A stretch of 64,000 nucleotides of DNA from Apilactobacillus xinyiensis (GTDB taxonomy: Bacteria > Bacillota > Bacilli > Lactobacillales > Lactobacillaceae). The first letter of the stretch is position 1; every line of letters starts with the position of its first letter. The DNA lies in NCBI RefSeq assembly GCF_019656235.1, contig NZ_BPLL01000006.1:1-64000 (forward strand). The letters run 5' to 3'. The notes below the pieces were generated by a model. It was not told where the DNA came from and ran no database searches. It saw nothing but the letters and a program-made list of their open reading frames with translations. Made by a program: the position numbers and the translations under genes. Positions 1 to 64,000 of the stretch are shown here, one piece after another.

Positions 1-28
1 TTTTAGTTGAATATTTTGACATAAAAAA

Positions 29-74
29 ACCGCCTTAAAAAATTAGATATTATGTCTAACTTTTTTAAGGCGGT
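29..74. terminator. strong hairpin upstream of the S10 operon
   Basis: A near-perfect inverted repeat (ACCGCCTTAAAAAATTAGA against its complement with one bulged base) closes on a short loop. On the minus strand it is followed by a run of eight T (complement of the A-run at 22-29); on the plus strand no T-run follows. It probably marks the end of the upstream transcription unit, most likely the str operon (rpsL-rpsG-fusA, inferred from usual gene order), but its polarity as an intrinsic terminator favours the minus strand. Confidence 0.6.
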
Positions 75-117
75 ACAAAAAGCATTACTCTTTTTTTATT
101 TTTATATTTATAACCCC

Positions 118-146
118 TTGCATTTATATAATAAATCTAGTATTAT
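118..146 (+). promoter_or_regulatory. sigma-A promoter of the S10 operon
   Basis: A -35 TTGCAT (118-123), a 17-bp spacer and a -10 TATTAT (141-146) lie about 165 bases before rpsJ. Transcription would start near 153 and produce a leader of about 160 bases. Confidence 0.65.
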
Positions 147-152
147 AAATAG

Positions 153-300
153 GTAATTGCCGCAGGGGATTAGTATGCTCTTGGGGTATATGTTTACATT
201 CGGCTTTGATGTGAAAGGTTGCGACACACCCGGCCGCTTTGCCATGATAGGGCGTGGCGGTAATTTTCACGGAGCTAGTCTTATTTTCAAATAAAGGCGA
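153..300 (+). promoter_or_regulatory. structured leader of the S10 operon
   Basis: The 160-base untranslated stretch before rpsJ is visibly less AT-rich than other intergenic DNA here. It contains a GACACACCCGGCCGC block, a CCGC...GCGG stem and an ACGGAGCTAGTC block that resemble the conserved 5' leader of Firmicutes S10 operons. In that group L4 is thought to bind the leader and repress the operon; that role is inferred here. No gene is supported in positions 1-312, and the minus-strand open frame across the leader is a shadow. Confidence 0.6.
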
Positions 301-312
301 GGAGGGAAAACA

Positions 313-621
313 ATGGCAAAACAAAAAATTCGTATTCGTTTAAAGGCATATGAACACCGTATCTTAGATCAATCTGCTGAAAAGATTGTTGCTACTGCGC
401 AAAGAACTGGAGCAAACATTTCTGGTCCAATTCCATTGCCAACAGATAGAACTGTTTATACTGTTTTGGCTTCACCACATAAATTCAAGAAGTCACGTGA
501 ACAATTTGAAATGTTAACTCATAAACGTTTAATCGATATTTTGAATCCAACACCAAAAACTGTTGATTCATTAATGAAACTTGATTTACCAAGTGGCGTT
601 GATATCGAAATCAAACTATAA
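313..621 (+). CDS. rpsJ: 30S ribosomal protein S10
   Basis: First gene of the S10 operon. S10 is a component of the 30S head and also the NusE antitermination factor that pairs with NusB. The 102-residue product has the family's usual length, starts [15 protein letters not shown] and carries the conserved [14 protein letters not shown] loop near residues 34-47. An AGGAGGG ribosome binding site sits 7 bases before the ATG. It is followed after 38 bases by rplC. No anomalies are seen. Confidence 0.98.
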
Positions 622-659
622 TAAAAACTATAAAATACATTAATATCGGAGGTGTACTC

Positions 660-1295
660 ATGACCAAAAAAGGAATCTTAGGTAAAAAAGTTGGAATGAC
701 TCAAGTTTTCGATGAAAACGGTGAGTTAATTCCAGTAACTGTTGTTGACGTAACTCCTAACGTTGTATTACAAACTAAGTCTGCAGAGGCTGATGGTTAC
801 AACGCTATTCAATTAGGTTACGATGACAAGAGAACTGTTTTAAGTAACAAACCAGAACAAGGTCATGTAGCAAAAGCAAAAACAGATCCTAAGCGCTTCA
901 TTAAAGAAATCAGAGATGTTGAGCTTGGTGATTATAAAGTATCAGATGAAATCAAGGCAGATATTTTCCAAGCAGGAGATGTCGTTGATGTAACTGGAAT
1001 TACTAAAGGTCATGGATACCAAGGTAACGTTCATAAAGATGGTCAAGCTCGTGGACCTGAAACTCATGGTTCAAGATATCACCGTCGTCCTGGTTCTCTT
1101 GGTGTTATTATTAACCGAGTAACTAAGGGTATGAAACTTCCTGGTAGAATGGGTAACAAACAAGTTACTATTCAAAACCTTGAAATTGTTAAAGCTGATG
1201 CTGAAAACAACGTTCTTTTAATTAAAGGTAACGTACCAGGTGCAAATAAATCATTCTTAACTATTAAATCTGCTTCACGCGGATCACAAAAATAA
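660..1295 (+). CDS. rplC: 50S ribosomal protein L3
   Basis: L3 is an early assembly protein of the large subunit whose loop reaches towards the peptidyl transferase centre. The 211-residue product begins [17 protein letters not shown] and keeps the [22 protein letters not shown] segment and the [11 protein letters not shown]-like segment (here [11 protein letters not shown]) typical of the family. A GGAGG site precedes the ATG, and rplD follows after 17 bases, consistent with tight co-transcription. Confidence 0.98.
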
Positions 1296-1312
1296 GAAAG
1301 GAGGAACCATAA

Positions 1313-1936
1313 ATGACAAGCGTAGCATTATATAAACAAGATGGTAGCAAAAACGGAAACGTTGATTTAAACGATGCAATTTTTGCTATTGAACAAAACG
1401 ATAACGTAGTATTCGACGCCGTAACTATGCAAAGAGCATGTTTACGTCAAGGTACTCACGCTGTTAAGAATAGAAGTGCTGTTCGCGGTGGTGGTAAAAA
1501 ACCATGGCGTCAAAAGGGTACTGGACGTGCTCGTCAAGGTTCAATTCGTTCACCACAATGGCGTGGAGGCGGTATTGTATTTGGACCAACTCCTCGTTCA
1601 TACAGTTACCACTTACCTAAAAAAGTTAGTCGTTTAGCTTTAAAATCTGTATTAACAGAAAAAGTTACTAACGATAATTTCGTAGTTGTTGACTCAATTA
1701 ACTTCGATGCTCCTAAAACAAAGAGTTTTAAAGACATGCTAAGTAAATTAGATTCTGCAGCTAAAACATTAGTAGTTTTGGAAGAAGACAACAAAAACGC
1801 TGCTATTTCAGCTCGTAACATTGAAAATGTTAGAGTAGTAAACGCTGAAGGTATTAATACTTTAGACGTTTTACGTAGTGAAAAAGTTGTCATCACAAAG
1901 GCTGCTCTTTCTCAAGTAGAGGAGGTGCTCGCATAA
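1313..1936 (+). CDS. rplD: 50S ribosomal protein L4
   Basis: L4 lines the peptide exit tunnel and, in bacteria where it has been studied, represses its own S10 operon, which makes it the candidate ligand for the leader at 153-300. The 207-residue product has the basic extended loop around residues 60-95 ([19 protein letters not shown]). Its stop codon overlaps the ATG of rplW by one base, indicating translational coupling. Confidence 0.98.
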
Positions 1937-2223
1937 TGGAATCACGCGATATTATTTTACGTCCAGTTATTACTGAAGCATCTACTTCATTAATGGACGA
2001 CAAGAGATATACATTTGATGTTGATTTACGAGCAACTAAGACACAAGTAAAGAAAGCAATTGAAGATATCTTTGATGTTAAGGTTGTTAAAGTTAACATA
2101 ATGAACCTTAAAGGTAAATTAAAACGCCAAGGTCGTTATGTTGGATATACTAAGAAACGTCGTAAAGCAATTGTTACTTTATCTGACGATTCAAAAGAAA
2201 TTAAATTATTTAGCGATAAATAA
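1936..2223 (+). CDS. rplW: 50S ribosomal protein L23
   Basis: L23 sits at the tunnel exit and docks trigger factor and the signal recognition particle. The 95-residue product contains the expected VITEAST start and the [16 protein letters not shown] core followed by a basic [13 protein letters not shown] tail. The ATG overlaps the final base of the rplD stop, with an AGAGGAGG site inside rplD, so translation is probably coupled. Length is normal. Confidence 0.97.
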
Positions 2224-2249
2224 AATAAATAATATAGGAGGGAAATACA

Positions 2250-3086
2250 GTGGCGATTAAAAAATACAAGGCAACCACTAATGGTCGTCGTAATATGACT
2301 GGTTTTGATTACAGTGTTATCACTACTTCAACACCTGAAAAGTCATTATTAGCTGCTAAAAAGCATACTGCTGGTCGTAATAACTACGGTCACATGACTG
2401 TTCGCCATCGTGGTGGCGGTAACAAAAACCAATACCGTATTATTGATTTCAAGAGAAATCATGATGACGTAGATGGTATTGTTAAGACTATTGAATACGA
2501 TCCAAACCGTACTGCTAACATCGCTTTAGTTGTTTATACTGATGGTATTAAATCATACATTATTGCACCTAAAGGATTAAAAGTTGGCGACAAAGTTCAA
2601 TCAGGTTCAAACGCTGATATCAAGGTGGGTAACGCACTACCATTAAAGGACATTCCTGTTGGTACCGTTATTCATAATATTGAATTAAAACCTGGTAAGG
2701 GTGGACAATTAGTTCGTTCTGCTGGTGGTTCAGCTCAATTACTTGGTAAGGAAGGTAAATACGTATTAGTAAGATTATCTTCTGGTGAAGTTCGTATGAT
2801 TCTTTCTGTTAACCGTGCCACAATCGGTAGCATTGGTAACGAAGAACACGAATTAATCAACATTGGTAAAGCTGGTCGTAACCGTTACAAAGGTCAACGT
2901 CCTCACGTTCGTGGTTCTGTAATGAACCCTAACGATCACCCTCATGGTGGTGGTGAAGGTAAAGCTCCTGTTGGTTACCCATCACCATTATCACCATGGC
3001 ACAAGAAGACTAACGGTAAGAAAACTCGTTCTAAGAAAGCTCGTTCTAACAAGTTTATCGTTCGTCGTCGTAAAGCAAGAAAATAA
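2250..3086 (+). CDS. rplB: 50S ribosomal protein L2
   Basis: L2 is required for subunit association and peptidyl transferase activity. The product has 278 residues and begins at GTG 2250, supported by AGGAGGG 7 bases upstream. The near-universal HPHGGGEG motif with its functionally important histidine lies at about residues 230-237, followed by a strongly basic C-terminus. A second open frame over 2944-3150 is an out-of-frame shadow. Confidence 0.98.
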
Positions 3087-3149
3087 TATAATATATCTGC
3101 AAGAAAATGTAGATTATTTTGATAAAGTTATCGAAGAGGAGGTTTCATA

Positions 3150-3428
3150 ATGGGTCGTAGTTTAAAAAAGGGACCTTTTGCCGACAAACATCTTTTGAAA
3201 AAAATCGATGCTCAAAAAGATCAAGAAAAGAAATCAGTAATTAAAACTTGGTCACGTCGTTCAACTATTTTCCCTAGTTTCATTGGTTACACTATCGCAG
3301 TTTATGATGGGAGAAAACATGTCCCAGTTTACGTTCAAGAAGATATGGTAGGCCATAAATTAGGTGAATTCGTACCAACTCGCACATTCCATGGTCATGG
3401 TAGTGGCGACGATAAGAAAACTGTTTAA
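3150..3428 (+). CDS. rpsS: 30S ribosomal protein S19
   Basis: S19 belongs to the 30S head and contacts S13 and the A-site tRNA. The 92-residue product starts [10 protein letters not shown] and contains the [21 protein letters not shown] and [13 protein letters not shown] segments typical of the family. A strong GAGGAGG site precedes the ATG. The 63 bases between rplB and rpsS contain no visible terminator. Confidence 0.98.
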
Positions 3429-3444
3429 CAAGGGAGGATAACTA

Positions 3445-3792
3445 ATGGCTGAACAAATTACATCAGCAAAAGCTACTGCTAGAACTGTTCGTATTGCAGC
3501 TCGTAAGGTCCGCCTTGTAGTTGATCTTATTAGAGGTAAAAGCGTTTCAGAAGCAAATGCAATTTTGAAGTTCACTCCAAGGAGTGCATCTCCAGTTGTA
3601 TCAAAAGTTCTTATGTCTGCCGTAGCTAATGCAGAAAACAATTTTGATTTAGATAGAGAAGACTTGGTAGTAAGCGAAGTTTTTGTTAACGAAGGACCAA
3701 CTTTAAAACGTTTCCGTCCTCGTGCTAAAGGTTCTGCTTCTCCAATTAACAAACGTACTAGTCACATTACAGTAGTAGTCTCAGAAAAATAG
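3445..3792 (+). CDS. rplV: 50S ribosomal protein L22
   Basis: L22 extends a beta-hairpin into the exit tunnel and is a classic site of macrolide resistance changes. The 115-residue product shows the [16 protein letters not shown] start and the hairpin [20 protein letters not shown] near residues 87-106, with no visible deletion in the hairpin. It lies 16 bases after rpsS and 13 before rpsC. Confidence 0.98.
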
Positions 3793-3805
3793 GAGGGATA
3801 AAGCC

Positions 3806-4471
3806 GTGGGTCAAAAAATTAATCCAACCGGATTACGTGTAGGAATCATTCGTGATTGGGAAGCCAAATGGTATGCAGAAAAAGATTTTGCTGCTAATTT
3901 GAATGAAGACTTAAAAATCCGTGCTTATATTGAAAAAAGACTCGCTGACGCATCCGTCTCAACAGTAGAAATTGAACGTGCAGCTAAACGCGTTAACGTT
4001 TCAATTCATACTGCAAAACCAGGAATGGTTATTGGTAAAGGCGGTTCAGAAGTCGAAAATCTTCGTAAAGAATTAAATGCTTTAACAAGCAAACGTGTAC
4101 ACATCAACATCATTGAAATCAAGAAACCTGATTTAGATGCTAAATTAGTTGGTGAAAACATTGCTCGTCAACTAGAAGGCCGTGTAGCTTTCCGTCGTGC
4201 AATGCGTCAAGGTATGCAACGTGCAATGCGTTCAGGAGCAAAGGGTATTAAAACTCAAGTTGCTGGTCGTTTAAATGGTGCAGATATGGCTCGTATCGAA
4301 ACATATTCTGATGGAACTGTTCCTTTGCATACATTAAGAGCAGATATTGATTACTCATGGGTAGAAGCACATACTACTTATGGTTCAATTGGTGTTAAGA
4401 CTTGGATTTACCGTGGTGAAGTATTACCAACTAAACCAAGTGATAAGAAAGAAAATAAAGGAGGGAAATAA
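3806..4471 (+). CDS. rpsC: 30S ribosomal protein S3
   Basis: S3 lies at the mRNA entry pore and takes part in helicase activity on incoming mRNA. The 221-residue product has an N-terminal KH type II domain with the GKGG loop at about residues 77-80 and the C-terminal [26 protein letters not shown] segment. It starts at GTG 3806 after AGGAGGG. rplP begins 2 bases after its stop, so the pair is likely coupled. Confidence 0.98.
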
Positions 4472-4473
4472 AC

Positions 4474-4908
4474 ATGCTAGTACCTAAACGTGTTAAGTTC
4501 CGTCGTGAACACCGTGGTAAGTTACGTGGACACTCAAAGGGTGGAACTAAGGTAGCTTTCGGTAGTTATGGATTACAAGCTTTAGATTCACATTGGATTT
4601 CAAACCGTCAAATCGAAGCTTGTCGTATTGCTATTACTCGTTATATGAAACGTGGTGGGAAAGTTTGGATCAAGATTTTCCCTCATAAATCATACACTGA
4701 AAAAGGTGTAGGAGTTCGTATGGGTAACGGAAAAGGTTCTCCAGCAGGATGGGTAGCACCCGTTAAACGTGGAAAAGTATTATTTGAAGTTGGAGAAGTT
4801 TCTGATGAAGTTGCTAAAGAAGCTTTGCGTTTAGCTTCAACAAAACTTCCTGTTCGAACTAAGATTATTAAACGTGAGGAAGTAGGTGGCGAATCAAATG
4901 AAGGCTAA
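4474..4908 (+). CDS. rplP: 50S ribosomal protein L16
   Basis: L16 helps position the acceptor arm of A-site tRNA and is a late assembly protein. The product has 144 residues, starts [15 protein letters not shown] and contains the conserved [15 protein letters not shown] stretch near residues 88-102. The ribosome binding site lies inside the end of rpsC, and the 3' end of rplP overlaps the true start of rpmC by 11 bases. Confidence 0.98.
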
Positions 4909-5092
4909 AGAAATTAATGAACTAACCACTGCTCAAAAAATTGAGAAGGAACAAAGTTATAAAGAAGAATTGTTCAACCTTCGTTTTCAATTAGCTACTG
5001 GTCAATTGGAAAACACTGCAAGATTGAAACAAGTTCGCAAAAATATTGCTAGAATTAAGACATCTTTACGTCAAGAAGAATTAAACAAGTAG
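4898..5092 (+). CDS. rpmC: 50S ribosomal protein L29
   Basis: L29 is a small helical protein near the tunnel exit beside L23. I place the start at ATG 4898 ([11 protein letters not shown], 64 residues). An upstream in-frame GTG at 4886 lies within the TAGGTGG ribosome binding site (4883-4889) and would add four residues not seen in the family. The first 11 bases overlap the end of rplP. Confidence 0.95.
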
Positions 5093-5118
5093 AATACGAT
5101 AAAAGGAGGTTGTAATGT

Positions 5119-5379
5119 ATGGAACGTAATATGCGTAAGGTCTACAAAGGCCGTGTGGTTTCAGACAAGATGGATAAAACTATCTCTGTTGTTGTTGAAA
5201 CATATAAAATCCATCCTACTTACGGAAAACGTGTTAAATACTCTAAAAAGTACAAAGCTCATGATGAAAACAACGCAGCTAAAGTTGGCGATGTTGTTGA
5301 AATTATGGAAACACGTAAGCTTTCAGCTACTAAGCATTTCCGTTTAGTAAATATCGTTGAAAAAGCGGTAACTATCTAG
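5119..5379 (+). CDS. rpsQ: 30S ribosomal protein S17
   Basis: S17 is a primary binding protein of the 30S body. The 86-residue product starts [21 protein letters not shown], as in other lactobacilli, and has the OB-fold pattern with [13 protein letters not shown] in the middle. Another ATG at 5115 is out of frame. AAAGGAGG precedes the start. A 51-base gap without terminator separates it from rplN. Confidence 0.97.
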
Positions 5380-5430
5380 GTTTTATATTTTATCGTATTC
5401 TGAGTAAATACCGGAAGGAGGGTATTAACT

Positions 5431-5799
5431 GTGATTCAACAAGAAAGTCGTTTAAAAGTTGCTGATAACTCAGGTGCCCGTGAACTTTTAACTATTAAAG
5501 TTTTAGGTGGATCAAGTAGAAGATACGCTGGTATCGGTGATATAATTGTTGCTACTGTTAAGCAAGCAACACCAGGTGGCGTTGTCAAAAAAGGTGACGT
5601 TGTAAAAGCTGTTATTGTTAGAACAAAGGCGGTTTCTCGTCGTGCAGATGGTTCATACATTCGTTTTGATGAAAATGCTGCTGTTTTAGTACAAGACGAT
5701 AAGAGTCCAAAGGGAACACGTATTTTTGGACCAGTTGCTCGTGAACTACGTGACAACCAATTTATGAAGATTGTTTCCTTAGCGCCTGAAGTACTTTAA
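5431..5799 (+). CDS. rplN: 50S ribosomal protein L14
   Basis: L14 contributes to the intersubunit face and binds the silencing factor RsfS. The 122-residue length is exactly typical. The sequence starts [16 protein letters not shown] and retains the [19 protein letters not shown] and [13 protein letters not shown] segments. The start is GTG at 5431 behind GGAGGG. It is the first gene of the classical spc segment, but no promoter is evident here. Confidence 0.98.
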
Positions 5800-5829
5800 T
5801 ACTATTGTTGACCAAGGAGGTGCCGTTAA

Positions 5830-6138
5830 ATGTTTATTAAGACCGGTGACAAAGTTCGCGTTATTAGTGGTAAAGATAAAGGTAAAGAAGGAACTGTTAC
5901 CAAAACTATTGCCTCAAAAGACCGCGTAGTCGTTGAAGGTATTAACAAAGTTAAGAAACATCAAAAAGCTTCACAAGCTAATCCACAAGGTGGAATTCAA
6001 GAAGTTGAAGCTCCTATTCATGTTTCAAACGTTATGTTAATTGATCCATCAAACAATGAACCTACTCGTGTTGGTTTCAAAGTTGAAGATGGAAAGAAAG
6101 TTCGTATTTCTAAAAAGACAAACAAATCTATCGATTAA
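5830..6138 (+). CDS. rplX: 50S ribosomal protein L24
   Basis: L24 is an assembly initiator of the large subunit. The 102-residue product carries an N-terminal KOW motif (about residues 4-30, [20 protein letters not shown]). AAGGAGG precedes the ATG. The end lies 28 bases before the corrected start of rplE. Sequence and length are ordinary. Confidence 0.98.
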
Positions 6139-6166
6139 TACTTAATTGAAAGGAGGATACCTTTTC

Positions 6167-6709
6167 ATGTCAAACCGTTTGCAAGACAAATACAAGAATG
6201 AAATAAGCAAATCTTTAGTTGAAAAATTCAACTACTCATCAATTATGCAAGCTCCTAAGCTTGACAAAATTGTTCTAAACATGGGTGTTGGTGACGCAGT
6301 TACTAACGCTAAAAACCTAGACGAAGCTGTTGCTGAATTAGCATTAATTTCAGGTCAAAAACCTTTAATTACTAAAGCTAAAAAATCAATTGCTGGTTTT
6401 AGATTACGTGAAGGTAACGCTATCGGAGCTAAAGTTACTCTTCGTGGAGAACGTATGTATGATTTCTTAGACAAATTAATTAATGTTTCATTACCTCGTG
6501 TTCGTGATTTCCATGGTGTAAACAATAGATCATTTGATGGTCGCGGTAATTACACTTTAGGTATTCGTGAACAATTAATTTTCCCAGAAATTAACTATGA
6601 TAACGTTAACCGTGTTCGTGGTTTAGACATTGTTATTGTTACAACTGCTAACACTGATGAAGAATCAAAAGAATTGTTAGGTCAATTCGGAATGCCATTC
6701 GCTAAATAA
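6167..6709 (+). CDS. rplE: 50S ribosomal protein L5
   Basis: L5 is part of the 5S rRNA particle and contacts S13 across the subunit bridge. I choose ATG 6167 ([10 protein letters not shown], 180 residues) rather than the in-frame TTG at 6146, because AAAGGAGG at 6149-6156 lies inside that extension and is correctly spaced for 6167. The [16 protein letters not shown] segment near the C-terminus is typical of L5. Confidence 0.97.
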
Positions 6710-6723
6710 GAGGAGGTTATACA

Positions 6724-6909
6724 ATGGCTAGAAAAGCATTAGTTGTAAAGAGTGAACGTCCAGCAAAGTTTTCTACTCAAAACTACACACGTTGTGAACG
6801 TTGTGGACGCCCTCATTCAGTTTACAAGAAGTTTCATTTGTGCCGACTCTGCTTAAGACAACTTGCTCATAAGGGACAAATTCCTGGTATGAAAAAGGCT
6901 AGTTGGTAA
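6724..6909 (+). CDS. rpsN: 30S ribosomal protein S14, zinc-binding form
   Basis: S14 is a head protein added late in 30S assembly. This is the short 61-residue zinc form: Cys24, Cys27, Cys40 and Cys43 make a CxxC-x12-CxxC zinc site. Many Firmicutes also encode a zinc-independent paralogue elsewhere for zinc starvation; that gene is not in this window. The gene lies 14 bases after rplE. Confidence 0.97.
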
Positions 6910-6941
6910 AATATATTTAAAAACAAGGGAGGTTTACGTTA

Positions 6942-7340
6942 ATGTCCATGACAGACCCAATTGCAGACTTTTTAACACGTATTCGTAACGCTAACATGGT
7001 TCGTCACGAATCTGTTGAAGTTCCTGCTTCAAAAATCAAGCGTAACATTGCTGAAATTTTAAAACGTGAAGGTTTTATTCGCGATGTTGAATACATTGAT
7101 GACGACAAACAAGGCGTTATTCGTGTATTTCTTAAATATGGTAAAAACAATGAACAAGTTATCTCTGGCTTAAAGAGAATTTCTAAACCAGGTTTACGTT
7201 CATATGTTAAATCTGATTCAGTTCCTAAGGTTTTAAACGGTTTAGGAATTGCTATCATCTCAACTTCTGAAGGTTTAATTACTGATAAAGAAGCTCGTGC
7301 TAAAAAAATTGGTGGAGAAGTATTAGCATACATTTGGTAA
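6942..7340 (+). CDS. rpsH: 30S ribosomal protein S8
   Basis: S8 binds the central domain of 16S rRNA; in Escherichia coli it represses the spc operon, a role not assumed here. The 132-residue product starts [19 protein letters not shown] and ends with the conserved [14 protein letters not shown] precedes the ATG. Length is normal. Confidence 0.98.
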
Positions 7341-7369
7341 TACTTTTTTAAAGAAATGGAGGTGTAATA

Positions 7370-7909
7370 ATGAGTCGTATCGGTTATAGAAAAGTTGTAT
7401 TACCTGAAGGTGTTGAAGTAAAAAGAGATGGTGATATGGTTACTGTTAAAGGTGCAAAGGGTACTTTAACCCGCGAATTTTCACCAATGATTAAAATGAA
7501 CATTAACGATAACATCGTAACTTTTGAACCTACTGGTAAGTACGATAACAAAGAACGTGCAATGCACGGAACAATGCGTGCTAACTTCAACAATATGGTT
7601 GAAGGTGTTACTAAAGGCTTTAGTAAAACTCTTAAATTAGTCGGTGTTGGTTACCGTGCACAAGCTAAGGGTAGTAACTTAACTTTAAATGTTGGTTACT
7701 CAAACCCAGTTGAAATTGCTATCAATGATGATTTAACTGTTGAAACACCTAACAACACTACAATTAATATTAGTGGTATTAACAAACAATTTGTTGGTGA
7801 CTTTGCTGCTAAAGTTCGTGCCGTTCGTTCACCAGAACCTTACAAAGGTAAAGGTATTCGTTACGAAAACGAAGTTGTACGTCGTAAAGAAGGTAAAACT
7901 GGTAAATAA
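7370..7909 (+). CDS. rplF: 50S ribosomal protein L6
   Basis: L6 supports the sarcin-ricin loop region and is needed for late assembly. The 179-residue product has two tandem alpha/beta repeats and the C-terminal [25 protein letters not shown] signature. ATGGAGG lies before the start. A minus-strand frame and a plus-strand frame overlapping it are shadows. Confidence 0.98.
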
Positions 7910-7959
7910 TCTATTTGATTATATTACTTTATTAATATTTGAATTTAGAGGTGACTATT

Positions 7960-8316
7960 TTGATTTCAAAACCAGACAAAAACAAAACACGTCAACGTCG
8001 TCATTTGCGTGTTCGTAACAAAATTTCTGGTACTGCTGAGTGCCCACGCTTAAACGTTTACCGTTCTAATAAAAACATCTACGCTCAAGTTATTGATGAT
8101 GTAGAGGGTGTAACGCTTGCTAGTGCCTCTACTCTTGACAAAGAAGTTAGTGGTAGCAACAAGACTGAACAAGCAAACTCTGTTGGTTCATTAGTTGCAA
8201 AGCGTGCTGCTGACAAGAAAATTAAAAATGTTGTTTTCGATCGTGGTGGATACTTATACCATGGACGTGTTAAAGCCTTAGCTGAAGGCGCACGTGAAAA
8301 CGGATTAGAATTTTAA
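7960..8316 (+). CDS. rplR: 50S ribosomal protein L18
   Basis: L18 binds 5S rRNA with L5. I place the start at TTG 7960 ([15 protein letters not shown], 118 residues), which matches other lactobacillar L18 and has AGAGGTGA at 7947-7954 as ribosome binding site. A longer in-frame start at 7939 would place this site inside the gene. Both the TTG start and a weaker binding site are unusual for a highly expressed ribosomal gene. Confidence 0.95.
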
Positions 8317-8338
8317 GAAAAGGAGGAATTAACCACAA

Positions 8339-8842
8339 ATGGCAGAATTTATTGATCCAAGTAAATTAGAACTTGAAGACACTGTTGTTTCAATCAACCG
8401 TATTACTAAGGTTGTTAAAGGTGGTCGTCGTCTTAGATTTGCCGCTTTAGTAGTTGTTGGTGATAAAAATGGACATGTTGGATTCGGTACTGGAAAAGCT
8501 CAAGAAGTTCCAGAAGCTATTCGCAAAGCCGTTGAAGATGGTCGTAAGAATTTAATCACTGTTCCAATTGTTGGTACAACTATTCCTCATGAAATTATCG
8601 GTACTTACGGTGGTGGTAAGATCATGTTAAAACCAGCTGAAGAAGGTTCTGGAGTTGCAGCCGGTGGTGCTGTACGTTCAGTTATGGAATTAGCTGGTGT
8701 TGCTGATGTTACAAGTAAACGTTTGGGTTCAGATACCCCAATCAATGCTATTCGTGCAACATTTGCAGGATTAAAATCATTAAAGAGTGCAGAAGAAGTT
8801 TCCGCTTTACGTGGTGTTTCTACTCAACACTTAGCAGAATAA
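8339..8842 (+). CDS. rpsE: 30S ribosomal protein S5
   Basis: S5 sits at the mRNA entry site and affects decoding accuracy. The 167-residue product has the N-terminal S5 dsRNA-binding domain ([29 protein letters not shown]) and the C-terminal domain. AGGAGG precedes the ATG with a long spacer of about 12 bases. It ends 14 bases before rpmD. Confidence 0.98.
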
Positions 8843-8856
8843 GGAGGGGTTAGAAG

Positions 8857-9039
8857 ATGGCTAAATTACACGTTACTTTAACTCATAGTGCTGCTCACCG
8901 ACTCCCCAAACAACGTAAGATTGTTAAAGCTCTTGGCTTAGGCCGTGTTAACAGTCAAGTTGAGTTACCAGACAATGAAGCTACTCGTGGAGCTTTGTTT
9001 AAAATTGCACACTTAGTTAAAGTTGAACAAGTTAAGTAA
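8857..9039 (+). CDS. rpmD: 50S ribosomal protein L30
   Basis: L30 is a small large-subunit protein. The 60-residue product has the conserved pattern of a beta strand ([10 protein letters not shown]) followed by [34 protein letters not shown] lies upstream. Length is usual for the bacterial form. Confidence 0.97.
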
Positions 9040-9062
9040 AATAACAAGGAGGTGCGCTTCTC

Positions 9063-9494
9063 ATGAAATTACATGAATTAAAATACGCTGAAGGTTCACG
9101 TAGTTCAAGACAAAGATTAGGTCGAGGACTTGGAAGTAAAGGTAAGACTTCTGGTCGTGGACAAAAAGGTCAAAAAGCTCGTAGCAAAACTCGTTTAGGT
9201 TTTGAAGGGGGCCAAATGCCTTTATACCGTAGAATTCCAAAACGTGGTTTCACTAACATTAGTCGTAAAGAATACGCTGTTGTTAATTTAACTACTTTAG
9301 AACAATTCGATAACGGTACTGAAGTTACACCAGAATTATTAAAAGAATCTGGTATTGTTAAGAATACTAAGAGCGGTATCAAAGTTCTTGCAAATGGTAG
9401 TTTAAGCAAAAAGCTTACAGTTAAAGCAAGTAAATTTTCTGCTACTGCTAAGGCAGCAATTGAAGACGCTGGCGGTAAGATTGAGGTGATCTAA
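9063..9494 (+). CDS. rplO: 50S ribosomal protein L15
   Basis: L15 is a core assembly protein of the large subunit. The 143-residue product starts with the very basic glycine-rich arm ([26 protein letters not shown], about residues 16-41), then [18 protein letters not shown]. The stop codon overlaps the secY ATG by one base, which points to translational coupling of a ribosomal gene with the translocase gene. Confidence 0.98.
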
Positions 9495-10810
9495 TGCTAT
9501 CAACCATGAAAAACGCTTTTAAGGTTAAAGACATTAGAAATAAAATTCTTTTTACCTTAGGAGTATTGATCGTATTTAGGCTTGGAGCTTTTATAACTGT
9601 TCCTGGAATAAACGCAAATGCACTCCAAAGCGTTGCCTCATCTGGATTGGTTAGCATTTTGAACACCTTTAGTGGTGGTGGATTAACAAATTATTCACTT
9701 TTCGCTATGGGTGTTTCGCCCTATATTACAGCACAAATAGTTGTTCAACTTCTTCAAATGGATATAGTTCCTCGCTTCGTTGAATGGAGTAAACAAGGAG
9801 AAGTTGGTCGGAAAAAATTAAATCAAGTTACACGGGTGTTAACCGTTTTTCTTGCTTTTATCCAATCTATTGGAATTACAGCTGGATTTAACGCTTTAAG
9901 TAGTTTAAATCTTGTTCAAAATCCTGGACCTTCTACTTATATAAGTATCGGATTAATTCTTACAGGTGGTTCTATGTTAACTACTTGGATGGGTGATATG
10001 ATTACAGATAGAGGTATCGGTCAAGGTGTTTCAATGATTATTTTTGCCGGTATTATTGCTAGAATTCCTGTTGGAATTCAACAAATTTACAAAGAATATT
10101 TTGTTGGGGATTCTAATTCACAATTATGGCAATCAATAGCTTTTGTTGTAGCATTGTTTATAGTTATTCTTATCATAGTTACTTTTGTAACATGGGTTCA
10201 ACAAGCTGAACGTAGAATTCCTATTCAATACACCAAGAGAGTTTCAGGTTCATCTAGTAACAGTTACTTACCTTTGAAGGTTAATGTAGCTGGGGTTATA
10301 CCTGTAATTTTTGCTAGTTCTTTCATATCTACGCCACAAACAATTTTGATGGCTTTTGCTAAGAATCACTCTGGTGATACTTGGTATCAAGTTATGAGTA
10401 ATGTCTTTAATATGCAAACTGTTTATGGAGCAACATTGTATACATTATTAATTATCTTATTTACTTTCTTCTATGCTTTCGTTCAGGTTAACCCTGAAAA
10501 GTTATCCGAGAACTTGCAAAAACAAGGAAGTTATATACCAGGCGTTTGGCCTGGTCATGAGACACAAAGTTACGTTTCATCATTATTAATGAGATTAAGT
10601 GCCGTTGGTGCTATTTTCTTAGGTGTAGTTGCTTTGATTCCTTTGATTGCTCAAAATGTTTGGAATCTGGATGAATCTATTGGTTTAGGTGGTACTAGCT
10701 TACTAATCGTTGTTGGTGTTGCAATCGAAACCATTAGACAAATAAAAGGTCTTATGATGAAACGAGAATATGTAGGTTTCATTAAGGATTCTCGTCCTGA
10801 TAAATTATAA
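9494..10810 (+). CDS. secY: preprotein translocase subunit SecY
   Basis: SecY forms the protein-conducting channel of the Sec machinery in the cytoplasmic membrane with SecE and SecG. The 438-residue product has about ten hydrophobic segments and conserved features such as LFAMGVSPYITAQIVVQLLQM near residues 75-95 and the cytosolic loop QQAERRIPIQYTKR. Two ATG codons occur near the start; the first overlaps the rplO stop and is kept. adk follows after 21 bases. Confidence 0.98.
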   Translation: MLSTMKNAFKVKDIRNKILFTLGVLIVFRLGAFITVPGINANALQSVASSGLVSILNTFSGGGLTNYSLFAMGVSPYITAQIVVQLLQMDIVPRFVEWSKQGEVGRKKLNQVTRVLTVFLAFIQSIGITAGFNALSSLNLVQNPGPSTYISIGLILTGGSMLTTWMGDMITDRGIGQGVSMIIFAGIIARIPVGIQQIYKEYFVGDSNSQLWQSIAFVVALFIVILIIVTFVTWVQQAERRIPIQYTKRVSGSSSNSYLPLKVNVAGVIPVIFASSFISTPQTILMAFAKNHSGDTWYQVMSNVFNMQTVYGATLYTLLIILFTFFYAFVQVNPEKLSENLQKQGSYIPGVWPGHETQSYVSSLLMRLSAVGAIFLGVVALIPLIAQNVWNLDESIGLGGTSLLIVVGVAIETIRQIKGLMMKREYVGFIKDSRPDKL

Positions 10811-11488
<678 letters not shown>

Positions 11489-11497
11489 TAAGATACT

Positions 11498-11526
11498 TTG
11501 ATTATAATGTTTATTGTAGCTATATT
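11498..11526 (+). promoter_or_regulatory. candidate internal promoter before infA
   Basis: A -35 TTGATT (11498-11503), a 17-bp spacer and a -10 TATATT (11521-11526) lie in the 156-base gap between adk and infA. Further TATAAT-like boxes at 11503 and 11549 have poor -35 partners. An internal promoter would allow separate expression of infA-rpmJ-rpsM-rpsK-rpoA-rplQ. Confidence 0.5.
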
Positions 11527-11644
11527 ATTTGTATGATAGACTTTTGTGTATAATAATTGTGTTTTAATAGAATCTTTTAATGTTTTGTTTACTAATATAA
11601 TTTATTTATTGATGTAAATTAACTATTTTCGAGGAGGAAATTCT

Positions 11645-11863
11645 TTGTCTAAGGATAATGTTATTGAAATTGAAGGTAAGGTTACTGAAACTTTACCTAA
11701 TGCTATGTTTCGTGTTGAACTTGAAAATGGACATGAAATTTTAGCACATGTTTCTGGTAAAATACGTATGCATTATATTAGAATTTTACCTGGAGATCGC
11801 GTTACTGTTGAAATGTCACCATATGATTTAAGCAAGGGACGTATTACTTATAGATTTAAGTAA
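11645..11863 (+). CDS. infA: translation initiation factor IF-1
   Basis: IF-1 occupies the ribosomal A site during initiation. The 72-residue product is a single OB-fold S1 domain ([20 protein letters not shown], then [23 protein letters not shown]). It starts at TTG 11645 with GAGGAGG 8 bases upstream; no ATG lies in frame nearby. A weak start codon in an initiation-factor gene may permit autoregulation, as known for infC, but that is speculation. Confidence 0.97.
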
Positions 11864-11893
11864 TCGTTTTGCATAGTATAGGAGGTTTATAGT

Positions 11894-12010
11894 ATGAAAG
11901 TTCGTCCATCAGTAAAACCGATGTGTGAAAACTGTAAAGTTATTAAGAGAAAAGGCCGCGTTATGGTTATTTGCTCAAACCCTAAACATAAACAAAGACA
12001 AGGTAAATAA
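11894..12010 (+). CDS. rpmJ: 50S ribosomal protein L36, zinc-binding form
   Basis: The 38-residue product ([18 protein letters not shown], then [19 protein letters not shown]) is the smallest ribosomal protein of the window. Cys11, Cys14, Cys27 and His32 form the zinc ribbon of the C+ form. AGGAGG lies 7 bases before the ATG. Its place between infA and rpsM is canonical. Confidence 0.97.
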
Positions 12011-12040
12011 TTTACCTATAAAAACAGGAGGTGTATTCTA

Positions 12041-12403
12041 ATGGCTCGTATCGCCGGAATTGATTTACCACGTGAAAAACGTATCGTTATTGGTCTAACA
12101 TACATTTATGGTATTGGTCAAAGTACTTCTGCTGAAATTCTTGCTAAAGCTGGCGTTTCAGAAGATGTTCGTGTTCGTGATTTGACACCAGATCAAGAAG
12201 ATAAAATCCGTGAAGTTGTAGATAGTTACAAAATCGAAGGTGACTTACGTCGTGAAGTAAGTATGAACATCAAGAAACTTCAAGAAATTGGTTCATACAG
12301 AGGTATTCGTCATCGTCGTGGATTACCAGTTAGAGGTCAACATACAAAGAACAACGCCCGTACTCGTAAGGGTAAGAAAACCACAATGGCTGGTAAAAAA
12401 TAG
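12041..12403 (+). CDS. rpsM: 30S ribosomal protein S13
   Basis: S13 lies at the top of the 30S head, forms intersubunit bridges with L5 and contacts P-site tRNA. The 120-residue product starts [14 protein letters not shown] and ends in the basic [20 protein letters not shown] tail, both typical. CAGGAGG precedes the ATG, and rpsK follows after 22 bases. Confidence 0.98.
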
Positions 12404-12425
12404 TATAAAAGGAGGTTTGTAAACC

Positions 12426-12815
12426 ATGGTTCAAAAGAGAAACAGTCGTAAACGTAGAGTAAAGAAGAATATTGAAGCCGGTGTTGCTCATATTCACTCT
12501 ACTTTCAATAATACTTTAGTTATGATTACTGATGTTCAAGGTAACGCAATTGCTTGGTCATCAGCTGGTGCTTTAGGTTTCCGTGGAAGTCGTAAGTCAA
12601 CTCCTTTTGCTGCCCAAATGGCTGCAGAAGCTGCTGCTAAAACTGCAATGGAACACGGTATGAAATCCGTAGAAGTTTCAGTTAAAGGACCTGGTTCTGG
12701 TCGTGAATCCGCAATTCGTGCACTTCAAGCTACCGGTTTAGAAGTTGCTGCAATTCGTGATGTTACCCCAGTTCCTCATAACGGTTCTCGTCCTCCAAAG
12801 CGTCGTCGAGTTTAA
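12426..12815 (+). CDS. rpsK: 30S ribosomal protein S11
   Basis: S11 is a platform protein at the mRNA exit. The 129-residue product shows [31 protein letters not shown] and the C-terminal [24 protein letters not shown] precedes the ATG. A hairpin follows in the gap to rpoA (see separate entry). Confidence 0.98.
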
Positions 12816-12822
12816 TTTCTTA

Positions 12823-12842
12823 TTCATCTTGTTCAAGATGAA
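12823..12842 (+). terminator. hairpin between rpsK and rpoA, possible attenuator
   Basis: An 8-bp perfect stem (TTCATCTT, loop GTTC, AAGATGAA) is followed by AATAATTTTT rather than a continuous T-run. It sits 8 bases after the rpsK stop and 46 before rpoA. It could be a weak attenuator, an RNA-processing site or a protein-binding stem that uncouples rpoA from the ribosomal genes. Confidence 0.45.
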
Positions 12843-12887
12843 AATAATTTTTGACTCATAGCGTTTTGAAAGGGGTAAAGGATAAGA

Positions 12888-13838
12888 ATGATTGAATTTG
12901 AAAAACCTAATATTCATAAGATTGATGAAACTGATAATTATGGAGAAGTTGTCGTAGAACCATTAGAACGTGGTTATGGTACAACTCTTGGAAACTCGTT
13001 GCGAAGAATTTTACTTTCATCTTTACCTGGTGCCGCTGTTACTAGTATTCAAATTGATGATGTGTTGCATGAATTTTCCACTGTTAAAGGTGTTGTAGAA
13101 GATGTAGCTCAAATCATTTTGAATGTAAAGAAAATTTCTTTGAAACTTGATATCGCTGACGATGAAGAGAAATCAATGGAAATTAACGTAACTGGACCTG
13201 CTCAGGTAACTGCTGGCGATATCCAAGCTGATGGAGACGTTACTGTTCTAAACCCTGATCTTAAGATTTGTACAGTTGCTGAAGGTGCAACATTCCATAT
13301 GAGAATGACTGCCAACAAAGGCCGTGGATATGTTTCTGCTGATGAAAATAAGGCTCGTAATGATGGAATGCCAATCGGTGTCTTACCAGTTGATTCCATT
13401 TATACCCCAATCGAACGTGTTAATTATCAAGTTGAAAATGCACGTGTTGGTCAAAGAGCTGATTTTGATAAACTAACATTAGATGTATGGACTGACGGTT
13501 CTATTACTCCTAGTGAGGCTGTTAGTTTAGCAGCTAAGATTTTAAGTGAACATTTATCTATGTTTGTTGATTTAACCGATGAAGCTAAAAATGCTGAAGT
13601 CATGGTTGAAAAAGAAGAAACACATAAAGAAAAAATGCTTGAAATGACTATTGAAGAATTAGATTTATCTGTTCGTTCATACAATTGTTTGAAACGTGCT
13701 GGAATCAACACTGTTCAAGAATTGACTGACAAAAGTGAAATGGATATGATGAAGGTTCGTAACTTAGGACGTAAGTCTTTAGTTGAAGTAAGAGAAAAAC
13801 TTGCTAACCTTGGATTATCATTTCGTAAAGAAGATTAG
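12888..13838 (+). CDS. rpoA: RNA polymerase alpha subunit
   Basis: The alpha dimer nucleates RNA polymerase assembly, and its C-terminal domain contacts UP elements and activators. The 316-residue product has the N-terminal assembly domain ([22 protein letters not shown]) and a C-terminal helix-hairpin-helix domain ([23 protein letters not shown], about residues 248-270). The binding site AAAGGGG is less perfect than those of neighbouring ribosomal genes. Confidence 0.98.
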
Positions 13839-13859
13839 TATAAAGGAGGATATCCAATT

Positions 13860-14243
13860 ATGAGTTACCGTAAATTGCAACGTACTAGTGCGCATCGTCG
13901 TTCATTATTAAGAAATTTAACTACTGACTTATTAGTTAATGGTCAAATTAAAACTACTGAAGCACGTGCTAAAGAAGTACGCTCAACTGCAGACAAAATG
14001 ATTACCCTTGGTAAACGTGGTGATCTTCATGCTCGTCGTCAAGCAGCTGCATTTTTACAAAATGTTGTTGCTGATGCCAAAGAAGATGGTAATGGTGTTA
14101 AGGTTACAACTGCATTACAAAAGCTTTTTGATGAAATTGCACCAAAATATGCTGATCGTAATGGTGGTTACACTAGAATCTTAAAGACTATGCCTCGTCG
14201 TGGTGATGGAGCATCAATGGTTATATTACAATTAGTTGATTAA
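13860..14243 (+). CDS. rplQ: 50S ribosomal protein L17
   Basis: Last gene of the alpha segment. The 127-residue product begins [20 protein letters not shown] and has the [33 protein letters not shown] core typical of bacterial L17. AAAGGAGG lies upstream. A large hairpin with a T-run follows and probably ends the superoperon transcript. Confidence 0.98.
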
Positions 14244-14272
14244 TATTTACTTTTTTAATATCTTATCATAGG

Positions 14273-14380
14273 AATCACTAGGGTTTTATAGTATAAAGCG
14301 TTATGATGATGGAATTATTCCAAGTCTAGCTTGAATGGAGATTAATTCTTCGTACTATAAAACCTTATAGTGATTTTTTT
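14273..14380 (+). terminator. large hairpin terminator after rplQ
   Basis: AATCACTA-GGGTTTTATAGTA (14273-14293) pairs with TACTATAAAACC-TTATAGTGATT (14353-14375) and is followed by seven T. The apical 59 bases can themselves fold (AATTA..TCC..CAAG against CTTG..GGA..TTAATT). The length of the apical part is unusual for a simple terminator, so an attenuator or small RNA controlling the downstream ecf genes is possible. Confidence 0.6.
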
Positions 14381-14415
14381 ATACATAAAAATAACTTATA
14401 GGAGGTGTGATTAAA

Positions 14416-15255
14416 ATGTTAAATAACATAATAGAAGTTAAAAATATTAATTTTAAATATAATGATTCTGAAACAAAAACAATTAATAATATTAGTTTTA
14501 ATATAAAAACCGGTGAATGGGTATCTATCATTGGACATAATGGAAGCGGCAAAAGTACTTTAATTAAACTTTTAGATGGTTTAGTACAGCTTGATAGTGG
14601 TAGTATTAGTATGAATGGCGATGAAATTAATGAAAAAAATGTAAATAAAATACGAAAAAATATAGGTTTAGTTTTTCAAAATCCTGATAATCAATTTGTT
14701 GGAGCAACAGTAGAAGATGATATTGCCTTTGGTTTAGAAAATTATCAATTTTCTCGTGATGAAATGATTAAAATAATTGATAATGTTTTAGATCTAGTTG
14801 ATATGCAAAAGTATCGTAAACATGAACCTAGTAAATTATCAGGTGGTCAAAAGCAACGAATAGCGCTTGCTGGAGTGCTAGCCTTAAATCCTAAAATATT
14901 AATACTTGATGAATCTACAAGCATGATAGATCCACAGGGTAGAAATAATATTTTGAATGTAATTGATGAATTTAGTCGTAAAAGTAATATGACGGTTATA
15001 TCAATAACACATGATGTTGAAGAAATAAAACTTTCTAATCGAGTATTACTTTTGAGTAATGGTGAGTTAGTTGAAGATACTAGTCCAGAAAAATTATTTG
15101 AAAATGTTAAAGATTTAGAGGAGTATGCTTTAGAATTGCCGTTTTCTGCTCAATTATCTAAGTATCTAATTAAACATAAATTACAATTACCTAACAGATA
15201 CATGAATGAAGGGGAACTAATTGAATGCATAAAGAAATTATATTTAAAAATGTAG
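14416..15255 (+). CDS. ecfA1: ECF transporter ATPase EcfA1
   Basis: One of the two ATPases that energise group II energy-coupling-factor vitamin transporters. I use ATG 14416 (279 residues) with AGGAGGT at 14400-14406; a GTG at 14407 touches that site. Walker A is GHNGSGKST at residues 40-48, the signature is LSGGQKQR and Walker B is ILILDEST, then THD of the H-loop. The aspartate-glutamate-serine after Walker B differs slightly from the common DEAT. It overlaps ecfA2 by 31 bases. Confidence 0.95.
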   Translation: MLNNIIEVKNINFKYNDSETKTINNISFNIKTGEWVSIIGHNGSGKSTLIKLLDGLVQLDSGSISMNGDEINEKNVNKIRKNIGLVFQNPDNQFVGATVEDDIAFGLENYQFSRDEMIKIIDNVLDLVDMQKYRKHEPSKLSGGQKQRIALAGVLALNPKILILDESTSMIDPQGRNNILNVIDEFSRKSNMTVISITHDVEEIKLSNRVLLLSNGELVEDTSPEKLFENVKDLEEYALELPFSAQLSKYLIKHKLQLPNRYMNEGELIECIKKLYLKM

Positions 15256-16097
15256 ATTATTATTATCAACACGACACTCCATATGAATATAAAGCTTTAG
15301 AAAACGTTAATTTGAATATCCCTATAGGTTCATTTACGTCTATTATTGGAAAAACAGGTAGTGGTAAATCTACATTAGTTCAAATGTTAAATGTTTTAAT
15401 TAAACCGACAAACGGATCAATTGAAATTGATGATTTTAAAATTAACTCTAAGACTACTAATAAAAATTTGAAACCACTTAGAAAAAAAGTTGGTTTGATT
15501 TTTCAATTTCCAGAAAAACAATTATTTGCTGATTCTGTTAGAGAAGATATTGCGTTTGGACCATTAAACTTTGGAATGGATGAATCTAAAATAGATTCTG
15601 TTGTTGAAGAAAGTTTAAAATTAGTTCAATTGCCAATTAGTATTATGAATAAATCACCATTTGAAATATCTGGTGGACAGATGAGAAGAGTAGCTATAGC
15701 TGGTGTTTTAGCAATGAAACCTGAGATTCTTGTTTTGGATGAACCTACGGTGGGCTTAGATCCTAAGGGGCAAAAATTTATTATGAATTTAATTCATAAA
15801 CTACATGTTGAACAAAATATGACAATAATATTGATAAGTCATCAAATGGATATAGTTGCTTCATATTCTGAAAATGTTGTTATTATGCATAATGGAAAAG
15901 TTGTAGCATTTGATACTGCGCAAAATATTTTTAGTAATGAATCACTCTTAAACAAGTATGATTTAACTTTGCCATCTTCAATAAAATTTTATAATCAATT
16001 AATTGCAAATCAATTACCATTGAATGAATCCGTTCCCATGCATGTTAATCAGTTAGGAGATCAAATTATAAAAATGTTTTCTAGAGGGAGAAATTAA
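15225..16097 (+). CDS. ecfA2: ECF transporter ATPase EcfA2
   Basis: Partner ATPase of EcfA1. The 290-residue product has Walker A GKTGSGKST near residue 42, the FQFPEKQLFADSV Q-loop region typical of EcfA2, signature ISGGQMRR and Walker B LVLDEPTVGLDP. The ATG at 15225 lies inside ecfA1 with GAAGGGGA upstream, so translation is probably coupled and stoichiometry balanced. ecfT follows after 1 base. Confidence 0.95.
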   Translation: MHKEIIFKNVDYYYQHDTPYEYKALENVNLNIPIGSFTSIIGKTGSGKSTLVQMLNVLIKPTNGSIEIDDFKINSKTTNKNLKPLRKKVGLIFQFPEKQLFADSVREDIAFGPLNFGMDESKIDSVVEESLKLVQLPISIMNKSPFEISGGQMRRVAIAGVLAMKPEILVLDEPTVGLDPKGQKFIMNLIHKLHVEQNMTIILISHQMDIVASYSENVVIMHNGKVVAFDTAQNIFSNESLLNKYDLTLPSSIKFYNQLIANQLPLNESVPMHVNQLGDQIIKMFSRGRN

Positions 16098-16098
16098 A

Positions 16099-16893
16099 AT
16101 GGAGAACTTTATTTTTGGAAGATATATGCCTGGAAATTCTTTAGTTCATAATTTAAATCCAGCTATGAAAATATTAATTAGTTTTTATTTTATTGTGATT
16201 GTTTTTTTTGCTAACAATTATTTAACCTATGCATTGTTATTTTTTTTATGTTTTATTTCTTTGTATCTTTCTAAAATTTCATTTGGATTTTTCTTAAAAG
16301 GAATTAGACCGTTAATATTACTAATAATTATTACTGTTTTGTTGCAACTATTCTTTAGTGCAGGTGGACATATTTATTTTTCTTTTTGGATTTTTAAGAT
16401 TACTTCTTTAGGTTTAATAAGTGCTGCGTATATCTTTATGCGATTTATGTTAATTATTACTATTTCTACACTATTAACTTTGACAACTAGTCCGCTAGCT
16501 ATATCTTATGGGATTGAAAAAATATTATCACCTTTAAAAAAAATTCATTGTCCAGTTGATACGATTGCTTTAATGATATCGATTGCTTTGCGGTTTGTAC
16601 CAACGTTGACAGATGAAGCTACGAGTATAATGAATGCACAGCGTTCCAGGGGAGTAGACTTTGGTAATGGCAATCTTGTTAAAAGAATTAAATCATTAAT
16701 TCCATTATTAGTTCCTTTATTTGTTAGTGCATTTAAGCATGCTGATGAGTTAAGTGTTGCAATGGAAGCCAGAGGATATTCACCTGAAATGAAAAGAACT
16801 AAATTTAAGTCATATTTAATAGGAATGAACGATTATATTAGTATGATGTTGTTTTTTGTAATTAGTTTAATGATTATATTTTTTAGAAATTAG
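16099..16893 (+). CDS. ecfT: ECF transporter transmembrane protein EcfT
   Basis: EcfT is the membrane scaffold that couples EcfA1/A2 to interchangeable S-components. The 264-residue product has about five to six hydrophobic segments and two Ala-Arg-Gly type coupling motifs: AQRSRG near residue 187 and AMEARGYSPE near 223. The order ecfA1-ecfA2-ecfT after rplQ is conserved in lactobacilli. An S-component gene lies nearby at 18,750. Confidence 0.95.
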   Translation: MENFIFGRYMPGNSLVHNLNPAMKILISFYFIVIVFFANNYLTYALLFFLCFISLYLSKISFGFFLKGIRPLILLIIITVLLQLFFSAGGHIYFSFWIFKITSLGLISAAYIFMRFMLIITISTLLTLTTSPLAISYGIEKILSPLKKIHCPVDTIALMISIALRFVPTLTDEATSIMNAQRSRGVDFGNGNLVKRIKSLIPLLVPLFVSAFKHADELSVAMEARGYSPEMKRTKFKSYLIGMNDYISMMLFFVISLMIIFFRN

Positions 16894-16905
16894 GGAGAGA
16901 TCATT

Positions 16906-17688
16906 TTGCGATATAAAGTGACAGTTGCTTATGATGGCACTAACTTTGCAGGATTTCAAAGACAGCCAAATCAAAGAACTGTTGAAGGTACCCTTACTAA
17001 GGCAGTCAATAAAATGGCTCATTCAAGCGACATTGAAGTGTTCGGATCTGGTCGAACAGATTCTGGCGTACATGCATTAGGTCAAGTTGTTCATTTTGAT
17101 TTTCCATTTAATTTAAATGAAATTAATATGTTCAAAGCTTTAAATAGTTTGATGCCGTTAGACGTCGAGATAATAAAAGTGGAAAAAGTTTCCGATGATT
17201 TTCATGCTAGGTATGATGTTTCGGGAAAAAAATATGTATACAAAGTTTATCTAGGAGAATTCATTAACCCATTTAAAAGATTTTATACTGCTCATTGGCG
17301 TTTCCCAATTGAAATGGACAATATAAAAGTTGCTTTGAATGATTTAGTTGGTGAACATGATTTTACTAGTTTTGTTGCATCTGGCTCTACTGCTAAGAGT
17401 AATGTTAGAACTATTTATAATGCTACTTGTTCATATAATAAAGATAAGAATGAACTAGAATTTGAGTTTTATGGAAATGGTTTTTTATATAATATGGTTC
17501 GAATAATGGTTGGAGTGCTTTTAGAAATTGGTTCTAACTATCGAGATAAACATGATATTTTGAGACTGTATAAAGTTAAAGATAGGGATCAGGCTCGTCG
17601 AACAGCAGCGGCATGTGGACTATATTTAAAAAAGGTTTATTATAAAGGGGAGGATCCGGAGCATCCTACTAAATTACCATATCGTTAA
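16906..17688 (+). CDS. truA: tRNA pseudouridine(38-40) synthase TruA
   Basis: TruA converts uridines 38-40 of the anticodon stem to pseudouridine. The 260-residue product has the catalytic aspartate in [14 protein letters not shown] (about residues 46-59) and the MVRIMVG segment near the C-terminus. It starts at TTG 16906 with AGGGAGA upstream. Its position between ecfT and rplM is conserved in Lactobacillales. Confidence 0.97.
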
Positions 17689-17700
17689 CACATATTATGG

Positions 17701-17729
17701 TTGACTTTGTTGACATTTATTTGTATTAT
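17701..17729 (+). promoter_or_regulatory. promoter of rplM-rpsI
   Basis: A -35 TTGACT (17701-17706), a 17-bp spacer and a -10 TATTAT (17724-17729) lie just after truA. A second TTGACA at 17710 has no -10 at proper spacing. Transcription would start near 17736. Confidence 0.7.
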
Positions 17730-17735
17730 GGTAAC

Positions 17736-17813
17736 TGGTATTGTTTGCCCCACAATAAGCCCCGGAAACTTATATTGGTGTCGAACAAACACAGAAACAT
17801 GGAGGAATTTAAA
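17736..17813 (+). promoter_or_regulatory. L13-type leader RNA of rplM-rpsI
   Basis: The leader forms an outer stem TGTTTG (17742-17747) with CAAACA (17786-17791) and an inner imperfect stem CACAATAAG (17751-17759) with CTTATATTGGTG (17769-17780). Position and two-stem layout fit the L13 leader family of Firmicutes, through which L13 is thought to repress its own operon. The longer open frame reading through this leader into rplM is not coding. Confidence 0.65.
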
Positions 17814-18257
17814 GTGCGTACAACATATATGGCAAAACCAGGTGAAGTTGAAAGCAAATGGTTCATTATTGATGCGACTGATGTAAGTCTAGGTCGTCTT
17901 ACTTCTACAGTTGCTAAGATTTTACGTGGAAAAAATAAACCAACATTTACACCTAACGTAGATACTGGTGATAATGTAATTGTGATTAATGCTGAAAAAG
18001 TTGCATTAACAGGTCGTAAAGCAAGTCGTAAAGTATACTCCCATCATACTGGTTATTTAGGTGGTCTTAAACAAAAGACTGCTGGAGAAATGCGTAAAAA
18101 CACTCCAGACAAATTAATCGAAACATCAGTTAAAGGTATGCTTCCTCATAACACACTAGGTCGCAAACAAATGTTACACTTACATGTTTACGCTGGTGCT
18201 GATCATGGTCATGAAGCTCAAAAACCTGAAGTATTAGACATTAATAACCTAATTTAA
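17814..18257 (+). CDS. rplM: 50S ribosomal protein L13
   Basis: L13 is an early assembly protein of the large subunit. I start at GTG 17814 ([16 protein letters not shown], 147 residues), preceded by GGAGG at 17801-17805 and matching other lactobacillar L13. An upstream in-frame extension of 39 residues would run through the promoter and leader and is rejected. The conserved [12 protein letters not shown]-like segment (here [13 protein letters not shown]) is present. Confidence 0.97.
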
Positions 18258-18270
18258 GGAGGAAACTTAA

Positions 18271-18663
18271 TTGGCTCAAGTACAATATCGCGGCACAGGC
18301 CGTCGTAAAGATTCAGTTGCTCGTGTACTTTTAGTACCAGGAACTGGTAAAGTTGTTATGAACAAAAAATCTATCGAAGACTACATTCCATTCCCAAGTT
18401 TGAGAGAAGTAGTTGCTCAACCATTCAACGTTACTGAAACTCTAGGTAACTACGATGCTTTAGTTAATGTTCATGGTGGTGGATACTCTGGACAAGCTGG
18501 TGCTACTCGTCACGGAATCGCTCGTGCATTACTAGAAGTAGACCCAGACTTCCGTGGTCCATTGAAGAGCGCCGGTTTATTAACTCGTGATGCTCGTATG
18601 AAAGAACGTAAGAAACCTGGTCTTAAGAAAGCTCGTAAGTCAGGACAATTCTCAAAACGTTAA
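18271..18663 (+). CDS. rpsI: 30S ribosomal protein S9
   Basis: S9 has a C-terminal tail that reaches the P-site tRNA. The 130-residue product begins [19 protein letters not shown] and ends [14 protein letters not shown], both conserved. It starts at TTG 18271 with AAGGAGG upstream. Co-transcribed with rplM (13-base gap) and followed by a terminator. Confidence 0.98.
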
Positions 18664-18676
18664 TATTTTTAACGTT

Positions 18677-18712
18677 AAAAGACACTTTACTTGTTTAAAG
18701 TGTCTTTTTCTT
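18677..18712 (+). terminator. terminator after rpsI
   Basis: AAAGACACTTTA pairs with TAAAGTGTCTTT across a six-base loop and is followed by a T-rich tail. It closes the rplM-rpsI unit. Confidence 0.85.
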
Positions 18713-18749
18713 TTATTATCTTGTTTGATAATCTTGAAAGGAAACCAAA

Positions 18750-19325
18750 ATGAAAAAAAGAAATAATTATAACGTTATGTTGGCAATGTTTATTGCCTTG
18801 ATAATAGTTCAAACCACAGTTCCAATCATTGGCAATATACCATTTGGTCCTTTAAGTATAACGATTATTCCTATAACTGTGATTGTTTCTGCAATTTTAA
18901 TGGGACCTAAATTTGGTGGAATTGTTGGTTTTACATGGGGATTTATCACATTTATTAGAGCTTATTGGTGGCCTACTAGTCCGTTAGCTGCCATTGTATT
19001 AGTAAATCCAGTAATTTCGATTCTTCCACGTACATTGATAGGAATTGTCATAGGATTTTTATATTTAAAACTAAAAAAGAAATATAATTCTAAAATTCTA
19101 TTGTCAGCAATGGGAATTCTAGGTTCTTTGATCAATACAGTTATATTTCTTAGCCTAATATATGTTTTTTATAGTAATCAATCTTTTCAACTTTATCATA
19201 TAGATAGTTCATCAATGCTTCCATTTTTACTAGGTGTTGCTGGAACTAATGGAGTTATCGAAATGATTGTTTCAGGTTTAGTAGTTCCTTTTGTAGTAAA
19301 ACCATTGCAAAAAATTGTTAAATAA
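18750..19325 (+). CDS. ECF transporter S-component
   Basis: A 191-residue membrane protein with about five to six hydrophobic segments. It begins with a short basic stretch, contains IPFGPLSITIIPI near residues 31-43 and the long loop WGFITFIRAYWWPTSPLAAI, and ends with a basic tail. This pattern fits substrate-capturing S-components of group II ECF transporters (PF12822-like, pantothenate or folate type), which would share the EcfA1/A2/T module 2-4 kb upstream. The substrate cannot be assigned from sequence alone. Confidence 0.8.
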   Translation: MKKRNNYNVMLAMFIALIIVQTTVPIIGNIPFGPLSITIIPITVIVSAILMGPKFGGIVGFTWGFITFIRAYWWPTSPLAAIVLVNPVISILPRTLIGIVIGFLYLKLKKKYNSKILLSAMGILGSLINTVIFLSLIYVFYSNQSFQLYHIDSSSMLPFLLGVAGTNGVIEMIVSGLVVPFVVKPLQKIVK

Positions 19326-19357
19326 AAAATACGTTGCTTTAAGCAACGTATTTTTTT
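19326..19357. terminator. bidirectional terminator
   Basis: ATACGTTGC pairs with GCAACGTAT around TTTAA, flanked by A6 on one side and T7 on the other. It serves both the S-component gene and the converging DUF2187-like gene, whose stop codon lies at its edge. Confidence 0.9.
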
Positions 19358-19577
19358 AATGTTTTTTAACCATTTTTAATTTTTTGTTATTGATAACTAC
19401 TTTATCATGATATTTGTCTTCTAATTCAACGTCATTGGATTTAAATCCAATTAAGAAAGCGTTTGTATAGCTTTTTTCAATAGTTCCGGTAAATTCCTTC
19501 TTTTCAAGTTGAAATTTAACAGTATCTCCTACGTCAAAGGGGGATTTTTCATTACTAGTAGTCTTGTCTTTTGGCAT
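19356..19577 (-). CDS. small DUF2187 (YkvS)-like protein
   Basis: A 73-residue soluble, lysine-rich protein. The core FDVGDTVKFQLEKKEFTGTIEKSYTNAFLIGF looks like a small beta-barrel (KOW or SH3-like) and resembles the DUF2187/YkvS family found across Firmicutes, whose function is unknown. I start at 19577 because AGGAG lies 9 bases upstream; an in-frame ATG at 19586 abuts the ribosome binding site. It is a single-gene unit facing the neighbours. Confidence 0.75.
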   Translation of the reverse strand: MPKDKTTSNEKSPFDVGDTVKFQLEKKEFTGTIEKSYTNAFLIGFKSNDVELEDKYHDKVVINNKKLKMVKKH

Positions 19578-19656
19578 ATTTAGCATCTCCTATTTGTGTC
19601 TATCTTTCAAACTAACCAAAAAAGCAGTTTTTGTCAATTAATTATATTTATAAACG

Positions 19657-19685
19657 TTGTAAAATGGTTTATTTACAGTTAAAAT
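19657..19685 (+). promoter_or_regulatory. promoter of the glucosaminidase-xpt unit
   Basis: A -35 TTGTAA (19657-19662), a 17-bp spacer and a -10 TAAAAT (19680-19685) stand 28 bases before the first gene. No purine riboswitch fits between this promoter and the genes. Confidence 0.5.
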
Positions 19686-19713
19686 ATTCATTAATAAAAG
19701 GAGCGCTAAATAA

Positions 19714-20340
19714 TTGCCGAAAAAAAAACGTAAAAAAAATTTTCAAATAACGGTTAGTTTTAATAAGTTACTGATTGCAGTAGTTCTTTTTATGGGATTA
19801 TTTTTTTCAGGAATTTATTATTTTAGTCATCATACATATGATGCTTATAATCCAAGTGACGTTAATCAAAAACATAAAGTTTTTATAAATAAAATTTTGC
19901 CATCTGCATGTCGTGCGCAAAAACAATATAATATATTGGCTAGTATTAGTATTGCTCAAGCCATTTTGGAATCTGATTGGGGTAATAGTGGCTTGTCAGT
20001 TAAATACAATAATTTGTATGGCATGAAGGCAGATGTTAATGATAGTCAAGCAGTTAAACTATCAACGCAAGAATTTGTAAATGGTAAATTTATAACTACT
20101 ACAGGTAGATTTAAAGTTTATAACAGTTGGGAAGAATCCATAATGTCACATGCAGCTTTACTTAGAAATGGGACTTATTGGAATCGCCAACAATATCAAG
20201 ATGTAGTTAATTCAGATAATTATGTTGAAGCAGCTGCTGGCTTACAAAGTGATGGTTATGCTACTGATCCATCTTATACTAAAAAAATAATTAAAATTAT
20301 AGAAAAATATTATTTAAACCAATATGATAAACATAAATAA
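19714..20340 (+). CDS. membrane-anchored glucosaminidase (GH73 family)
   Basis: A probable peptidoglycan hydrolase that cleaves beta-N-acetylglucosaminyl bonds. The 208-residue product has a basic N-terminus, one transmembrane anchor (about residues 18-38) and an extracellular glucosaminidase domain with the likely catalytic Glu86 in [16 protein letters not shown], followed by NNLYGMKAD and the [16 protein letters not shown] segment. There are no LysM or SH3 binding modules. It starts at TTG 19714 after AAAGGAG. xpt follows after 17 bases, so the two are probably co-transcribed. Confidence 0.9.
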
Positions 20341-20357
20341 TTAGGGAGAAAACAAAT

Positions 20358-20930
20358 ATGAAACTATTAGAAGATCGTATCGTTAAAGATGGAACTGTCT
20401 TATCAGGAGATATTTTAAAGGTTGACACCTTTTTGAATCATCAAGTAGATCCTCAATTAATGAAGCTAATTGGGAAAGAATTTAAAAAGTTATTTGATAA
20501 GAACAATGTAACTAGAATTTTAACTGTAGAATCTTCTGGAATAGCTCCAGCAGTGTTAACTGGCCTACAAATGAATGTTCCAGTGGTTTTTGCTAGAAAG
20601 CATAAAAGCGTTACTATGAGTGATAATGCTTTTGTAAGTGATGTTTATTCATATACTAAAAAAGTAACTAATCATATTAGTATTGATAAACGTTTTATTA
20701 ATTCTGATGACAATGTACTTATAATTGATGATTTTTTGGCTAATGGTCAAGCTGTTCATGGTTTAGTAGACATCATTCATCAAGCTAAAGCCAATGTTTC
20801 TGGAATTGGAATTGTAATTGAAAAGAGTTTTCAACCTGGAAGAAAACAGTTGGAAAAAGATGGTTTCAATGTAAAATCATTGGCTAGAATTGCTTCACTA
20901 GATAATAATAAGGTAACTTTTGTAGAATAA
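20358..20930 (+). CDS. xpt: xanthine phosphoribosyltransferase
   Basis: Xpt salvages xanthine to XMP with PRPP. The 190-residue length is typical. The PRPP-binding segment [18 protein letters not shown] lies at about residues 118-135 and the family start [12 protein letters not shown] is present. In Bacillus xpt is controlled by a guanine riboswitch; here only 17 bases separate it from the hydrolase gene and no riboswitch is visible. The PurK-like gene follows after 21 bases. Confidence 0.95.
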
Positions 20931-20951
20931 TGATAAAGGGTAGGCAGTTTT

Positions 20952-21989
20952 ATGAATAATATTAATTTAGGTGATAGTATAGGAATTATTGGGTCATCGA
21001 TTATTAATTTAGATCTAATTGTTTTTTTGCATAATCACGGGTTTAAAGTTGGTTTGTATGAAGATACCAAGTCTACTGAAATGAATAAATACGTTGACTA
21101 CTATAATGTAAGTAGTCTAAATGATTTAGATGAGCTTAAGAGATTTGTACATAAATCTGACTTTGTTATTTATAATTCTGAAAATCTAGATTCAGATTTT
21201 ATTAAACAAAATGATAAATTTATACAAGGTAATAATGTATTAGATTTTATTCAGGATCGAATTGTTGCCAAAACTTTTTTTGAACAATTAAACATTAATA
21301 CTGCCCCATACGTAACCGTTTTAAACATCGAAGACTTAGAGAATGGAATTAAACAAATTGGATTTCCAGCAATTTTAAAACCCATTCAAAAAAGTACGGT
21401 TAATGGGGATGAACTTATTTTACGTAGTCCTAATGACTTAGTTTATGCAGAAGGTATTTTAAGATCTGGAACTTTTATTTTAGAGGCTTATTTAGATGAC
21501 AAAAAAGATTATTCTATTATTGTTTCTAAAGGTTTAAACGGCTTTCAAATTTCACCAGTTATTAATAATTATTATGATAATCCTAATGAAATATTTGCTA
21601 CTTTAAGTGTAAATGAAAGTATTGAAACTATTGAAGAGTTACAAGATATTGCTAGAAAATTAGCTACGAACGTAGATTATTTAGGACCTTTTATGATTTC
21701 TATGTACATCGGTTCAAACAAAGTTATTTATTTAGATCAAATTAGTATTTTGTTAAATAGTTCAATCCATCTCTTTAAAGATATAGTTTTTGAAAATTAT
21801 TTAAGAGGAATTTTAGGTAATAAATTAATCCCTTATCAAATCAACAATGATAAAAAAACGCTTTATAATTTTTCCTTAGATAATTGTGAAAATGCTTTTA
21901 AAATTGTTATGCAAGACACTGATAGTAGAGTTAAATTTTATCAAGACAAACGATTTAACATTGGTGGATATGTTATTAAGACCAACTAA
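20952..21989 (+). CDS. PurK-like ATP-grasp protein lacking the PurK signature
   Basis: The 345-residue protein has a dinucleotide-like N-terminus (DSIGIIGSSIINLDLIVFLHNHGFKVGLYE), an ATP-grasp middle (ILKPIQKSTVNGDELILRS at about 140-160, then FILEAYLDDKKDYSIIV) and the general layout of N5-carboxyaminoimidazole ribonucleotide synthase. The usual PRPHNSGH signature is replaced by SILLNSSIH near residue 270, keeping only part of it. It may therefore not perform the purine step. It is likely co-transcribed with xpt and ends at a terminator before pcrA. Confidence 0.7.
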   Translation: MNNINLGDSIGIIGSSIINLDLIVFLHNHGFKVGLYEDTKSTEMNKYVDYYNVSSLNDLDELKRFVHKSDFVIYNSENLDSDFIKQNDKFIQGNNVLDFIQDRIVAKTFFEQLNINTAPYVTVLNIEDLENGIKQIGFPAILKPIQKSTVNGDELILRSPNDLVYAEGILRSGTFILEAYLDDKKDYSIIVSKGLNGFQISPVINNYYDNPNEIFATLSVNESIETIEELQDIARKLATNVDYLGPFMISMYIGSNKVIYLDQISILLNSSIHLFKDIVFENYLRGILGNKLIPYQINNDKKTLYNFSLDNCENAFKIVMQDTDSRVKFYQDKRFNIGGYVIKTN

Positions 21990-22001
21990 ATTTATAATTA
22001 G

Positions 22002-22025
22002 AAGTCGGTTTAGACCGGCTTTTTT
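22002..22025 (+). terminator. terminator after the PurK-like gene
   Basis: AAGTCGGT pairs with ACCGGCTT (one G-T pair) around a four-base loop, followed by T6 counting the stem end. Confidence 0.85.
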
Positions 22026-22059
22026 GTGTTTTGAATAAGATAAATCAATCGAGCCTTTA

Positions 22060-22068
22060 TGATATAAT
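22060..22068 (+). promoter_or_regulatory. extended -10 promoter of pcrA
   Basis: TGATATAAT is a consensus extended -10 element. No good -35 lies 17 bp upstream, which is common for this promoter class. Confidence 0.5.
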
Positions 22069-22096
22069 TAAGTGAATAAAAAATACGGAGAGGATT

Positions 22097-24352
22097 GTGT
22101 TTTACTTGCCAGATAAAGATTTAGTTGCAGGAATGAATGATAAACAAAAAGAAGCAGTTTTATGTACCGAGGGTCCTCTATTAATTATGGCAGGTGCCGG
22201 TAGTGGTAAAACTAGGGTATTAACTCATAGAATTTCATACTTAATTCAAGCTAAAAATGTTTTACCATGGAATATCTTGGCGATTACTTTTACTAATAAA
22301 GCTGCTAAAGAAATGCGTGAACGTGTAGGGAAACTTTTAGAATCTGGTGGCAAAGAAGTTTGGGTTTCTACTTTTCATGCTCTTTGCGTAAGAATTTTGA
22401 GAAGAGACATTGATAAGCTTGGTTATAATCGAGCATTCACAATTGCTGGAACATCAGAGCAAAGAACTTTAGTTAAAAGAATTATGAAAGAACTTAATAT
22501 AGATCCTAAAAAAAATGATCCTAGAGCAGTTTTGTCTTCAATTTCTAATGCTAAAAATGATTTGCAAACTCCAGAAGATTACATTAGCAACCATGGCGAA
22601 TCTAATCCATTTGAAAAAAACGTGGGTTTAATTTACCAGGCATATCAAAAACAATTACATAGTAATCAAGCATTAGATTTTGATGATCTTATTATGCTTA
22701 CGATTGATTTATTTAATCAAAATCCTGATGTGTTAACTTACTATCAAGATAAATTTAAATATATTCACGTTGATGAATACCAGGATACTAACGAAGCTCA
22801 ATATAAATTAGTTAGAATGTTAGCAAACAAGTATAGAAATATTTGTGTAGTTGGAGATGCTGATCAGAGTATTTACGGTTGGCGAGGAGCTAACATGAAC
22901 AATATTTTGAATTTTCAAAATGATTATAAAGATGCACATGTAACCTTGTTGGAACAAAATTATCGTTCTACTAAAAACATTTTACGTGCTGCTAATTCAG
23001 TAATTCAAAATAATGCTGAAAGAAAAGATAAAAACCTTTGGACTGAAAATGATGAAGGTGAAAAAATATCTTATTACCGTGGGCAAAGTGAAGTTGATGA
23101 ATCTTTATTTGTTGTTTCAAAAATTAAAGCAGGAATAGAATCAAAATATTCATATGGTGATTTTGCTGTATTGTATCGAACGAATGCACAATCACGTATT
23201 ATTGAAGAAACTTTTCTTAAATCTAATATTCCATATACAATTGTTGGCGGTCATAAATTCTACGATCGAAAAGAAATTCAAGATATTTTAGCTTATTTAA
23301 CTTTAATTGCTAATCCTAGTGATTCTATTAGTTTTGAACGAGTAATTAATGAACCAAAACGAGGAATTGGTAGTACTAGTGTTGATAAATTACGTTCTTT
23401 TGCACAAATGAATAATTGGACTTTATTAGAAGCAGCTAAAAATGTTGAATTAAGTGGTGATTTATCTGCACGAGCTAGAAGTGCTATTTCTGATTTTGGA
23501 ATGTTAATTGGTAAATTGCAACTTCAACAAAGTACGTTATCGGTTACTGAGTTGACCAATGTTATATTGAATCAAACTGGATATTTAGACATTTTAAAGG
23601 CATCTAAATCTTTAGAATCAAAAGCTAGAATTGAAAATATTGAAGAATTTTTATCAGTAACTAAACAATTTGATGATAATTATCAAAAAAACGAAGATAG
23701 TAATTCTATGCTGGCAGATTTCTTATCTGATTTAGCATTAGTTTCTGCTCAAGATGATGTTGAAGATAATGCACCTCAAGTAACTTTGATGACTTTGCAT
23801 GCTGCTAAAGGATTAGAATTTCCAGTAGTATTTTTAATGGGAATGGAAGAAGGTATTTTCCCATTAGGAAGGGCCGCAGCTGATGACTCTGAACTAGAAG
23901 AAGAACGTAGACTGGCCTATGTTGGAATTACTCGAGCGCAAGAAAAGCTATATATAACTAATGCCTTTTCACGTATGTTATATGGTAGACGTCAAAATAA
24001 TCCAGAATCTCGTTTTGTTAATGAAATTGATAGTGACTTAATACAAAGCGAAAATCAAGGCTTAGATAGCATTAACAAAACACCATTTGATTCTAAAACA
24101 AGCAGTTATAATAGCAAAAGAGCTAAATATAGATCATATCATCAACCAGTTAACAAAGTTGAAAAGCCTAAAGAAACTGGTGCTAATAAGCAAGCTTGGA
24201 CAATTGGAGATAAGGTAACACATAAAGCTTGGGGAACTGGAACGGTAGTTAAAATTACTGGTACAGGAGAAGATATGGAATTAGATATTGCATTCCCAGA
24301 TAAAGGATTAAAACGTTTATTAGCTGCTTTTGCTCCTATTAATAAAGCTTAA
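22097..24352 (+). CDS. pcrA: ATP-dependent DNA helicase PcrA
   Basis: PcrA is a superfamily 1A 3'-5' helicase for repair, rolling-circle replication and removal of RecA or stalled polymerase. The 751-residue product has Walker A AGAGSGKT at 32-39, Walker B VDEYQDTN, the GDADQSIYGWRGA motif III region, and a C-terminal Tudor-like RNA polymerase-binding domain (WTIGDKVTHKAWGTGTVVKI, about 702-721). GTG 22097 with GGAG six bases upstream is used; TTG 22106 is an alternative. ligA follows after 15 bases. Confidence 0.96.
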   Translation: MFYLPDKDLVAGMNDKQKEAVLCTEGPLLIMAGAGSGKTRVLTHRISYLIQAKNVLPWNILAITFTNKAAKEMRERVGKLLESGGKEVWVSTFHALCVRILRRDIDKLGYNRAFTIAGTSEQRTLVKRIMKELNIDPKKNDPRAVLSSISNAKNDLQTPEDYISNHGESNPFEKNVGLIYQAYQKQLHSNQALDFDDLIMLTIDLFNQNPDVLTYYQDKFKYIHVDEYQDTNEAQYKLVRMLANKYRNICVVGDADQSIYGWRGANMNNILNFQNDYKDAHVTLLEQNYRSTKNILRAANSVIQNNAERKDKNLWTENDEGEKISYYRGQSEVDESLFVVSKIKAGIESKYSYGDFAVLYRTNAQSRIIEETFLKSNIPYTIVGGHKFYDRKEIQDILAYLTLIANPSDSISFERVINEPKRGIGSTSVDKLRSFAQMNNWTLLEAAKNVELSGDLSARARSAISDFGMLIGKLQLQQSTLSVTELTNVILNQTGYLDILKASKSLESKARIENIEEFLSVTKQFDDNYQKNEDSNSMLADFLSDLALVSAQDDVEDNAPQVTLMTLHAAKGLEFPVVFLMGMEEGIFPLGRAAADDSELEEERRLAYVGITRAQEKLYITNAFSRMLYGRRQNNPESRFVNEIDSDLIQSENQGLDSINKTPFDSKTSSYNSKRAKYRSYHQPVNKVEKPKETGANKQAWTIGDKVTHKAWGTGTVVKITGTGEDMELDIAFPDKGLKRLLAAFAPINKA

Positions 24353-26398
<2,046 letters not shown>

Positions 26399-26414
26399 TC
26401 CAGGAGGAAATAAC

Positions 26415-27524
26415 ATGAAGAAGTTCAAGATTATTATGTTATTGATGACTTGTGCACTATTTTTGTCAGCGTGTGGTAAGTCGGATAGTGGAAAAAAGAG
26501 TAAAGAGAACAGTTCGAATACACAATTAATAGGACAAACTAGTAATAAGTACTATCAAGGAGTTATAAAAGATGGTCATTATCAAACTAGTAAATCACGT
26601 GGAGTTTCAGTTCAACAAAATGATAATCAATTAAACTTAAAGAGCTTTGAAAATGGTTTATTGAACATTTCTAAGTCACATTTTTCTACTGATAAATACA
26701 TTTTTCAAGAGGGTCAATATATCAACACTAGCACTACTGAAAAATGGTTAGGTAGAAAGACAAAGAAAAATCCAGAGGGGCTAAATCCAGCTGGTAAAGA
26801 TAGTAAAGTACCAATGTATTTACAACAAATTGACGAACAAGACTTTATGACACAACAAAATAATTCTCTAAAAATTAGTGGAATGACTATTGGTGTGGGG
26901 ATAAATTCAGTTTATTATTATCGTAAAGAAGCATACGGTGCTATTTATCAAAAGAAATTAACTAACTCTGAAATTAAAGAACAAGGTAAACAAATAGGTA
27001 ACATTATTTTACAAAGATTACGTAAAAACAAAGATTTAAAAAATATTCCAATTGTAATAGCGTTATATAAACAAGCACCTAATGATAGTCTTGTTGGTGG
27101 TAATTTCTTTGCTTACTCCGTAAATAATGATGGTGCTAATAAAGTTTCCAGTTGGCAAAAAATGAACATTAAAAATGAAGTTTTGCCATCGCAAAGTAGT
27201 AAAACTAATAATAATGATGAAGATGCTTTTGATAACTTTAAGAGTCAAGTTCAAAACTTTTTCCCTAATCTAAGTGGAATTACAGCTCAAGCACATTATG
27301 TAGATGGTAAACTAAGTGGAATGCACGTAAACATTACTACACAATTTTACGGAGAAAGTGAAATCATTAGTTTTACTCAGTATGTAGAAACACAAGCCGA
27401 AAAATACTTGCCAACAGGGATACCTATTGACATAAGTATAAGCTCTACTGAAGGAATGCAAAGCTTCTTATCTAGAAGCTCTAGTAGCAAAGATTTCTAT
27501 TCACACGTATTTTCAAGCTATTAA
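26415..27524 (+). CDS. CamS-family sex pheromone lipoprotein
   Basis: The 369-residue product has a lipoprotein signal peptide (MKKFKIIMLLMTCALFLSAC) with the lipidated Cys20, then a serine/asparagine-rich linker and a large extracellular domain of the CamS family, whose physiological role is unclear. The signal-peptide tail ALFLSA resembles the enterococcal and staphylococcal cAM373 pheromones (AIFILA core), which are released from such precursors. It lies between ligA and gatC as in related Firmicutes. Confidence 0.88.
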   Translation: MKKFKIIMLLMTCALFLSACGKSDSGKKSKENSSNTQLIGQTSNKYYQGVIKDGHYQTSKSRGVSVQQNDNQLNLKSFENGLLNISKSHFSTDKYIFQEGQYINTSTTEKWLGRKTKKNPEGLNPAGKDSKVPMYLQQIDEQDFMTQQNNSLKISGMTIGVGINSVYYYRKEAYGAIYQKKLTNSEIKEQGKQIGNIILQRLRKNKDLKNIPIVIALYKQAPNDSLVGGNFFAYSVNNDGANKVSSWQKMNIKNEVLPSQSSKTNNNDEDAFDNFKSQVQNFFPNLSGITAQAHYVDGKLSGMHVNITTQFYGESEIISFTQYVETQAEKYLPTGIPIDISISSTEGMQSFLSRSSSSKDFYSHVFSSY

Positions 27525-27548
27525 TTAACATATGATTTTGTATGTTAA
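27525..27548. repeat. inverted repeat between camS and gatC
   Basis: TTAACATA (27525-27532) and TATGTTAA (27541-27548) form a perfect 8-bp inverted repeat around 8 bases. There is no following T-run, so it is a poor terminator; a protein operator or mRNA processing site is possible. Confidence 0.4.
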
Positions 27549-27592
27549 AATTATTATTAAAATAATAAATATTAAAGGGGAATGAGTTCACT

Positions 27593-27898
27593 ATGAGTAA
27601 CAGAATTACTAAAGAACAAGTCGAACATGTTGCGTCTTTAGCTAAATTAGAGTTGAGCGAAAAACAACTTCCTTATTTTACTGATCAACTAAGTAATATT
27701 ATGGGACTATTTGAAAGCTTTGAAGAAGTTGATACTTCTGATATTGAACCTACTTTCAACGTTACTGACCAAATAAATACTATGCGTGAAGACGTAGCTG
27801 ATAATTGGAACGAAAAAGAATCGTTATTACAAAATGCACCTGATGTAGCTGATGATTTGATTAGAACTCCAACAATTATTGATGAAAGTGAGGACTAG
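27593..27898 (+). CDS. gatC: Asp/Glu-tRNA amidotransferase subunit C
   Basis: GatC stabilises GatA and bridges to GatB in the enzyme that converts Glu-tRNA(Gln) and Asp-tRNA(Asn) to the amidated forms. The 101-residue product starts with the typical [19 protein letters not shown] and ends with a conserved proline-aspartate-rich segment (LRED-like MREDVADNW). gatA begins 2 bases after its stop. A complete GatCAB set implies indirect Gln-tRNA synthesis. Confidence 0.97.
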
Positions 27899-27900
27899 TA

Positions 27901-29370
27901 ATGAATTTATTAAATAAAAATATTGCTGAAATTCATGAATCTTTAGTTAACGGTGATATTACTGCTGAACAATTAACTACAGAAGTAATTAAAAATGCCA
28001 AAAATAACGAAGATAAAATTGGTGCTTTCATTACAATTAATGAAGAACAAGCAATTGCTGAAGCTAAAAAAGTAGATGAAAAAGGAATTGATCCAGATAA
28101 TTTGTTATCTGGAATTCCGGTAGCTTTAAAAGATAATTTATTAACAAAAGATATTTTAACGACAGCAGGTTCTAAAATGCTATACAATTTTAAACCTATA
28201 ATTGATGCAACTGTTGTTAAAAAATTAAGTGATTTAGGTACTATTAGTATTGGTAAAACCAACATGGATGAATTTGCTATGGGTGGTTCTACTGAAACTT
28301 CAGCTATGAAGATTACTAAAAATCCTTGGAACTTAACTAAAGTACCAGGTGGTTCTTCTGGTGGTTCAGCAGCTGCAGTTGCTGCTGGAGATGTATTAGC
28401 AGCTCTTGGATCTGACACTGGTGGTTCAATTCGTCAACCAGCTTCATTTAATGGAATTGTTGGAATGAAACCCACTTATGGTCGAGTATCTCGTTGGGGA
28501 TTAATTGCTTTTGCTTCCAGCTTTGACCAAGTTGGTCCATTAACTAAAAATGTTTATGACAATGCATTGCTACTTAATGCTATTTCTGGTCATGATGAAC
28601 ATGACATGACTAGTTCTGATCAAAAAGTACCTGATTTTACTAAGAATATTAAATCAGGAGTTAAGGGTATGAAAATTGGTTTGCCTAAGGAATACTTAGG
28701 TGAAGGTATTGATGAAGACGTTAAGCAAGCTATTTTAAAAGCAGCTGATGTCTACCGCGAATTAGGTGCAGAAGTGGAAGAAGTTTCATTACCACATAAT
28801 AAATATGGAGTAGCAGCTTACTACATTATTGCCCCATCTGAAGCATCATCTAATCTACAAAGATTTGATGGAATTAGATACGGTTATCGTGCTAAAGATG
28901 CTAAAAACCTTGAAGAATTATACGTTAAAAGTCGTTCAGAAGGATTTGGTGATGAAGTTAAACGTCGTATTATGTTAGGAACTTATTCCTTATCTGCTGG
29001 TTCTTATGATGCTTACTTTAAAAAAGCAGCTGAAATTAGAACTTTAATCATTAACGACTTTAAAAAAGTATTTAATGATTACGATTTAATTATGACACCA
29101 ACTACACCAACTCCAGCTTTTGGTATTGGTGAAGAAAATGATGATCCTTTAACTATGTATATGAATGATGCATTAACTATTCCTGCTAATATGGCTGGTA
29201 TCCCAGGAATGTCAGTTCCTGCCGGATTCTCTAAGGATGGTATGCCTATTGGTATGCAATTGCTGGCTCGTCATTTTGATGAAGAATCAATCTATAAAGC
29301 GGGTTATGCATTTGAACAAAACACTGATTTTCATACAAAGACACCTAAGATGATGGGAGGAGAAAAGTAA
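27901..29370 (+). CDS. gatA: Asp/Glu-tRNA amidotransferase subunit A
   Basis: GatA is the amidase subunit that liberates ammonia from glutamine. The 489-residue product has the amidase signature with Lys in [10 protein letters not shown] (about residue 79) and the serine cluster [14 protein letters not shown] plus [12 protein letters not shown], which together provide the Ser-cisSer-Lys triad. Its stop overlaps the gatB ATG by one base. Confidence 0.98.
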
Positions 29371-30791
29371 TGAACTTTGAAACAACAATTGGACTTGAAG
29401 TTCACGTTGAGTTAAAAACAAATTCTAAAATTTTTAGTCCTTCTCCTGTGGAATATGGGGATGAACCTAATAAGAATACTAATGTTATTGATTGGGGATA
29501 TCCTGGAGTTTTGCCTACTACCAATAAAGGTGTAGTTAAATCTGGAATTATGGCAGCTTTAGCTTTACATGCTGAGATTGAAAGACATCCTCACTTTGAT
29601 CGTAAGAACTACTTCTATCCTGATAATCCAAAAGCTTATCAAATTACGCAACATGATACTCCGGACGCTCATGATGGTTGGATCGAAATTGAAGTTGATG
29701 GTAAGAAGAAAAAAATTGGAATTGAAGAAATGCATATTGAAGAAGATGCTGGTAAAAATACTCACGGAAATAAATTTTCTTATGTGGATTTAAACCGTCA
29801 AGGTACTCCTTTGATTGAAATTGTTTCTAAACCAGACATTGCTTCACCTGATGAAGCTTATGCTTATTTGGAAGCTTTAAGACAACGTTTGTTATTTACT
29901 GGAATTTCTGACGTTAAAATGGAAGAAGGTTCCATGCGTGTTGATGTTAATATTTCAATTCGACCATATGGACAAAAAGAATTTGGAACTAAAGTTGAGC
30001 TTAAAAACTTGAACTCATTTAACTATGTACGTAAAGGTTTGGCTTATGAAGAAAAACGTCAACAACAAGTTTTAATGTCTGGCGGAAAAATTCAACAAGA
30101 AACTAGACGTTTTGATGAAACTAACGGAACAACCATTTTAATGCGTGTTAAAGAAGGTGCGGATGACTACCGTTACTTCCCAGAACCTGATTTACCTTCA
30201 TTAAACATTTCAGATGATTGGATTAATGAAATTCATGATGAATTACCTGAAATGCCAGCTAGTCGTAGAGATAGATACATTAATAAACTAGGTTTAACTG
30301 ATTATGATGCTATGGTTATTACTCAAACTAAACAAATGTCTGATTTCTATGATAAGATGATTGAATTAGGTGCTGATCCTAAAATGGCATCTAATTACTT
30401 ACAAGTTAATGTAAATGAATATTTAAATTCTAAACAAGTTGATTTAGATGATACTGAGATAACACCAGAAAATCTAACCACTATGATTAAGTTAATTAGT
30501 GATGGAACTATCTCTTCTAAGATGGCTAAAAAAGTATTTAAAGCAATTACTGAAGGTAAAGAACCTAAACAATTTGTGCATGATAATGGAATGGTTCAAC
30601 TATCTGATCCTAAAGAATTACAACCAATTATTGATCAAATCTTGTCTGACAATCCTCAATCTATTGAAGATTTTCATAATGGTAAAGATCGAGCAATTGG
30701 TTTCTTAGTGGGTCAAATAATGAAACAAACTCGTGGAAAAGCTAACCCTCAAGTTGTTAATAAATTATTAATGCAATCAATTAACAAGTAG
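29370..30791 (+). CDS. gatB: Asp/Glu-tRNA amidotransferase subunit B
   Basis: GatB activates the tRNA-bound carboxylate and receives ammonia from GatA through a tunnel. The 473-residue product starts [17 protein letters not shown], contains the [12 protein letters not shown] and [13 protein letters not shown] segments, and ends with a YqeY/tail domain (about 330-473) that recognises tRNA. Overlap with gatA supports coupling. The other frames here are shadows. Confidence 0.98.
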
Positions 30792-30812
30792 AGATAGGAA
30801 GTATTTATTAAC

Positions 30813-31793
30813 ATGCAAAAACGTGCTCGAGTAATTTATAATCCCACCTCTGGTCGTGAAGCCTTAAAACAAAATATGATTGATATTTTGAATGTTTTTG
30901 AACAAGCTGGTTATGAAACCAGTGCATATGCTACCACTCCAGAGAAAAATTCTGCACAAAATGAGGCTACTAGAGCTGCCAAAGCAGGTTTTGATTTAAT
31001 TGTGGCTGCTGGTGGTGATGGTACAATTAATGAAGTAGTAAATGGAATAGCATTTTTAGAGCATCGACCTAAAATGGCCATTATTCCGGCGGGAACTACT
31101 AATGATTTTGCAAGGGCTTTGCATATTCCTCGTGAAAATCCAGTTGATGCCGCTAAAATTGTCTTGAAAGATCAAACTTTTAATATGGATATTGGTAAAG
31201 CTGGTAATAAGTATTTTATGAACATTGCTGGTGGTGGTTTGCTTACAGAATTGACCTATGATGTTCCATCTAATTTGAAAACTATTTTTGGTTATTTAGC
31301 TTATTTGGTTAAGGGTGCTGAACTTTTGCCACGTATTAAACCAATTGATATGAATTTAGAATATGATGGTGGTAAATTTGAAGGTAAAGCGTCCATCTTT
31401 TTACTTGCTATGACTAATTCTATTGGAGGTCTAGAACGAATCGTTCCAGATGCGTCTCTAGATGATGGTAATTTTACAATGATTATTGTGAAAACTAGTA
31501 ATATTATTGAAATTTTACAATTATTAGCAAAAGTACTTAGTGGTGGTCGTCATATAAATGATTCTAGAATTATTTATAAAAAAACTTCTAAATTAGTCGC
31601 ACGTCCAGTGAACGATAAAATGCAAATTAATTTAGATGGTGAATATGGTGGCGATGCTCCAATGGAATTTGTTAATTTAAAACAGCATATTGAAATGTAT
31701 GCTAATTTGGATAGCATGCCTAAAAAAGCTATTAGCTATGACTCAGTTAAAGCAGAAAAACAATTTATTGATGAAGTTGACAATTTAAAATAA
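30813..31793 (+). CDS. dagK: diacylglycerol kinase (DgkB/YegS family)
   Basis: A soluble lipid kinase that phosphorylates diacylglycerol, which Gram-positives produce when lipoteichoic acid is made, returning it to phospholipid synthesis. The 326-residue product has YNPTSGRE at the start, the nucleotide-binding GGDGTINEVVNGI (about residues 69-81) and PAGTTNDFARAL. It follows gatB by 21 bases and a terminator follows it. The gatCAB-dagK-rlmD order is conserved in lactobacilli. Confidence 0.95.
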   Translation: MQKRARVIYNPTSGREALKQNMIDILNVFEQAGYETSAYATTPEKNSAQNEATRAAKAGFDLIVAAGGDGTINEVVNGIAFLEHRPKMAIIPAGTTNDFARALHIPRENPVDAAKIVLKDQTFNMDIGKAGNKYFMNIAGGGLLTELTYDVPSNLKTIFGYLAYLVKGAELLPRIKPIDMNLEYDGGKFEGKASIFLLAMTNSIGGLERIVPDASLDDGNFTMIIVKTSNIIEILQLLAKVLSGGRHINDSRIIYKKTSKLVARPVNDKMQINLDGEYGGDAPMEFVNLKQHIEMYANLDSMPKKAISYDSVKAEKQFIDEVDNLK

Positions 31794-31803
31794 TTTTTTA
31801 TTT

Positions 31804-31853
31804 AAAAAGTTTTACTGTATTATAATAAATGAGATAATACAGTAAAACTTTTT
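31804..31853 (+). terminator. terminator between dagK and rlmD
   Basis: AAAAAGTTTTACTGTATTAT (31804-31823) pairs perfectly with its complement at 31834-31853 around a 10-base loop. A TATAAT at 31821-31826 lies across the loop edge and could be a -10 for the next gene, though no good -35 is seen. Confidence 0.8.
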
Positions 31854-31871
31854 GTTTATTAAGGAGAAAAT

Positions 31872-33242
31872 ATGAAAATAGATACACCAGTTATTAAAAA
31901 TAACGAATATGAAGTAAATATTATGGACTTAACTTACCAAGGGTTAGGTGTTGCAAAAATTGACGATTTCCCTATTTTTATTGAAGATACTCTTCCAGGA
32001 GAAGTAGCTAAAGTAAAGATTACTAAGGTCAATAAAAACTTTAGTTTTGGTAAACTAATTACTTTAATTAAAAAGAGCAGTGATAGAGTTGAAGATGTAA
32101 ATCGAGATTATATTAAAACAGGTATTGCACCATTACAACATTTAAAATATGACGCACAATTAAATTTCAAACAACATCAAGTTCAAGAACTATTTGAAAA
32201 AGCTAAAATGGATGTTGATGTATTGCCTACTATTGGTATGGATACACCGAATAAATATCGCAATAAAGCGCAAGTTCCAGTTAGAAAAATTCATGGAAAG
32301 TTAGAAACTGGTTTTTACCGTAGACACTCACACGACCTAATTCCAATTGAAGATTTTTATATTCAAGATCCTAAAATTGACGAAGCTATTTTAGTGGTTA
32401 GAGATGTTTTAAGAAGATTTCATGTGGCGCCTTATAATGAAGGTGGTCACAATGGTGTAATTAGAAACATTATAGTACGTAGAGGTTATTATACTGGTGA
32501 AATGATGATTGGTTTAGTTACTAGAACTAAAAAATTGCCTATGTCAGATTTAGTAGTTAAAACCATAACTGAACAATTGCCAGAAGTTAAGAGCATTATT
32601 CAAAATATTAATCTTAGTGATGGTAATGCTATTTTTGGTAAAAAGAATGTTAAATTATTTGGTAAGAATTATATTGAAGATAAATTGTTAGGTTTAACCT
32701 TTGCAATTTCATTAAATTCTTTTTATCAAGTTAATCCAACTCAAACTGAAAAATTATATTCATTAGCAATTGAAAAGGCTAATTTAACATCTGATCAAAC
32801 AGTTATTGATGCTTATTGTGGTATTGGAACCATTTCATTAGCAATGGCGCAACATGTCAAGAAGGTTTATGGAGTTGAAATAGTTGCAAATGCAATTGAA
32901 GATGCTAAAATTAATGCACAAAAAAATCATATTAATAATGCTAGATTTGTTGTTGGTAAAGCTGAAGAACAAATGGCAAGATGGCAAGAAAATGGTTTGA
33001 AACCAGATGTTATTATGGTGGACCCACCACGTAAGGGATTAGATGAGAGTTTCATTAATAGTGCTGCTAAAATGAACCCACAAAAAATTGTTTATATTTC
33101 TTGTAATCCAGCCACATTAGTACGAGATGCACAAATACTATCAGATTTAGGATATGAAATAAATCAACCAGTTCAACCAGTTGATCAATTTCCACAAACT
33201 GTGCATGTCGAGACAGTAACTGTATTTGATAAAATAAATTAG
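31872..33242 (+). CDS. rlmD: 23S rRNA (uracil) C5-methyltransferase, RlmD/RlmCD type without iron-sulfur cysteines
   Basis: TrmA/RumA-family SAM-dependent methyltransferase, 456 residues. It has an N-terminal TRAM domain (about 8-65), the SAM-binding DAYCGIGTISLAMAQ near 316-330, DPPRKGLD, and the catalytic Cys in YISCNPATLVRD near residue 413. The cysteines that hold the 4Fe-4S cluster in Escherichia coli RlmD (CxxC-type before LQH) are absent: the segment reads TGIAPLQHLKYDAQL. Loss of this cluster would suit an iron-sparing lactobacillus. The exact uridine target is inferred. Confidence 0.9.
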   Translation: MKIDTPVIKNNEYEVNIMDLTYQGLGVAKIDDFPIFIEDTLPGEVAKVKITKVNKNFSFGKLITLIKKSSDRVEDVNRDYIKTGIAPLQHLKYDAQLNFKQHQVQELFEKAKMDVDVLPTIGMDTPNKYRNKAQVPVRKIHGKLETGFYRRHSHDLIPIEDFYIQDPKIDEAILVVRDVLRRFHVAPYNEGGHNGVIRNIIVRRGYYTGEMMIGLVTRTKKLPMSDLVVKTITEQLPEVKSIIQNINLSDGNAIFGKKNVKLFGKNYIEDKLLGLTFAISLNSFYQVNPTQTEKLYSLAIEKANLTSDQTVIDAYCGIGTISLAMAQHVKKVYGVEIVANAIEDAKINAQKNHINNARFVVGKAEEQMARWQENGLKPDVIMVDPPRKGLDESFINSAAKMNPQKIVYISCNPATLVRDAQILSDLGYEINQPVQPVDQFPQTVHVETVTVFDKIN

Positions 33243-33300
33243 TTTTAGACTCTTGATTAAATAAAAATTAAAAAATAATCATTTTATTTTAACTTTGTTA

Positions 33301-33329
33301 TTGCATTTTAATTTATTTTGAGTTATTAT
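33301..33329 (+). promoter_or_regulatory. promoter of the asnB T-box transcript
   Basis: A -35 TTGCAT (33301-33306), a 17-bp spacer and a -10 TATTAT (33324-33329) place the start near 33336, just before the first helix of the T-box. Confidence 0.7.
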
Positions 33330-33348
33330 GCTTATAACAAATTAACTA

Positions 33349-33624
33349 GAAAGACGAGTAAATAAATTTAATCGTTAAGTGAGCTAGTGATAGTGTGAAA
33401 CTAGTCGACCCTGATTTATTGAAAAACCCTTTCCCAAGTTGCTAACCCAAATGACTTAGTCAGAGTAGGCTTAGACGTATCCGATACGTTACAATCGGTG
33501 GAGTATTATTTGTACTCTTATATGAGTTGGTCTACTTTAAATATGTTTGTAGGCAACTTGGGTGGTACCGCGGAAATAAGCCTTCCGTCCCTTGTAAATT
33601 AAGGGATGGAAGGCTTATTTTTTA
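33349..33624 (+). promoter_or_regulatory. T-box leader of asnB (asparagine specifier)
   Basis: The leader opens with GAAAG (33349-33353), paired to CTTTC (33429-33433), then the conserved GAGTA. The specifier loop 3' side GAAAAACC (33421-33428) can supply AAC, an asparagine codon. The T-box GGTGGTACCGCGG lies at 33561-33573. A terminator (AATAAGCCTTCC.. against GGAAGGCTTA, 33575-33617) with T6 competes with the antiterminator. Uncharged tRNA(Asn) would favour readthrough into asnB. This explains the 419-base gap between rlmD and asnB. Confidence 0.92.
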
Positions 33625-33661
33625 TCTCTAAATAAATATTTATTAGATAAGGAGCGATATT

Positions 33662-35251
33662 ATGTGTGGATTTTTAGCTGTTGATTCAATGAAATTCGAT
33701 TTAAAAACTTTCGATGAGGCCTTGGAAAAGAATTTCCATCGTGGACCAGATATGACTGGTAAACTTCAAGCTGACGAAATGATGTTTGGTTTCAATCGTT
33801 TAGCAATTATGGATTTAAGTGATGATGGAATGCAACCATTTAAAGCTGATAAATGTACTTTAGTTTGTAATGGAGAAATCTATAACTACCTTACTTTAAA
33901 AGATAATCTAAAAGATGATTATGAATTTGAAAGTGGCAGTGATTGTGAAGTTTTAATTCCGTTATATCGTAAATATGGTTTAGATACCATGTGCAAAATG
34001 CTAGATGCTGAATTTGCTTTTGTGTTGTATGATCAAACTACTAAAAAAGTAATGGCTGCACGTGACCCAGTAGGAATTAGACCAATGTTTTATGGATACA
34101 CTAAAGAAGATAACCAAATTGCATTTGGTTCAACTGCTAAAACACTAATGCCTTTATGTGATAAAATATTGCCATTTCCACCAGGACACTATTATGATGG
34201 CGAAAAATTTGTTTGCTATCATGATCCTGCAATGGTTTCAAAAATGATTACTCCAAGTTTGAAAGAAGCTACTAAAGGAATTCATGATCGTTTAGTAGCA
34301 GCCGTTAAAAAACGTCTTCAATCTGATGCACCAGTTGGATACTTACTTTCAGGTGGTTTAGACTCTTCCTTGGTATGTTCAATTGCTTCTAAATTAAAGG
34401 GTGGTAAGCCGATTAAAACTTTTGCAATTGGAATGGACCGTAACCCAATTGACTTAAAATATGCTCGAGAAGTTGCTGACTATTTAGGTACAGATCATAC
34501 TGAGTTTATTATGACTCGTGAAGATGTATTAGGTGCGCTTAGAGATGTTATTTATACTTTAGAAACATGGGATATTACAACTATTAGAGCATCAATTGGT
34601 ATGTATTTATTATGTAAAAACATTCATGAAACAACTGACTTAAAAGTTATTTTAACTGGTGAATGTTCAGATGAAATGTTTGGATACAAATACACCGATT
34701 ATGCTCCAAATGCAGAAGAATTCCAAAAAGAAGCCATGAAAAGAGTTAGAGAACTATATATGTATGATGTATTAAGAGCTGATCGTTGTATATCATCTAA
34801 CTCCTTAGAAGGTAGAGTTCCTTTTGCTGATAAAGACTTTATGGAATACGTAATGTCAATTGACCCAGCAATGAAAATGAATAAATATGATAAAGGTAAA
34901 TATTTATTAAGAGAAGCGTTTGCTGGACAAGATTACTTATCAGATGATATTTTAATGCGTGAAAAAGCAGCCTTTAGTGATGCAGTTGGTCATTCTTTAG
35001 TAGATGATTTAAAAGCTTATGCTGATGAAATGTATACTGATGAGGATGTGGCTAAAGCTAAAGATAAATATGAATATCGCACGCCATTCACTAAAGAATC
35101 ATTGTTGTATCGTGATATCTTTGAAGAATATTTCCCTGGTAAAGCTAGTTGGATAAAAAATTTTTGGATGCCAAACAAAAACTGGGAAAACTGTGATGTT
35201 GATGATCCTAGTGCACGTGTATTAAAAAATTATGGTGATAGTGGAAAATAA
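33662..35251 (+). CDS. asnB: asparagine synthase (glutamine-hydrolysing)
   Basis: AsnB amidates aspartate using glutamine and ATP. The 529-residue product has the N-terminal Ntn glutaminase with nucleophile Cys2 (MCGFLAVDS), CNGEIYNYL near residue 75, and the C-terminal ATP pyrophosphatase loop SGGLDSSLV near residue 231. It is a monocistronic gene between the T-box and a bidirectional terminator, consistent with control by asparaginyl-tRNA charging. Confidence 0.96.
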   Translation: MCGFLAVDSMKFDLKTFDEALEKNFHRGPDMTGKLQADEMMFGFNRLAIMDLSDDGMQPFKADKCTLVCNGEIYNYLTLKDNLKDDYEFESGSDCEVLIPLYRKYGLDTMCKMLDAEFAFVLYDQTTKKVMAARDPVGIRPMFYGYTKEDNQIAFGSTAKTLMPLCDKILPFPPGHYYDGEKFVCYHDPAMVSKMITPSLKEATKGIHDRLVAAVKKRLQSDAPVGYLLSGGLDSSLVCSIASKLKGGKPIKTFAIGMDRNPIDLKYAREVADYLGTDHTEFIMTREDVLGALRDVIYTLETWDITTIRASIGMYLLCKNIHETTDLKVILTGECSDEMFGYKYTDYAPNAEEFQKEAMKRVRELYMYDVLRADRCISSNSLEGRVPFADKDFMEYVMSIDPAMKMNKYDKGKYLLREAFAGQDYLSDDILMREKAAFSDAVGHSLVDDLKAYADEMYTDEDVAKAKDKYEYRTPFTKESLLYRDIFEEYFPGKASWIKNFWMPNKNWENCDVDDPSARVLKNYGDSGK

Positions 35252-35256
35252 AACAA

Positions 35257-35294
35257 AAAATAAAGACCTCTAATTTTTAGAGGTCTTTATTTTT
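35257..35294. terminator. bidirectional terminator asnB / permease
   Basis: AAATAAAGACCTCTAA pairs with TTAGAGGTCTTTATTT with A- and T-rich flanks on both sides, serving the two converging genes. Confidence 0.9.
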
Positions 35295-36615
35295 ATTTAT
35301 TGATTTGATATTTATGGAAATAGTAGATAGGGTAAGAAATTAAGGTTAATAGTATACCAATTAAAGCTAGATTGAATTGAGTTATTAAAGTCTCAACCAA
35401 TATAAATCCACCACCAATTAATGCAATAGCTGGAATGATTGGGTACCAAGGAACTTTGTAAGGCCTAATCATTTCAGGATTTTTAATTCTAAGTTTAAAC
35501 ACTGCTATGAATAATAGACAGTTAAATATCCACATAACAAACACAAGCATATCAGTTAACAAGTCAAAAGTTCCTAAGAAAATCATTATAACTGCGATTG
35601 CCACTTGAAATAATCCGGCAACATAGGGAACAGCTGTTTTCTTAGTTAATTTAACAAAATATTTACTAAATGGTAATGTGTCACTAACTCCCATTGCATA
35701 TGGAATTCGCATTCCACTAAGTGTATAACCGTTAATTGAACCATATACAGAAATTAGGATTCCAATAGTAACCAATTTACCACCTAATTCACCAAAAATT
35801 TTCATGGCAGCTTCAGCAGCCGCATTTTGGTTACCAGCAATTTGATCTAATGGTAAAGTTTTTAAAAATACGAAGTTGATTAAAGTATAAATAATCGTTA
35901 TAAAACTCAAACCTAAAATAATAGCTTTAGGAAGATTTTTTTTAGGATTTTTAATTTCTCCAGCAACATCACAAATACCAATCCAACCATCATATGCAAA
36001 CATGGTAGCTAATAAACCAGCACTAAATGCAAAAAATGGATTAGCACCATTAGTTGGAGTCGCTGGAAATAATGAAATATTAACGTTTCCGGGGGTCATT
36101 AAACCAACAATAGATATCAATGCAATTGGCACTAGTTTAAGAATTAATGTGGTAGTTTGAAAATATCCGGTAACTTTTGCGCCTAATAAATTAACAAATA
36201 ATATACTGAATGCAGAAATAATAGCTATAGGAACATTTAAAGACGCATTTAAATGAAATAAATTAATTAGTTGTGTAGCGAAAATTATTGATTCGGCAGC
36301 AATATTTGCTGGATAATAAACCAATATTTGCGCCCACCCCATTGCAAAACCAGTAGTAGGTCCATAAGTATAATCAAGATACTTAATTGCTCCTCCAGTT
36401 TTAGGAATAGCCGCTGCAAGTTCTGAAACCGTTAAACCAGCACAAATTGTTAATAATCCTCCAACAATCCAAGCTAAAATGGTTAAAGAAAATGAATGCG
36501 TGCTATTTACTACGCTTGCTGTTTTAAAGAAAACTCCAGCTCCAATAACAGTTCCCATTACTGTTGATAAAGCTGCAGTCATTCCAATTCCTCGTTTTAA
36601 GTTGTTATTTTCCAA
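35293..36615 (-). CDS. amino acid permease (APC superfamily, SteT/LAT-like)
   Basis: A 440-residue membrane protein with about twelve hydrophobic segments. The first helix has the APC-type GTVIGAGVFFKT, with later PKTGGAIKYLDYTYGP and the FAYDGWIGICDVAGEIKNPKKNLPKAI segment typical of L-type amino acid exchangers such as Bacillus SteT (serine/threonine). Substrate is not determinable from the sequence. It starts at TTG 36615 with AGGAGG upstream and is the only gene of its unit; gntK upstream ends with its own terminator. Confidence 0.9.
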   Translation of the reverse strand: MENNNLKRGIGMTAALSTVMGTVIGAGVFFKTASVVNSTHSFSLTILAWIVGGLLTICAGLTVSELAAAIPKTGGAIKYLDYTYGPTTGFAMGWAQILVYYPANIAAESIIFATQLINLFHLNASLNVPIAIISAFSILFVNLLGAKVTGYFQTTTLILKLVPIALISIVGLMTPGNVNISLFPATPTNGANPFFAFSAGLLATMFAYDGWIGICDVAGEIKNPKKNLPKAIILGLSFITIIYTLINFVFLKTLPLDQIAGNQNAAAEAAMKIFGELGGKLVTIGILISVYGSINGYTLSGMRIPYAMGVSDTLPFSKYFVKLTKKTAVPYVAGLFQVAIAVIMIFLGTFDLLTDMLVFVMWIFNCLLFIAVFKLRIKNPEMIRPYKVPWYPIIPAIALIGGGFILVETLITQFNLALIGILLTLISYPIYYFHKYQINK

Positions 36616-36681
36616 CTTTCTTTCCTCCTGACTTTTAGACTACAGTATTTTAACATATTCACATCTTACAATCACTTAAAA

Positions 36682-36721
36682 AAATAGCCGCAGACTGTTT
36701 GTTATGACTGCGGTTATTTTT
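36682..36721 (-). terminator. terminator after gntK
   Basis: On the minus strand AACCGCAG pairs with CTGCGGCT-type bases around an interrupted loop, followed by T7. It lies 1 base after the gntK stop. Confidence 0.8.
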
Positions 36722-38262
36722 TATTCATCATTATTATGAGTTCTTTGAAATTTTGCAATATTACAATACTCAGGTTTTAGTAAACGATTTAAACGAATGT
36801 ATATAGGCACTAATTCTCTATATACATGATAATTTTGCGGATTAGGTTCATATGATTTAACTTTACCTACCAAGGATTTAACTTGTTCTAGATTATCAAT
36901 CATTCCTAAACTATACATACCAATAGTAGCTGCTCCTAAAGCAGTTCCTTGAACATTTTCAGGAATACTAACTTCTTGTTCAAATACATCCGATAAGATT
37001 TGTCGCCATAAAGATGACTTGGCAAATCCTCCGGTAGCTTGGATAGCTTTAGGTTTTCCAACAACTTCTTCAAGAGCCAAACTAACGGTATATAAATTAT
37101 AAATGATGCCTTCTAAAACGGCTCTAATCATATCAGCTCTAGTATGATTTCTAGTTAATCCAAAAAATGAGCCACGTGCATCTGAGTCCCAAATAGGTGC
37201 ACGTTCTCCTCCTAAGTAGGGGTGAAAAATTAAACCCTTGGCACCCACTGGAACTCTTGAAGCAATTCCAGAAAGGACACTATATGCGTTAATTTTCATT
37301 TGCTCAGCAATAGTTTTCTCTGGTGCACAAAGTTGATCACGAACCCATTTAAATACAATTCCACCGTTATTTACAGGTCCACCTACAACCCACTTATTTT
37401 TTGCTAAATAATAGCAAAAAACTCTTCCCTTAGGGTCAATAGTAGGCTTATTAGTTACAACTCTTACGGCTCCAGAAGTTCCGATGGTAACTGCTAAAAC
37501 ACCCTCATCAATGGCATTCACGCCTAAATTAGCTAATGGTCCATCAGAAGAACCAATTACAAATGGAGTATTTTCTTTAATACCAATAACTTTGGCATAC
37601 GACGTATCAATTCCATGAAATTGGTATGTAGTATCTACTAATTCTGGAAGTTGTGATTTGCTAATTCCAGTTAATTTGAGTGCTTGGGAATCCCAGTCCA
37701 TATTAAAAATGTTAAACATACCAGTAGCATTGGCAATTGAATAATCTTCTTTTAATTCACCAAACAGTTTGTAAAATATATATTCTTTGATACCTACAAA
37801 CCAGTTAGCTTGTTGATACAAATCATTTTTTTCATTTTTTAACCACACGATTTTAGATAATGGTGTCATGGGATGAATGGGGGTTCCAGTATTCTCATAT
37901 AGTTTTTTACCTAAATCGCTTTCTTTAATTTCTTTGGCATATTTGGAAGCTCGATTATCAGCCCAAGTAATTGCTCTAGTAATAGGTTTAAAATCTTTAT
38001 CTAACAAAATTAAACTATGCATTGCACATGAAAATGATACTCCTGATAAATCTTCATTGTTAATTTTTGACTTTCTTATTACTTTGCTCATGCCTGACAT
38101 TACCGCTGAAAAAATTTCATCAGGGTCTTCCTCAGCCATTCCATATGAATCTTGATATAATGGGTAATCATCATTTGATGATTCGATTACTTTACCATCT
38201 TTATCAAATAAAATGGTCTTAGTACTTGTAGTTCCAATGTCTACACCTATGATGTATTTCAT
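36721..38262 (-). CDS. gntK: gluconate kinase (FGGY family)
   Basis: FGGY carbohydrate kinase that probably phosphorylates gluconate to 6-phosphogluconate for the phosphoketolase pathway. The 513-residue product starts MKYIIGVDIGTTSTKTILFD, has the DGPLANLGVNA segment, the second FGGY phosphate site VTIGTSGAVRV and QATGGFAKSSLWRQIL near 406-421. Length fits lactic acid bacterial GntK. No gluconate permease or 6-phosphogluconate dehydrogenase is adjacent. Xylulokinase is the main alternative. Confidence 0.85.
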   Translation of the reverse strand: MKYIIGVDIGTTSTKTILFDKDGKVIESSNDDYPLYQDSYGMAEEDPDEIFSAVMSGMSKVIRKSKINNEDLSGVSFSCAMHSLILLDKDFKPITRAITWADNRASKYAKEIKESDLGKKLYENTGTPIHPMTPLSKIVWLKNEKNDLYQQANWFVGIKEYIFYKLFGELKEDYSIANATGMFNIFNMDWDSQALKLTGISKSQLPELVDTTYQFHGIDTSYAKVIGIKENTPFVIGSSDGPLANLGVNAIDEGVLAVTIGTSGAVRVVTNKPTIDPKGRVFCYYLAKNKWVVGGPVNNGGIVFKWVRDQLCAPEKTIAEQMKINAYSVLSGIASRVPVGAKGLIFHPYLGGERAPIWDSDARGSFFGLTRNHTRADMIRAVLEGIIYNLYTVSLALEEVVGKPKAIQATGGFAKSSLWRQILSDVFEQEVSIPENVQGTALGAATIGMYSLGMIDNLEQVKSLVGKVKSYEPNPQNYHVYRELVPIYIRLNRLLKPEYCNIAKFQRTHNNDE

Positions 38263-38279
38263 TTGTCTACCTCCGTTAC

Positions 38280-38654
38280 TTATTTTCCTTCTTTGGCTCC
38301 TATTATATTGTAAGTATAATCATCTGCTTCGTCATATAGTGAAGTAGGTATTTTGTTTTTATTGGTTCTAATGACTAGTAGATATCCAAAATTGTCAATT
38401 AACGTAAGCTTTTTTTCGTCGATTTCTTTAGTTTTAGTTGTAACATTGTTGTTATCCAATTCAATAGATAAATCAGGGTTGATTGTGAGCGAATGTTTAG
38501 CATTGCGCCTATCTAAAAAGGTCCATTCACCTATATAATATAATTGAATTGGGACGTTTTTTGTTTTTTTACTTTTTTTGCCGACTTTAATAACTTCATT
38601 TGCTATTCCAACAAAAAAAGTCGCTCCCAGTAGGACTAAACTTCTTTTTCTCAC
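38280..38654 (-). CDS. small DUF4828-like protein
   Basis: A 124-residue protein of unknown function. It begins with a possible short membrane segment (residues 4-20, SLVLLGATFFVGIANEV) and a KKSKKTKN basic linker, then a compact domain YYIGEWTFLDRRNAKHSLTI with alternating strands. This resembles the DUF4828 family of lactobacilli. It starts at GTG 38654 and ends 17 bases before gntK, so the two are probably co-transcribed. Confidence 0.7.
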   Translation of the reverse strand: MRKRSLVLLGATFFVGIANEVIKVGKKSKKTKNVPIQLYYIGEWTFLDRRNAKHSLTINPDLSIELDNNNVTTKTKEIDEKKLTLIDNFGYLLVIRTNKNKIPTSLYDEADDYTYNIIGAKEGK

Positions 38655-38797
38655 AATATAACCCCTTTCTAAATAACTTATTTTTATATCTTGATGTAAG
38701 ATTGAAATGAATGAACAATCTAGATATATTATAGTGCTAATCTTTTTGTTATTATAGTTATAATGATTGTTTTTATAAAAAAATTAGGAGTAATTTA

Positions 38798-40120
38798 ATG
38801 AACGAATATTTTAAAAACTATTTTGAAAAATTAGGCTTTAGTGAACAAACTATTATTCAATCATCAGTCTATGAACCGCTTAAAAGTGGTAAGAATGTTT
38901 TAGGTTTGTCACCAACTGGTTCAGGTAAAACTTTGGCATTTTTGATGCCTACAATTGAAAAATTACAAGCGGGTGAAGGAACCCAATTGATGATTATTGA
39001 ACCTTCACAAGAGTTGGCGATGCAGGTGACTAGAATTGCTCGCAATTGGGCTAAATTATTAGACTGTAAAGTGTTATCATTAACCGGTGGTGCAAATGTA
39101 AAGCGTCAGACAGAAAGCTTAAAGAAACGACCAGAAGTAGTTGTTGGAACTGCTGGTAGAATTAAAAGTCTAATTAATGATAAAAAATTAAAAACTAATT
39201 ATGTTAAAACGGTTATAGTTGATGAAGCCGATGATTTATTGCAAGGTGAAACTTTAACTACGGTTCGTCAAATTATTAATTCATGTTATTCTGACATTCA
39301 ACTAGGTTTCTTTTCAGCAACTGAAACGGAAATCTTAGAAGAATTAGATAAGTGGTTTGGAAATAAAATTATTGAAAAATTTGATGTTCGAAACATTGAT
39401 AAGACTCGTGGTGAAGTAAGACATGGGCTGCTAGAAGTACTACGATCTAATCGAAATAAAATGTTAGTTAGACTAACTCATATTAAGGAATTTAAAGCTT
39501 TAGTATTTTTTAATCAAATGAATGATTTAAATAAAGCGTACAGTTATTTTGTGCATGAACATTATAATAATATTGCTAAATTAACTTCTGATCAAAACAA
39601 AATAAAGCGTCAAAAAGCGATGGAAGACTTTAGACTAGGTCGTGTAAAACTATTATTAACCACTGATGTAGCCGCCAGAGGAATTGATATTCCTAAACTT
39701 CCAGCAGTTATAAATTATGATTTACCGGATAATGCAATTGACTATATTCATCGAGTAGGTCGTACAGGTCGAATGGGTGAAAAAGGGGTAGTGCTTAATT
39801 TTGGTGATGATCATGATTTAAGAGATTTGAAAAATTTACTTAAAGATGAGGAATATACTTTACAACCAATTTATTTCTTTAAAAATAAGTTGGTTGATAA
39901 TGTACCTGATCAACCTAAGAAGCCTAATTCTACTAAAAATAATCACCAAAAAGATGCTAAAAAAGTTAATTTGACTAAAAATAAACCTGCCAAGCGTAAG
40001 AAAGTAGAGAGTAAATTTCCGTCATCTAAAGTTAATTCCAACAAAAAGAAGAAAAAAAATAAGCATACTAAGAATAAAGGGATGCGTAAAAAATGGCGTG
40101 ATATGAGTAAAAATAAATAG
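38798..40120 (+). CDS. DEAD-box RNA helicase
   Basis: An ATP-dependent RNA helicase for ribosome assembly or cold-stage mRNA remodelling. The 440-residue product has motif I SPTGSGKT (about 44-51), II VDEAD (about 145-149), III SAT, V TTDVAARGIDIP and VI HRVGRTGR. Motif Ia reads PSQELAMQ where PTRELAxQ is usual. The C-terminal 75 residues are highly basic and low-complexity (repeated KKK, NKK), like the CshB-type tails that bind rRNA. A TATAAT at 38759-38764 may be its -10. Confidence 0.93.
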   Translation: MNEYFKNYFEKLGFSEQTIIQSSVYEPLKSGKNVLGLSPTGSGKTLAFLMPTIEKLQAGEGTQLMIIEPSQELAMQVTRIARNWAKLLDCKVLSLTGGANVKRQTESLKKRPEVVVGTAGRIKSLINDKKLKTNYVKTVIVDEADDLLQGETLTTVRQIINSCYSDIQLGFFSATETEILEELDKWFGNKIIEKFDVRNIDKTRGEVRHGLLEVLRSNRNKMLVRLTHIKEFKALVFFNQMNDLNKAYSYFVHEHYNNIAKLTSDQNKIKRQKAMEDFRLGRVKLLLTTDVAARGIDIPKLPAVINYDLPDNAIDYIHRVGRTGRMGEKGVVLNFGDDHDLRDLKNLLKDEEYTLQPIYFFKNKLVDNVPDQPKKPNSTKNNHQKDAKKVNLTKNKPAKRKKVESKFPSSKVNSNKKKKKNKHTKNKGMRKKWRDMSKNK

Positions 40121-40187
40121 TTAAAGCCATCTTTACTTTATACAATTTACGTGAGAAAATATATATTGTCTTATTTAAATTGTATAT

Positions 40188-40260
40188 GACTCCATAGCAC
40201 AACGGGATAGGGCGACCGCCTCCTAAGCGGCTGATCTCGGTTCGAGTCCGAGTGGAGTCA
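40188..40260 (+). tRNA. tRNA-Arg (anticodon CCU)
   Basis: A 73-base cloverleaf with acceptor GACTCCA/TGGAGTC, anticodon loop CTCCTAA (anticodon CCT, reading AGG), T-arm CTCGG-TTCGAGT-CCGAG and discriminator A. CCA is not encoded. Two stem positions are non-canonical: A12-G23 in the D stem and A27-C43 at the base of the anticodon stem. The rest is well formed. Confidence 0.95.
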
Positions 40261-40281
40261 TAAAATGAAAATCAACAGAAT

Positions 40282-40314
40282 AAAAAAGGCCTAGTAATTA
40301 CTGGGCCTTTTTTA
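40282..40314 (+). terminator. terminator after tRNA-Arg
   Basis: AAAAAAGGCC with inner AGTA pairs with TACT and GGCCTTTTTT, followed by further T. It separates the tRNA from the pst promoter region. Confidence 0.85.
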
Positions 40315-40327
40315 TTTTACTAATATG

Positions 40328-40386
40328 TTTACATAAACAATACATAAAAATTATAGTTTATTTACGTTAGTTTGATATCTTATAAG
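40328..40386 (+). promoter_or_regulatory. PhoP-type box array and promoter of the first pstS
   Basis: Four TTTACA-like half-sites recur at exactly 11-bp steps: TTTACA 40328, AATACA 40339, ATTATA 40350 and TTTACG 40361. A -10-like TATAAG follows at 40381-40386. This is the layout of Firmicutes PhoP boxes, in which dimers bind the same DNA face. An off-phase TTTACT at 40316 may extend the array. Confidence 0.75.
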
Positions 40387-40416
40387 TGTACTAATTAACT
40401 TAAGGGGTGGTTATAC

Positions 40417-41271
40417 ATGAAAAGACTAGCATATTTATTTTCAATAGTTGGCATTTGTATTTTATTTTTAGCTGGTTGTAACAATAAATCTAATTCCAAA
40501 GAGGTAACAGCTGTAGGATCTACCGCTTTACAACCTTTAGTAGAGCAAGCTGCTGAACAATATGATAGTAAGTCTAACGGTAAAATTACCGTGCAAGGTG
40601 GCGGTTCTGGTACAGGACTTAGTCAAGTATCGCAGGGTTCTGTGTCAATTGGAAATTCAGATATTTTTGCTAATCATCAGTTAGGAATTGATGCTAAAAA
40701 GCTTTTAGATCATCAAGTAGCAGTTGTTGGAATTGCTCCCGTTACCAATAAAGATGTTGGAGTTACTAACTTATCAACTAAACAATTAAAAGCTATTTTT
40801 ACTGGTAAGATAACCAATTGGAAACAAGTTGGCGGTAAAAGCCAAAAAATCGTTGTAATCAATCGAGTAAAAGGAAGTGGAACTAGAACCACTTTTGAGA
40901 ATGCTATACTTGGTAATCAATCATCTGTAAATACTCAAGAACAAGATTCAAATGGAACTGTGAAAAAAATATTATCTAAAACCCCAGGATCAATTAGCTA
41001 CCTGTCTTTTTCATTTTTAGACAAAACATTGCAACCTTTATCTATAGATAATATTTATCCAAATAATAAAAATGTTACTAATAACAAATGGAAAATATGG
41101 TCTTATGAACATATGTATACACAGACAAACCCTAGTAAAGAGGCTAAAGAGTTCATTAAATATTTGCAATCTAAAAAAATTCAAAGTACTTTAGTTAAAA
41201 AATTAGGTTACATTAGTATTCATGACATGAAAGTTATAAAAAACTCAGATAATACAGTAATTAAAAAATAA
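40417..41271 (+). CDS. pstS: phosphate ABC transporter substrate-binding lipoprotein PstS (first copy)
   Basis: Extracellular phosphate receptor of the high-affinity Pst system. The 284-residue product has a lipoprotein signal with lipobox LAGC (Cys21), then phosphate-binding motifs GSTALQPL (about 34-41), GGGSGTGLSQV and NRVKGSGTRTTFE. It is closely similar along its length to the next gene, so it looks like a tandem duplicate. It has its own PhoP array and terminator, so it can be expressed separately. Confidence 0.95.
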   Translation: MKRLAYLFSIVGICILFLAGCNNKSNSKEVTAVGSTALQPLVEQAAEQYDSKSNGKITVQGGGSGTGLSQVSQGSVSIGNSDIFANHQLGIDAKKLLDHQVAVVGIAPVTNKDVGVTNLSTKQLKAIFTGKITNWKQVGGKSQKIVVINRVKGSGTRTTFENAILGNQSSVNTQEQDSNGTVKKILSKTPGSISYLSFSFLDKTLQPLSIDNIYPNNKNVTNNKWKIWSYEHMYTQTNPSKEAKEFIKYLQSKKIQSTLVKKLGYISIHDMKVIKNSDNTVIKK

Positions 41272-41274
41272 TAA

Positions 41275-41309
41275 AAGAGGTTTCTGGCACTAGCTAGAAA
41301 CCTTTTTTT
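41275..41309 (+). terminator. terminator between the two pstS genes
   Basis: AGGTTTCT pairs with AGAAACCT around a small GC-containing loop and is followed by T7. Confidence 0.85.
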
Positions 41310-41315
41310 AAATAA

Positions 41316-41374
41316 TTTACAAAAAATTTACAAAAAAATCATAATGAATTTACACTAGTTTGTTAAATTAATAA
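41316..41374 (+). promoter_or_regulatory. PhoP-type box array and promoter of the second pstS and pst operon
   Basis: TTTACA recurs exactly at 41316, 41327 and 41349, all multiples of 11 bp apart, with a degenerate copy (ATCATA) at the missing step 41338. A -10-like TAATAA lies at 41369-41374, the same distance from the last box as in the first array. Two matching arrays before the two pstS genes argue strongly for PhoP-type control. Confidence 0.8.
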
Positions 41375-41408
41375 GCATATTAGTACGAGAAATTTATGGA
41401 GGCTTATT

Positions 41409-42272
41409 ATGAATAACAGATTAATTCATTTTATATCTGCATTAGGAATCTTAATTTTATTTTTAACTGGTTGTTCATCTAATAATGGATCTAAGTCCAA
41501 AGAAATTACTTCTGTGGGGTCAACCGCTTTACAACCATTGGTTGAACAAGCAGCTCATCAATATAGTACAGAAAAAGGTTTAACAATTAATGTGCAAGGT
41601 GGCGGTTCAGGAACTGGATTAAGTCAAGTTTCACAAGGAGCCGTTAATATTGGAAATTCAGATGTTTTTGCTGATAAACAAACTGGTATTGATGCTAAAA
41701 AATTAACTGATTATAAAGTAGCGGTAGTTGGTATTACACCAGTTGTTAATAAAGGGGTAGGGGTTAAAAATATTTCTTTTAAACAACTACGTGATATATT
41801 TACAGGAAAATTTACTAATTGGAAACAGTTAGGTGGCAAGAATCAAGAAATTATTGTAATTAATCGAGTAAAAGGAAGTGGAACTAGAAACACTTTTGAA
41901 TCATCCGTTTTAAATGGTGAAAAAGCTTTAAATGCTCAAGAACAAGACTCAAATGGAACTGTTAAACGAATAGTATCTAGTACTCCTGGAGCAATTAGTT
42001 ATCTATCATTTTCTTTCTTAGACAATACTCTTCAACCACTTTCAATTGATGGAGTTAAACCAGAAGATAAGAACGTTGAGGATAATTCTTGGAAAATATG
42101 GTCTTACGAACACATGTACACTGCTAAGGATGCTAAAAAGAATGTAAAAGACTTTATTCAATATTTACAATCTAAACCAACACAAGATGGGTTAGTTAAA
42201 AAACTTGGATATATTAGTATTCATGATATGAAGGTTGTAAAAAGTTCAGATAATGTTGTTACTAAAAAATAA
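41409..42272 (+). CDS. pstS: phosphate ABC transporter substrate-binding lipoprotein PstS (second copy)
   Basis: The 287-residue paralogue of the preceding gene has lipobox LTGC (Cys22) and the same phosphate-binding motifs (GSTALQPL, GGGSGTGLSQV, NRVKGSGTRNTFE). The two C-termini are nearly identical (KKLGYISIHDMKVVK). It leads the pstCAB1B2-phoU operon. Duplicate receptors may differ in affinity or in the induction level set by their boxes. Confidence 0.95.
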   Translation: MNNRLIHFISALGILILFLTGCSSNNGSKSKEITSVGSTALQPLVEQAAHQYSTEKGLTINVQGGGSGTGLSQVSQGAVNIGNSDVFADKQTGIDAKKLTDYKVAVVGITPVVNKGVGVKNISFKQLRDIFTGKFTNWKQLGGKNQEIIVINRVKGSGTRNTFESSVLNGEKALNAQEQDSNGTVKRIVSSTPGAISYLSFSFLDNTLQPLSIDGVKPEDKNVEDNSWKIWSYEHMYTAKDAKKNVKDFIQYLQSKPTQDGLVKKLGYISIHDMKVVKSSDNVVTKK

Positions 42273-42295
42273 TAGTATTGCGAGGTAAAGCAACG

Positions 42296-43228
42296 ATGAA
42301 AAATAGCTTAAAGGAAAAATTTTTATCTCCTTCCAAACAAACTTATCAAGAATCATTTGGAAAGATAATATCTTCTTTTTGTATTTTAATAATTATTGCA
42401 TTAGTAGTTTCTATATTAGGATTTGTGACTACTAAGGGAATTGATACTTTTACACAGAGTAAGATAAACGTTTTTGATTTTCTATTCGGTAATGTTTGGA
42501 GCCCATCTTCAACGGGAGCTAATGGTAAACCAGAAGTTGGTGCAGCACCAATGATTGTGACTTCATTTACTGTAACTTTAATTTCAGCAGCCATTGCTAC
42601 ACCGTTTGCAATTGCTTGTGCTATCTTCATGACTTTTATTGCAAATAACCGAGGCAGCCGTTTGTTAAGATCAACGATTGAATTATTAGTAGGAATTCCA
42701 TCTGTTATATATGGATACATTGGATTAACACTGGTTGTGCCACTAGTTAGAAGTATTTATGGTGGAACTGGATTTGGTATTTTAGCAGGTGCAATTGTTT
42801 TATTCGTAATGATTTTACCGACTGTGACTTCATTAACAGTAGATAGTATTAAATCAGTACCTGATTATTACATCAAAGCATCTTATGGTTTAGGTGCTAC
42901 TAGATGGCAGACTATTTATAAAGTAGTCTTAAAAATTTCATTACCAGGAATATTAACTGCGGTAATTTTTGGAATGACTAGAGCTTTTGGTGAAGCCTTA
43001 GCAGTACAAATGGTAATTGGTAACTCTATTACAATGCCTACTAATCTAACTACACCTGCTTCAACCTTAACTAGTCAACTGACTACTGGAATTGGAAATA
43101 CTATCATGGGAACTCTACAAAATAATGCATTGTGGTCACTAGCATTAGTGCTATTGTTTATGTCATTGTTCTTCAATATTTTAATTAAGATTATTGGTAA
43201 ACGAGGTGCAGCTAAATATGAATCCTAA
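42296..43228 (+). CDS. pstC: phosphate ABC transporter permease PstC
   Basis: Membrane permease subunit of Pst. The 310-residue product has about six transmembrane segments and the binding-protein-dependent permease loop SYGLGATRWQTIYKVVLKISLPGI (about 202-225). I use ATG 42296, with GAGGT 9 bases upstream, instead of the in-frame TTG at 42278. It overlaps pstA by 11 bases. Confidence 0.96.
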   Translation: MKNSLKEKFLSPSKQTYQESFGKIISSFCILIIIALVVSILGFVTTKGIDTFTQSKINVFDFLFGNVWSPSSTGANGKPEVGAAPMIVTSFTVTLISAAIATPFAIACAIFMTFIANNRGSRLLRSTIELLVGIPSVIYGYIGLTLVVPLVRSIYGGTGFGILAGAIVLFVMILPTVTSLTVDSIKSVPDYYIKASYGLGATRWQTIYKVVLKISLPGILTAVIFGMTRAFGEALAVQMVIGNSITMPTNLTTPASTLTSQLTTGIGNTIMGTLQNNALWSLALVLLFMSLFFNILIKIIGKRGAAKYES

Positions 43229-44111
43229 ATCAGTTAATCGTATTGCAACTACAGTAATTAATTCTTTAGTTGGAGTAGTTGTAGCTTTATTAGTATTATT
43301 AATTTCATATATTTTAGTGACAGGCTTGCCACATATGTCATTAGATTTCTTACTCTCACCATCACAATCTTATCAAGCTGGGGGAGGAATTAGAGATCAG
43401 TTATTTAATTCTATCTACTTGGTAATATTAACGTTAATTATATCTTTTCCAATTGCTTTAGGAGCTGGTATTTATTTAGCAGAATATGCCCCTAAAAATT
43501 GGATCGTAGATGTTATTAGAACCTTGATTGAAGTTTTAAGTTCATTACCTTCAGTGGTGGTAGGATTATTTGCTTACCTAGTTTTCGTTATTAAATTTCA
43601 GGTTGGCTTTTCAATCATATCGGGAGCTGTAGCTTTAACTATTTTTAACTTGCCACTTCTAACTAGAAATATTGAAGATTCAATTAAGTCTGTACCAGAT
43701 TTTCAAATGCAAGGTGCATTAGCTTTAGGATTATCAAAGTGGACTACAATTATTAAAATAATTTTTCCTTCAGCCATTCCGGGAATTATAACAGGGATTA
43801 TTTTAAGCTCTGGAAGAATTTTTGGTGAAGCAGCAGCTTTAATATACACATCGGGTCAAAGTGCCCCTGTTTTAAACTACGCTAATTGGAATCCATTTAG
43901 TCCGGATAGTTTTCTAAATCCGATGCGTCCAGCAGAGACCTTAGCAGTTCATATTTGGAAAGTTAATTCTGAAGGAATTACTCCAGATGCAAACGCTATT
44001 TCTAGTGGTGCTTCAGCAGTATTAATTTTAGTTATCATTTTGTTCAACTTCTTTGCACACTGGATAGGTAAGAAGTTATATAAGAAATTTACAGTTGGGG
44101 AAGTGAAATAA
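43218..44111 (+). CDS. pstA: phosphate ABC transporter permease PstA
   Basis: Second permease subunit. The 297-residue product has about six membrane segments and the EAA-like loop ALALGLSKWTTIIKIIFPSAIPGI. ATG 43218 lies inside the end of pstC with GAGGTG upstream; the longer in-frame start at 43194 would overlap the same binding site. Its last base overlaps the ATG of the first pstB, so the subunits are translationally coupled. Confidence 0.96.
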   Translation: MNPKSVNRIATTVINSLVGVVVALLVLLISYILVTGLPHMSLDFLLSPSQSYQAGGGIRDQLFNSIYLVILTLIISFPIALGAGIYLAEYAPKNWIVDVIRTLIEVLSSLPSVVVGLFAYLVFVIKFQVGFSIISGAVALTIFNLPLLTRNIEDSIKSVPDFQMQGALALGLSKWTTIIKIIFPSAIPGIITGIILSSGRIFGEAAALIYTSGQSAPVLNYANWNPFSPDSFLNPMRPAETLAVHIWKVNSEGITPDANAISSGASAVLILVIILFNFFAHWIGKKLYKKFTVGEVK

Positions 44112-44908
44112 TGCAAAAGTATGATTTGAGCAAATCGTATGTAAAAGAAGTAAACTCAAATATTGCCCTAGAGACTGATCAATTAAGTGTTTTTTATGGC
44201 AAAAAGCAAGCTACCTATGATATTAGTCTTAAAATACCCAAACACAGTATTACAGCACTAATTGGTGCTTCTGGTTCTGGTAAATCAACTTATTTGCGCT
44301 CCTTAAATCGAATGAATGAAAATGGAAATACAAATGTTAAGGGTAAAATTATTTATGAAGGAATTGATATTAACAGCTCTAAAGTAAATGTATATGAAGT
44401 TAGAAAACATATTGGAATGGTTTTTCAAGAACCTAATCCATTTGCTAAATCAATTCGCGGCAATATTACCTTTGCCTTAAAAAATCATGGAATTAAAGAC
44501 AAAAAAGTTCTTGAAGAACGGGTAGTTAGTAGTTTAAAACAAGCTGCTATCTGGGATGAAGTAAAAGACCATTTAGATGATAGTGCAATGTCTTTATCAG
44601 GAGGACAAAAGCAAAGACTTTGTATTGCTAGAGCAATTGCAATGCAACCAGATATATTATTACTAGATGAGCCAACTAGTGCTTTAGATCCGGTATCGAC
44701 TGGTAAAATAGAAGAAACTTTAAGAGAATTAAAAAAGAACTATACAATTATTATAGTTACACATAATATTCAACAAGCATCTAGAGTTAGTGACTATACT
44801 GCTTTTATGCATTCAGGACATCTATTGGAATACAACGACACTAATTCAATTTTTAACAATCCAGAAATGCAGATTACTAATGATTACATTTCAGGACACT
44901 TTGGATAG
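44111..44908 (+). CDS. pstB1: phosphate ABC transporter ATPase PstB (first copy)
   Basis: ATPase of the Pst importer, 265 residues. Walker A is GASGSGKST (about 53-61), the Q-loop sits in FQEPNPFAKSI, the signature is LSGGQKQR, Walker [13 protein letters not shown] and the H-loop THN. Compared with the second copy it has an N-terminal extension of about 17 residues. Two pstB genes in tandem are common in lactobacilli. Confidence 0.96.
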   Translation: MQKYDLSKSYVKEVNSNIALETDQLSVFYGKKQATYDISLKIPKHSITALIGASGSGKSTYLRSLNRMNENGNTNVKGKIIYEGIDINSSKVNVYEVRKHIGMVFQEPNPFAKSIRGNITFALKNHGIKDKKVLEERVVSSLKQAAIWDEVKDHLDDSAMSLSGGQKQRLCIARAIAMQPDILLLDEPTSALDPVSTGKIEETLRELKKNYTIIIVTHNIQQASRVSDYTAFMHSGHLLEYNDTNSIFNNPEMQITNDYISGHFG

Positions 44909-44922
44909 TAAGGAGATTATAA

Positions 44923-45678
44923 ATGGGTAAAATACTAAGTACTAAAAATTTACGTTTATACTATGGAAAATCTGAAGCTTTACATGGAATTAGTTTAAAA
45001 TTTTTAGATGGTGAAATTACAGCATTAATCGGCCCATCGGGTTGTGGTAAATCTACCTATTTAAGATGTTTAAATCGTATGAATGATTTATTAGACAACG
45101 TAACGATTACGGGAACTATCAAGTTACAAGGAAAAGATATTTATTCACCTAAGATGTCTAAATCAGAAATTCGCAAAAAAATTGGAATGGTTTTCCAACA
45201 ACCCAATCCATTTCCATTCTCTATCTATGATAATGTAGCTTACGGTCCAAGAATATCAGGAGTTAAAGATAAAAAAGTACTAGATGAAATTGTAGAAACT
45301 AGTTTAAAAAAAGCTGCAATTTGGGATGAAGTAAAAGATGATTTAAAGAAAAATGCGGTTGCTTTATCCGGTGGACAACAACAAAGAGTTTGTATTGCAC
45401 GCACTTTAGCAGTTAATCCAGATGTCATTTTACTAGATGAACCTACCAGTGCTTTAGATCCCATTTCTAGTGTCAAAGTAGAATCCACACTTATGGACAT
45501 TAAAAAAGACTACAATATTATTTTAGTTACACATAATATGCAACAAGCATCTAGGATTTCTGATAAAACTGCATTTATGCTGAATGGACGCTTAATTGAA
45601 TTTGATAAAACAGAAAAAATGTTTTTAAATCCAGAAAATAAAATAACTAGTGACTATTTGAATGGTCGCTTTGGCTAG
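44923..45678 (+). CDS. pstB2: phosphate ABC transporter ATPase PstB (second copy)
   Basis: The 251-residue product has Walker [10 protein letters not shown] (about 35-43), [11 protein letters not shown] at the Q-loop, signature LSGGQQQR and Walker [22 protein letters not shown] and the NPFPFSI segment are the more classical PstB forms. It follows the first copy by 14 bases and precedes phoU by 14. Confidence 0.96.
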
Positions 45679-45692
45679 AAAGGTGATGCGTT

Positions 45693-46430
45693 ATGGCGAA
45701 AAAATTTACCGAAGAATTAAAGAAATTGCAAAATAATTTTATCTCAATGGGAATTGATGTTAACGAAGAGATATATCAAGCTACTAAATTATTTTTAAGT
45801 TCTAATCATGCTGATAAAAACATTGTTTCTAATCAAGATAAAAATGTTAATCAAAAAGAAGTTAACTTAGAAGAACAAGCTTTAAACTTAATTGCTTTAC
45901 AACAACCAGTAGCCAATGACTTTAGAGAAATTATTTGTATTTTAAAAGCTAGTTCTGATTTAGAAAGAATTGGAGACCATGCAGCATCAATTGCTAACGA
46001 AGCTGTACATTTAAAAGCTGTAATTCAAAATCCTGATGTTGAAAGAATTATTACTCAAATGTCACTTAAAGTTAGGACGATGCTAGAATCGTTCTTAAAT
46101 TCTTACTATCACAATGATAGTTATGAATCCAGAGTTATTGCACAAGAAGATATTTTGGTCGATAAATATTTTGTTCAAGCCCGTAAGTTAATTATGCAAG
46201 AAGCTGAAGAACATGATTTAGCTATTGATGCTTTATACAATTATCTAAGAGTTATTAGATTACTTGAAAGAATTGGTGATCACATTGTTAATTTAACTGA
46301 ATGGATTTTATATCGTAATTCAGGTGAATTAGTAGAATTAAATCCGGGTAAAATTGAACCAGATTTAGTGAGAAGAGATTTGGAAAAAAATAAAAATAAT
46401 GGTTTAATAGATGATAAAGACAATCAATAA
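45693..46430 (+). CDS. phoU: phosphate signalling protein PhoU
   Basis: PhoU is a helical, metal-binding regulator that links Pst activity to the PhoR-PhoP sensor in other bacteria. The 245-residue product shows the two three-helix repeats, each with a conserved acidic motif: ERIGDHAASIANE (about residues 91-103) and ERIGDHIVNLTEW (about 192-204). It is slightly longer than usual because of a charged C-terminal tail. The absent kinase raises the question what it signals to here. Confidence 0.95.
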   Translation: MAKKFTEELKKLQNNFISMGIDVNEEIYQATKLFLSSNHADKNIVSNQDKNVNQKEVNLEEQALNLIALQQPVANDFREIICILKASSDLERIGDHAASIANEAVHLKAVIQNPDVERIITQMSLKVRTMLESFLNSYYHNDSYESRVIAQEDILVDKYFVQARKLIMQEAEEHDLAIDALYNYLRVIRLLERIGDHIVNLTEWILYRNSGELVELNPGKIEPDLVRRDLEKNKNNGLIDDKDNQ

Positions 46431-46456
46431 CTTTCTAAATCAAAGAGGTGTTAATT

Positions 46457-47176
46457 TTGAAAACGGTTCTTCTTTTGACTAACCAATTGCACTTAGCATT
46501 AAAAATAAGTTCGGCTGGAAATAAACGAAATATATTTATTAATAATGTTAGTCAATTTGATAAAGTCACTTCTTTGTTAGATAGCTATGATTTTGCTGCC
46601 TTTATAATTGATTTAAACCTTTGGAAAACGACTACTGCAGCGCTAAAAAGTATTGATTCTTTAAAACAAGATTACAATGTGCCGTTTGTTGTTTTTAAAG
46701 ATAAACTAACTAATGATGAACAATCTGCTATATATGAACATCATCTTGATGATTTTGTTTATCAGCCAATTGATGCTGAAGAAATAATTATTAGAACCAT
46801 TCATTGGATTAATAATTATGCTAAATTTAGCATTAATACACATAAAAAAAAGAAAAAAGATATTAAAACTTTTAACAATTTCGTAGTTAACCTAAAAAAT
46901 TTCAAAATTATCTATAATGATGTTGATTTAGAACTAACGCCCAAAGAATTCCATTTAATGTATTTTTTAATTCAACAAAGCAATCAAGTATTAAGTAGGG
47001 AACAGATATTTAATGGTGTTTGGAAGAGTGATAATGATGGGGATTCTTATATACCATCAAGAATTGTTGATATTCACATTAGTCATTTAAGAGACAAAAT
47101 TAATGAAGTTAAAAAAGATGATAACGTTAATATTGAAACTGTTAGAGGATTTGGATACTTACTTAAAAACAAATAA
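46457..47176 (+). CDS. OmpR/PhoP-type response regulator with degenerate receiver
   Basis: A 239-residue protein with an N-terminal receiver-like domain (about 1-115), a lysine-rich linker (HKKKKKDIK) and a C-terminal winged-helix DNA-binding domain with LELTPKEFHLMYFLI and RIVDIHISHLRDKI, ending RGFGYLL. The likely phospho-acceptor Asp52 remains (IIDLNLW), but the acidic pair after strand 1 is replaced by Thr8-Asn9 and the conserved Lys of KPF is Gln103. I use TTG 46457, with GAGG 8 bases before. No histidine kinase is adjacent. It is the best local candidate to bind the PhoP boxes. Confidence 0.88.
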   Translation: MKTVLLLTNQLHLALKISSAGNKRNIFINNVSQFDKVTSLLDSYDFAAFIIDLNLWKTTTAALKSIDSLKQDYNVPFVVFKDKLTNDEQSAIYEHHLDDFVYQPIDAEEIIIRTIHWINNYAKFSINTHKKKKKDIKTFNNFVVNLKNFKIIYNDVDLELTPKEFHLMYFLIQQSNQVLSREQIFNGVWKSDNDGDSYIPSRIVDIHISHLRDKINEVKKDDNVNIETVRGFGYLLKNK

Positions 47177-47210
47177 AAAAGAGCTTAGTTATAAAACTAA
47201 ACTCTTTTTT
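47175..47210. terminator. bidirectional terminator after the pst locus
   Basis: AAAAAAGAG-TTAGTT pairs with AACTAA-CTCTTTTTT with one unpaired position on each side, and serves the converging sugar transporter gene as well. Confidence 0.9.
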
Positions 47211-47220
47211 ATTTGTTGAA

Positions 47221-48102
47221 TTATTTCAAGAAAACAGTTACGCAAGCTGATATAAGAATCAACACTAAACCAATTATTGTAACTACAGTTTCTTTAGGAG
47301 TTTTCTTTTCACGTAAAACGTAAATTCCAGTTAACGTTGCTAAAACTACTGAAGTTTGAGATAACACAAATCCAGTTGCTAAGCCGTTCATATTTGGTTG
47401 AGCAGAAACTAAATATGTTAAAGCAGCAAAAGCAAAGAAGAAACCAGAAATAATTTGTTTGTATGAAACAGGATTTGTAAATACATTGTGTTCTTTAATA
47501 TCAAATGCACAATATATAACGGCTACTAAAACCATTCCAATTGCTTGTGGTAGGAATGCGTGCATTCCGTCAATGTGAGCAGCTTGAGGAGCCGCAGAAT
47601 ATCCCCAGTAACCGACAACTCCAATTACTAATAAAATAACTGCTTTTTTTAGATTAGCAGAACTATCTTCACTACCGTTTTCTTCCCAGGCAGTCATAGT
47701 AGCACCAATGATAATAACAATAAGTGCAAGGAATCCAATGATTTTAAATGCAAGACCAGGCCAGTTACCTAAAACAAATACTCCCCACAAAGCAGTTACA
47801 ATTAATTGTAATGCAGTAGTAATCGGCATAACTCTTGATGAACCTACCAGTCTAAAAGCTTTAAAAGACATGATTTGACCAAAAGCCCAACCAGCTCCAG
47901 ATAATAATGATAAGAAAAATTGCATGCCAGTTGGAATTGATAGCCCTGAAATCATCATATAAACAATTGCGAAAATCAAAGTACCAAGTGTTGAACCAAA
48001 AATTTGATTCGTTGGACGTCCACCAAATTTAGATGTAACGGTTGGATAAATACCCCAACCAATAAGTGGTCCTAAACCAATTAATAAAGCTACAGAATTC
48101 AC
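47221..48102 (-). CDS. GRP-family sugar uptake protein
   Basis: The 293-residue membrane protein has about ten hydrophobic segments in two repeats, the start LLIGLGPLIGWGIYPTVTSKFGG and the SRVMPITTALQLIVTALWGV segment. This is the glucose/ribose porter (GlcU/RbsU) type of proton-coupled sugar uptake, which would matter in a bacterium with a reduced PTS. Glucose versus ribose cannot be decided. It starts at GTG 48102 after GGAGGAG, and its promoter carries a cre site. Confidence 0.88.
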   Translation of the reverse strand: MNSVALLIGLGPLIGWGIYPTVTSKFGGRPTNQIFGSTLGTLIFAIVYMMISGLSIPTGMQFFLSLLSGAGWAFGQIMSFKAFRLVGSSRVMPITTALQLIVTALWGVFVLGNWPGLAFKIIGFLALIVIIIGATMTAWEENGSEDSSANLKKAVILLVIGVVGYWGYSAAPQAAHIDGMHAFLPQAIGMVLVAVIYCAFDIKEHNVFTNPVSYKQIISGFFFAFAALTYLVSAQPNMNGLATGFVLSQTSVVLATLTGIYVLREKKTPKETVVTIIGLVLILISACVTVFLK

Positions 48103-48138
48103 GATAAACTCCTCCTTGTATTAACTAAATGCTCTTTT

Positions 48139-48152
48139 TGTAAGCGCTAACA
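48139..48152 (-). promoter_or_regulatory. cre site (CcpA operator)
   Basis: TGTAAGCGCTAACA differs from the perfect palindrome TGTAAGCGCTTACA at one base. It lies directly downstream of the -10 of the sugar transporter and covers the predicted transcription start, a position that implies repression by CcpA. Confidence 0.75.
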
Positions 48153-48154
48153 AC

Positions 48155-48184
48155 ATTATAACAGCAAAACATTTTAAATGTACA
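48155..48184 (-). promoter_or_regulatory. promoter of the GRP sugar transporter
   Basis: On the minus strand a consensus -10 TATAAT (48155-48160) follows a weak -35 TGTACA (48179-48184) with an 18-bp spacer. Confidence 0.55.
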
Positions 48185-48254
48185 TATATTGTTTAAACTT
48201 AACAATTACTTTGAATAATATAACATATATAATCACTATTTTAATTGGTAAAAT

Positions 48255-48290
48255 AAAAAAGATTACTAAAATTTTTTAGCAATCTTTTTT
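48255..48290 (-). terminator. terminator of the gtrB-gtrA unit
   Basis: AAAAAAGATT-CTAAAA pairs with TTTTAG-AATCTTTTTT. The end of gtrA, including its stop, lies within the stem-loop. Confidence 0.8.
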
Positions 48291-48686
48291 ATTTTTGAAT
48301 ACTGCTAACTTAGACCAGAAGTAGTTGAACACAATTACAACCACTTGTCCGACTACTTTAGCAATACCAGCATTTAGACCTAAAGCCGTTATAAATACCC
48401 ATAAAATAATTTCTTCCATTATGAAAGAAGCAAATCTACCAAAAGAAAAAGATATAAATTCTTTTAAATATTCATTAATAGAACTGCTTTTAGAATGAAA
48501 TACCCATTTTCGATTAGTTACATATGCAAATACTACACTAGCAATCCAAGCAATACTATTGTTTATATTGTAGTTCCAACTAGTTAATTTTTGTAAAAGC
48601 ATAAATACGACAATGTTTATTAATGTAGTCATTACTCCCCAAAATAGGTATGAAATAACTTGTTTATTGTTTTGTATAATTTTCAT
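48276..48686 (-). CDS. gtrA: GtrA-family membrane protein
   Basis: A 136-residue protein with four hydrophobic segments and the family pattern VISYLFWGVMTTLINIVVF near the start and KVVGQVVVIVFNYFWSKLAVF at the end. GtrA proteins are thought to flip or present an undecaprenyl-phosphate-linked sugar for glycan modification. It starts 1 base after gtrB, so it works with that transferase, probably in glucosylation of wall or lipoteichoic acid. Confidence 0.92.
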   Translation of the reverse strand: MKIIQNNKQVISYLFWGVMTTLINIVVFMLLQKLTSWNYNINNSIAWIASVVFAYVTNRKWVFHSKSSSINEYLKEFISFSFGRFASFIMEEIILWVFITALGLNAGIAKVVGQVVVIVFNYFWSKLAVFKNKKDC

Positions 48687-48687
48687 A

Positions 48688-49614
48688 TTATTTTTTCTCT
48701 TTAATAATATATTGTGGTCTATGTTTACTTTCTAAATGAATTTTTCCTACATAATTACCTAATATTCCTAAACAAAATAGTTGAATACCACCAATGAACA
48801 AAATGATAGAAACTAATGATGGCCATCCTGCAACTGCACCACCAAATAGTAGGGCTCTAAAGATAACAAATAACATACCTAATATAGATAATAGACATGA
48901 TAATACACCTATCCAAGTCGCCATTTTTAATGGAACATCAGAAAAATCAATAATTCCTTCAAGTGAATACTCTAATAATTGATATAAGGACCAGTGAGTT
49001 TCACCGGCAGCTCTTGAAACACCCTGATATTCTAAGTATTTAGTCTTAAAGCCAACCCAACTAAACATTCCTTTAGAAAAGCGATTATATTCCTTTAATG
49101 AAATAACAGCATCTACGTATTGTCTAGTCATTAATCGGTAATCTCTAACGTTTTGTTTAATTTCTACATCTGACATCCAGTTTATTACTTTATAAAAACT
49201 AGATGATAAGAAAGCACGAATTGGATTTTGCTTTCTTGAAGTTTGAATACATCCAACACAGTCATAATCTTCATCGCGGATGTATTTTATCATCTTAGGT
49301 AGTAAAGTTGGAGGATCTTGTAAGTCCACGTCCATAACTGCTATGTAGTCACCTTGAGCATTATTTAAACCTGCGGACATGGCTGCTTCTTTACCAAAGT
49401 TTCTTGAGAAAGATACGAAGTGTACATTTTCATCAGTTTCTTTTAACTTTTTTATTTTGTCTAAAGTACCGTCGCTGGATCCGTCATTTATAAACCAGTA
49501 TTCATGAGTATAATTTTCTTTTATTTCATCAAATACTTTTTCAACTGCATTATAAAAAATGTCAATTGATGGTTCCTCATTATAACATGGGACAATTAGA
49601 CCAATGTTTTTCAA
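48688..49614 (-). CDS. gtrB: GtrB-like undecaprenyl-phosphate glycosyltransferase
   Basis: A GT2 enzyme that transfers a sugar from a nucleotide donor to undecaprenyl phosphate. The 308-residue product has IGLIVPCYNEEPSI at the start, FINDGSSDGT, the DVDLQDPP metal-binding motif (about 94-101) and two C-terminal membrane segments (about 230-300). It starts at TTG 49614 with GGAGG upstream. No third (final transferase) gene of a gtr set is next to it. Confidence 0.92.
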   Translation of the reverse strand: MKNIGLIVPCYNEEPSIDIFYNAVEKVFDEIKENYTHEYWFINDGSSDGTLDKIKKLKETDENVHFVSFSRNFGKEAAMSAGLNNAQGDYIAVMDVDLQDPPTLLPKMIKYIRDEDYDCVGCIQTSRKQNPIRAFLSSSFYKVINWMSDVEIKQNVRDYRLMTRQYVDAVISLKEYNRFSKGMFSWVGFKTKYLEYQGVSRAAGETHWSLYQLLEYSLEGIIDFSDVPLKMATWIGVLSCLLSILGMLFVIFRALLFGGAVAGWPSLVSIILFIGGIQLFCLGILGNYVGKIHLESKHRPQYIIKEKK

Positions 49615-49748
49615 TTGAATGTCCTCCTCAAAAAATATAAAAATATAATTTATAAATGTATAACAACGAATTTAATTTTAACACACTACTTATCACATAA
49701 ACTACAAATATTGTTAAATTTATATCTATCGGCAATTACGTGCATATT

Positions 49749-49757
49749 TGTTATAAT
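49749..49757 (+). promoter_or_regulatory. extended -10 promoter before the epimerase gene
   Basis: TGTTATAAT is a consensus extended -10 without a clear -35. The 178-base gap between gtrB and this gene should hold divergent promoters; no other structure is evident. Confidence 0.45.
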
Positions 49758-49792
49758 TAAAGTTATTATATTATAAATATGGGGGTTTTAGA

Positions 49793-50908
49793 GTGAAAGC
49801 TCCAATTAGAGTAATGACAGTTTTTGGAACTAGACCAGAAGCTATTAAGATGGCTCCAATCATTCTGAAAATGAATCAAAATTTAGATAAATTTTGTCCA
49901 ATAACTGTTTTAACTGGTCAACATCGCGAAATGTTAGATCAAGTTATGGATATTTTCAAAATTAAAGCGGATTACAACATGCATATTATGAAGTCACAGC
50001 AAACATTAAGTTCAATTACCACTTCGGTGATTAGTAAATTGGATGAAATCATAAATGAAACTAAACCAGATGTGATTTTAGTGCATGGCGACACAACTAG
50101 TACATTTGCCGCTGCAATTACATCTTTTTATCATAAAATACCATTAGGTCATGTAGAGGCAGGTCTTAGAACTTGGGATAAATATTCACCATATCCAGAA
50201 GAAATCAATCGCCAACTTACAGATGTATTGTCTGACATGTATTTTGCACCAACTGAGTTAAGTAAGAATAATTTATTAAAAGAAAATCATGATATAAATA
50301 ATATCTATGTGACTGGTAATACTGCTATTGATGCATTAAATCAAACAGTTAGTGACCAATACAAACATTCTGTTTTGAATAATATTGATAAGCGTCATAA
50401 ATTGATTTTGCTGACTATGCACCGTCGTGAAAATCAAGGTGAACCTATGCGTAGAACTTTTAAAGCCATTAAACAAGAGATAAAAAAGCACAGTGATATA
50501 GAAATTGTTTATCCAGTGCATTTAAGTCCAGCAGTACAAAAAGTAGCGCATGAAGAATTTGATAATGTTGAACGAGTTCATTTAATTGAACCCTTAGATG
50601 TTTTGGATTTTCATAATATTGCAGCTAGAAGTTATTTCATCATGACTGATTCCGGTGGAGTACAAGAAGAAGCCCCATCTTTAGGTAAACCAGTACTAGT
50701 TTTGCGTGAAGATACTGAAAGACCCGAAGGGGTTACAGCAGGAACATTAAAATTAGTTGGAACTGATTCAACACAAATTCAAGCCAATATGGATCTATTA
50801 TTGGATAACCAAGACTTCTATAACGACATGTCCAATGCTAAGAATCCATATGGTGATGGTAAAGCAGCTGAATATATATTGAATGCAATTTTTGATAGAT
50901 TTAGTTAG
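49793..50908 (+). CDS. wecB: UDP-N-acetylglucosamine 2-epimerase (non-hydrolysing)
   Basis: The enzyme interconverts UDP-GlcNAc and UDP-ManNAc, the donor for the linkage unit of wall teichoic acid. The 371-residue product starts MKAPIRVMTVFGTRPEAIKMAP, has HGDTTSTFAAA, HVEAGLRTWD and the DSGGVQEEAPSLGKPVLVLRE segment with the active-site residues. It starts at GTG 49793 after a G-rich site. Together with tagD at 54,401 it suggests a teichoic-acid pathway encoded in scattered pieces. Confidence 0.96.
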   Translation: MKAPIRVMTVFGTRPEAIKMAPIILKMNQNLDKFCPITVLTGQHREMLDQVMDIFKIKADYNMHIMKSQQTLSSITTSVISKLDEIINETKPDVILVHGDTTSTFAAAITSFYHKIPLGHVEAGLRTWDKYSPYPEEINRQLTDVLSDMYFAPTELSKNNLLKENHDINNIYVTGNTAIDALNQTVSDQYKHSVLNNIDKRHKLILLTMHRRENQGEPMRRTFKAIKQEIKKHSDIEIVYPVHLSPAVQKVAHEEFDNVERVHLIEPLDVLDFHNIAARSYFIMTDSGGVQEEAPSLGKPVLVLREDTERPEGVTAGTLKLVGTDSTQIQANMDLLLDNQDFYNDMSNAKNPYGDGKAAEYILNAIFDRFS

Positions 50909-50922
50909 GATGGATTTTATCG

Positions 50923-51819
50923 ATGCGTGATATAAAATATTTTATAAAAGATGTTAAATCTGCGTTTTTATTGTTAAAGAGTAGATTTAAAATGGCTAAT
51001 GTTTCAGATTCAGCAGCAGTTACTTCATTTTATGCAATTTTATCCCTGTTTCCAATCGGGATAGTTTTGGGCAACGTTTTAAGAATGCTTAACGTTAGCG
51101 TATATAGAATACTTTATTATCTGAAGCCGGTGTTGCCAGAAACTATTTTTTCTATTATAAAGCCAATTATTACTTCAGCTTTGCAGGGTAGTAATAGTGA
51201 GAAACTTTCGATTGGATTAATAATAACTATTTGGTCAGCTAGTCGTGCGATTGCAGCTTTTCAACGTAATGTAGATCGAGCTTATGGCATTGAAAAAAAT
51301 GGTGCATTTATTAATCGAATTATATCTTTTGTTTGGACGTTACTGTTAATTTTACTAATAATGGTACTCATTTTGTTTTTAGGTTTCAGTAAGTTTATCA
51401 TTAATTATGTAGTTGATTTTATAGGAATATCGGCGAATATAGCTGACATTTTTTCTTTGTTAAGAATTCCAATAACCTTGTTAGGGTTGTTTGCGTTGAT
51501 CGTTTTACTTTTTTATTTTGTACCTAGTGCAAATGTGAAAATGAAATATGTTTGGGTAGGTTCCTTATTTTCTTTATTAGGATCAATTATTTTATCTAAG
51601 GGTTTTACCATTTATTTACATTATTTCATGAAAAATATTGATGCATATAAAACATTAGGTGCTTTTGTCGTTTTGATGATGTGGTTTTACTTATTAGGAA
51701 TAATTTTTCTTTCGGGAACAGTTATTAATGCTACACTTCAAGATATTAATCATGAAAAAATATATCGGACTACTCCAAATCTTAAAGAATTGAAAATAGC
51801 TAAAAGAAAAAACCGTTGA
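50923..51819 (+). CDS. YihY/BrkB-family inner membrane protein
   Basis: A 298-residue protein with about six hydrophobic segments. It contains DSAAVTSFYAILSLFPIGIVL, the WSASRAIAAFQRNVDRAYGIEKNGAF signature near 105-130 and LGAFVVLMMWFYLLGIIFLSG near the end, all typical of the YihY/BrkB family, whose function is not settled. The name ribonuclease BN is a historical error for this family. It follows wecB by 14 bases and is likely co-transcribed. Confidence 0.92.
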   Translation: MRDIKYFIKDVKSAFLLLKSRFKMANVSDSAAVTSFYAILSLFPIGIVLGNVLRMLNVSVYRILYYLKPVLPETIFSIIKPIITSALQGSNSEKLSIGLIITIWSASRAIAAFQRNVDRAYGIEKNGAFINRIISFVWTLLLILLIMVLILFLGFSKFIINYVVDFIGISANIADIFSLLRIPITLLGLFALIVLLFYFVPSANVKMKYVWVGSLFSLLGSIILSKGFTIYLHYFMKNIDAYKTLGAFVVLMMWFYLLGIIFLSGTVINATLQDINHEKIYRTTPNLKELKIAKRKNR

Positions 51820-51834
51820 TATATTCAACGGTTT
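51804..51834 (-). terminator. terminator of the flavodoxin gene (overlaps the YihY stop)
   Basis: AAACCGTTGA pairs with TCAACGGTTT around TATAT. On the minus strand it is followed by T6; on the plus strand the T-run is short, so it acts best for flavodoxin. The YihY stop codon lies in the stem. Confidence 0.75.
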
Positions 51835-51842
51835 AATACTAG

Positions 51843-52298
51843 TTATTTTATTTTTTTAAAACTTGTTACTAATTGATTGGAAAATTCATCTAATTTTTCA
51901 ATGTCAGCTTCTTCAGGAGCTAAGTTTATTTTTAAGCTATTAGCACCTTTTTTAGCACCAGTTTTGGTTAATTGATCTGTGAACTTATCTACTGCTAAAT
52001 TATAAAATTCTTGGTAGTAAACATCACCAGAACCAGCTACACCAAACACTTTTCCGTTTAGATCTAAGTTTTCTAAATCTTCGAAAAAGTCTAATCCTTC
52101 TTCAGGAAGGGATCCTTCGTCATATGTGTAGGCACAAATAACACATATATCAGCTGACTTAAGTTCACTAGCATCGGTTTGTGACATTTCAGTTTGAGTT
52201 ACCTCGACATCTAAGTCCTCTAATCCTTCAGTAATAATATCAGCTACATCTTCATTATTACCAGTGATTGTAGCAAAAACAACGTGTGCTTTTATCAT
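51843..52298 (-). CDS. flavodoxin
   Basis: A small FMN electron carrier of 151 residues. The phosphate-binding loop reads ATITGNNEDVADII (about 9-22), YTYDEGSLPEEG and VAGSGDVYYQEFYN complete the FMN site. The protein is acidic, as usual. The TxTGN-loop is a slight variant of the consensus (TxTxNTE/D). It is a single-gene unit with its start 92 bases from the start of the divergently transcribed recX. Confidence 0.9.
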   Translation of the reverse strand: MIKAHVVFATITGNNEDVADIITEGLEDLDVEVTQTEMSQTDASELKSADICVICAYTYDEGSLPEEGLDFFEDLENLDLNGKVFGVAGSGDVYYQEFYNLAVDKFTDQLTKTGAKKGANSLKINLAPEEADIEKLDEFSNQLVTSFKKIK

Positions 52299-52389
52299 AT
52301 CAATGATTCCTTTCAGTATTTATTCAGTTAAGTTAGTATATCAGAACTTTTATGACTTGTTAATTTTTATGATAGGGGGGATTTTAATT

Positions 52390-53214
52390 ATGTTAAATAA
52401 AATAACTAAAATAGTTTCACAAAAACGTAAAGGCCGCTTTAATGTTTTTATTAATGATAAATATGCGTTTCCAATTAGTGAAGAGGTAATGATTAAGTAC
52501 CGCATTTTTAAAGGAACGGAAATTGATGATGAATTAAAAAATAAGTTAATTGCGGAAGATAATAAATCTAAGCTTTACGATAAAGCGATTAATTATTTAT
52601 CTTATAAACTGAGAACTGAATATGAAATTAAACAATTTTTAAAGAAAAGTACTGATGATGAAGACCAAATTAATTCAATTATGGATAAATTATTAGAACA
52701 AAAATTATTAGGAGACCAAAATTATGCTGATAGCTTTGTGCGTACAGAGCTCAGAAAACATGATAAAGGACCTAATGATATTTTTAATAAATTAAAGTTT
52801 AACCATATCGACGAAGAAAAAATTAATTTAGCCATTAATAACAATTATAAGTCTGATGATATAATTAATAACGGTATTTTCCAAGCTAAAAAAGCGTTTA
52901 AACACTACAAGAATGATGGTTATAATTTAAGATTACAAAAGGTTAGGCAACACTTGATTAAAAAAGGATATCCAATAAATGACTTGGATACAATAATTAA
53001 TTTATCTAATTTAGAAAATGACGTTGATCAACAACAAGACGCTTTACAGATGCAAGGAGACAAAGCATATCGTCGATACAGTCGGTTAGAACCAATCAAA
53101 CGTGATTTAAAATTGAGACAATTTTTATATCGTAAAGGTTTTGACTTAGATGATATTAATGTCTATTTAGAAAATAAAAAAATAAGTGAATCAGAGGAAT
53201 TTAAAGATGAATAA
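52390..53214 (+). CDS. recX: regulatory protein RecX
   Basis: RecX inhibits RecA filament growth. The 274-residue product is rich in charged helices; family repeats are visible as AINYLSYKLRTEYEIKQFLKK (about 62-82) and LGDQNYADSFVRTEL. The start is ATG 52390 with AGGGGGG upstream; a longer frame starting at 52264 would read through the divergent flavodoxin promoter. recA is not in the window. The 3' end overlaps the next gene by 8 bases. Confidence 0.92.
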   Translation: MLNKITKIVSQKRKGRFNVFINDKYAFPISEEVMIKYRIFKGTEIDDELKNKLIAEDNKSKLYDKAINYLSYKLRTEYEIKQFLKKSTDDEDQINSIMDKLLEQKLLGDQNYADSFVRTELRKHDKGPNDIFNKLKFNHIDEEKINLAINNNYKSDDIINNGIFQAKKAFKHYKNDGYNLRLQKVRQHLIKKGYPINDLDTIINLSNLENDVDQQQDALQMQGDKAYRRYSRLEPIKRDLKLRQFLYRKGFDLDDINVYLENKKISESEEFKDE

Positions 53215-54328
53215 TTTAAAAAAATCACCCATTATATTTTGGTCTTTAGAACTTCTAATTGTGGTGTCTATAATATTTGTTTGTACCAATATTAGTTTTG
53301 TATTTTCACCTATTGGGATTTTTATTTCAACTGTATTTGCTCCAATTTTAATTGCTGGAGTTTTATTCTATATGTTGAATCCAATTGTTAATTTATTAGA
53401 AAAAATTAGAATTAAACGATTTCATGTTACACGAACCATTGCTACAATTATTGTTTTTGTATTTTTAATTGGAATATTAGTATATTTAATTTCTTCATTT
53501 TTACCAAGATTAGTTACTCAAATTTCTAATCTAGTTTACAATATTCCATCATTAGCCAAAACTACTACTAAATCTATTAATAGTTATTCACATAGTGGGA
53601 TTTTAAAAAATGCACATATTAGTGATTATATCGATAAATTACAAAGCAATGCTTATACGTATGCACAAAATTCGCTAGGCAGCATTACATCTAGTGTTGG
53701 TCAAATTATTTCAATGGCAACTAGTTTTGTAATTTTAATAATTACAGTGCCAGTTATATTATTTTACATGCTTAAAGATGGTCATAAATTGTTGCCTAGT
53801 ATAAAAAAATTATTACCACCTAAACACCGCGAACAAACTATAGATTTGATTACTAAAATGAGTCAAACCATTTCTAAATATATTGGTGGACAAATGATTG
53901 AGTGTTTATTTGTTGGGACATTTACGTCGTTAGGATACTTTTTTATTGGCCAAAATTATGCATTATTACTCGGTGTTTTTGCTGGAATATGTAATATTAT
54001 TCCTTATGTAGGTCCTTATTTAGGAATTGTTCCAGCTGTATTTGTAGCATTATCTGATAGTTGGGTTAAACTAATTTATGTAATTATCGTAGTTCTAATC
54101 GTACAACAACTGGATGGTAATTTGGTTTATCCAAATGTTATTGGAAAGTCCTTGCAGATACATCCTTTAACGATTATTATTATTTTATTAGCTGCTGGTA
54201 ATATAGCTGGTTTGTTAGGGATGATTTTAGCAATTCCTTTATACGCGGTTGTAAAAGTTGTTGTACAATATATATATAATATTTGGCTATTACAAAAGAG
54301 AGAGAACGATTCAAATATAAAATTATAA
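53207..54328 (+). CDS. AI-2E family transporter
   Basis: A 373-residue membrane protein with about seven to eight hydrophobic segments. The C-terminal half has LLGVFAGICNIIPYVGPYLGIVPAV and the LDGNLVYPNVIGKSLQIHPLTIIIILLAAGNIAGLLGMILAIP region that mark the family. Members exporting AI-2 and others acting as sodium/proton antiporters are known, so the substrate is open. ATG 53207 with GAGG upstream is used. Confidence 0.92.
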   Translation: MNNLKKSPIIFWSLELLIVVSIIFVCTNISFVFSPIGIFISTVFAPILIAGVLFYMLNPIVNLLEKIRIKRFHVTRTIATIIVFVFLIGILVYLISSFLPRLVTQISNLVYNIPSLAKTTTKSINSYSHSGILKNAHISDYIDKLQSNAYTYAQNSLGSITSSVGQIISMATSFVILIITVPVILFYMLKDGHKLLPSIKKLLPPKHREQTIDLITKMSQTISKYIGGQMIECLFVGTFTSLGYFFIGQNYALLLGVFAGICNIIPYVGPYLGIVPAVFVALSDSWVKLIYVIIVVLIVQQLDGNLVYPNVIGKSLQIHPLTIIIILLAAGNIAGLLGMILAIPLYAVVKVVVQYIYNIWLLQKRENDSNIKL

Positions 54329-54330
54329 GA

Positions 54331-54358
54331 TTGACGTAGCTGATGTTTATGATAATAT
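54331..54358 (+). promoter_or_regulatory. promoter of tagD
   Basis: A -35 TTGACG (54331-54336), a 16-bp spacer and an extended -10 TGATAATAT (54350-54358). A perfect palindrome overlaps the start point (next entry). Confidence 0.6.
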
Positions 54359-54374
54359 TGAAATAAATTTCAAT
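54357..54374. repeat. palindrome over the tagD transcription start
   Basis: ATTGAAAT and ATTTCAAT form a perfect 8-bp inverted repeat around AA, centred close to the predicted start point. Its place suits a repressor operator; an accidental AT-rich palindrome cannot be excluded. Confidence 0.35.
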
Positions 54375-54400
54375 TAATTTAATTGTAAATGGGAGAAATT

Positions 54401-54811
54401 ATGAAAAAAGTTATTACTTACGGGACTTTTGATTTATTACACAAAGGTCATGTTAGATTATTAAAACGTGCTAAAGAATTAGGCGATGATTTAACTGTTT
54501 GTTTATCAACAGATGAATTTAATGCAGAAAAAGGTAAAAAAGCTTACACTTCTTTTGAAGATCGTAAGTATGTATTGGAAGCTATTCGTTATGTAGATCG
54601 AGTAATTCCTGAAAATGGTTGGGATCAAAAGATAAAAGATGTTGTCGATAACAAAATAGATGTTTTTGTTATGGGTGATGATTGGAATGGTAAATTTGAT
54701 TTTTTGAAAGATTACTGTGAAGTAGTCTATTTACCACGAACTGAAGGGATTTCAACTACTAAAATTAAGAAAGATTTAGGCATCAAAGATAGTGAAGATT
54801 GGAAAGCCTAA
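54401..54811 (+). CDS. tagD: glycerol-3-phosphate cytidylyltransferase
   Basis: TagD makes CDP-glycerol from CTP and glycerol-3-phosphate, the precursor of poly(glycerol phosphate) teichoic acid. The 136-residue product has the HxGH motif (His14, His17 in LLHKGHVRLL) and the RTEGISTTKIKKD signature near 112-124. ATG 54401 is used because GGGAGA lies just upstream; the ATG at 54389 sits in that site. No other tag genes adjoin it. Confidence 0.96.
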   Translation: MKKVITYGTFDLLHKGHVRLLKRAKELGDDLTVCLSTDEFNAEKGKKAYTSFEDRKYVLEAIRYVDRVIPENGWDQKIKDVVDNKIDVFVMGDDWNGKFDFLKDYCEVVYLPRTEGISTTKIKKDLGIKDSEDWKA

Positions 54812-54816
54812 ATTTT

Positions 54817-54845
54817 AAGCATCCTTTAATAAGGGTGCTTTTATT
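54817..54845 (+). terminator. terminator after tagD
   Basis: AAGCATCCTT pairs with AAGGGTGCTT (one G-T pair) around TAAT, followed by TTATTTT. Confidence 0.85.
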
Positions 54846-54869
54846 TTGGAATGTTGACTACCTAACATA

Positions 54870-54878
54870 TGTTACAAT
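54870..54878 (+). promoter_or_regulatory. possible extended -10 promoter of prfC
   Basis: TGTTACAAT resembles an extended -10. A TTGACT at 54854 lies too close (13 bp) to serve as a normal -35. Confidence 0.35.
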
Positions 54879-54919
54879 ACTTTTAAATAATTAAATTAAA
54901 AAATGGAAGGATTCATTAA

Positions 54920-56497
54920 ATGAGTGACGTTAGCTTAGATAAAAGTGTAAACAAGAGAAGAACTTTTGCCATTATATCTCATCCGGATGCTGGTAAAACA
55001 ACTATTACTGAACAGTTACTTTTGTTTGGTGGAATTATTAGACAAGCCGGAACGGTAAAAGCTAAAAAATCAGGTAATTTTGCTAAGTCTGACTGGATGG
55101 AAATTGAAAAGAAGCGTGGAATTTCAGTTACTAGTTCAGTTATGCAATTTGATTATGCTGGTAAAAGAATTAATATTTTGGATACTCCGGGACATGAGGA
55201 TTTTTCAGAAGATACGTATCGAACTTTAATGGCTGTCGATTCAGCTGTCATGGTTATTGATGCTGCTAAGGGGATTGAACCTCAAACTAAGAAATTATTT
55301 AAGATATGTAAAATGCGTGGAATTCCAATTTTTACCTTTATGAACAAATTAGACCGAGATAGTCGTGATCCAATGGAATTAATTAGTCAATTAGAGGATG
55401 TTTTAGGAATTGAAGGTTATCCTATGAACTGGCCAATTGGTTCAGGGAAAGTTTTACGTGGTTTATATGATCGTTATAATAAACGAGTTGAATTATATCG
55501 TCCAGAAGATAAAGATAATCCATATTTACCACTAGACGATGAAGGAAATCTAAAAAATGATAATCCTATAACTGAAGATAGTGTTTATCAAGATGCTAAA
55601 GAAAGTATGGATTTGATTACTGAAGCAGGTAATCCTTTTGATATTGAAAAAATTAAAAAGGGTGATCAGACACCAGTTTTCTTTGGCTCAGCTTTAGTTA
55701 ATTTTGGAGTACAAACCTTTTTAGATGCCTACTTAAAATTTGCGCCAGCTCCGAATGTTCATGAAACTCAAGATGATAAAACTGTTAAGCCAGATGACGA
55801 AGAATTTTCTGGATTTGTTTTTAAAATTCAAGCTAATATGAATCCTCGTCACCGTGACCGTATTGCATTTGTTAGAGTTTGTTCTGGTAAATTTAATCGA
55901 GGAATGGATGTTACTCTAGAACGTAACAAAAAATCACTTAGATTGTCTAATGTTACTGAATTTATGGCCAATACACGAGAAAACGTTCAAAACGCGGTTG
56001 CTGGTGATATTATTGGACTATATGATACTGGTAATTTCCAAATTGGTGATACTATTTACACAGGTAAACAAGACATTAACTTTAAAAAACTTCCACAATT
56101 TACACCTGAATTATTTGTTAAAGTTTCAGCTAAAAATGTGATGAAACAAAAATCATTCCATAAGGGAATTAACCAGTTAGTTCAAGAAGGGGCAGTACAA
56201 CTATACACTGCATACACTACTGGTGATTACATTTTAGGTGCAGTTGGACAACTTCAATTTGAAGTATTTCAATTTAGAATGCAAAACGAATATAATTCTG
56301 AAGTAGTTATGGAAACTATGGGACATAAAACGGCTAGATGGATTAATCCAGAACAGTTAGATGAAAAAATGTCTTCATCTAGAAATATTTTAGTTAAGGA
56401 TATACATGACGAACCATTATTCTTATTTGAGAACGCATTCGCTGAACGATGGTTTAAAGATAAATATCCAGATGTAGAATTAACCTCTAAGCTATAA
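54920..56497 (+). CDS. prfC: peptide chain release factor 3
   Basis: RF3 is a translational GTPase that recycles RF1 and RF2 after termination. The 525-residue product has G1 SHPDAGKTT (about 20-28), G2/G3 with [10 protein letters not shown] and DTPGHEDF (about 90-97), G4 NKLDRD, then EF-Tu domain 2 and the RF3 C-terminal domain. It is a single-gene unit between the tagD terminator and pepD; a weak AAAGAAA/TTTCTTT hairpin follows at about 56,506. Confidence 0.96.
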
Positions 56498-56552
56498 AAG
56501 GCTATAAAAGAAATTTAACATTGTTTCTTTCTTATTCAAAGGAGATAATAAA

Positions 56553-57977
56553 ATGAGTAAGCATTTATCAGCATGTACAAGTATTTTAGTAGGAAAAGAT
56601 GCAACCATTGATGGTTCAACTATGATTGCTAGAAATGACGATACTTTTTTGCCATTAACTCCACAAAGATTTTGTGTTGAACCAGCTGTGACTAATCGTA
56701 AGGCTACTTGGGTTTCTAACCAAAATGGATTTACAGCTCCTATGCCAGCTAGTGGATATCGTTATTCTATGACACCTAATGTAGAAGTTGACAAAGAAGG
56801 TGTCTACGCAGAAAGTGGTTTCAATGAAAAAAATGTAGCTATGTCAGCTACAGAAAGTGTTTATGGGAATGAAAGAGCACTAGCATTTGATCCGTTAGTT
56901 AAAAATGGTTTAGCTGAAGATTCATTGCAGTCCATGGTGTTACCATTTATCGATTCAGCTAGGGATGGAGTTCATTATTTGGGGGAATTAATTAAAAAAT
57001 ATGGTTCTCCAGAGGGTAATGGCGTTTTATTCTCAGATAAAGATGAAGTATGGTATATGGAAATTGTTACAGGACATCACTGGGTAGCTCAAAGAATTCC
57101 TGATGATGCTTATGCTGTTTGTGCTAACCAAGTTGCCATTCAAGATGTAGATTTTAATGATCCAGATAACTTTATGTATTCTGATGGCATTCAAGAATTT
57201 GTATCAAATAATAATTTAAATACAGATAAGAATGGCTTTAATTTCCGTCATATTTTTGGTACTGATAATGAAAAAGATAGACACTACAACACACCTAGAG
57301 TTTGGTTTGGTCAAAAGTATTTCAATCCTGAGATTAAACAGTCACCTACTTCATCAGATTTACCATTTATCTGCAGAACGAATAAGAAAATTAGTGTTGA
57401 AGATATTGAATGTGTATTAGGATCACACTATAACGAAACTGAATATGATCCTTTGAATTCTAAAAATGATGATAAAAAATTAAAATTTAGACCAATTTCA
57501 ATGAATCGAACACAAAACTCACACGTTCTACAAATTAGAAATGATGTTAATGAAAATTGTTCAGCAATTATGTGGCTATGCTTTGGAGTACCTGCTTTTG
57601 CACCATTTGTACCATTTTTTGGAAATGCTAATGATACAGATGCATCATATTCTAATACTCCAGTTCACTTGGATGATAAAAGTGCTTATTGGATGTACAG
57701 AAAGTTATCTATGCTAGTTGAATCACACTATGCTGAGTTTATTCAAGATGATATTGACTTTTTAACTGATGTTAAAGAAAAACTAAGAAGACATGTCGAT
57801 AATAGTATTAAGCATGCACAACAGTTAAATGATGATGAAGTTACAGAATATTTAACCGCTCAAAATCATGTAATTACTGCTGAAATGAAAAATATAACTA
57901 ATAAATTTTCTAATCGCTTAATCGAAAAGGGATTAACCTTATCTAAATTAACTTTTAATATGGATGAAAATTTATAA
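56553..57977 (+). CDS. pepD: dipeptidase, peptidase family C69 (PepD type)
   Basis: An Ntn-hydrolase dipeptidase that releases amino acids from imported peptides. The 474-residue product has the nucleophile cysteine near the start (SACTSILVGKDATIDGS, Cys8), which must be exposed by N-terminal processing, and GNGVLFSDKDEVWYMEIVTGHHWVAQRIPDD as the typical core. Family members usually read CTT; here it is CTS. It is followed by a bidirectional terminator. Confidence 0.93.
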   Translation: MSKHLSACTSILVGKDATIDGSTMIARNDDTFLPLTPQRFCVEPAVTNRKATWVSNQNGFTAPMPASGYRYSMTPNVEVDKEGVYAESGFNEKNVAMSATESVYGNERALAFDPLVKNGLAEDSLQSMVLPFIDSARDGVHYLGELIKKYGSPEGNGVLFSDKDEVWYMEIVTGHHWVAQRIPDDAYAVCANQVAIQDVDFNDPDNFMYSDGIQEFVSNNNLNTDKNGFNFRHIFGTDNEKDRHYNTPRVWFGQKYFNPEIKQSPTSSDLPFICRTNKKISVEDIECVLGSHYNETEYDPLNSKNDDKKLKFRPISMNRTQNSHVLQIRNDVNENCSAIMWLCFGVPAFAPFVPFFGNANDTDASYSNTPVHLDDKSAYWMYRKLSMLVESHYAEFIQDDIDFLTDVKEKLRRHVDNSIKHAQQLNDDEVTEYLTAQNHVITAEMKNITNKFSNRLIEKGLTLSKLTFNMDENL

Positions 57978-57980
57978 AAT

Positions 57981-58013
57981 AAAAAGCTAAAGATATATTG
58001 TCTTTAGCTTTTT
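57981..58013. terminator. bidirectional terminator pepD / MucBP gene
   Basis: AAAAAGCTAAAGA pairs perfectly with TCTTTAGCTTTTT around seven bases, with further A- and T-rich flanks. Confidence 0.9.
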
Positions 58014-58016
58014 TTA

Positions 58017-58799
58017 TTAACTAGTTTTAATTTCTTTAATATTTTCATCTCTTATCCATTGATTTCCACCCAGATTTAACCAGTATTCTTGATTTATTTT
58101 AACTTTAAAAAAAACTTTCCATATACTATTTTCTGGTAATTGGGTTTTTAAGGTTTTTCCATTAGGGTAAGAGTAAATTTCAGTATATCTATTTAACTTT
58201 ATAAAATATTGTTTTAAATTCAAACTATCATAGCGTTTCTTTCTATAGAAAAATATTATTGATTTATTATCTGGATCAAATTTTCCATTTAGTATACCTT
58301 TAAAACTTATTAATTCATATCCATTTATTTTAAGAAATTTAATACTATAATGTTCTTCTAACTCTCCAAATAAATATTTTGTATTATGAATTATTTTATT
58401 GTTGTCAACGTCAATATAGTAAATAGCAATTTGCAAGAAGTTTTTTTTGCTATAAAAAATTATTATATTACTAATTTCTTCATTAAAAACTAAATTATGG
58501 CTATTAATTGAGTTTAAATGATATTTTTCTAAAATTGGTATTTTGAAATTAGCAGTTTCACCTTCTCTACCATATATAACATCCGATTTTTTTACCTTGG
58601 AATAATTATTAATATCAATATAATTTATAATAATTTTTTTAATGGATTGATTGTTTTTAATGGATTGATTGTTTTTAATGGATTGATTGTTTTTAATGGA
58701 TTGATTGTTTTTAGTGGATTGATTGTTTTTATTAAATCTTTTTCTATGTATACTTTTTCTTTTAAAAGATTTTTTAAATAACCATTTTGCTATATTCAT
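58017..58799 (-). CDS. small MucBP-domain protein with hexapeptide repeats and no export signal
   Basis: A 260-residue, very basic Lys/Asn/Ile-rich protein. Residues 1-23 are basic without a signal peptide (MNIAKWLFKKSFKRKS). Residues 24-53 are five KNNQSI/T repeats. Two MucBP-like units follow: about 55-119 (IIINYIDINN..) and 122-188 (IAIYYIDVDNNKIIHNT.., KINGYELISFKGILNGKFDPDNKSIIFFYRKK). Residues about 203-257 resemble a SLAP/SH3-like wall-binding module (YSYPNGKTLKTQL, YWLNLGGNQWI). No LPXTG is present. I use ATG 58799 with AAAGGAGA upstream. It may be a decayed adhesin or a non-classically located protein. Confidence 0.75.
   Translation of the reverse strand: MNIAKWLFKKSFKRKSIHRKRFNKNNQSTKNNQSIKNNQSIKNNQSIKNNQSIKKIIINYIDINNYSKVKKSDVIYGREGETANFKIPILEKYHLNSINSHNLVFNEEISNIIIFYSKKNFLQIAIYYIDVDNNKIIHNTKYLFGELEEHYSIKFLKINGYELISFKGILNGKFDPDNKSIIFFYRKKRYDSLNLKQYFIKLNRYTEIYSYPNGKTLKTQLPENSIWKVFFKVKINQEYWLNLGGNQWIRDENIKEIKTS
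58641..58730. repeat. five tandem 18-bp repeats
   Basis: Unit AATGGATTGATTGTTTTT occurs four times without change from 58641 to 58712 and once with A-to-G at its second base (58713-58730). It encodes the KNNQSI repeats, the variant giving KNNQST. Exact identity implies recent slippage or expansion. Confidence 0.95.
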
Positions 58800-58829
58800 T
58801 GTGGAATAATCTCCTTTCATTAATATATT

Positions 58830-58858
58830 AACATAGCTTTACATTAAAATATGTACAA
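58830..58858 (-). promoter_or_regulatory. promoter of the MucBP gene
   Basis: On the minus strand -35 TTGTAC (58853-58858), a 17-bp spacer and -10 TATGTT (58830-58835). The -35 touches the clpE terminator. Confidence 0.45.
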
Positions 58859-58882
58859 AAAAAGACCCTTAAAGGTCTTTTT
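58857..58882 (-). terminator. terminator of clpE
   Basis: On the minus strand AAAAAGACC pairs with GGTCTTTTT around five bases, followed by T7; it lies just after the clpE stop. Confidence 0.85.
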
Positions 58883-58883
58883 A

Positions 58884-61037
58884 TTATTTATTTGTAATCA
58901 TTATGTTTCGTTCATTATCTAAATCTACAAATATGTTACCAACTTGTTCGTTTCTGTCTAAATAATAATCAGCAACTTTATCTTCAATTTGCTCTTGAAT
59001 CACTCTTCTTAATGGTCTAGCACCCATTTTAGGATTGTATCCAAGTTCTACAATTCTATTTTTAGCATTGTCGGATAATTCAATGCTGATGTGCTGAGTT
59101 GAGAGCATCTTGTTTAAATTATTAATCATAATATCAACAATGGTTTTCAAATTGTTTTTACTTAATTGATTAAATTCAACAATATCATCAAAACGATTGA
59201 TAAATTCAGGTTTGAAGTAATTAGTAAGTTTATTTATAACTGAATTAGTACTATTAGTACGTTCAGCACCAAATCCAACGCTGGTTTCTTTAATATCAGA
59301 TCCAGCGTTGCTAGTCATGATGATAACAGTATCTTTAAATGAAACGACTCTTCCTTGAGAATCAGTAAGGCGACCGTCATCTAAGATTTGAAGAAAGGCG
59401 TGTAATACATCTGGATGTGCCTTTTCTACTTCGTCAAATAAAATTAAACTATATGGATTACGGCGGACCTTTTCAGTTAGTTGACCAGCTTCATCATAAC
59501 CAACATATCCAGGTGGTGAACCAATTAGTTTAGAAATAGAGTGTTGTTCACGATATTCAGACATGTCAAATCTAATTATGGCTTCTTTAGAACCAAATAA
59601 TTCCTTAGCTAATTGTTTAGCTAGTTCGGTTTTACCAATTCCAGTTGTTCCAACAAATAAGAACGAACCAATTGGTCGACCAGTACCGTTAAACCCAATT
59701 CGATTACGTTTAATAGCTTTAGAAACTTTATTCACGGCATTACTTTGACCAATAACATTCTTATTAAGCTTTTCTGCTAAATCCCGTAACTTAGTTTTTT
59801 CTTGTTGTTGTAGTTTTCCAACTGGAATACCAGTATCATTTTCAATTATTTTTTCAATATCGCTAACTTTAATGTTAGGCACATTTGTATTTTGATTATC
59901 GATGTCAGTATCTTTAATTGCCTTGATTTCGTCACGGTAATAGGCTGCTTTTTCGTAATCTTCATTCTTTAGTGCATTTTGTTTTTCGTTTTCATAATTA
60001 TCTATTTTATTTTTTAAAGTTTTAGGATCTGTAAAGTTTATAGATAGGTTAGCTTTAGAACCTGCTGTATCTAATAGGTCAATTGCTTTATCGGGTAGAT
60101 AACGGTCTTGAATATATCTTTTAGATAACCTTACAGCAGCTTCAATTGCTTTATCTGTATACTTAACATGATGATATTCTTCATATTTACTTTGAATTCC
60201 CTTTAAAATATCTACCGTTTTTTGAATTGAAGGTTCTTTAACCATAACTTTTTGAAATCTTCTTGCTAAAGCGGAGTCTTTTTCAATATCACGATATTCT
60301 TTAAGGGTGGTAGATCCAATTAATTGGAATTCACCTCTAGCCAATGCTGGTTTCAAAATGTTTCCAGCATCCATACCACCTTCTGCATTTCCAGCACCCA
60401 TGATTTCATGAATTTCATCAATGAATAAAATTATGTTAGGGTCATGCTTAACTTCTTGAATTAGTTGATTAATTCTTTGTTCAAATTGGCCACGAAAACC
60501 GGTTCCTTGAACTAATGAAACCATATCAAGCCTAAAAACTTTTTTATTAATTAGTTTACTTGGAACTTTATGCTTAGCAATTTGTAGTGCAAGGCCTTCA
60601 ACAACAGCAGTTTTTCCCACACCTGCTTCACCAATTAAAACTGGGTTATTTTTAGTTCGGCGATTTAAGATTTCAATAACTTTATTTATTTCTTTATCCC
60701 GACCAATAACCGGATCTATTTCATTGTTTTTGGCTAATTCCGTTATATTTACCCCAAATTTTTTGAGTAAGCTTTTTTTGTTTTTACTCTTGGGTTGTTG
60801 GTTGGTGTTTTGATTATCAGCGGCATCGTTATTATTTTTCATAGAATTTAAAATATCATTTAAGCTGCCTAAATTACCGTCACTTAGGTCAGCACCTTCA
60901 AGATTGTTTTGAAATCCTTGATTTTTTGATAGTTCTAAATAGCATTCTTGACAAAGATTGATTTGTTGTCTTTTTCCGTTATTATTTATAAACAAATGAA
61001 TACTTGCTTCATTTTTATTACAATTTTGACATAGCAT
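58884..61037 (-). CDS. clpE: ATP-dependent Clp protease ATP-binding subunit ClpE
   Basis: ClpE is a HSP100 unfoldase that feeds ClpP and disperses aggregates after heat stress. The 717-residue product has an N-terminal zinc finger (Cys3, Cys6, Cys29, Cys32), AAA module 1 with Walker A GEAGVGKT, a UVR-type coiled segment ([14 protein letters not shown]), AAA module 2 with GTTGIGKT and a C-terminal D2-small domain. A tandem CtsR heptad lies over its promoter, so it belongs to the CtsR heat-shock regulon. Confidence 0.97.
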
Positions 61038-61057
61038 TAATAGGCCTCCTTTACTAT

Positions 61058-61074
61058 ATTGACCTTTATTGACC
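61058..61074 (-). promoter_or_regulatory. CtsR operator upstream of clpE
   Basis: On the minus strand GGTCAAT-AAA-GGTCAAT, a direct repeat of the CtsR heptad (consensus GGTCAAA-NNN-GGTCAAA). It lies just after the predicted transcription start and would block RNA polymerase until heat releases CtsR. Confidence 0.85.
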
Positions 61075-61084
61075 TTTGGAAAAC

Positions 61085-61112
61085 ATTATACATCAATCCA
61101 CTATTATCACAA
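61085..61112 (-). promoter_or_regulatory. promoter of clpE
   Basis: On the minus strand -35 TTGTGA (61107-61112), a 16-bp spacer and consensus -10 TATAAT (61085-61090), directly upstream of the CtsR operator. Confidence 0.65.
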
Positions 61113-61178
61113 GTAATTTAACCTTAATAATACATATTTTATTTGTATCGTATTATAATAGTTAAAGGAGGGATTGTC

Positions 61179-61373
61179 ATCGAAGAAAAAGATTATACTG
61201 AGATGTTAAATCGTTTAAAGAATGGTGAATTAAAGAATATTAAGATAAAACCAGATGAGTTTGTTGTTTTTCAAAGGGCTTTTATGAACTTTGATACGCG
61301 AAAAAGTATTTTTGGTAAAGCACATCAAAATGGTGAAATAACTTATTTTTATGAGCGTGGCAATGACAACTAA
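61179..61373 (+). CDS. small conserved protein with possible AUC start
   Basis: A predicted 64-residue acidic/basic helical protein (EEKDYTEMLNRLKNGELKNI, then FVVFQRAFMNFDTRKSIFGKAHQNGEITYFYERG). Similar small proteins of unknown function lie near clpE and ptsH in lactobacilli. A perfect AGGAGG (61166-61171) points seven bases ahead to ATC 61179; no ATG, GTG or TTG is in frame at good distance. The first in-frame ATG (61203) has no binding site and would remove the conserved N-terminus; TTG 61143 lies upstream of the site. Confidence 0.65.
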   Translation: MEEKDYTEMLNRLKNGELKNIKIKPDEFVVFQRAFMNFDTRKSIFGKAHQNGEITYFYERGNDN

Positions 61374-61447
61374 TAATAAATCTTGTTTTTTAATATATTC
61401 ATTGATATTCTAAAATTAATATCTTCACAATGGTAAGGGGTAATAAA

Positions 61448-61714
61448 ATGGAAAAACGTACTTTTAAAGTTGTTGCCGAAACTGGTATTCATGCTCGTCC
61501 TGCTACTTTGTTGGTACAGGAAGCAAGTAAATATATATCCAAATTAACTTTGGAATATCAAGATAAAACAGTAGATTTAAAGTCAATTATGGGAGTTATG
61601 TCACTAGGCGTTGGCCAAAATGCTGAAGTTTTGGTTACAGCTAATGGCGATGATGAAAAAGCTGCTATTAATGGTATCAGTGACGCTTTTAAGCGTGAAG
61701 GATTAGCTGAATAA
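61448..61714 (+). CDS. ptsH: phosphocarrier protein HPr
   Basis: HPr carries phosphate in the PTS and, when phosphorylated on serine by HprK, acts as CcpA corepressor. The 88-residue product has His15 in [12 protein letters not shown] and Ser46 in [14 protein letters not shown] 61448 follows AAGGGG; the in-frame ATG 61430 lies before that site. ptsI normally follows within the same operon but here a terminator and glycosyltransferase genes follow, so HPr may serve only regulation. Confidence 0.96.
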
Positions 61715-61738
61715 TTAACTAATATTTTAAAAATTGTT

Positions 61739-61780
61739 AAGAGGATTAAAAATTACTTTTTAATCCTCTTTTGTTTTTTA
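61739..61780 (+). terminator. terminator after ptsH
   Basis: AAGAGGATTAAAAA pairs perfectly with TTTTTAATCCTCTT around TTAC, followed by TTGTTTTTT. It makes ptsH end as its own unit. Confidence 0.9.
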
Positions 61781-61786
61781 GGTAAT

Positions 61787-61815
61787 TTGCAAACGATTTA
61801 ACAAACAAATATAAT
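61787..61815 (+). promoter_or_regulatory. promoter of the glycolipid glycosyltransferase genes
   Basis: A -35 TTGCAA (61787-61792), a 17-bp spacer and a consensus -10 TATAAT (61810-61815). Confidence 0.7.
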
Positions 61816-61861
61816 TACAATGATTAAACATTTCGATAAATAAAATAGGAGGGGTGCTAGA

Positions 61862-63046
61862 TTGAATATCGGTATTTTTACTGATACATATTTTCCACAA
61901 GTTAGTGGAGTTGCTACCTCAATTGAAACTTTAAAAAATCAGTTAGAAACCCAAGGACATCAGGTATATATTTTTACGACTACAGACCCACACGTGAAAA
62001 AGGATACTTTTGAAAAGAATATTTTTAGATTTTCTAGTATTCCATTTATATCTTTTACTGACAGGAGAATAGCTTTTAGAGGTATGTTTCAAGCGTATCA
62101 AATTGCTAAAAAATTAAATCTAGACATTGTTCATACACAAACTGAGTTTTCAATGGGCGTTATTGGCAAAATTGTTGCTAGATTTTTGCGTATACCGTCT
62201 GTTCATACTTATCACACAATGTATGAAGATTATTTGCACTATGTTGCTAATGGACATTTGTTAAAACCAGTACATGTCAAAGAAGCTACTTTGGCTTTTT
62301 GTCATAATATGTCGGGAATTGTAGCACCTAGTAAGCGAGTGTTAGAAACGTTAACTCGTTATGGAGTTAAAAGTCCCATAAGCATTATTCCAACTGGAAT
62401 TAATATTAATAAATTTAATGGTGAAGTTTGTAGTGATGTACGAAGAGATTTAAATTTACTAGACAAACCTATATTGTTATCAGTTAGTAGACTAGCATAT
62501 GAAAAAAACATTCATGAGTTAATTAATTCCATGCCTAAAATTTTAAAACAAATGTCAGATACAACTTTAATTATTGTTGGTGATGGTCCAGCTAAAGAAT
62601 CTTTAGTAAATCAAGTTAAAGAAATGCAGTTAACTAAAAATGTGATCTTTGTAGGTGAAGTAAGTAATGATGAAGTAAGTGATTACTATCATGCAGCTGA
62701 TATTTTTGTTTCTACATCTAATTCCGAATCACAAGGTTTAACTTACATTGAGGCTATGGCATCAGGTACAAAAGTAGTTGTTTCTAAAAGTGAGTATACT
62801 GATAGTTTATTAGATGATAAATCTTTAGGGATGACTTTTAAAACTGAAGATGAATATATAGATGATGTAATTTATTATTTAAGTGATGTAAATCAAATAA
62901 ATGAATATCATGATAATCATTTATTGAAACAAAAATTAAGCGAAATATCTGCTGAAACTTTTGGTGAAAAAATAGTTAAATTTTATCGTGATGCTCAAAT
63001 CAACTACGAAAGTAAATCTAGCGATTCTTCAGAGCTTAGTAACTAG
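61862..63046 (+). CDS. GT4 glycosyltransferase, probable diacylglycerol glucosyltransferase
   Basis: The 394-residue GT-B fold enzyme starts NIGIFTDTYFPQVSGVATSIETL, has HTQTEFSMGVIGKIVA, the VHTYHTMYEDYLHY segment typical of alpha-glucosyldiacylglycerol synthases, and the C-terminal donor site with SNSESQGLTYIEAMASGTKVV (about 287-307). It probably makes the first step of the lipoteichoic acid glycolipid anchor. It starts at TTG 61862 after AGGAGGGG. The next glycosyltransferase begins 8 bases after its stop. Confidence 0.88.
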   Translation: MNIGIFTDTYFPQVSGVATSIETLKNQLETQGHQVYIFTTTDPHVKKDTFEKNIFRFSSIPFISFTDRRIAFRGMFQAYQIAKKLNLDIVHTQTEFSMGVIGKIVARFLRIPSVHTYHTMYEDYLHYVANGHLLKPVHVKEATLAFCHNMSGIVAPSKRVLETLTRYGVKSPISIIPTGININKFNGEVCSDVRRDLNLLDKPILLSVSRLAYEKNIHELINSMPKILKQMSDTTLIIVGDGPAKESLVNQVKEMQLTKNVIFVGEVSNDEVSDYYHAADIFVSTSNSESQGLTYIEAMASGTKVVVSKSEYTDSLLDDKSLGMTFKTEDEYIDDVIYYLSDVNQINEYHDNHLLKQKLSEISAETFGEKIVKFYRDAQINYESKSSDSSELSN

Positions 63047-63054
63047 GAGGTAAT

Positions 63055-64000
63055 ATGTTAAAAATAAATATGTTTTCCACAGCTGATAAAGTTAAAGGAC
63101 AGGGAGTTGGCAGTGCTTATTTAGAACTAATAAAAATGTTGAATAAGCATTTTCCTGATGAATTTGATATCTCAATTAATAAACATGGTTCAGCTGACGT
63201 AACGCATTATCATACAATTAATTTAGGATATTATTTTTCTACTTTCTTTAAAAAGCGTGGACGCAAAATTGGCTATGTGCATTTTCTTCCGGAAACTTTG
63301 GATGGTAGTTTGAAATTACCAGCTTTCTTTAAATTCTTTTTTTACAAATATGTAATTGCTTTTTATAAACGAATGGATCATATTGTAGTTGTTAATCCAA
63401 CATTTATTCCTAAATTAGAACAATATGGTATTAGTAAAGATAAAATTACTTATATTCCTAATTTTGTAAGTAAAAAAGAATTTTATCCAGTTGATAGTAT
63501 TAAAAAAAGTTCGCTTAGAAATGATTATGGCTATTCTAATAGAAAATTTACTATTTTTGGAGTAGGTCAAATTCAGACTAGAAAGGGTATTTTAGATTTT
63601 GTTAAATTAGCTAAAATGAATCCAGAAATGCAATTCATTTGGGCAGGTGGTTTTTCGTTTGGCAAAATCACTGATGGATACAAAGAATTAAAACAAATTA
63701 TGGATAATCCACCTAAGAACCTTTCATTTCCAGGAATAGTTAATCGAGATAAGTTAGTTGATTATTATAATATGTCAGATGTGTTTTTGTTACCTTCATA
63801 TAATGAGTTATTTCCAATGTCGGTATTAGAAGCATTTTCATGTGGGAAACCGGTTATATTAAGAAATCTTTTATTATATAAAAAAATTATTGACGGTTAC
63901 TACGTTTCGTTTAATAATCTAGAAGAGTTAAATAACGAAATTAAATCACTCCATCTAGATAACAAAAACCTAAATGATTTGCATGAGTTAGCACTTAAAG
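63055..64000 (+). CDS. GT4 glycosyltransferase, CpoA-like (partial, cut by the window end)
   Basis: The first 315 residues of a GT-B enzyme starting MLKINMFSTADKVKGQGVGSAYLELIKML. It has FGVGQIQTRKGILDFVKLA and the donor-site segment LLPSYNELFPMSVLEAFSCGKPVI. This fits the second glycolipid transferase that usually follows the glucosyldiacylglycerol synthase (CpoA or diglycosyldiacylglycerol synthase type). AGGAGG precedes ATG 63055. The C-terminus lies beyond position 64,000. Confidence 0.85.
   Translation, partial: MLKINMFSTADKVKGQGVGSAYLELIKMLNKHFPDEFDISINKHGSADVTHYHTINLGYYFSTFFKKRGRKIGYVHFLPETLDGSLKLPAFFKFFFYKYVIAFYKRMDHIVVVNPTFIPKLEQYGISKDKITYIPNFVSKKEFYPVDSIKKSSLRNDYGYSNRKFTIFGVGQIQTRKGILDFVKLAKMNPEMQFIWAGGFSFGKITDGYKELKQIMDNPPKNLSFPGIVNRDKLVDYYNMSDVFLLPSYNELFPMSVLEAFSCGKPVILRNLLLYKKIIDGYYVSFNNLEELNNEIKSLHLDNKNLNDLHELALK

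Follow-up and report, generated by a model that had tools for sequence, protein, structure and literature searches.

An orphan pseudo-receiver regulator at the end of the pst operon of Apilactobacillus xinyiensis: a probable phosphorylation-independent alternative to PnpRS in Lactobacillaceae

Orphan OmpR-type regulators beside pst genes are on record for two lactobacilli. Zuniga et al. 2011 report Lreu_1569 of L. reuteri and LAF_1230 of L. fermentum, and place both within the Pho group, on a long branch (PMC3040137). The main text of that paper mentions neither a degenerate receiver nor an operator, and gives no wider distribution. A literature search, with supplements and most subscription papers outside its reach, found no other paper naming either gene by locus tag and no description of the pseudo-receiver, operator or family considered here; according to a 2024 study (PMC11084836), the pst operon had yet to be studied in Lactobacillaceae. 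The gene described below is likewise an orphan OmpR regulator beside a pst cluster, but is situated downstream of phoU, whereas the Lreu_1569/LAF_1230 type is divergent from pstS. With PnpR/PhoP of Lactobacillaceae and Streptococcus it shares the location at pst, a TTTACA array, the promoter geometry and a similar recognition helix; what the orphan regulator lacks, and PnpR has, is a complete receiver and PnpS as its partner. In the pneumococcus, the PnpR Pho box (TTTACACAATCTTTACA) lies 92 bp before pstS1 (PMC4913102).

Regulators with pseudo-receivers are known in other pathways, where their control is largely unknown (PMC12632262). In actinobacterial GlnR, Asp50 together with Thr9 and Arg52 supports the homodimer in the unphosphorylated state (PMC10704036). 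Comparison with the GlnR sequence (PDB 4o1i) shows that both regulators are orphans with a Thr at the first acidic position and a retained Asp (T8 and D52 in the A. xinyiensis protein). GlnR differs in its pathway, its DNA target and its Arg at D+2, a position held by Asn54 in A. xinyiensis and by Arg in one of 39 aligned members of the orphan family. ChxR, HP1043 and RitR are also OmpR-family orphans that lack active-site residues, but none has been described as taking over a phosphate two-component operator. RitR depends on a Cys in its linker, whereas the translation of the A. xinyiensis gene contains no Cys at all, which rules out a RitR-type redox switch. There appears to be no precedent for a pseudo-receiver regulator that took over such a phosphate operator in 11 genera.

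The window, that is, the whole 64,000-nucleotide stretch of A. xinyiensis DNA analysed here (contig NZ_BPLL01000006.1), comes from a genome of 1.45 Mb that is rated 99.95% complete. It contains the following pst operon and flanking element:

40417..41271, forward strand: first pstS, with its own operator and promoter (TIGR02136, 265 bits)
41409..42272, forward strand: second pstS, with its own operator and promoter (TIGR02136, 261 bits)
42278..43228, forward strand: pstC (TIGR02138, 268 bits)
43194..44111, forward strand: pstA (TIGR00974, 260 bits)
44111..44908, forward strand: pstB, first copy (TIGR00972, 380 bits)
44923..45678, forward strand: pstB, second copy (TIGR00972, 399 bits)
45693..46430, forward strand: phoU, directly upstream of the regulator (TIGR02135, 174 bits against a cut-off of 130)
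46457..47176, forward strand: orphan OmpR-type regulator of 239 aa with a TTG start (identified by its open reading frame, PF00486 and active-site residues), comprising a pseudo-receiver (residues ~1-124), a linker (125-138) and a winged helix (139-239)
47169..47216, strand not assigned: terminator-like hairpin between the regulator and the convergent rbsU

The gene order is pstS-pstS-pstC-pstA-pstB-pstB-phoU-RR, followed by the convergent rbsU; the regulator closes the operon, as a preliminary description of this DNA had stated. An AGAGG motif stands just 5' of the TTG at 46457, and relatives have an ATG at the homologous codon, making this a better start than the GTG at 46448. A. ozensis DSM 23829, a close relative, shares 80% identity in the regulator protein. 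The first pstS is separated from a DEAD-box helicase gene by a tRNA-Arg gene (anticodon CCT; 40187-40261). The gap between the tandem pstS genes (41272-41408) contains a hairpin followed by a T run.

The two domains of the regulator differ sharply in how well they match their families. The winged helix passes the PF00486 model with 79 bits (cut-off 26.2), whereas the receiver reaches only 14.7 bits against the PF00072 cut-off of 30.2, though a profile of the orphan family does pick up receivers of known structure (7e-10). Aligned to PnpR of Latilactobacillus curvatus, the active site reads T8-N9 at the acidic pair, D52 at the phospho-acceptor Asp, K81 at the Thr and Q103 at the Lys, such that four of the five canonical residues differ and only D52 is kept. 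The earlier reading, that the protein retained its DNA-binding domain and a candidate phospho-Asp52 but had lost the acidic pair (Thr8-Asn9) and the conserved lysine (Gln103), is upheld in each of these respects, and K81 is a further loss that it had not listed. The A. ozensis protein still has Lys at position 103; Q103 is thus species-specific. The recognition helix of the orphans is 65% identical to that of PnpR vs 42% to that of WalR. A structure model, built from the window protein and two other loci (L013 and L014), is poor (pLDDT 64) and gives no basis for judging a dimer; a PDB fold search matched generic OmpR regulators.

No partner kinase was found for this regulator in its own genome. 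Its neighbours are phoU and rbsU, and no kinase gene adjoins it, in line with the preliminary description, which had further remarked that phoP-phoR pairs usually adjoin pst; this is the case in the genome contexts read. That description had also set a genome search for phoR and a canonical phoP as a test that could refute it, and no such pair was found in this nearly complete assembly. The genome contains five OmpR regulators, and each of the other four adjoins a HATPase_c kinase, one of these pairs being WalRK by NCBIfam. No kinase in the genome exceeds the PnpS or PhoR cut-off; the best match to the PnpS model is WalK, below a cut-off that the PnpS encoded beside pst in L. curvatus does pass. 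A hidden PhoPR elsewhere in the genome was considered and rejected, since the regulator, kinase and PnpS-model searches gave none. When the PnpS model was run against 40 genomes, those with only the orphan regulator give a single long match of the WalK type, and most with a pst-adjacent PnpRS give a second, shorter PnpS-like match.

Both pstS promoters in the window carry TTTACA arrays with 11-bp phasing, located as follows:

40328..40366, forward strand: operator of the first pstS, with three mismatches to the array, 11-bp phased, 50 nt before the ATG
41316..41354, forward strand: operator of the second pstS, a perfect TTTACA-N5-TTTACA-N16-TTTACA, 54 nt before the ATG

The first part of this array matches the pneumococcal PnpR Pho box. 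The operator of the second pstS is the sole match in the genome with up to two mismatches, and the counterpart of the first-pstS operator in A. ozensis has two mismatches. At three mismatches the genome gives 27 matches vs 20 for a reversed-pattern control, which is near the control level. A large regulon in this genome was therefore rejected, the only close array match being at the pst operon. In a first sample of relatives, the array was present at 0-1 mismatch in 15/15 orphan loci and in 18 of 21 PnpRS loci with pst, and in a wider sample it preceded pst in 31 of 33 orphan loci (L182 and L191 lack a near-perfect copy), compared with none of the eight sampled genomes having neither the orphan regulator nor a PnpS-like second kinase; these counts are phylogenetically clustered, and the PhoU tree gives four independent contrasts, all in the expected direction but not significant. 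Two loci with an array and no adjacent regulator belong to genomes that encode a PnpS-like kinase elsewhere. In orphan and PnpRS lineages alike, a -10 element lies ~9 nt behind the last box and a -35 element is absent; such a layout is, on its predicted elements, that of an activator-dependent promoter.

A second likely target was found outside pst. In five other Apilactobacillus genomes (G004, G005, G006, G014 and G015; loci L227-L231), a perfect operator stands 45 nt before the start of a gene for a secreted histidine phosphatase (PF00300). The phosphatase is likely a second phosphate-scavenging target in those genomes, and no PnpS was found in the Apilactobacillus members tested. The window genome has a distant homologue of this phosphatase, with no operator match at up to three mismatches.

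The orphan regulators form a distinct family of wide distribution. A family profile separates them from PnpR and other paralogues (at least 265 bits vs at most 174), and relatives are found in 91 of the 401 Lactobacillaceae genomes, spread over 11 of 40 genera; among 398 genomes sampled across the order, matches at E values up to 1e-52 are confined to Lactobacillaceae. The L. fermentum gene that is divergent from pst (L128) is a family member. The orphan regulator is not a peculiarity of one genome and is probably a family-wide alternative to PnpRS. In the contexts read, the gene adjoins pst in all but one case, whether behind phoU, divergent or in front. The exception (L193, genome G314) has the regulator divergent from phoU, with no pst adjacent; two TTTACA boxes precede this phoU, and the pstB copies are ~200 kb away. 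Two genomes (G018 and G029) combine a PnpRS cassette with a second pst that has an orphan regulator.

An alignment of 39 members shows no change at the Asp and only Thr or Ser at the first acidic position, whereas the second is never Asp and is Glu in one; the Lys is lost in 34 and the active-site Thr/Ser in ~60%. In a full-length tree the orphans form a single clade (100/100) on a long branch apart from all others. A tree of the DNA-binding domain rejects as clades neither the orphans alone nor the orphans plus PnpR (p-AU 0.32 and 0.37, respectively).

Within Apilactobacillus, the regulator gene is conserved in place and constrained in sequence. It is present in 15 of 16 genomes and, in the neighbourhoods read, lies between phoU and rbsU at the same end of the operon; the sixteenth genome (G003, rated 99% complete) gave no match for the regulator, phoU or pstB. 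Among pairs whose dS is not saturated, the receiver has a dN/dS of 0.11-0.20 and the DNA-binding domain one of 0.02-0.09. Change is faster in the receiver than in the transporter genes, and its mean identity between genera is 26%, but these ratios indicate that it is under purifying selection and not free to drift. A decaying gene was considered and rejected on the grounds of dN/dS and synteny.

We consider it probable that the regulator is a phosphorylation-independent, GlnR-like activator of the Pho regulon that replaced PnpRS. Binding to the array and action without PnpS, which we infer, are well supported by sequence. The earlier suggestion that the protein works without phosphorylation gains from the loss of the acidic pair in 39/39 members and the retention of the PnpR operator, and stands as a reading of sequence. 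According to this model, the pseudo-receiver would be unable to take phosphate in the normal way and would serve as a dimer module, in which D52 is no phospho-acceptor but, together with the Thr/Ser at position 8, may hold the receiver dimer-competent as Asp50 and Thr9 do in GlnR. Dimerisation would then proceed through a GlnR-like T8-D52 contact, which we infer by analogy. The winged helix is predicted to bind the PnpR-type array standing in place of the -35 element at the pstS promoters and thereby to activate pst. Positive autoregulation would follow because the regulator gene is the last in the operon that it activates. Phosphate input might come from protein contact with Pst-PhoU or from dosage; this step is a conjecture.

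As a rival, a constitutive activator would sense no phosphate at all, with its level set by its own operon and PhoU controlling transport activity only. Such dosage-only control is a serious rival, even if we regard the constitutive reading as rather unlikely. The regulator gene sits within its own target operon, the cassettes of one genus have no phoU, and many regulators of the pseudo-receiver type are active upon synthesis (PMC12632262). Conversely, the receiver remains attached and under purifying selection, which pure DNA binding would not need, and the second target is a secreted phosphatase, an enzyme usually wanted only in phosphate shortage.

Phosphorylation might also persist in residual form, the signal being slow modification of D52 by a non-cognate kinase or acetyl phosphate. 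The invariance of this Asp in all 39 members is what would be expected, and substitutions at the DD, T or K positions need not abolish phosphorylation fully (PMC12632262). This reading is nevertheless improbable: the acidic positions are unfit for metal binding in 38 of the 39, the Lys and active-site Thr/Ser are widely lost as given above, the only PnpS-like kinase of orphan-only genomes is WalK, and GlnR shows that an Asp may be kept for another reason. Quite improbable, too, is a repressor that blocks the pstS promoters from the array until phosphate runs short. The last box is close to the -10 element, and binding alone gives no sign of its effect. However, in PnpRS lineages and the pneumococcus it is an activator that works with the same geometry, and RNA polymerase should need help at promoters without a -35 element. 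Very improbable is a relic that decays after loss of its kinase while another regulator, e.g. WalR, binds the arrays: the receiver does diverge widely between genera and changes faster than the neighbouring genes, but its dN/dS is low, the one genome of the genus without the gene also lacks phoU and pstB, arrays are missing from genomes with WalRK and neither PnpS nor the orphan, and the recognition helix resembles that of PnpR, not WalR.

Sequence points to an operator for the regulator, to its likely targets (pst and, in some relatives, the secreted phosphatase) and to phosphate as the expected signal, and sister genera with the kinase-dependent version and the same operator offer a clean natural comparison. 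The case also touches on the way in which PhoU and Pst signal: should the regulator respond to phosphate without PhoR or PnpS, a kinase would not be needed for Pho signalling. More tentatively, a kinase-free switch may operate across much of Lactobacillaceae, with PnpRS replaced or doubled by a pseudo-receiver under direct Pst-PhoU control, in which case a transporter would signal to DNA without phosphotransfer. A link between PhoU and the regulator, which the preliminary description had put forward along with the Pst complex as a possible route, is speculative. It is favoured because the PhoU proteins of orphan cassettes form approximately one clade and because the regulator of G314 is accompanied by phoU only. 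This clade is separate from PnpRS-type PhoU even within G029, where the PnpRS-pst-phoU cassette (L102) and the pst-phoU-orphan cassette (L182) encode PhoU proteins of different clades. The whole cassette is co-inherited, however, and PstA shows much the same clade pattern. In genus g4 (L178, L179, L180 and L197), the cassette consists of pstS-C-A-B and the orphan regulator without its own phoU, and cassette PhoU is therefore not an obligatory partner; the g4 genome G018 additionally carries a PnpRS-pst-phoU cassette. In two further orphan cassettes (L113 and L188), the pst genes are flanked on either side by a phoU gene.
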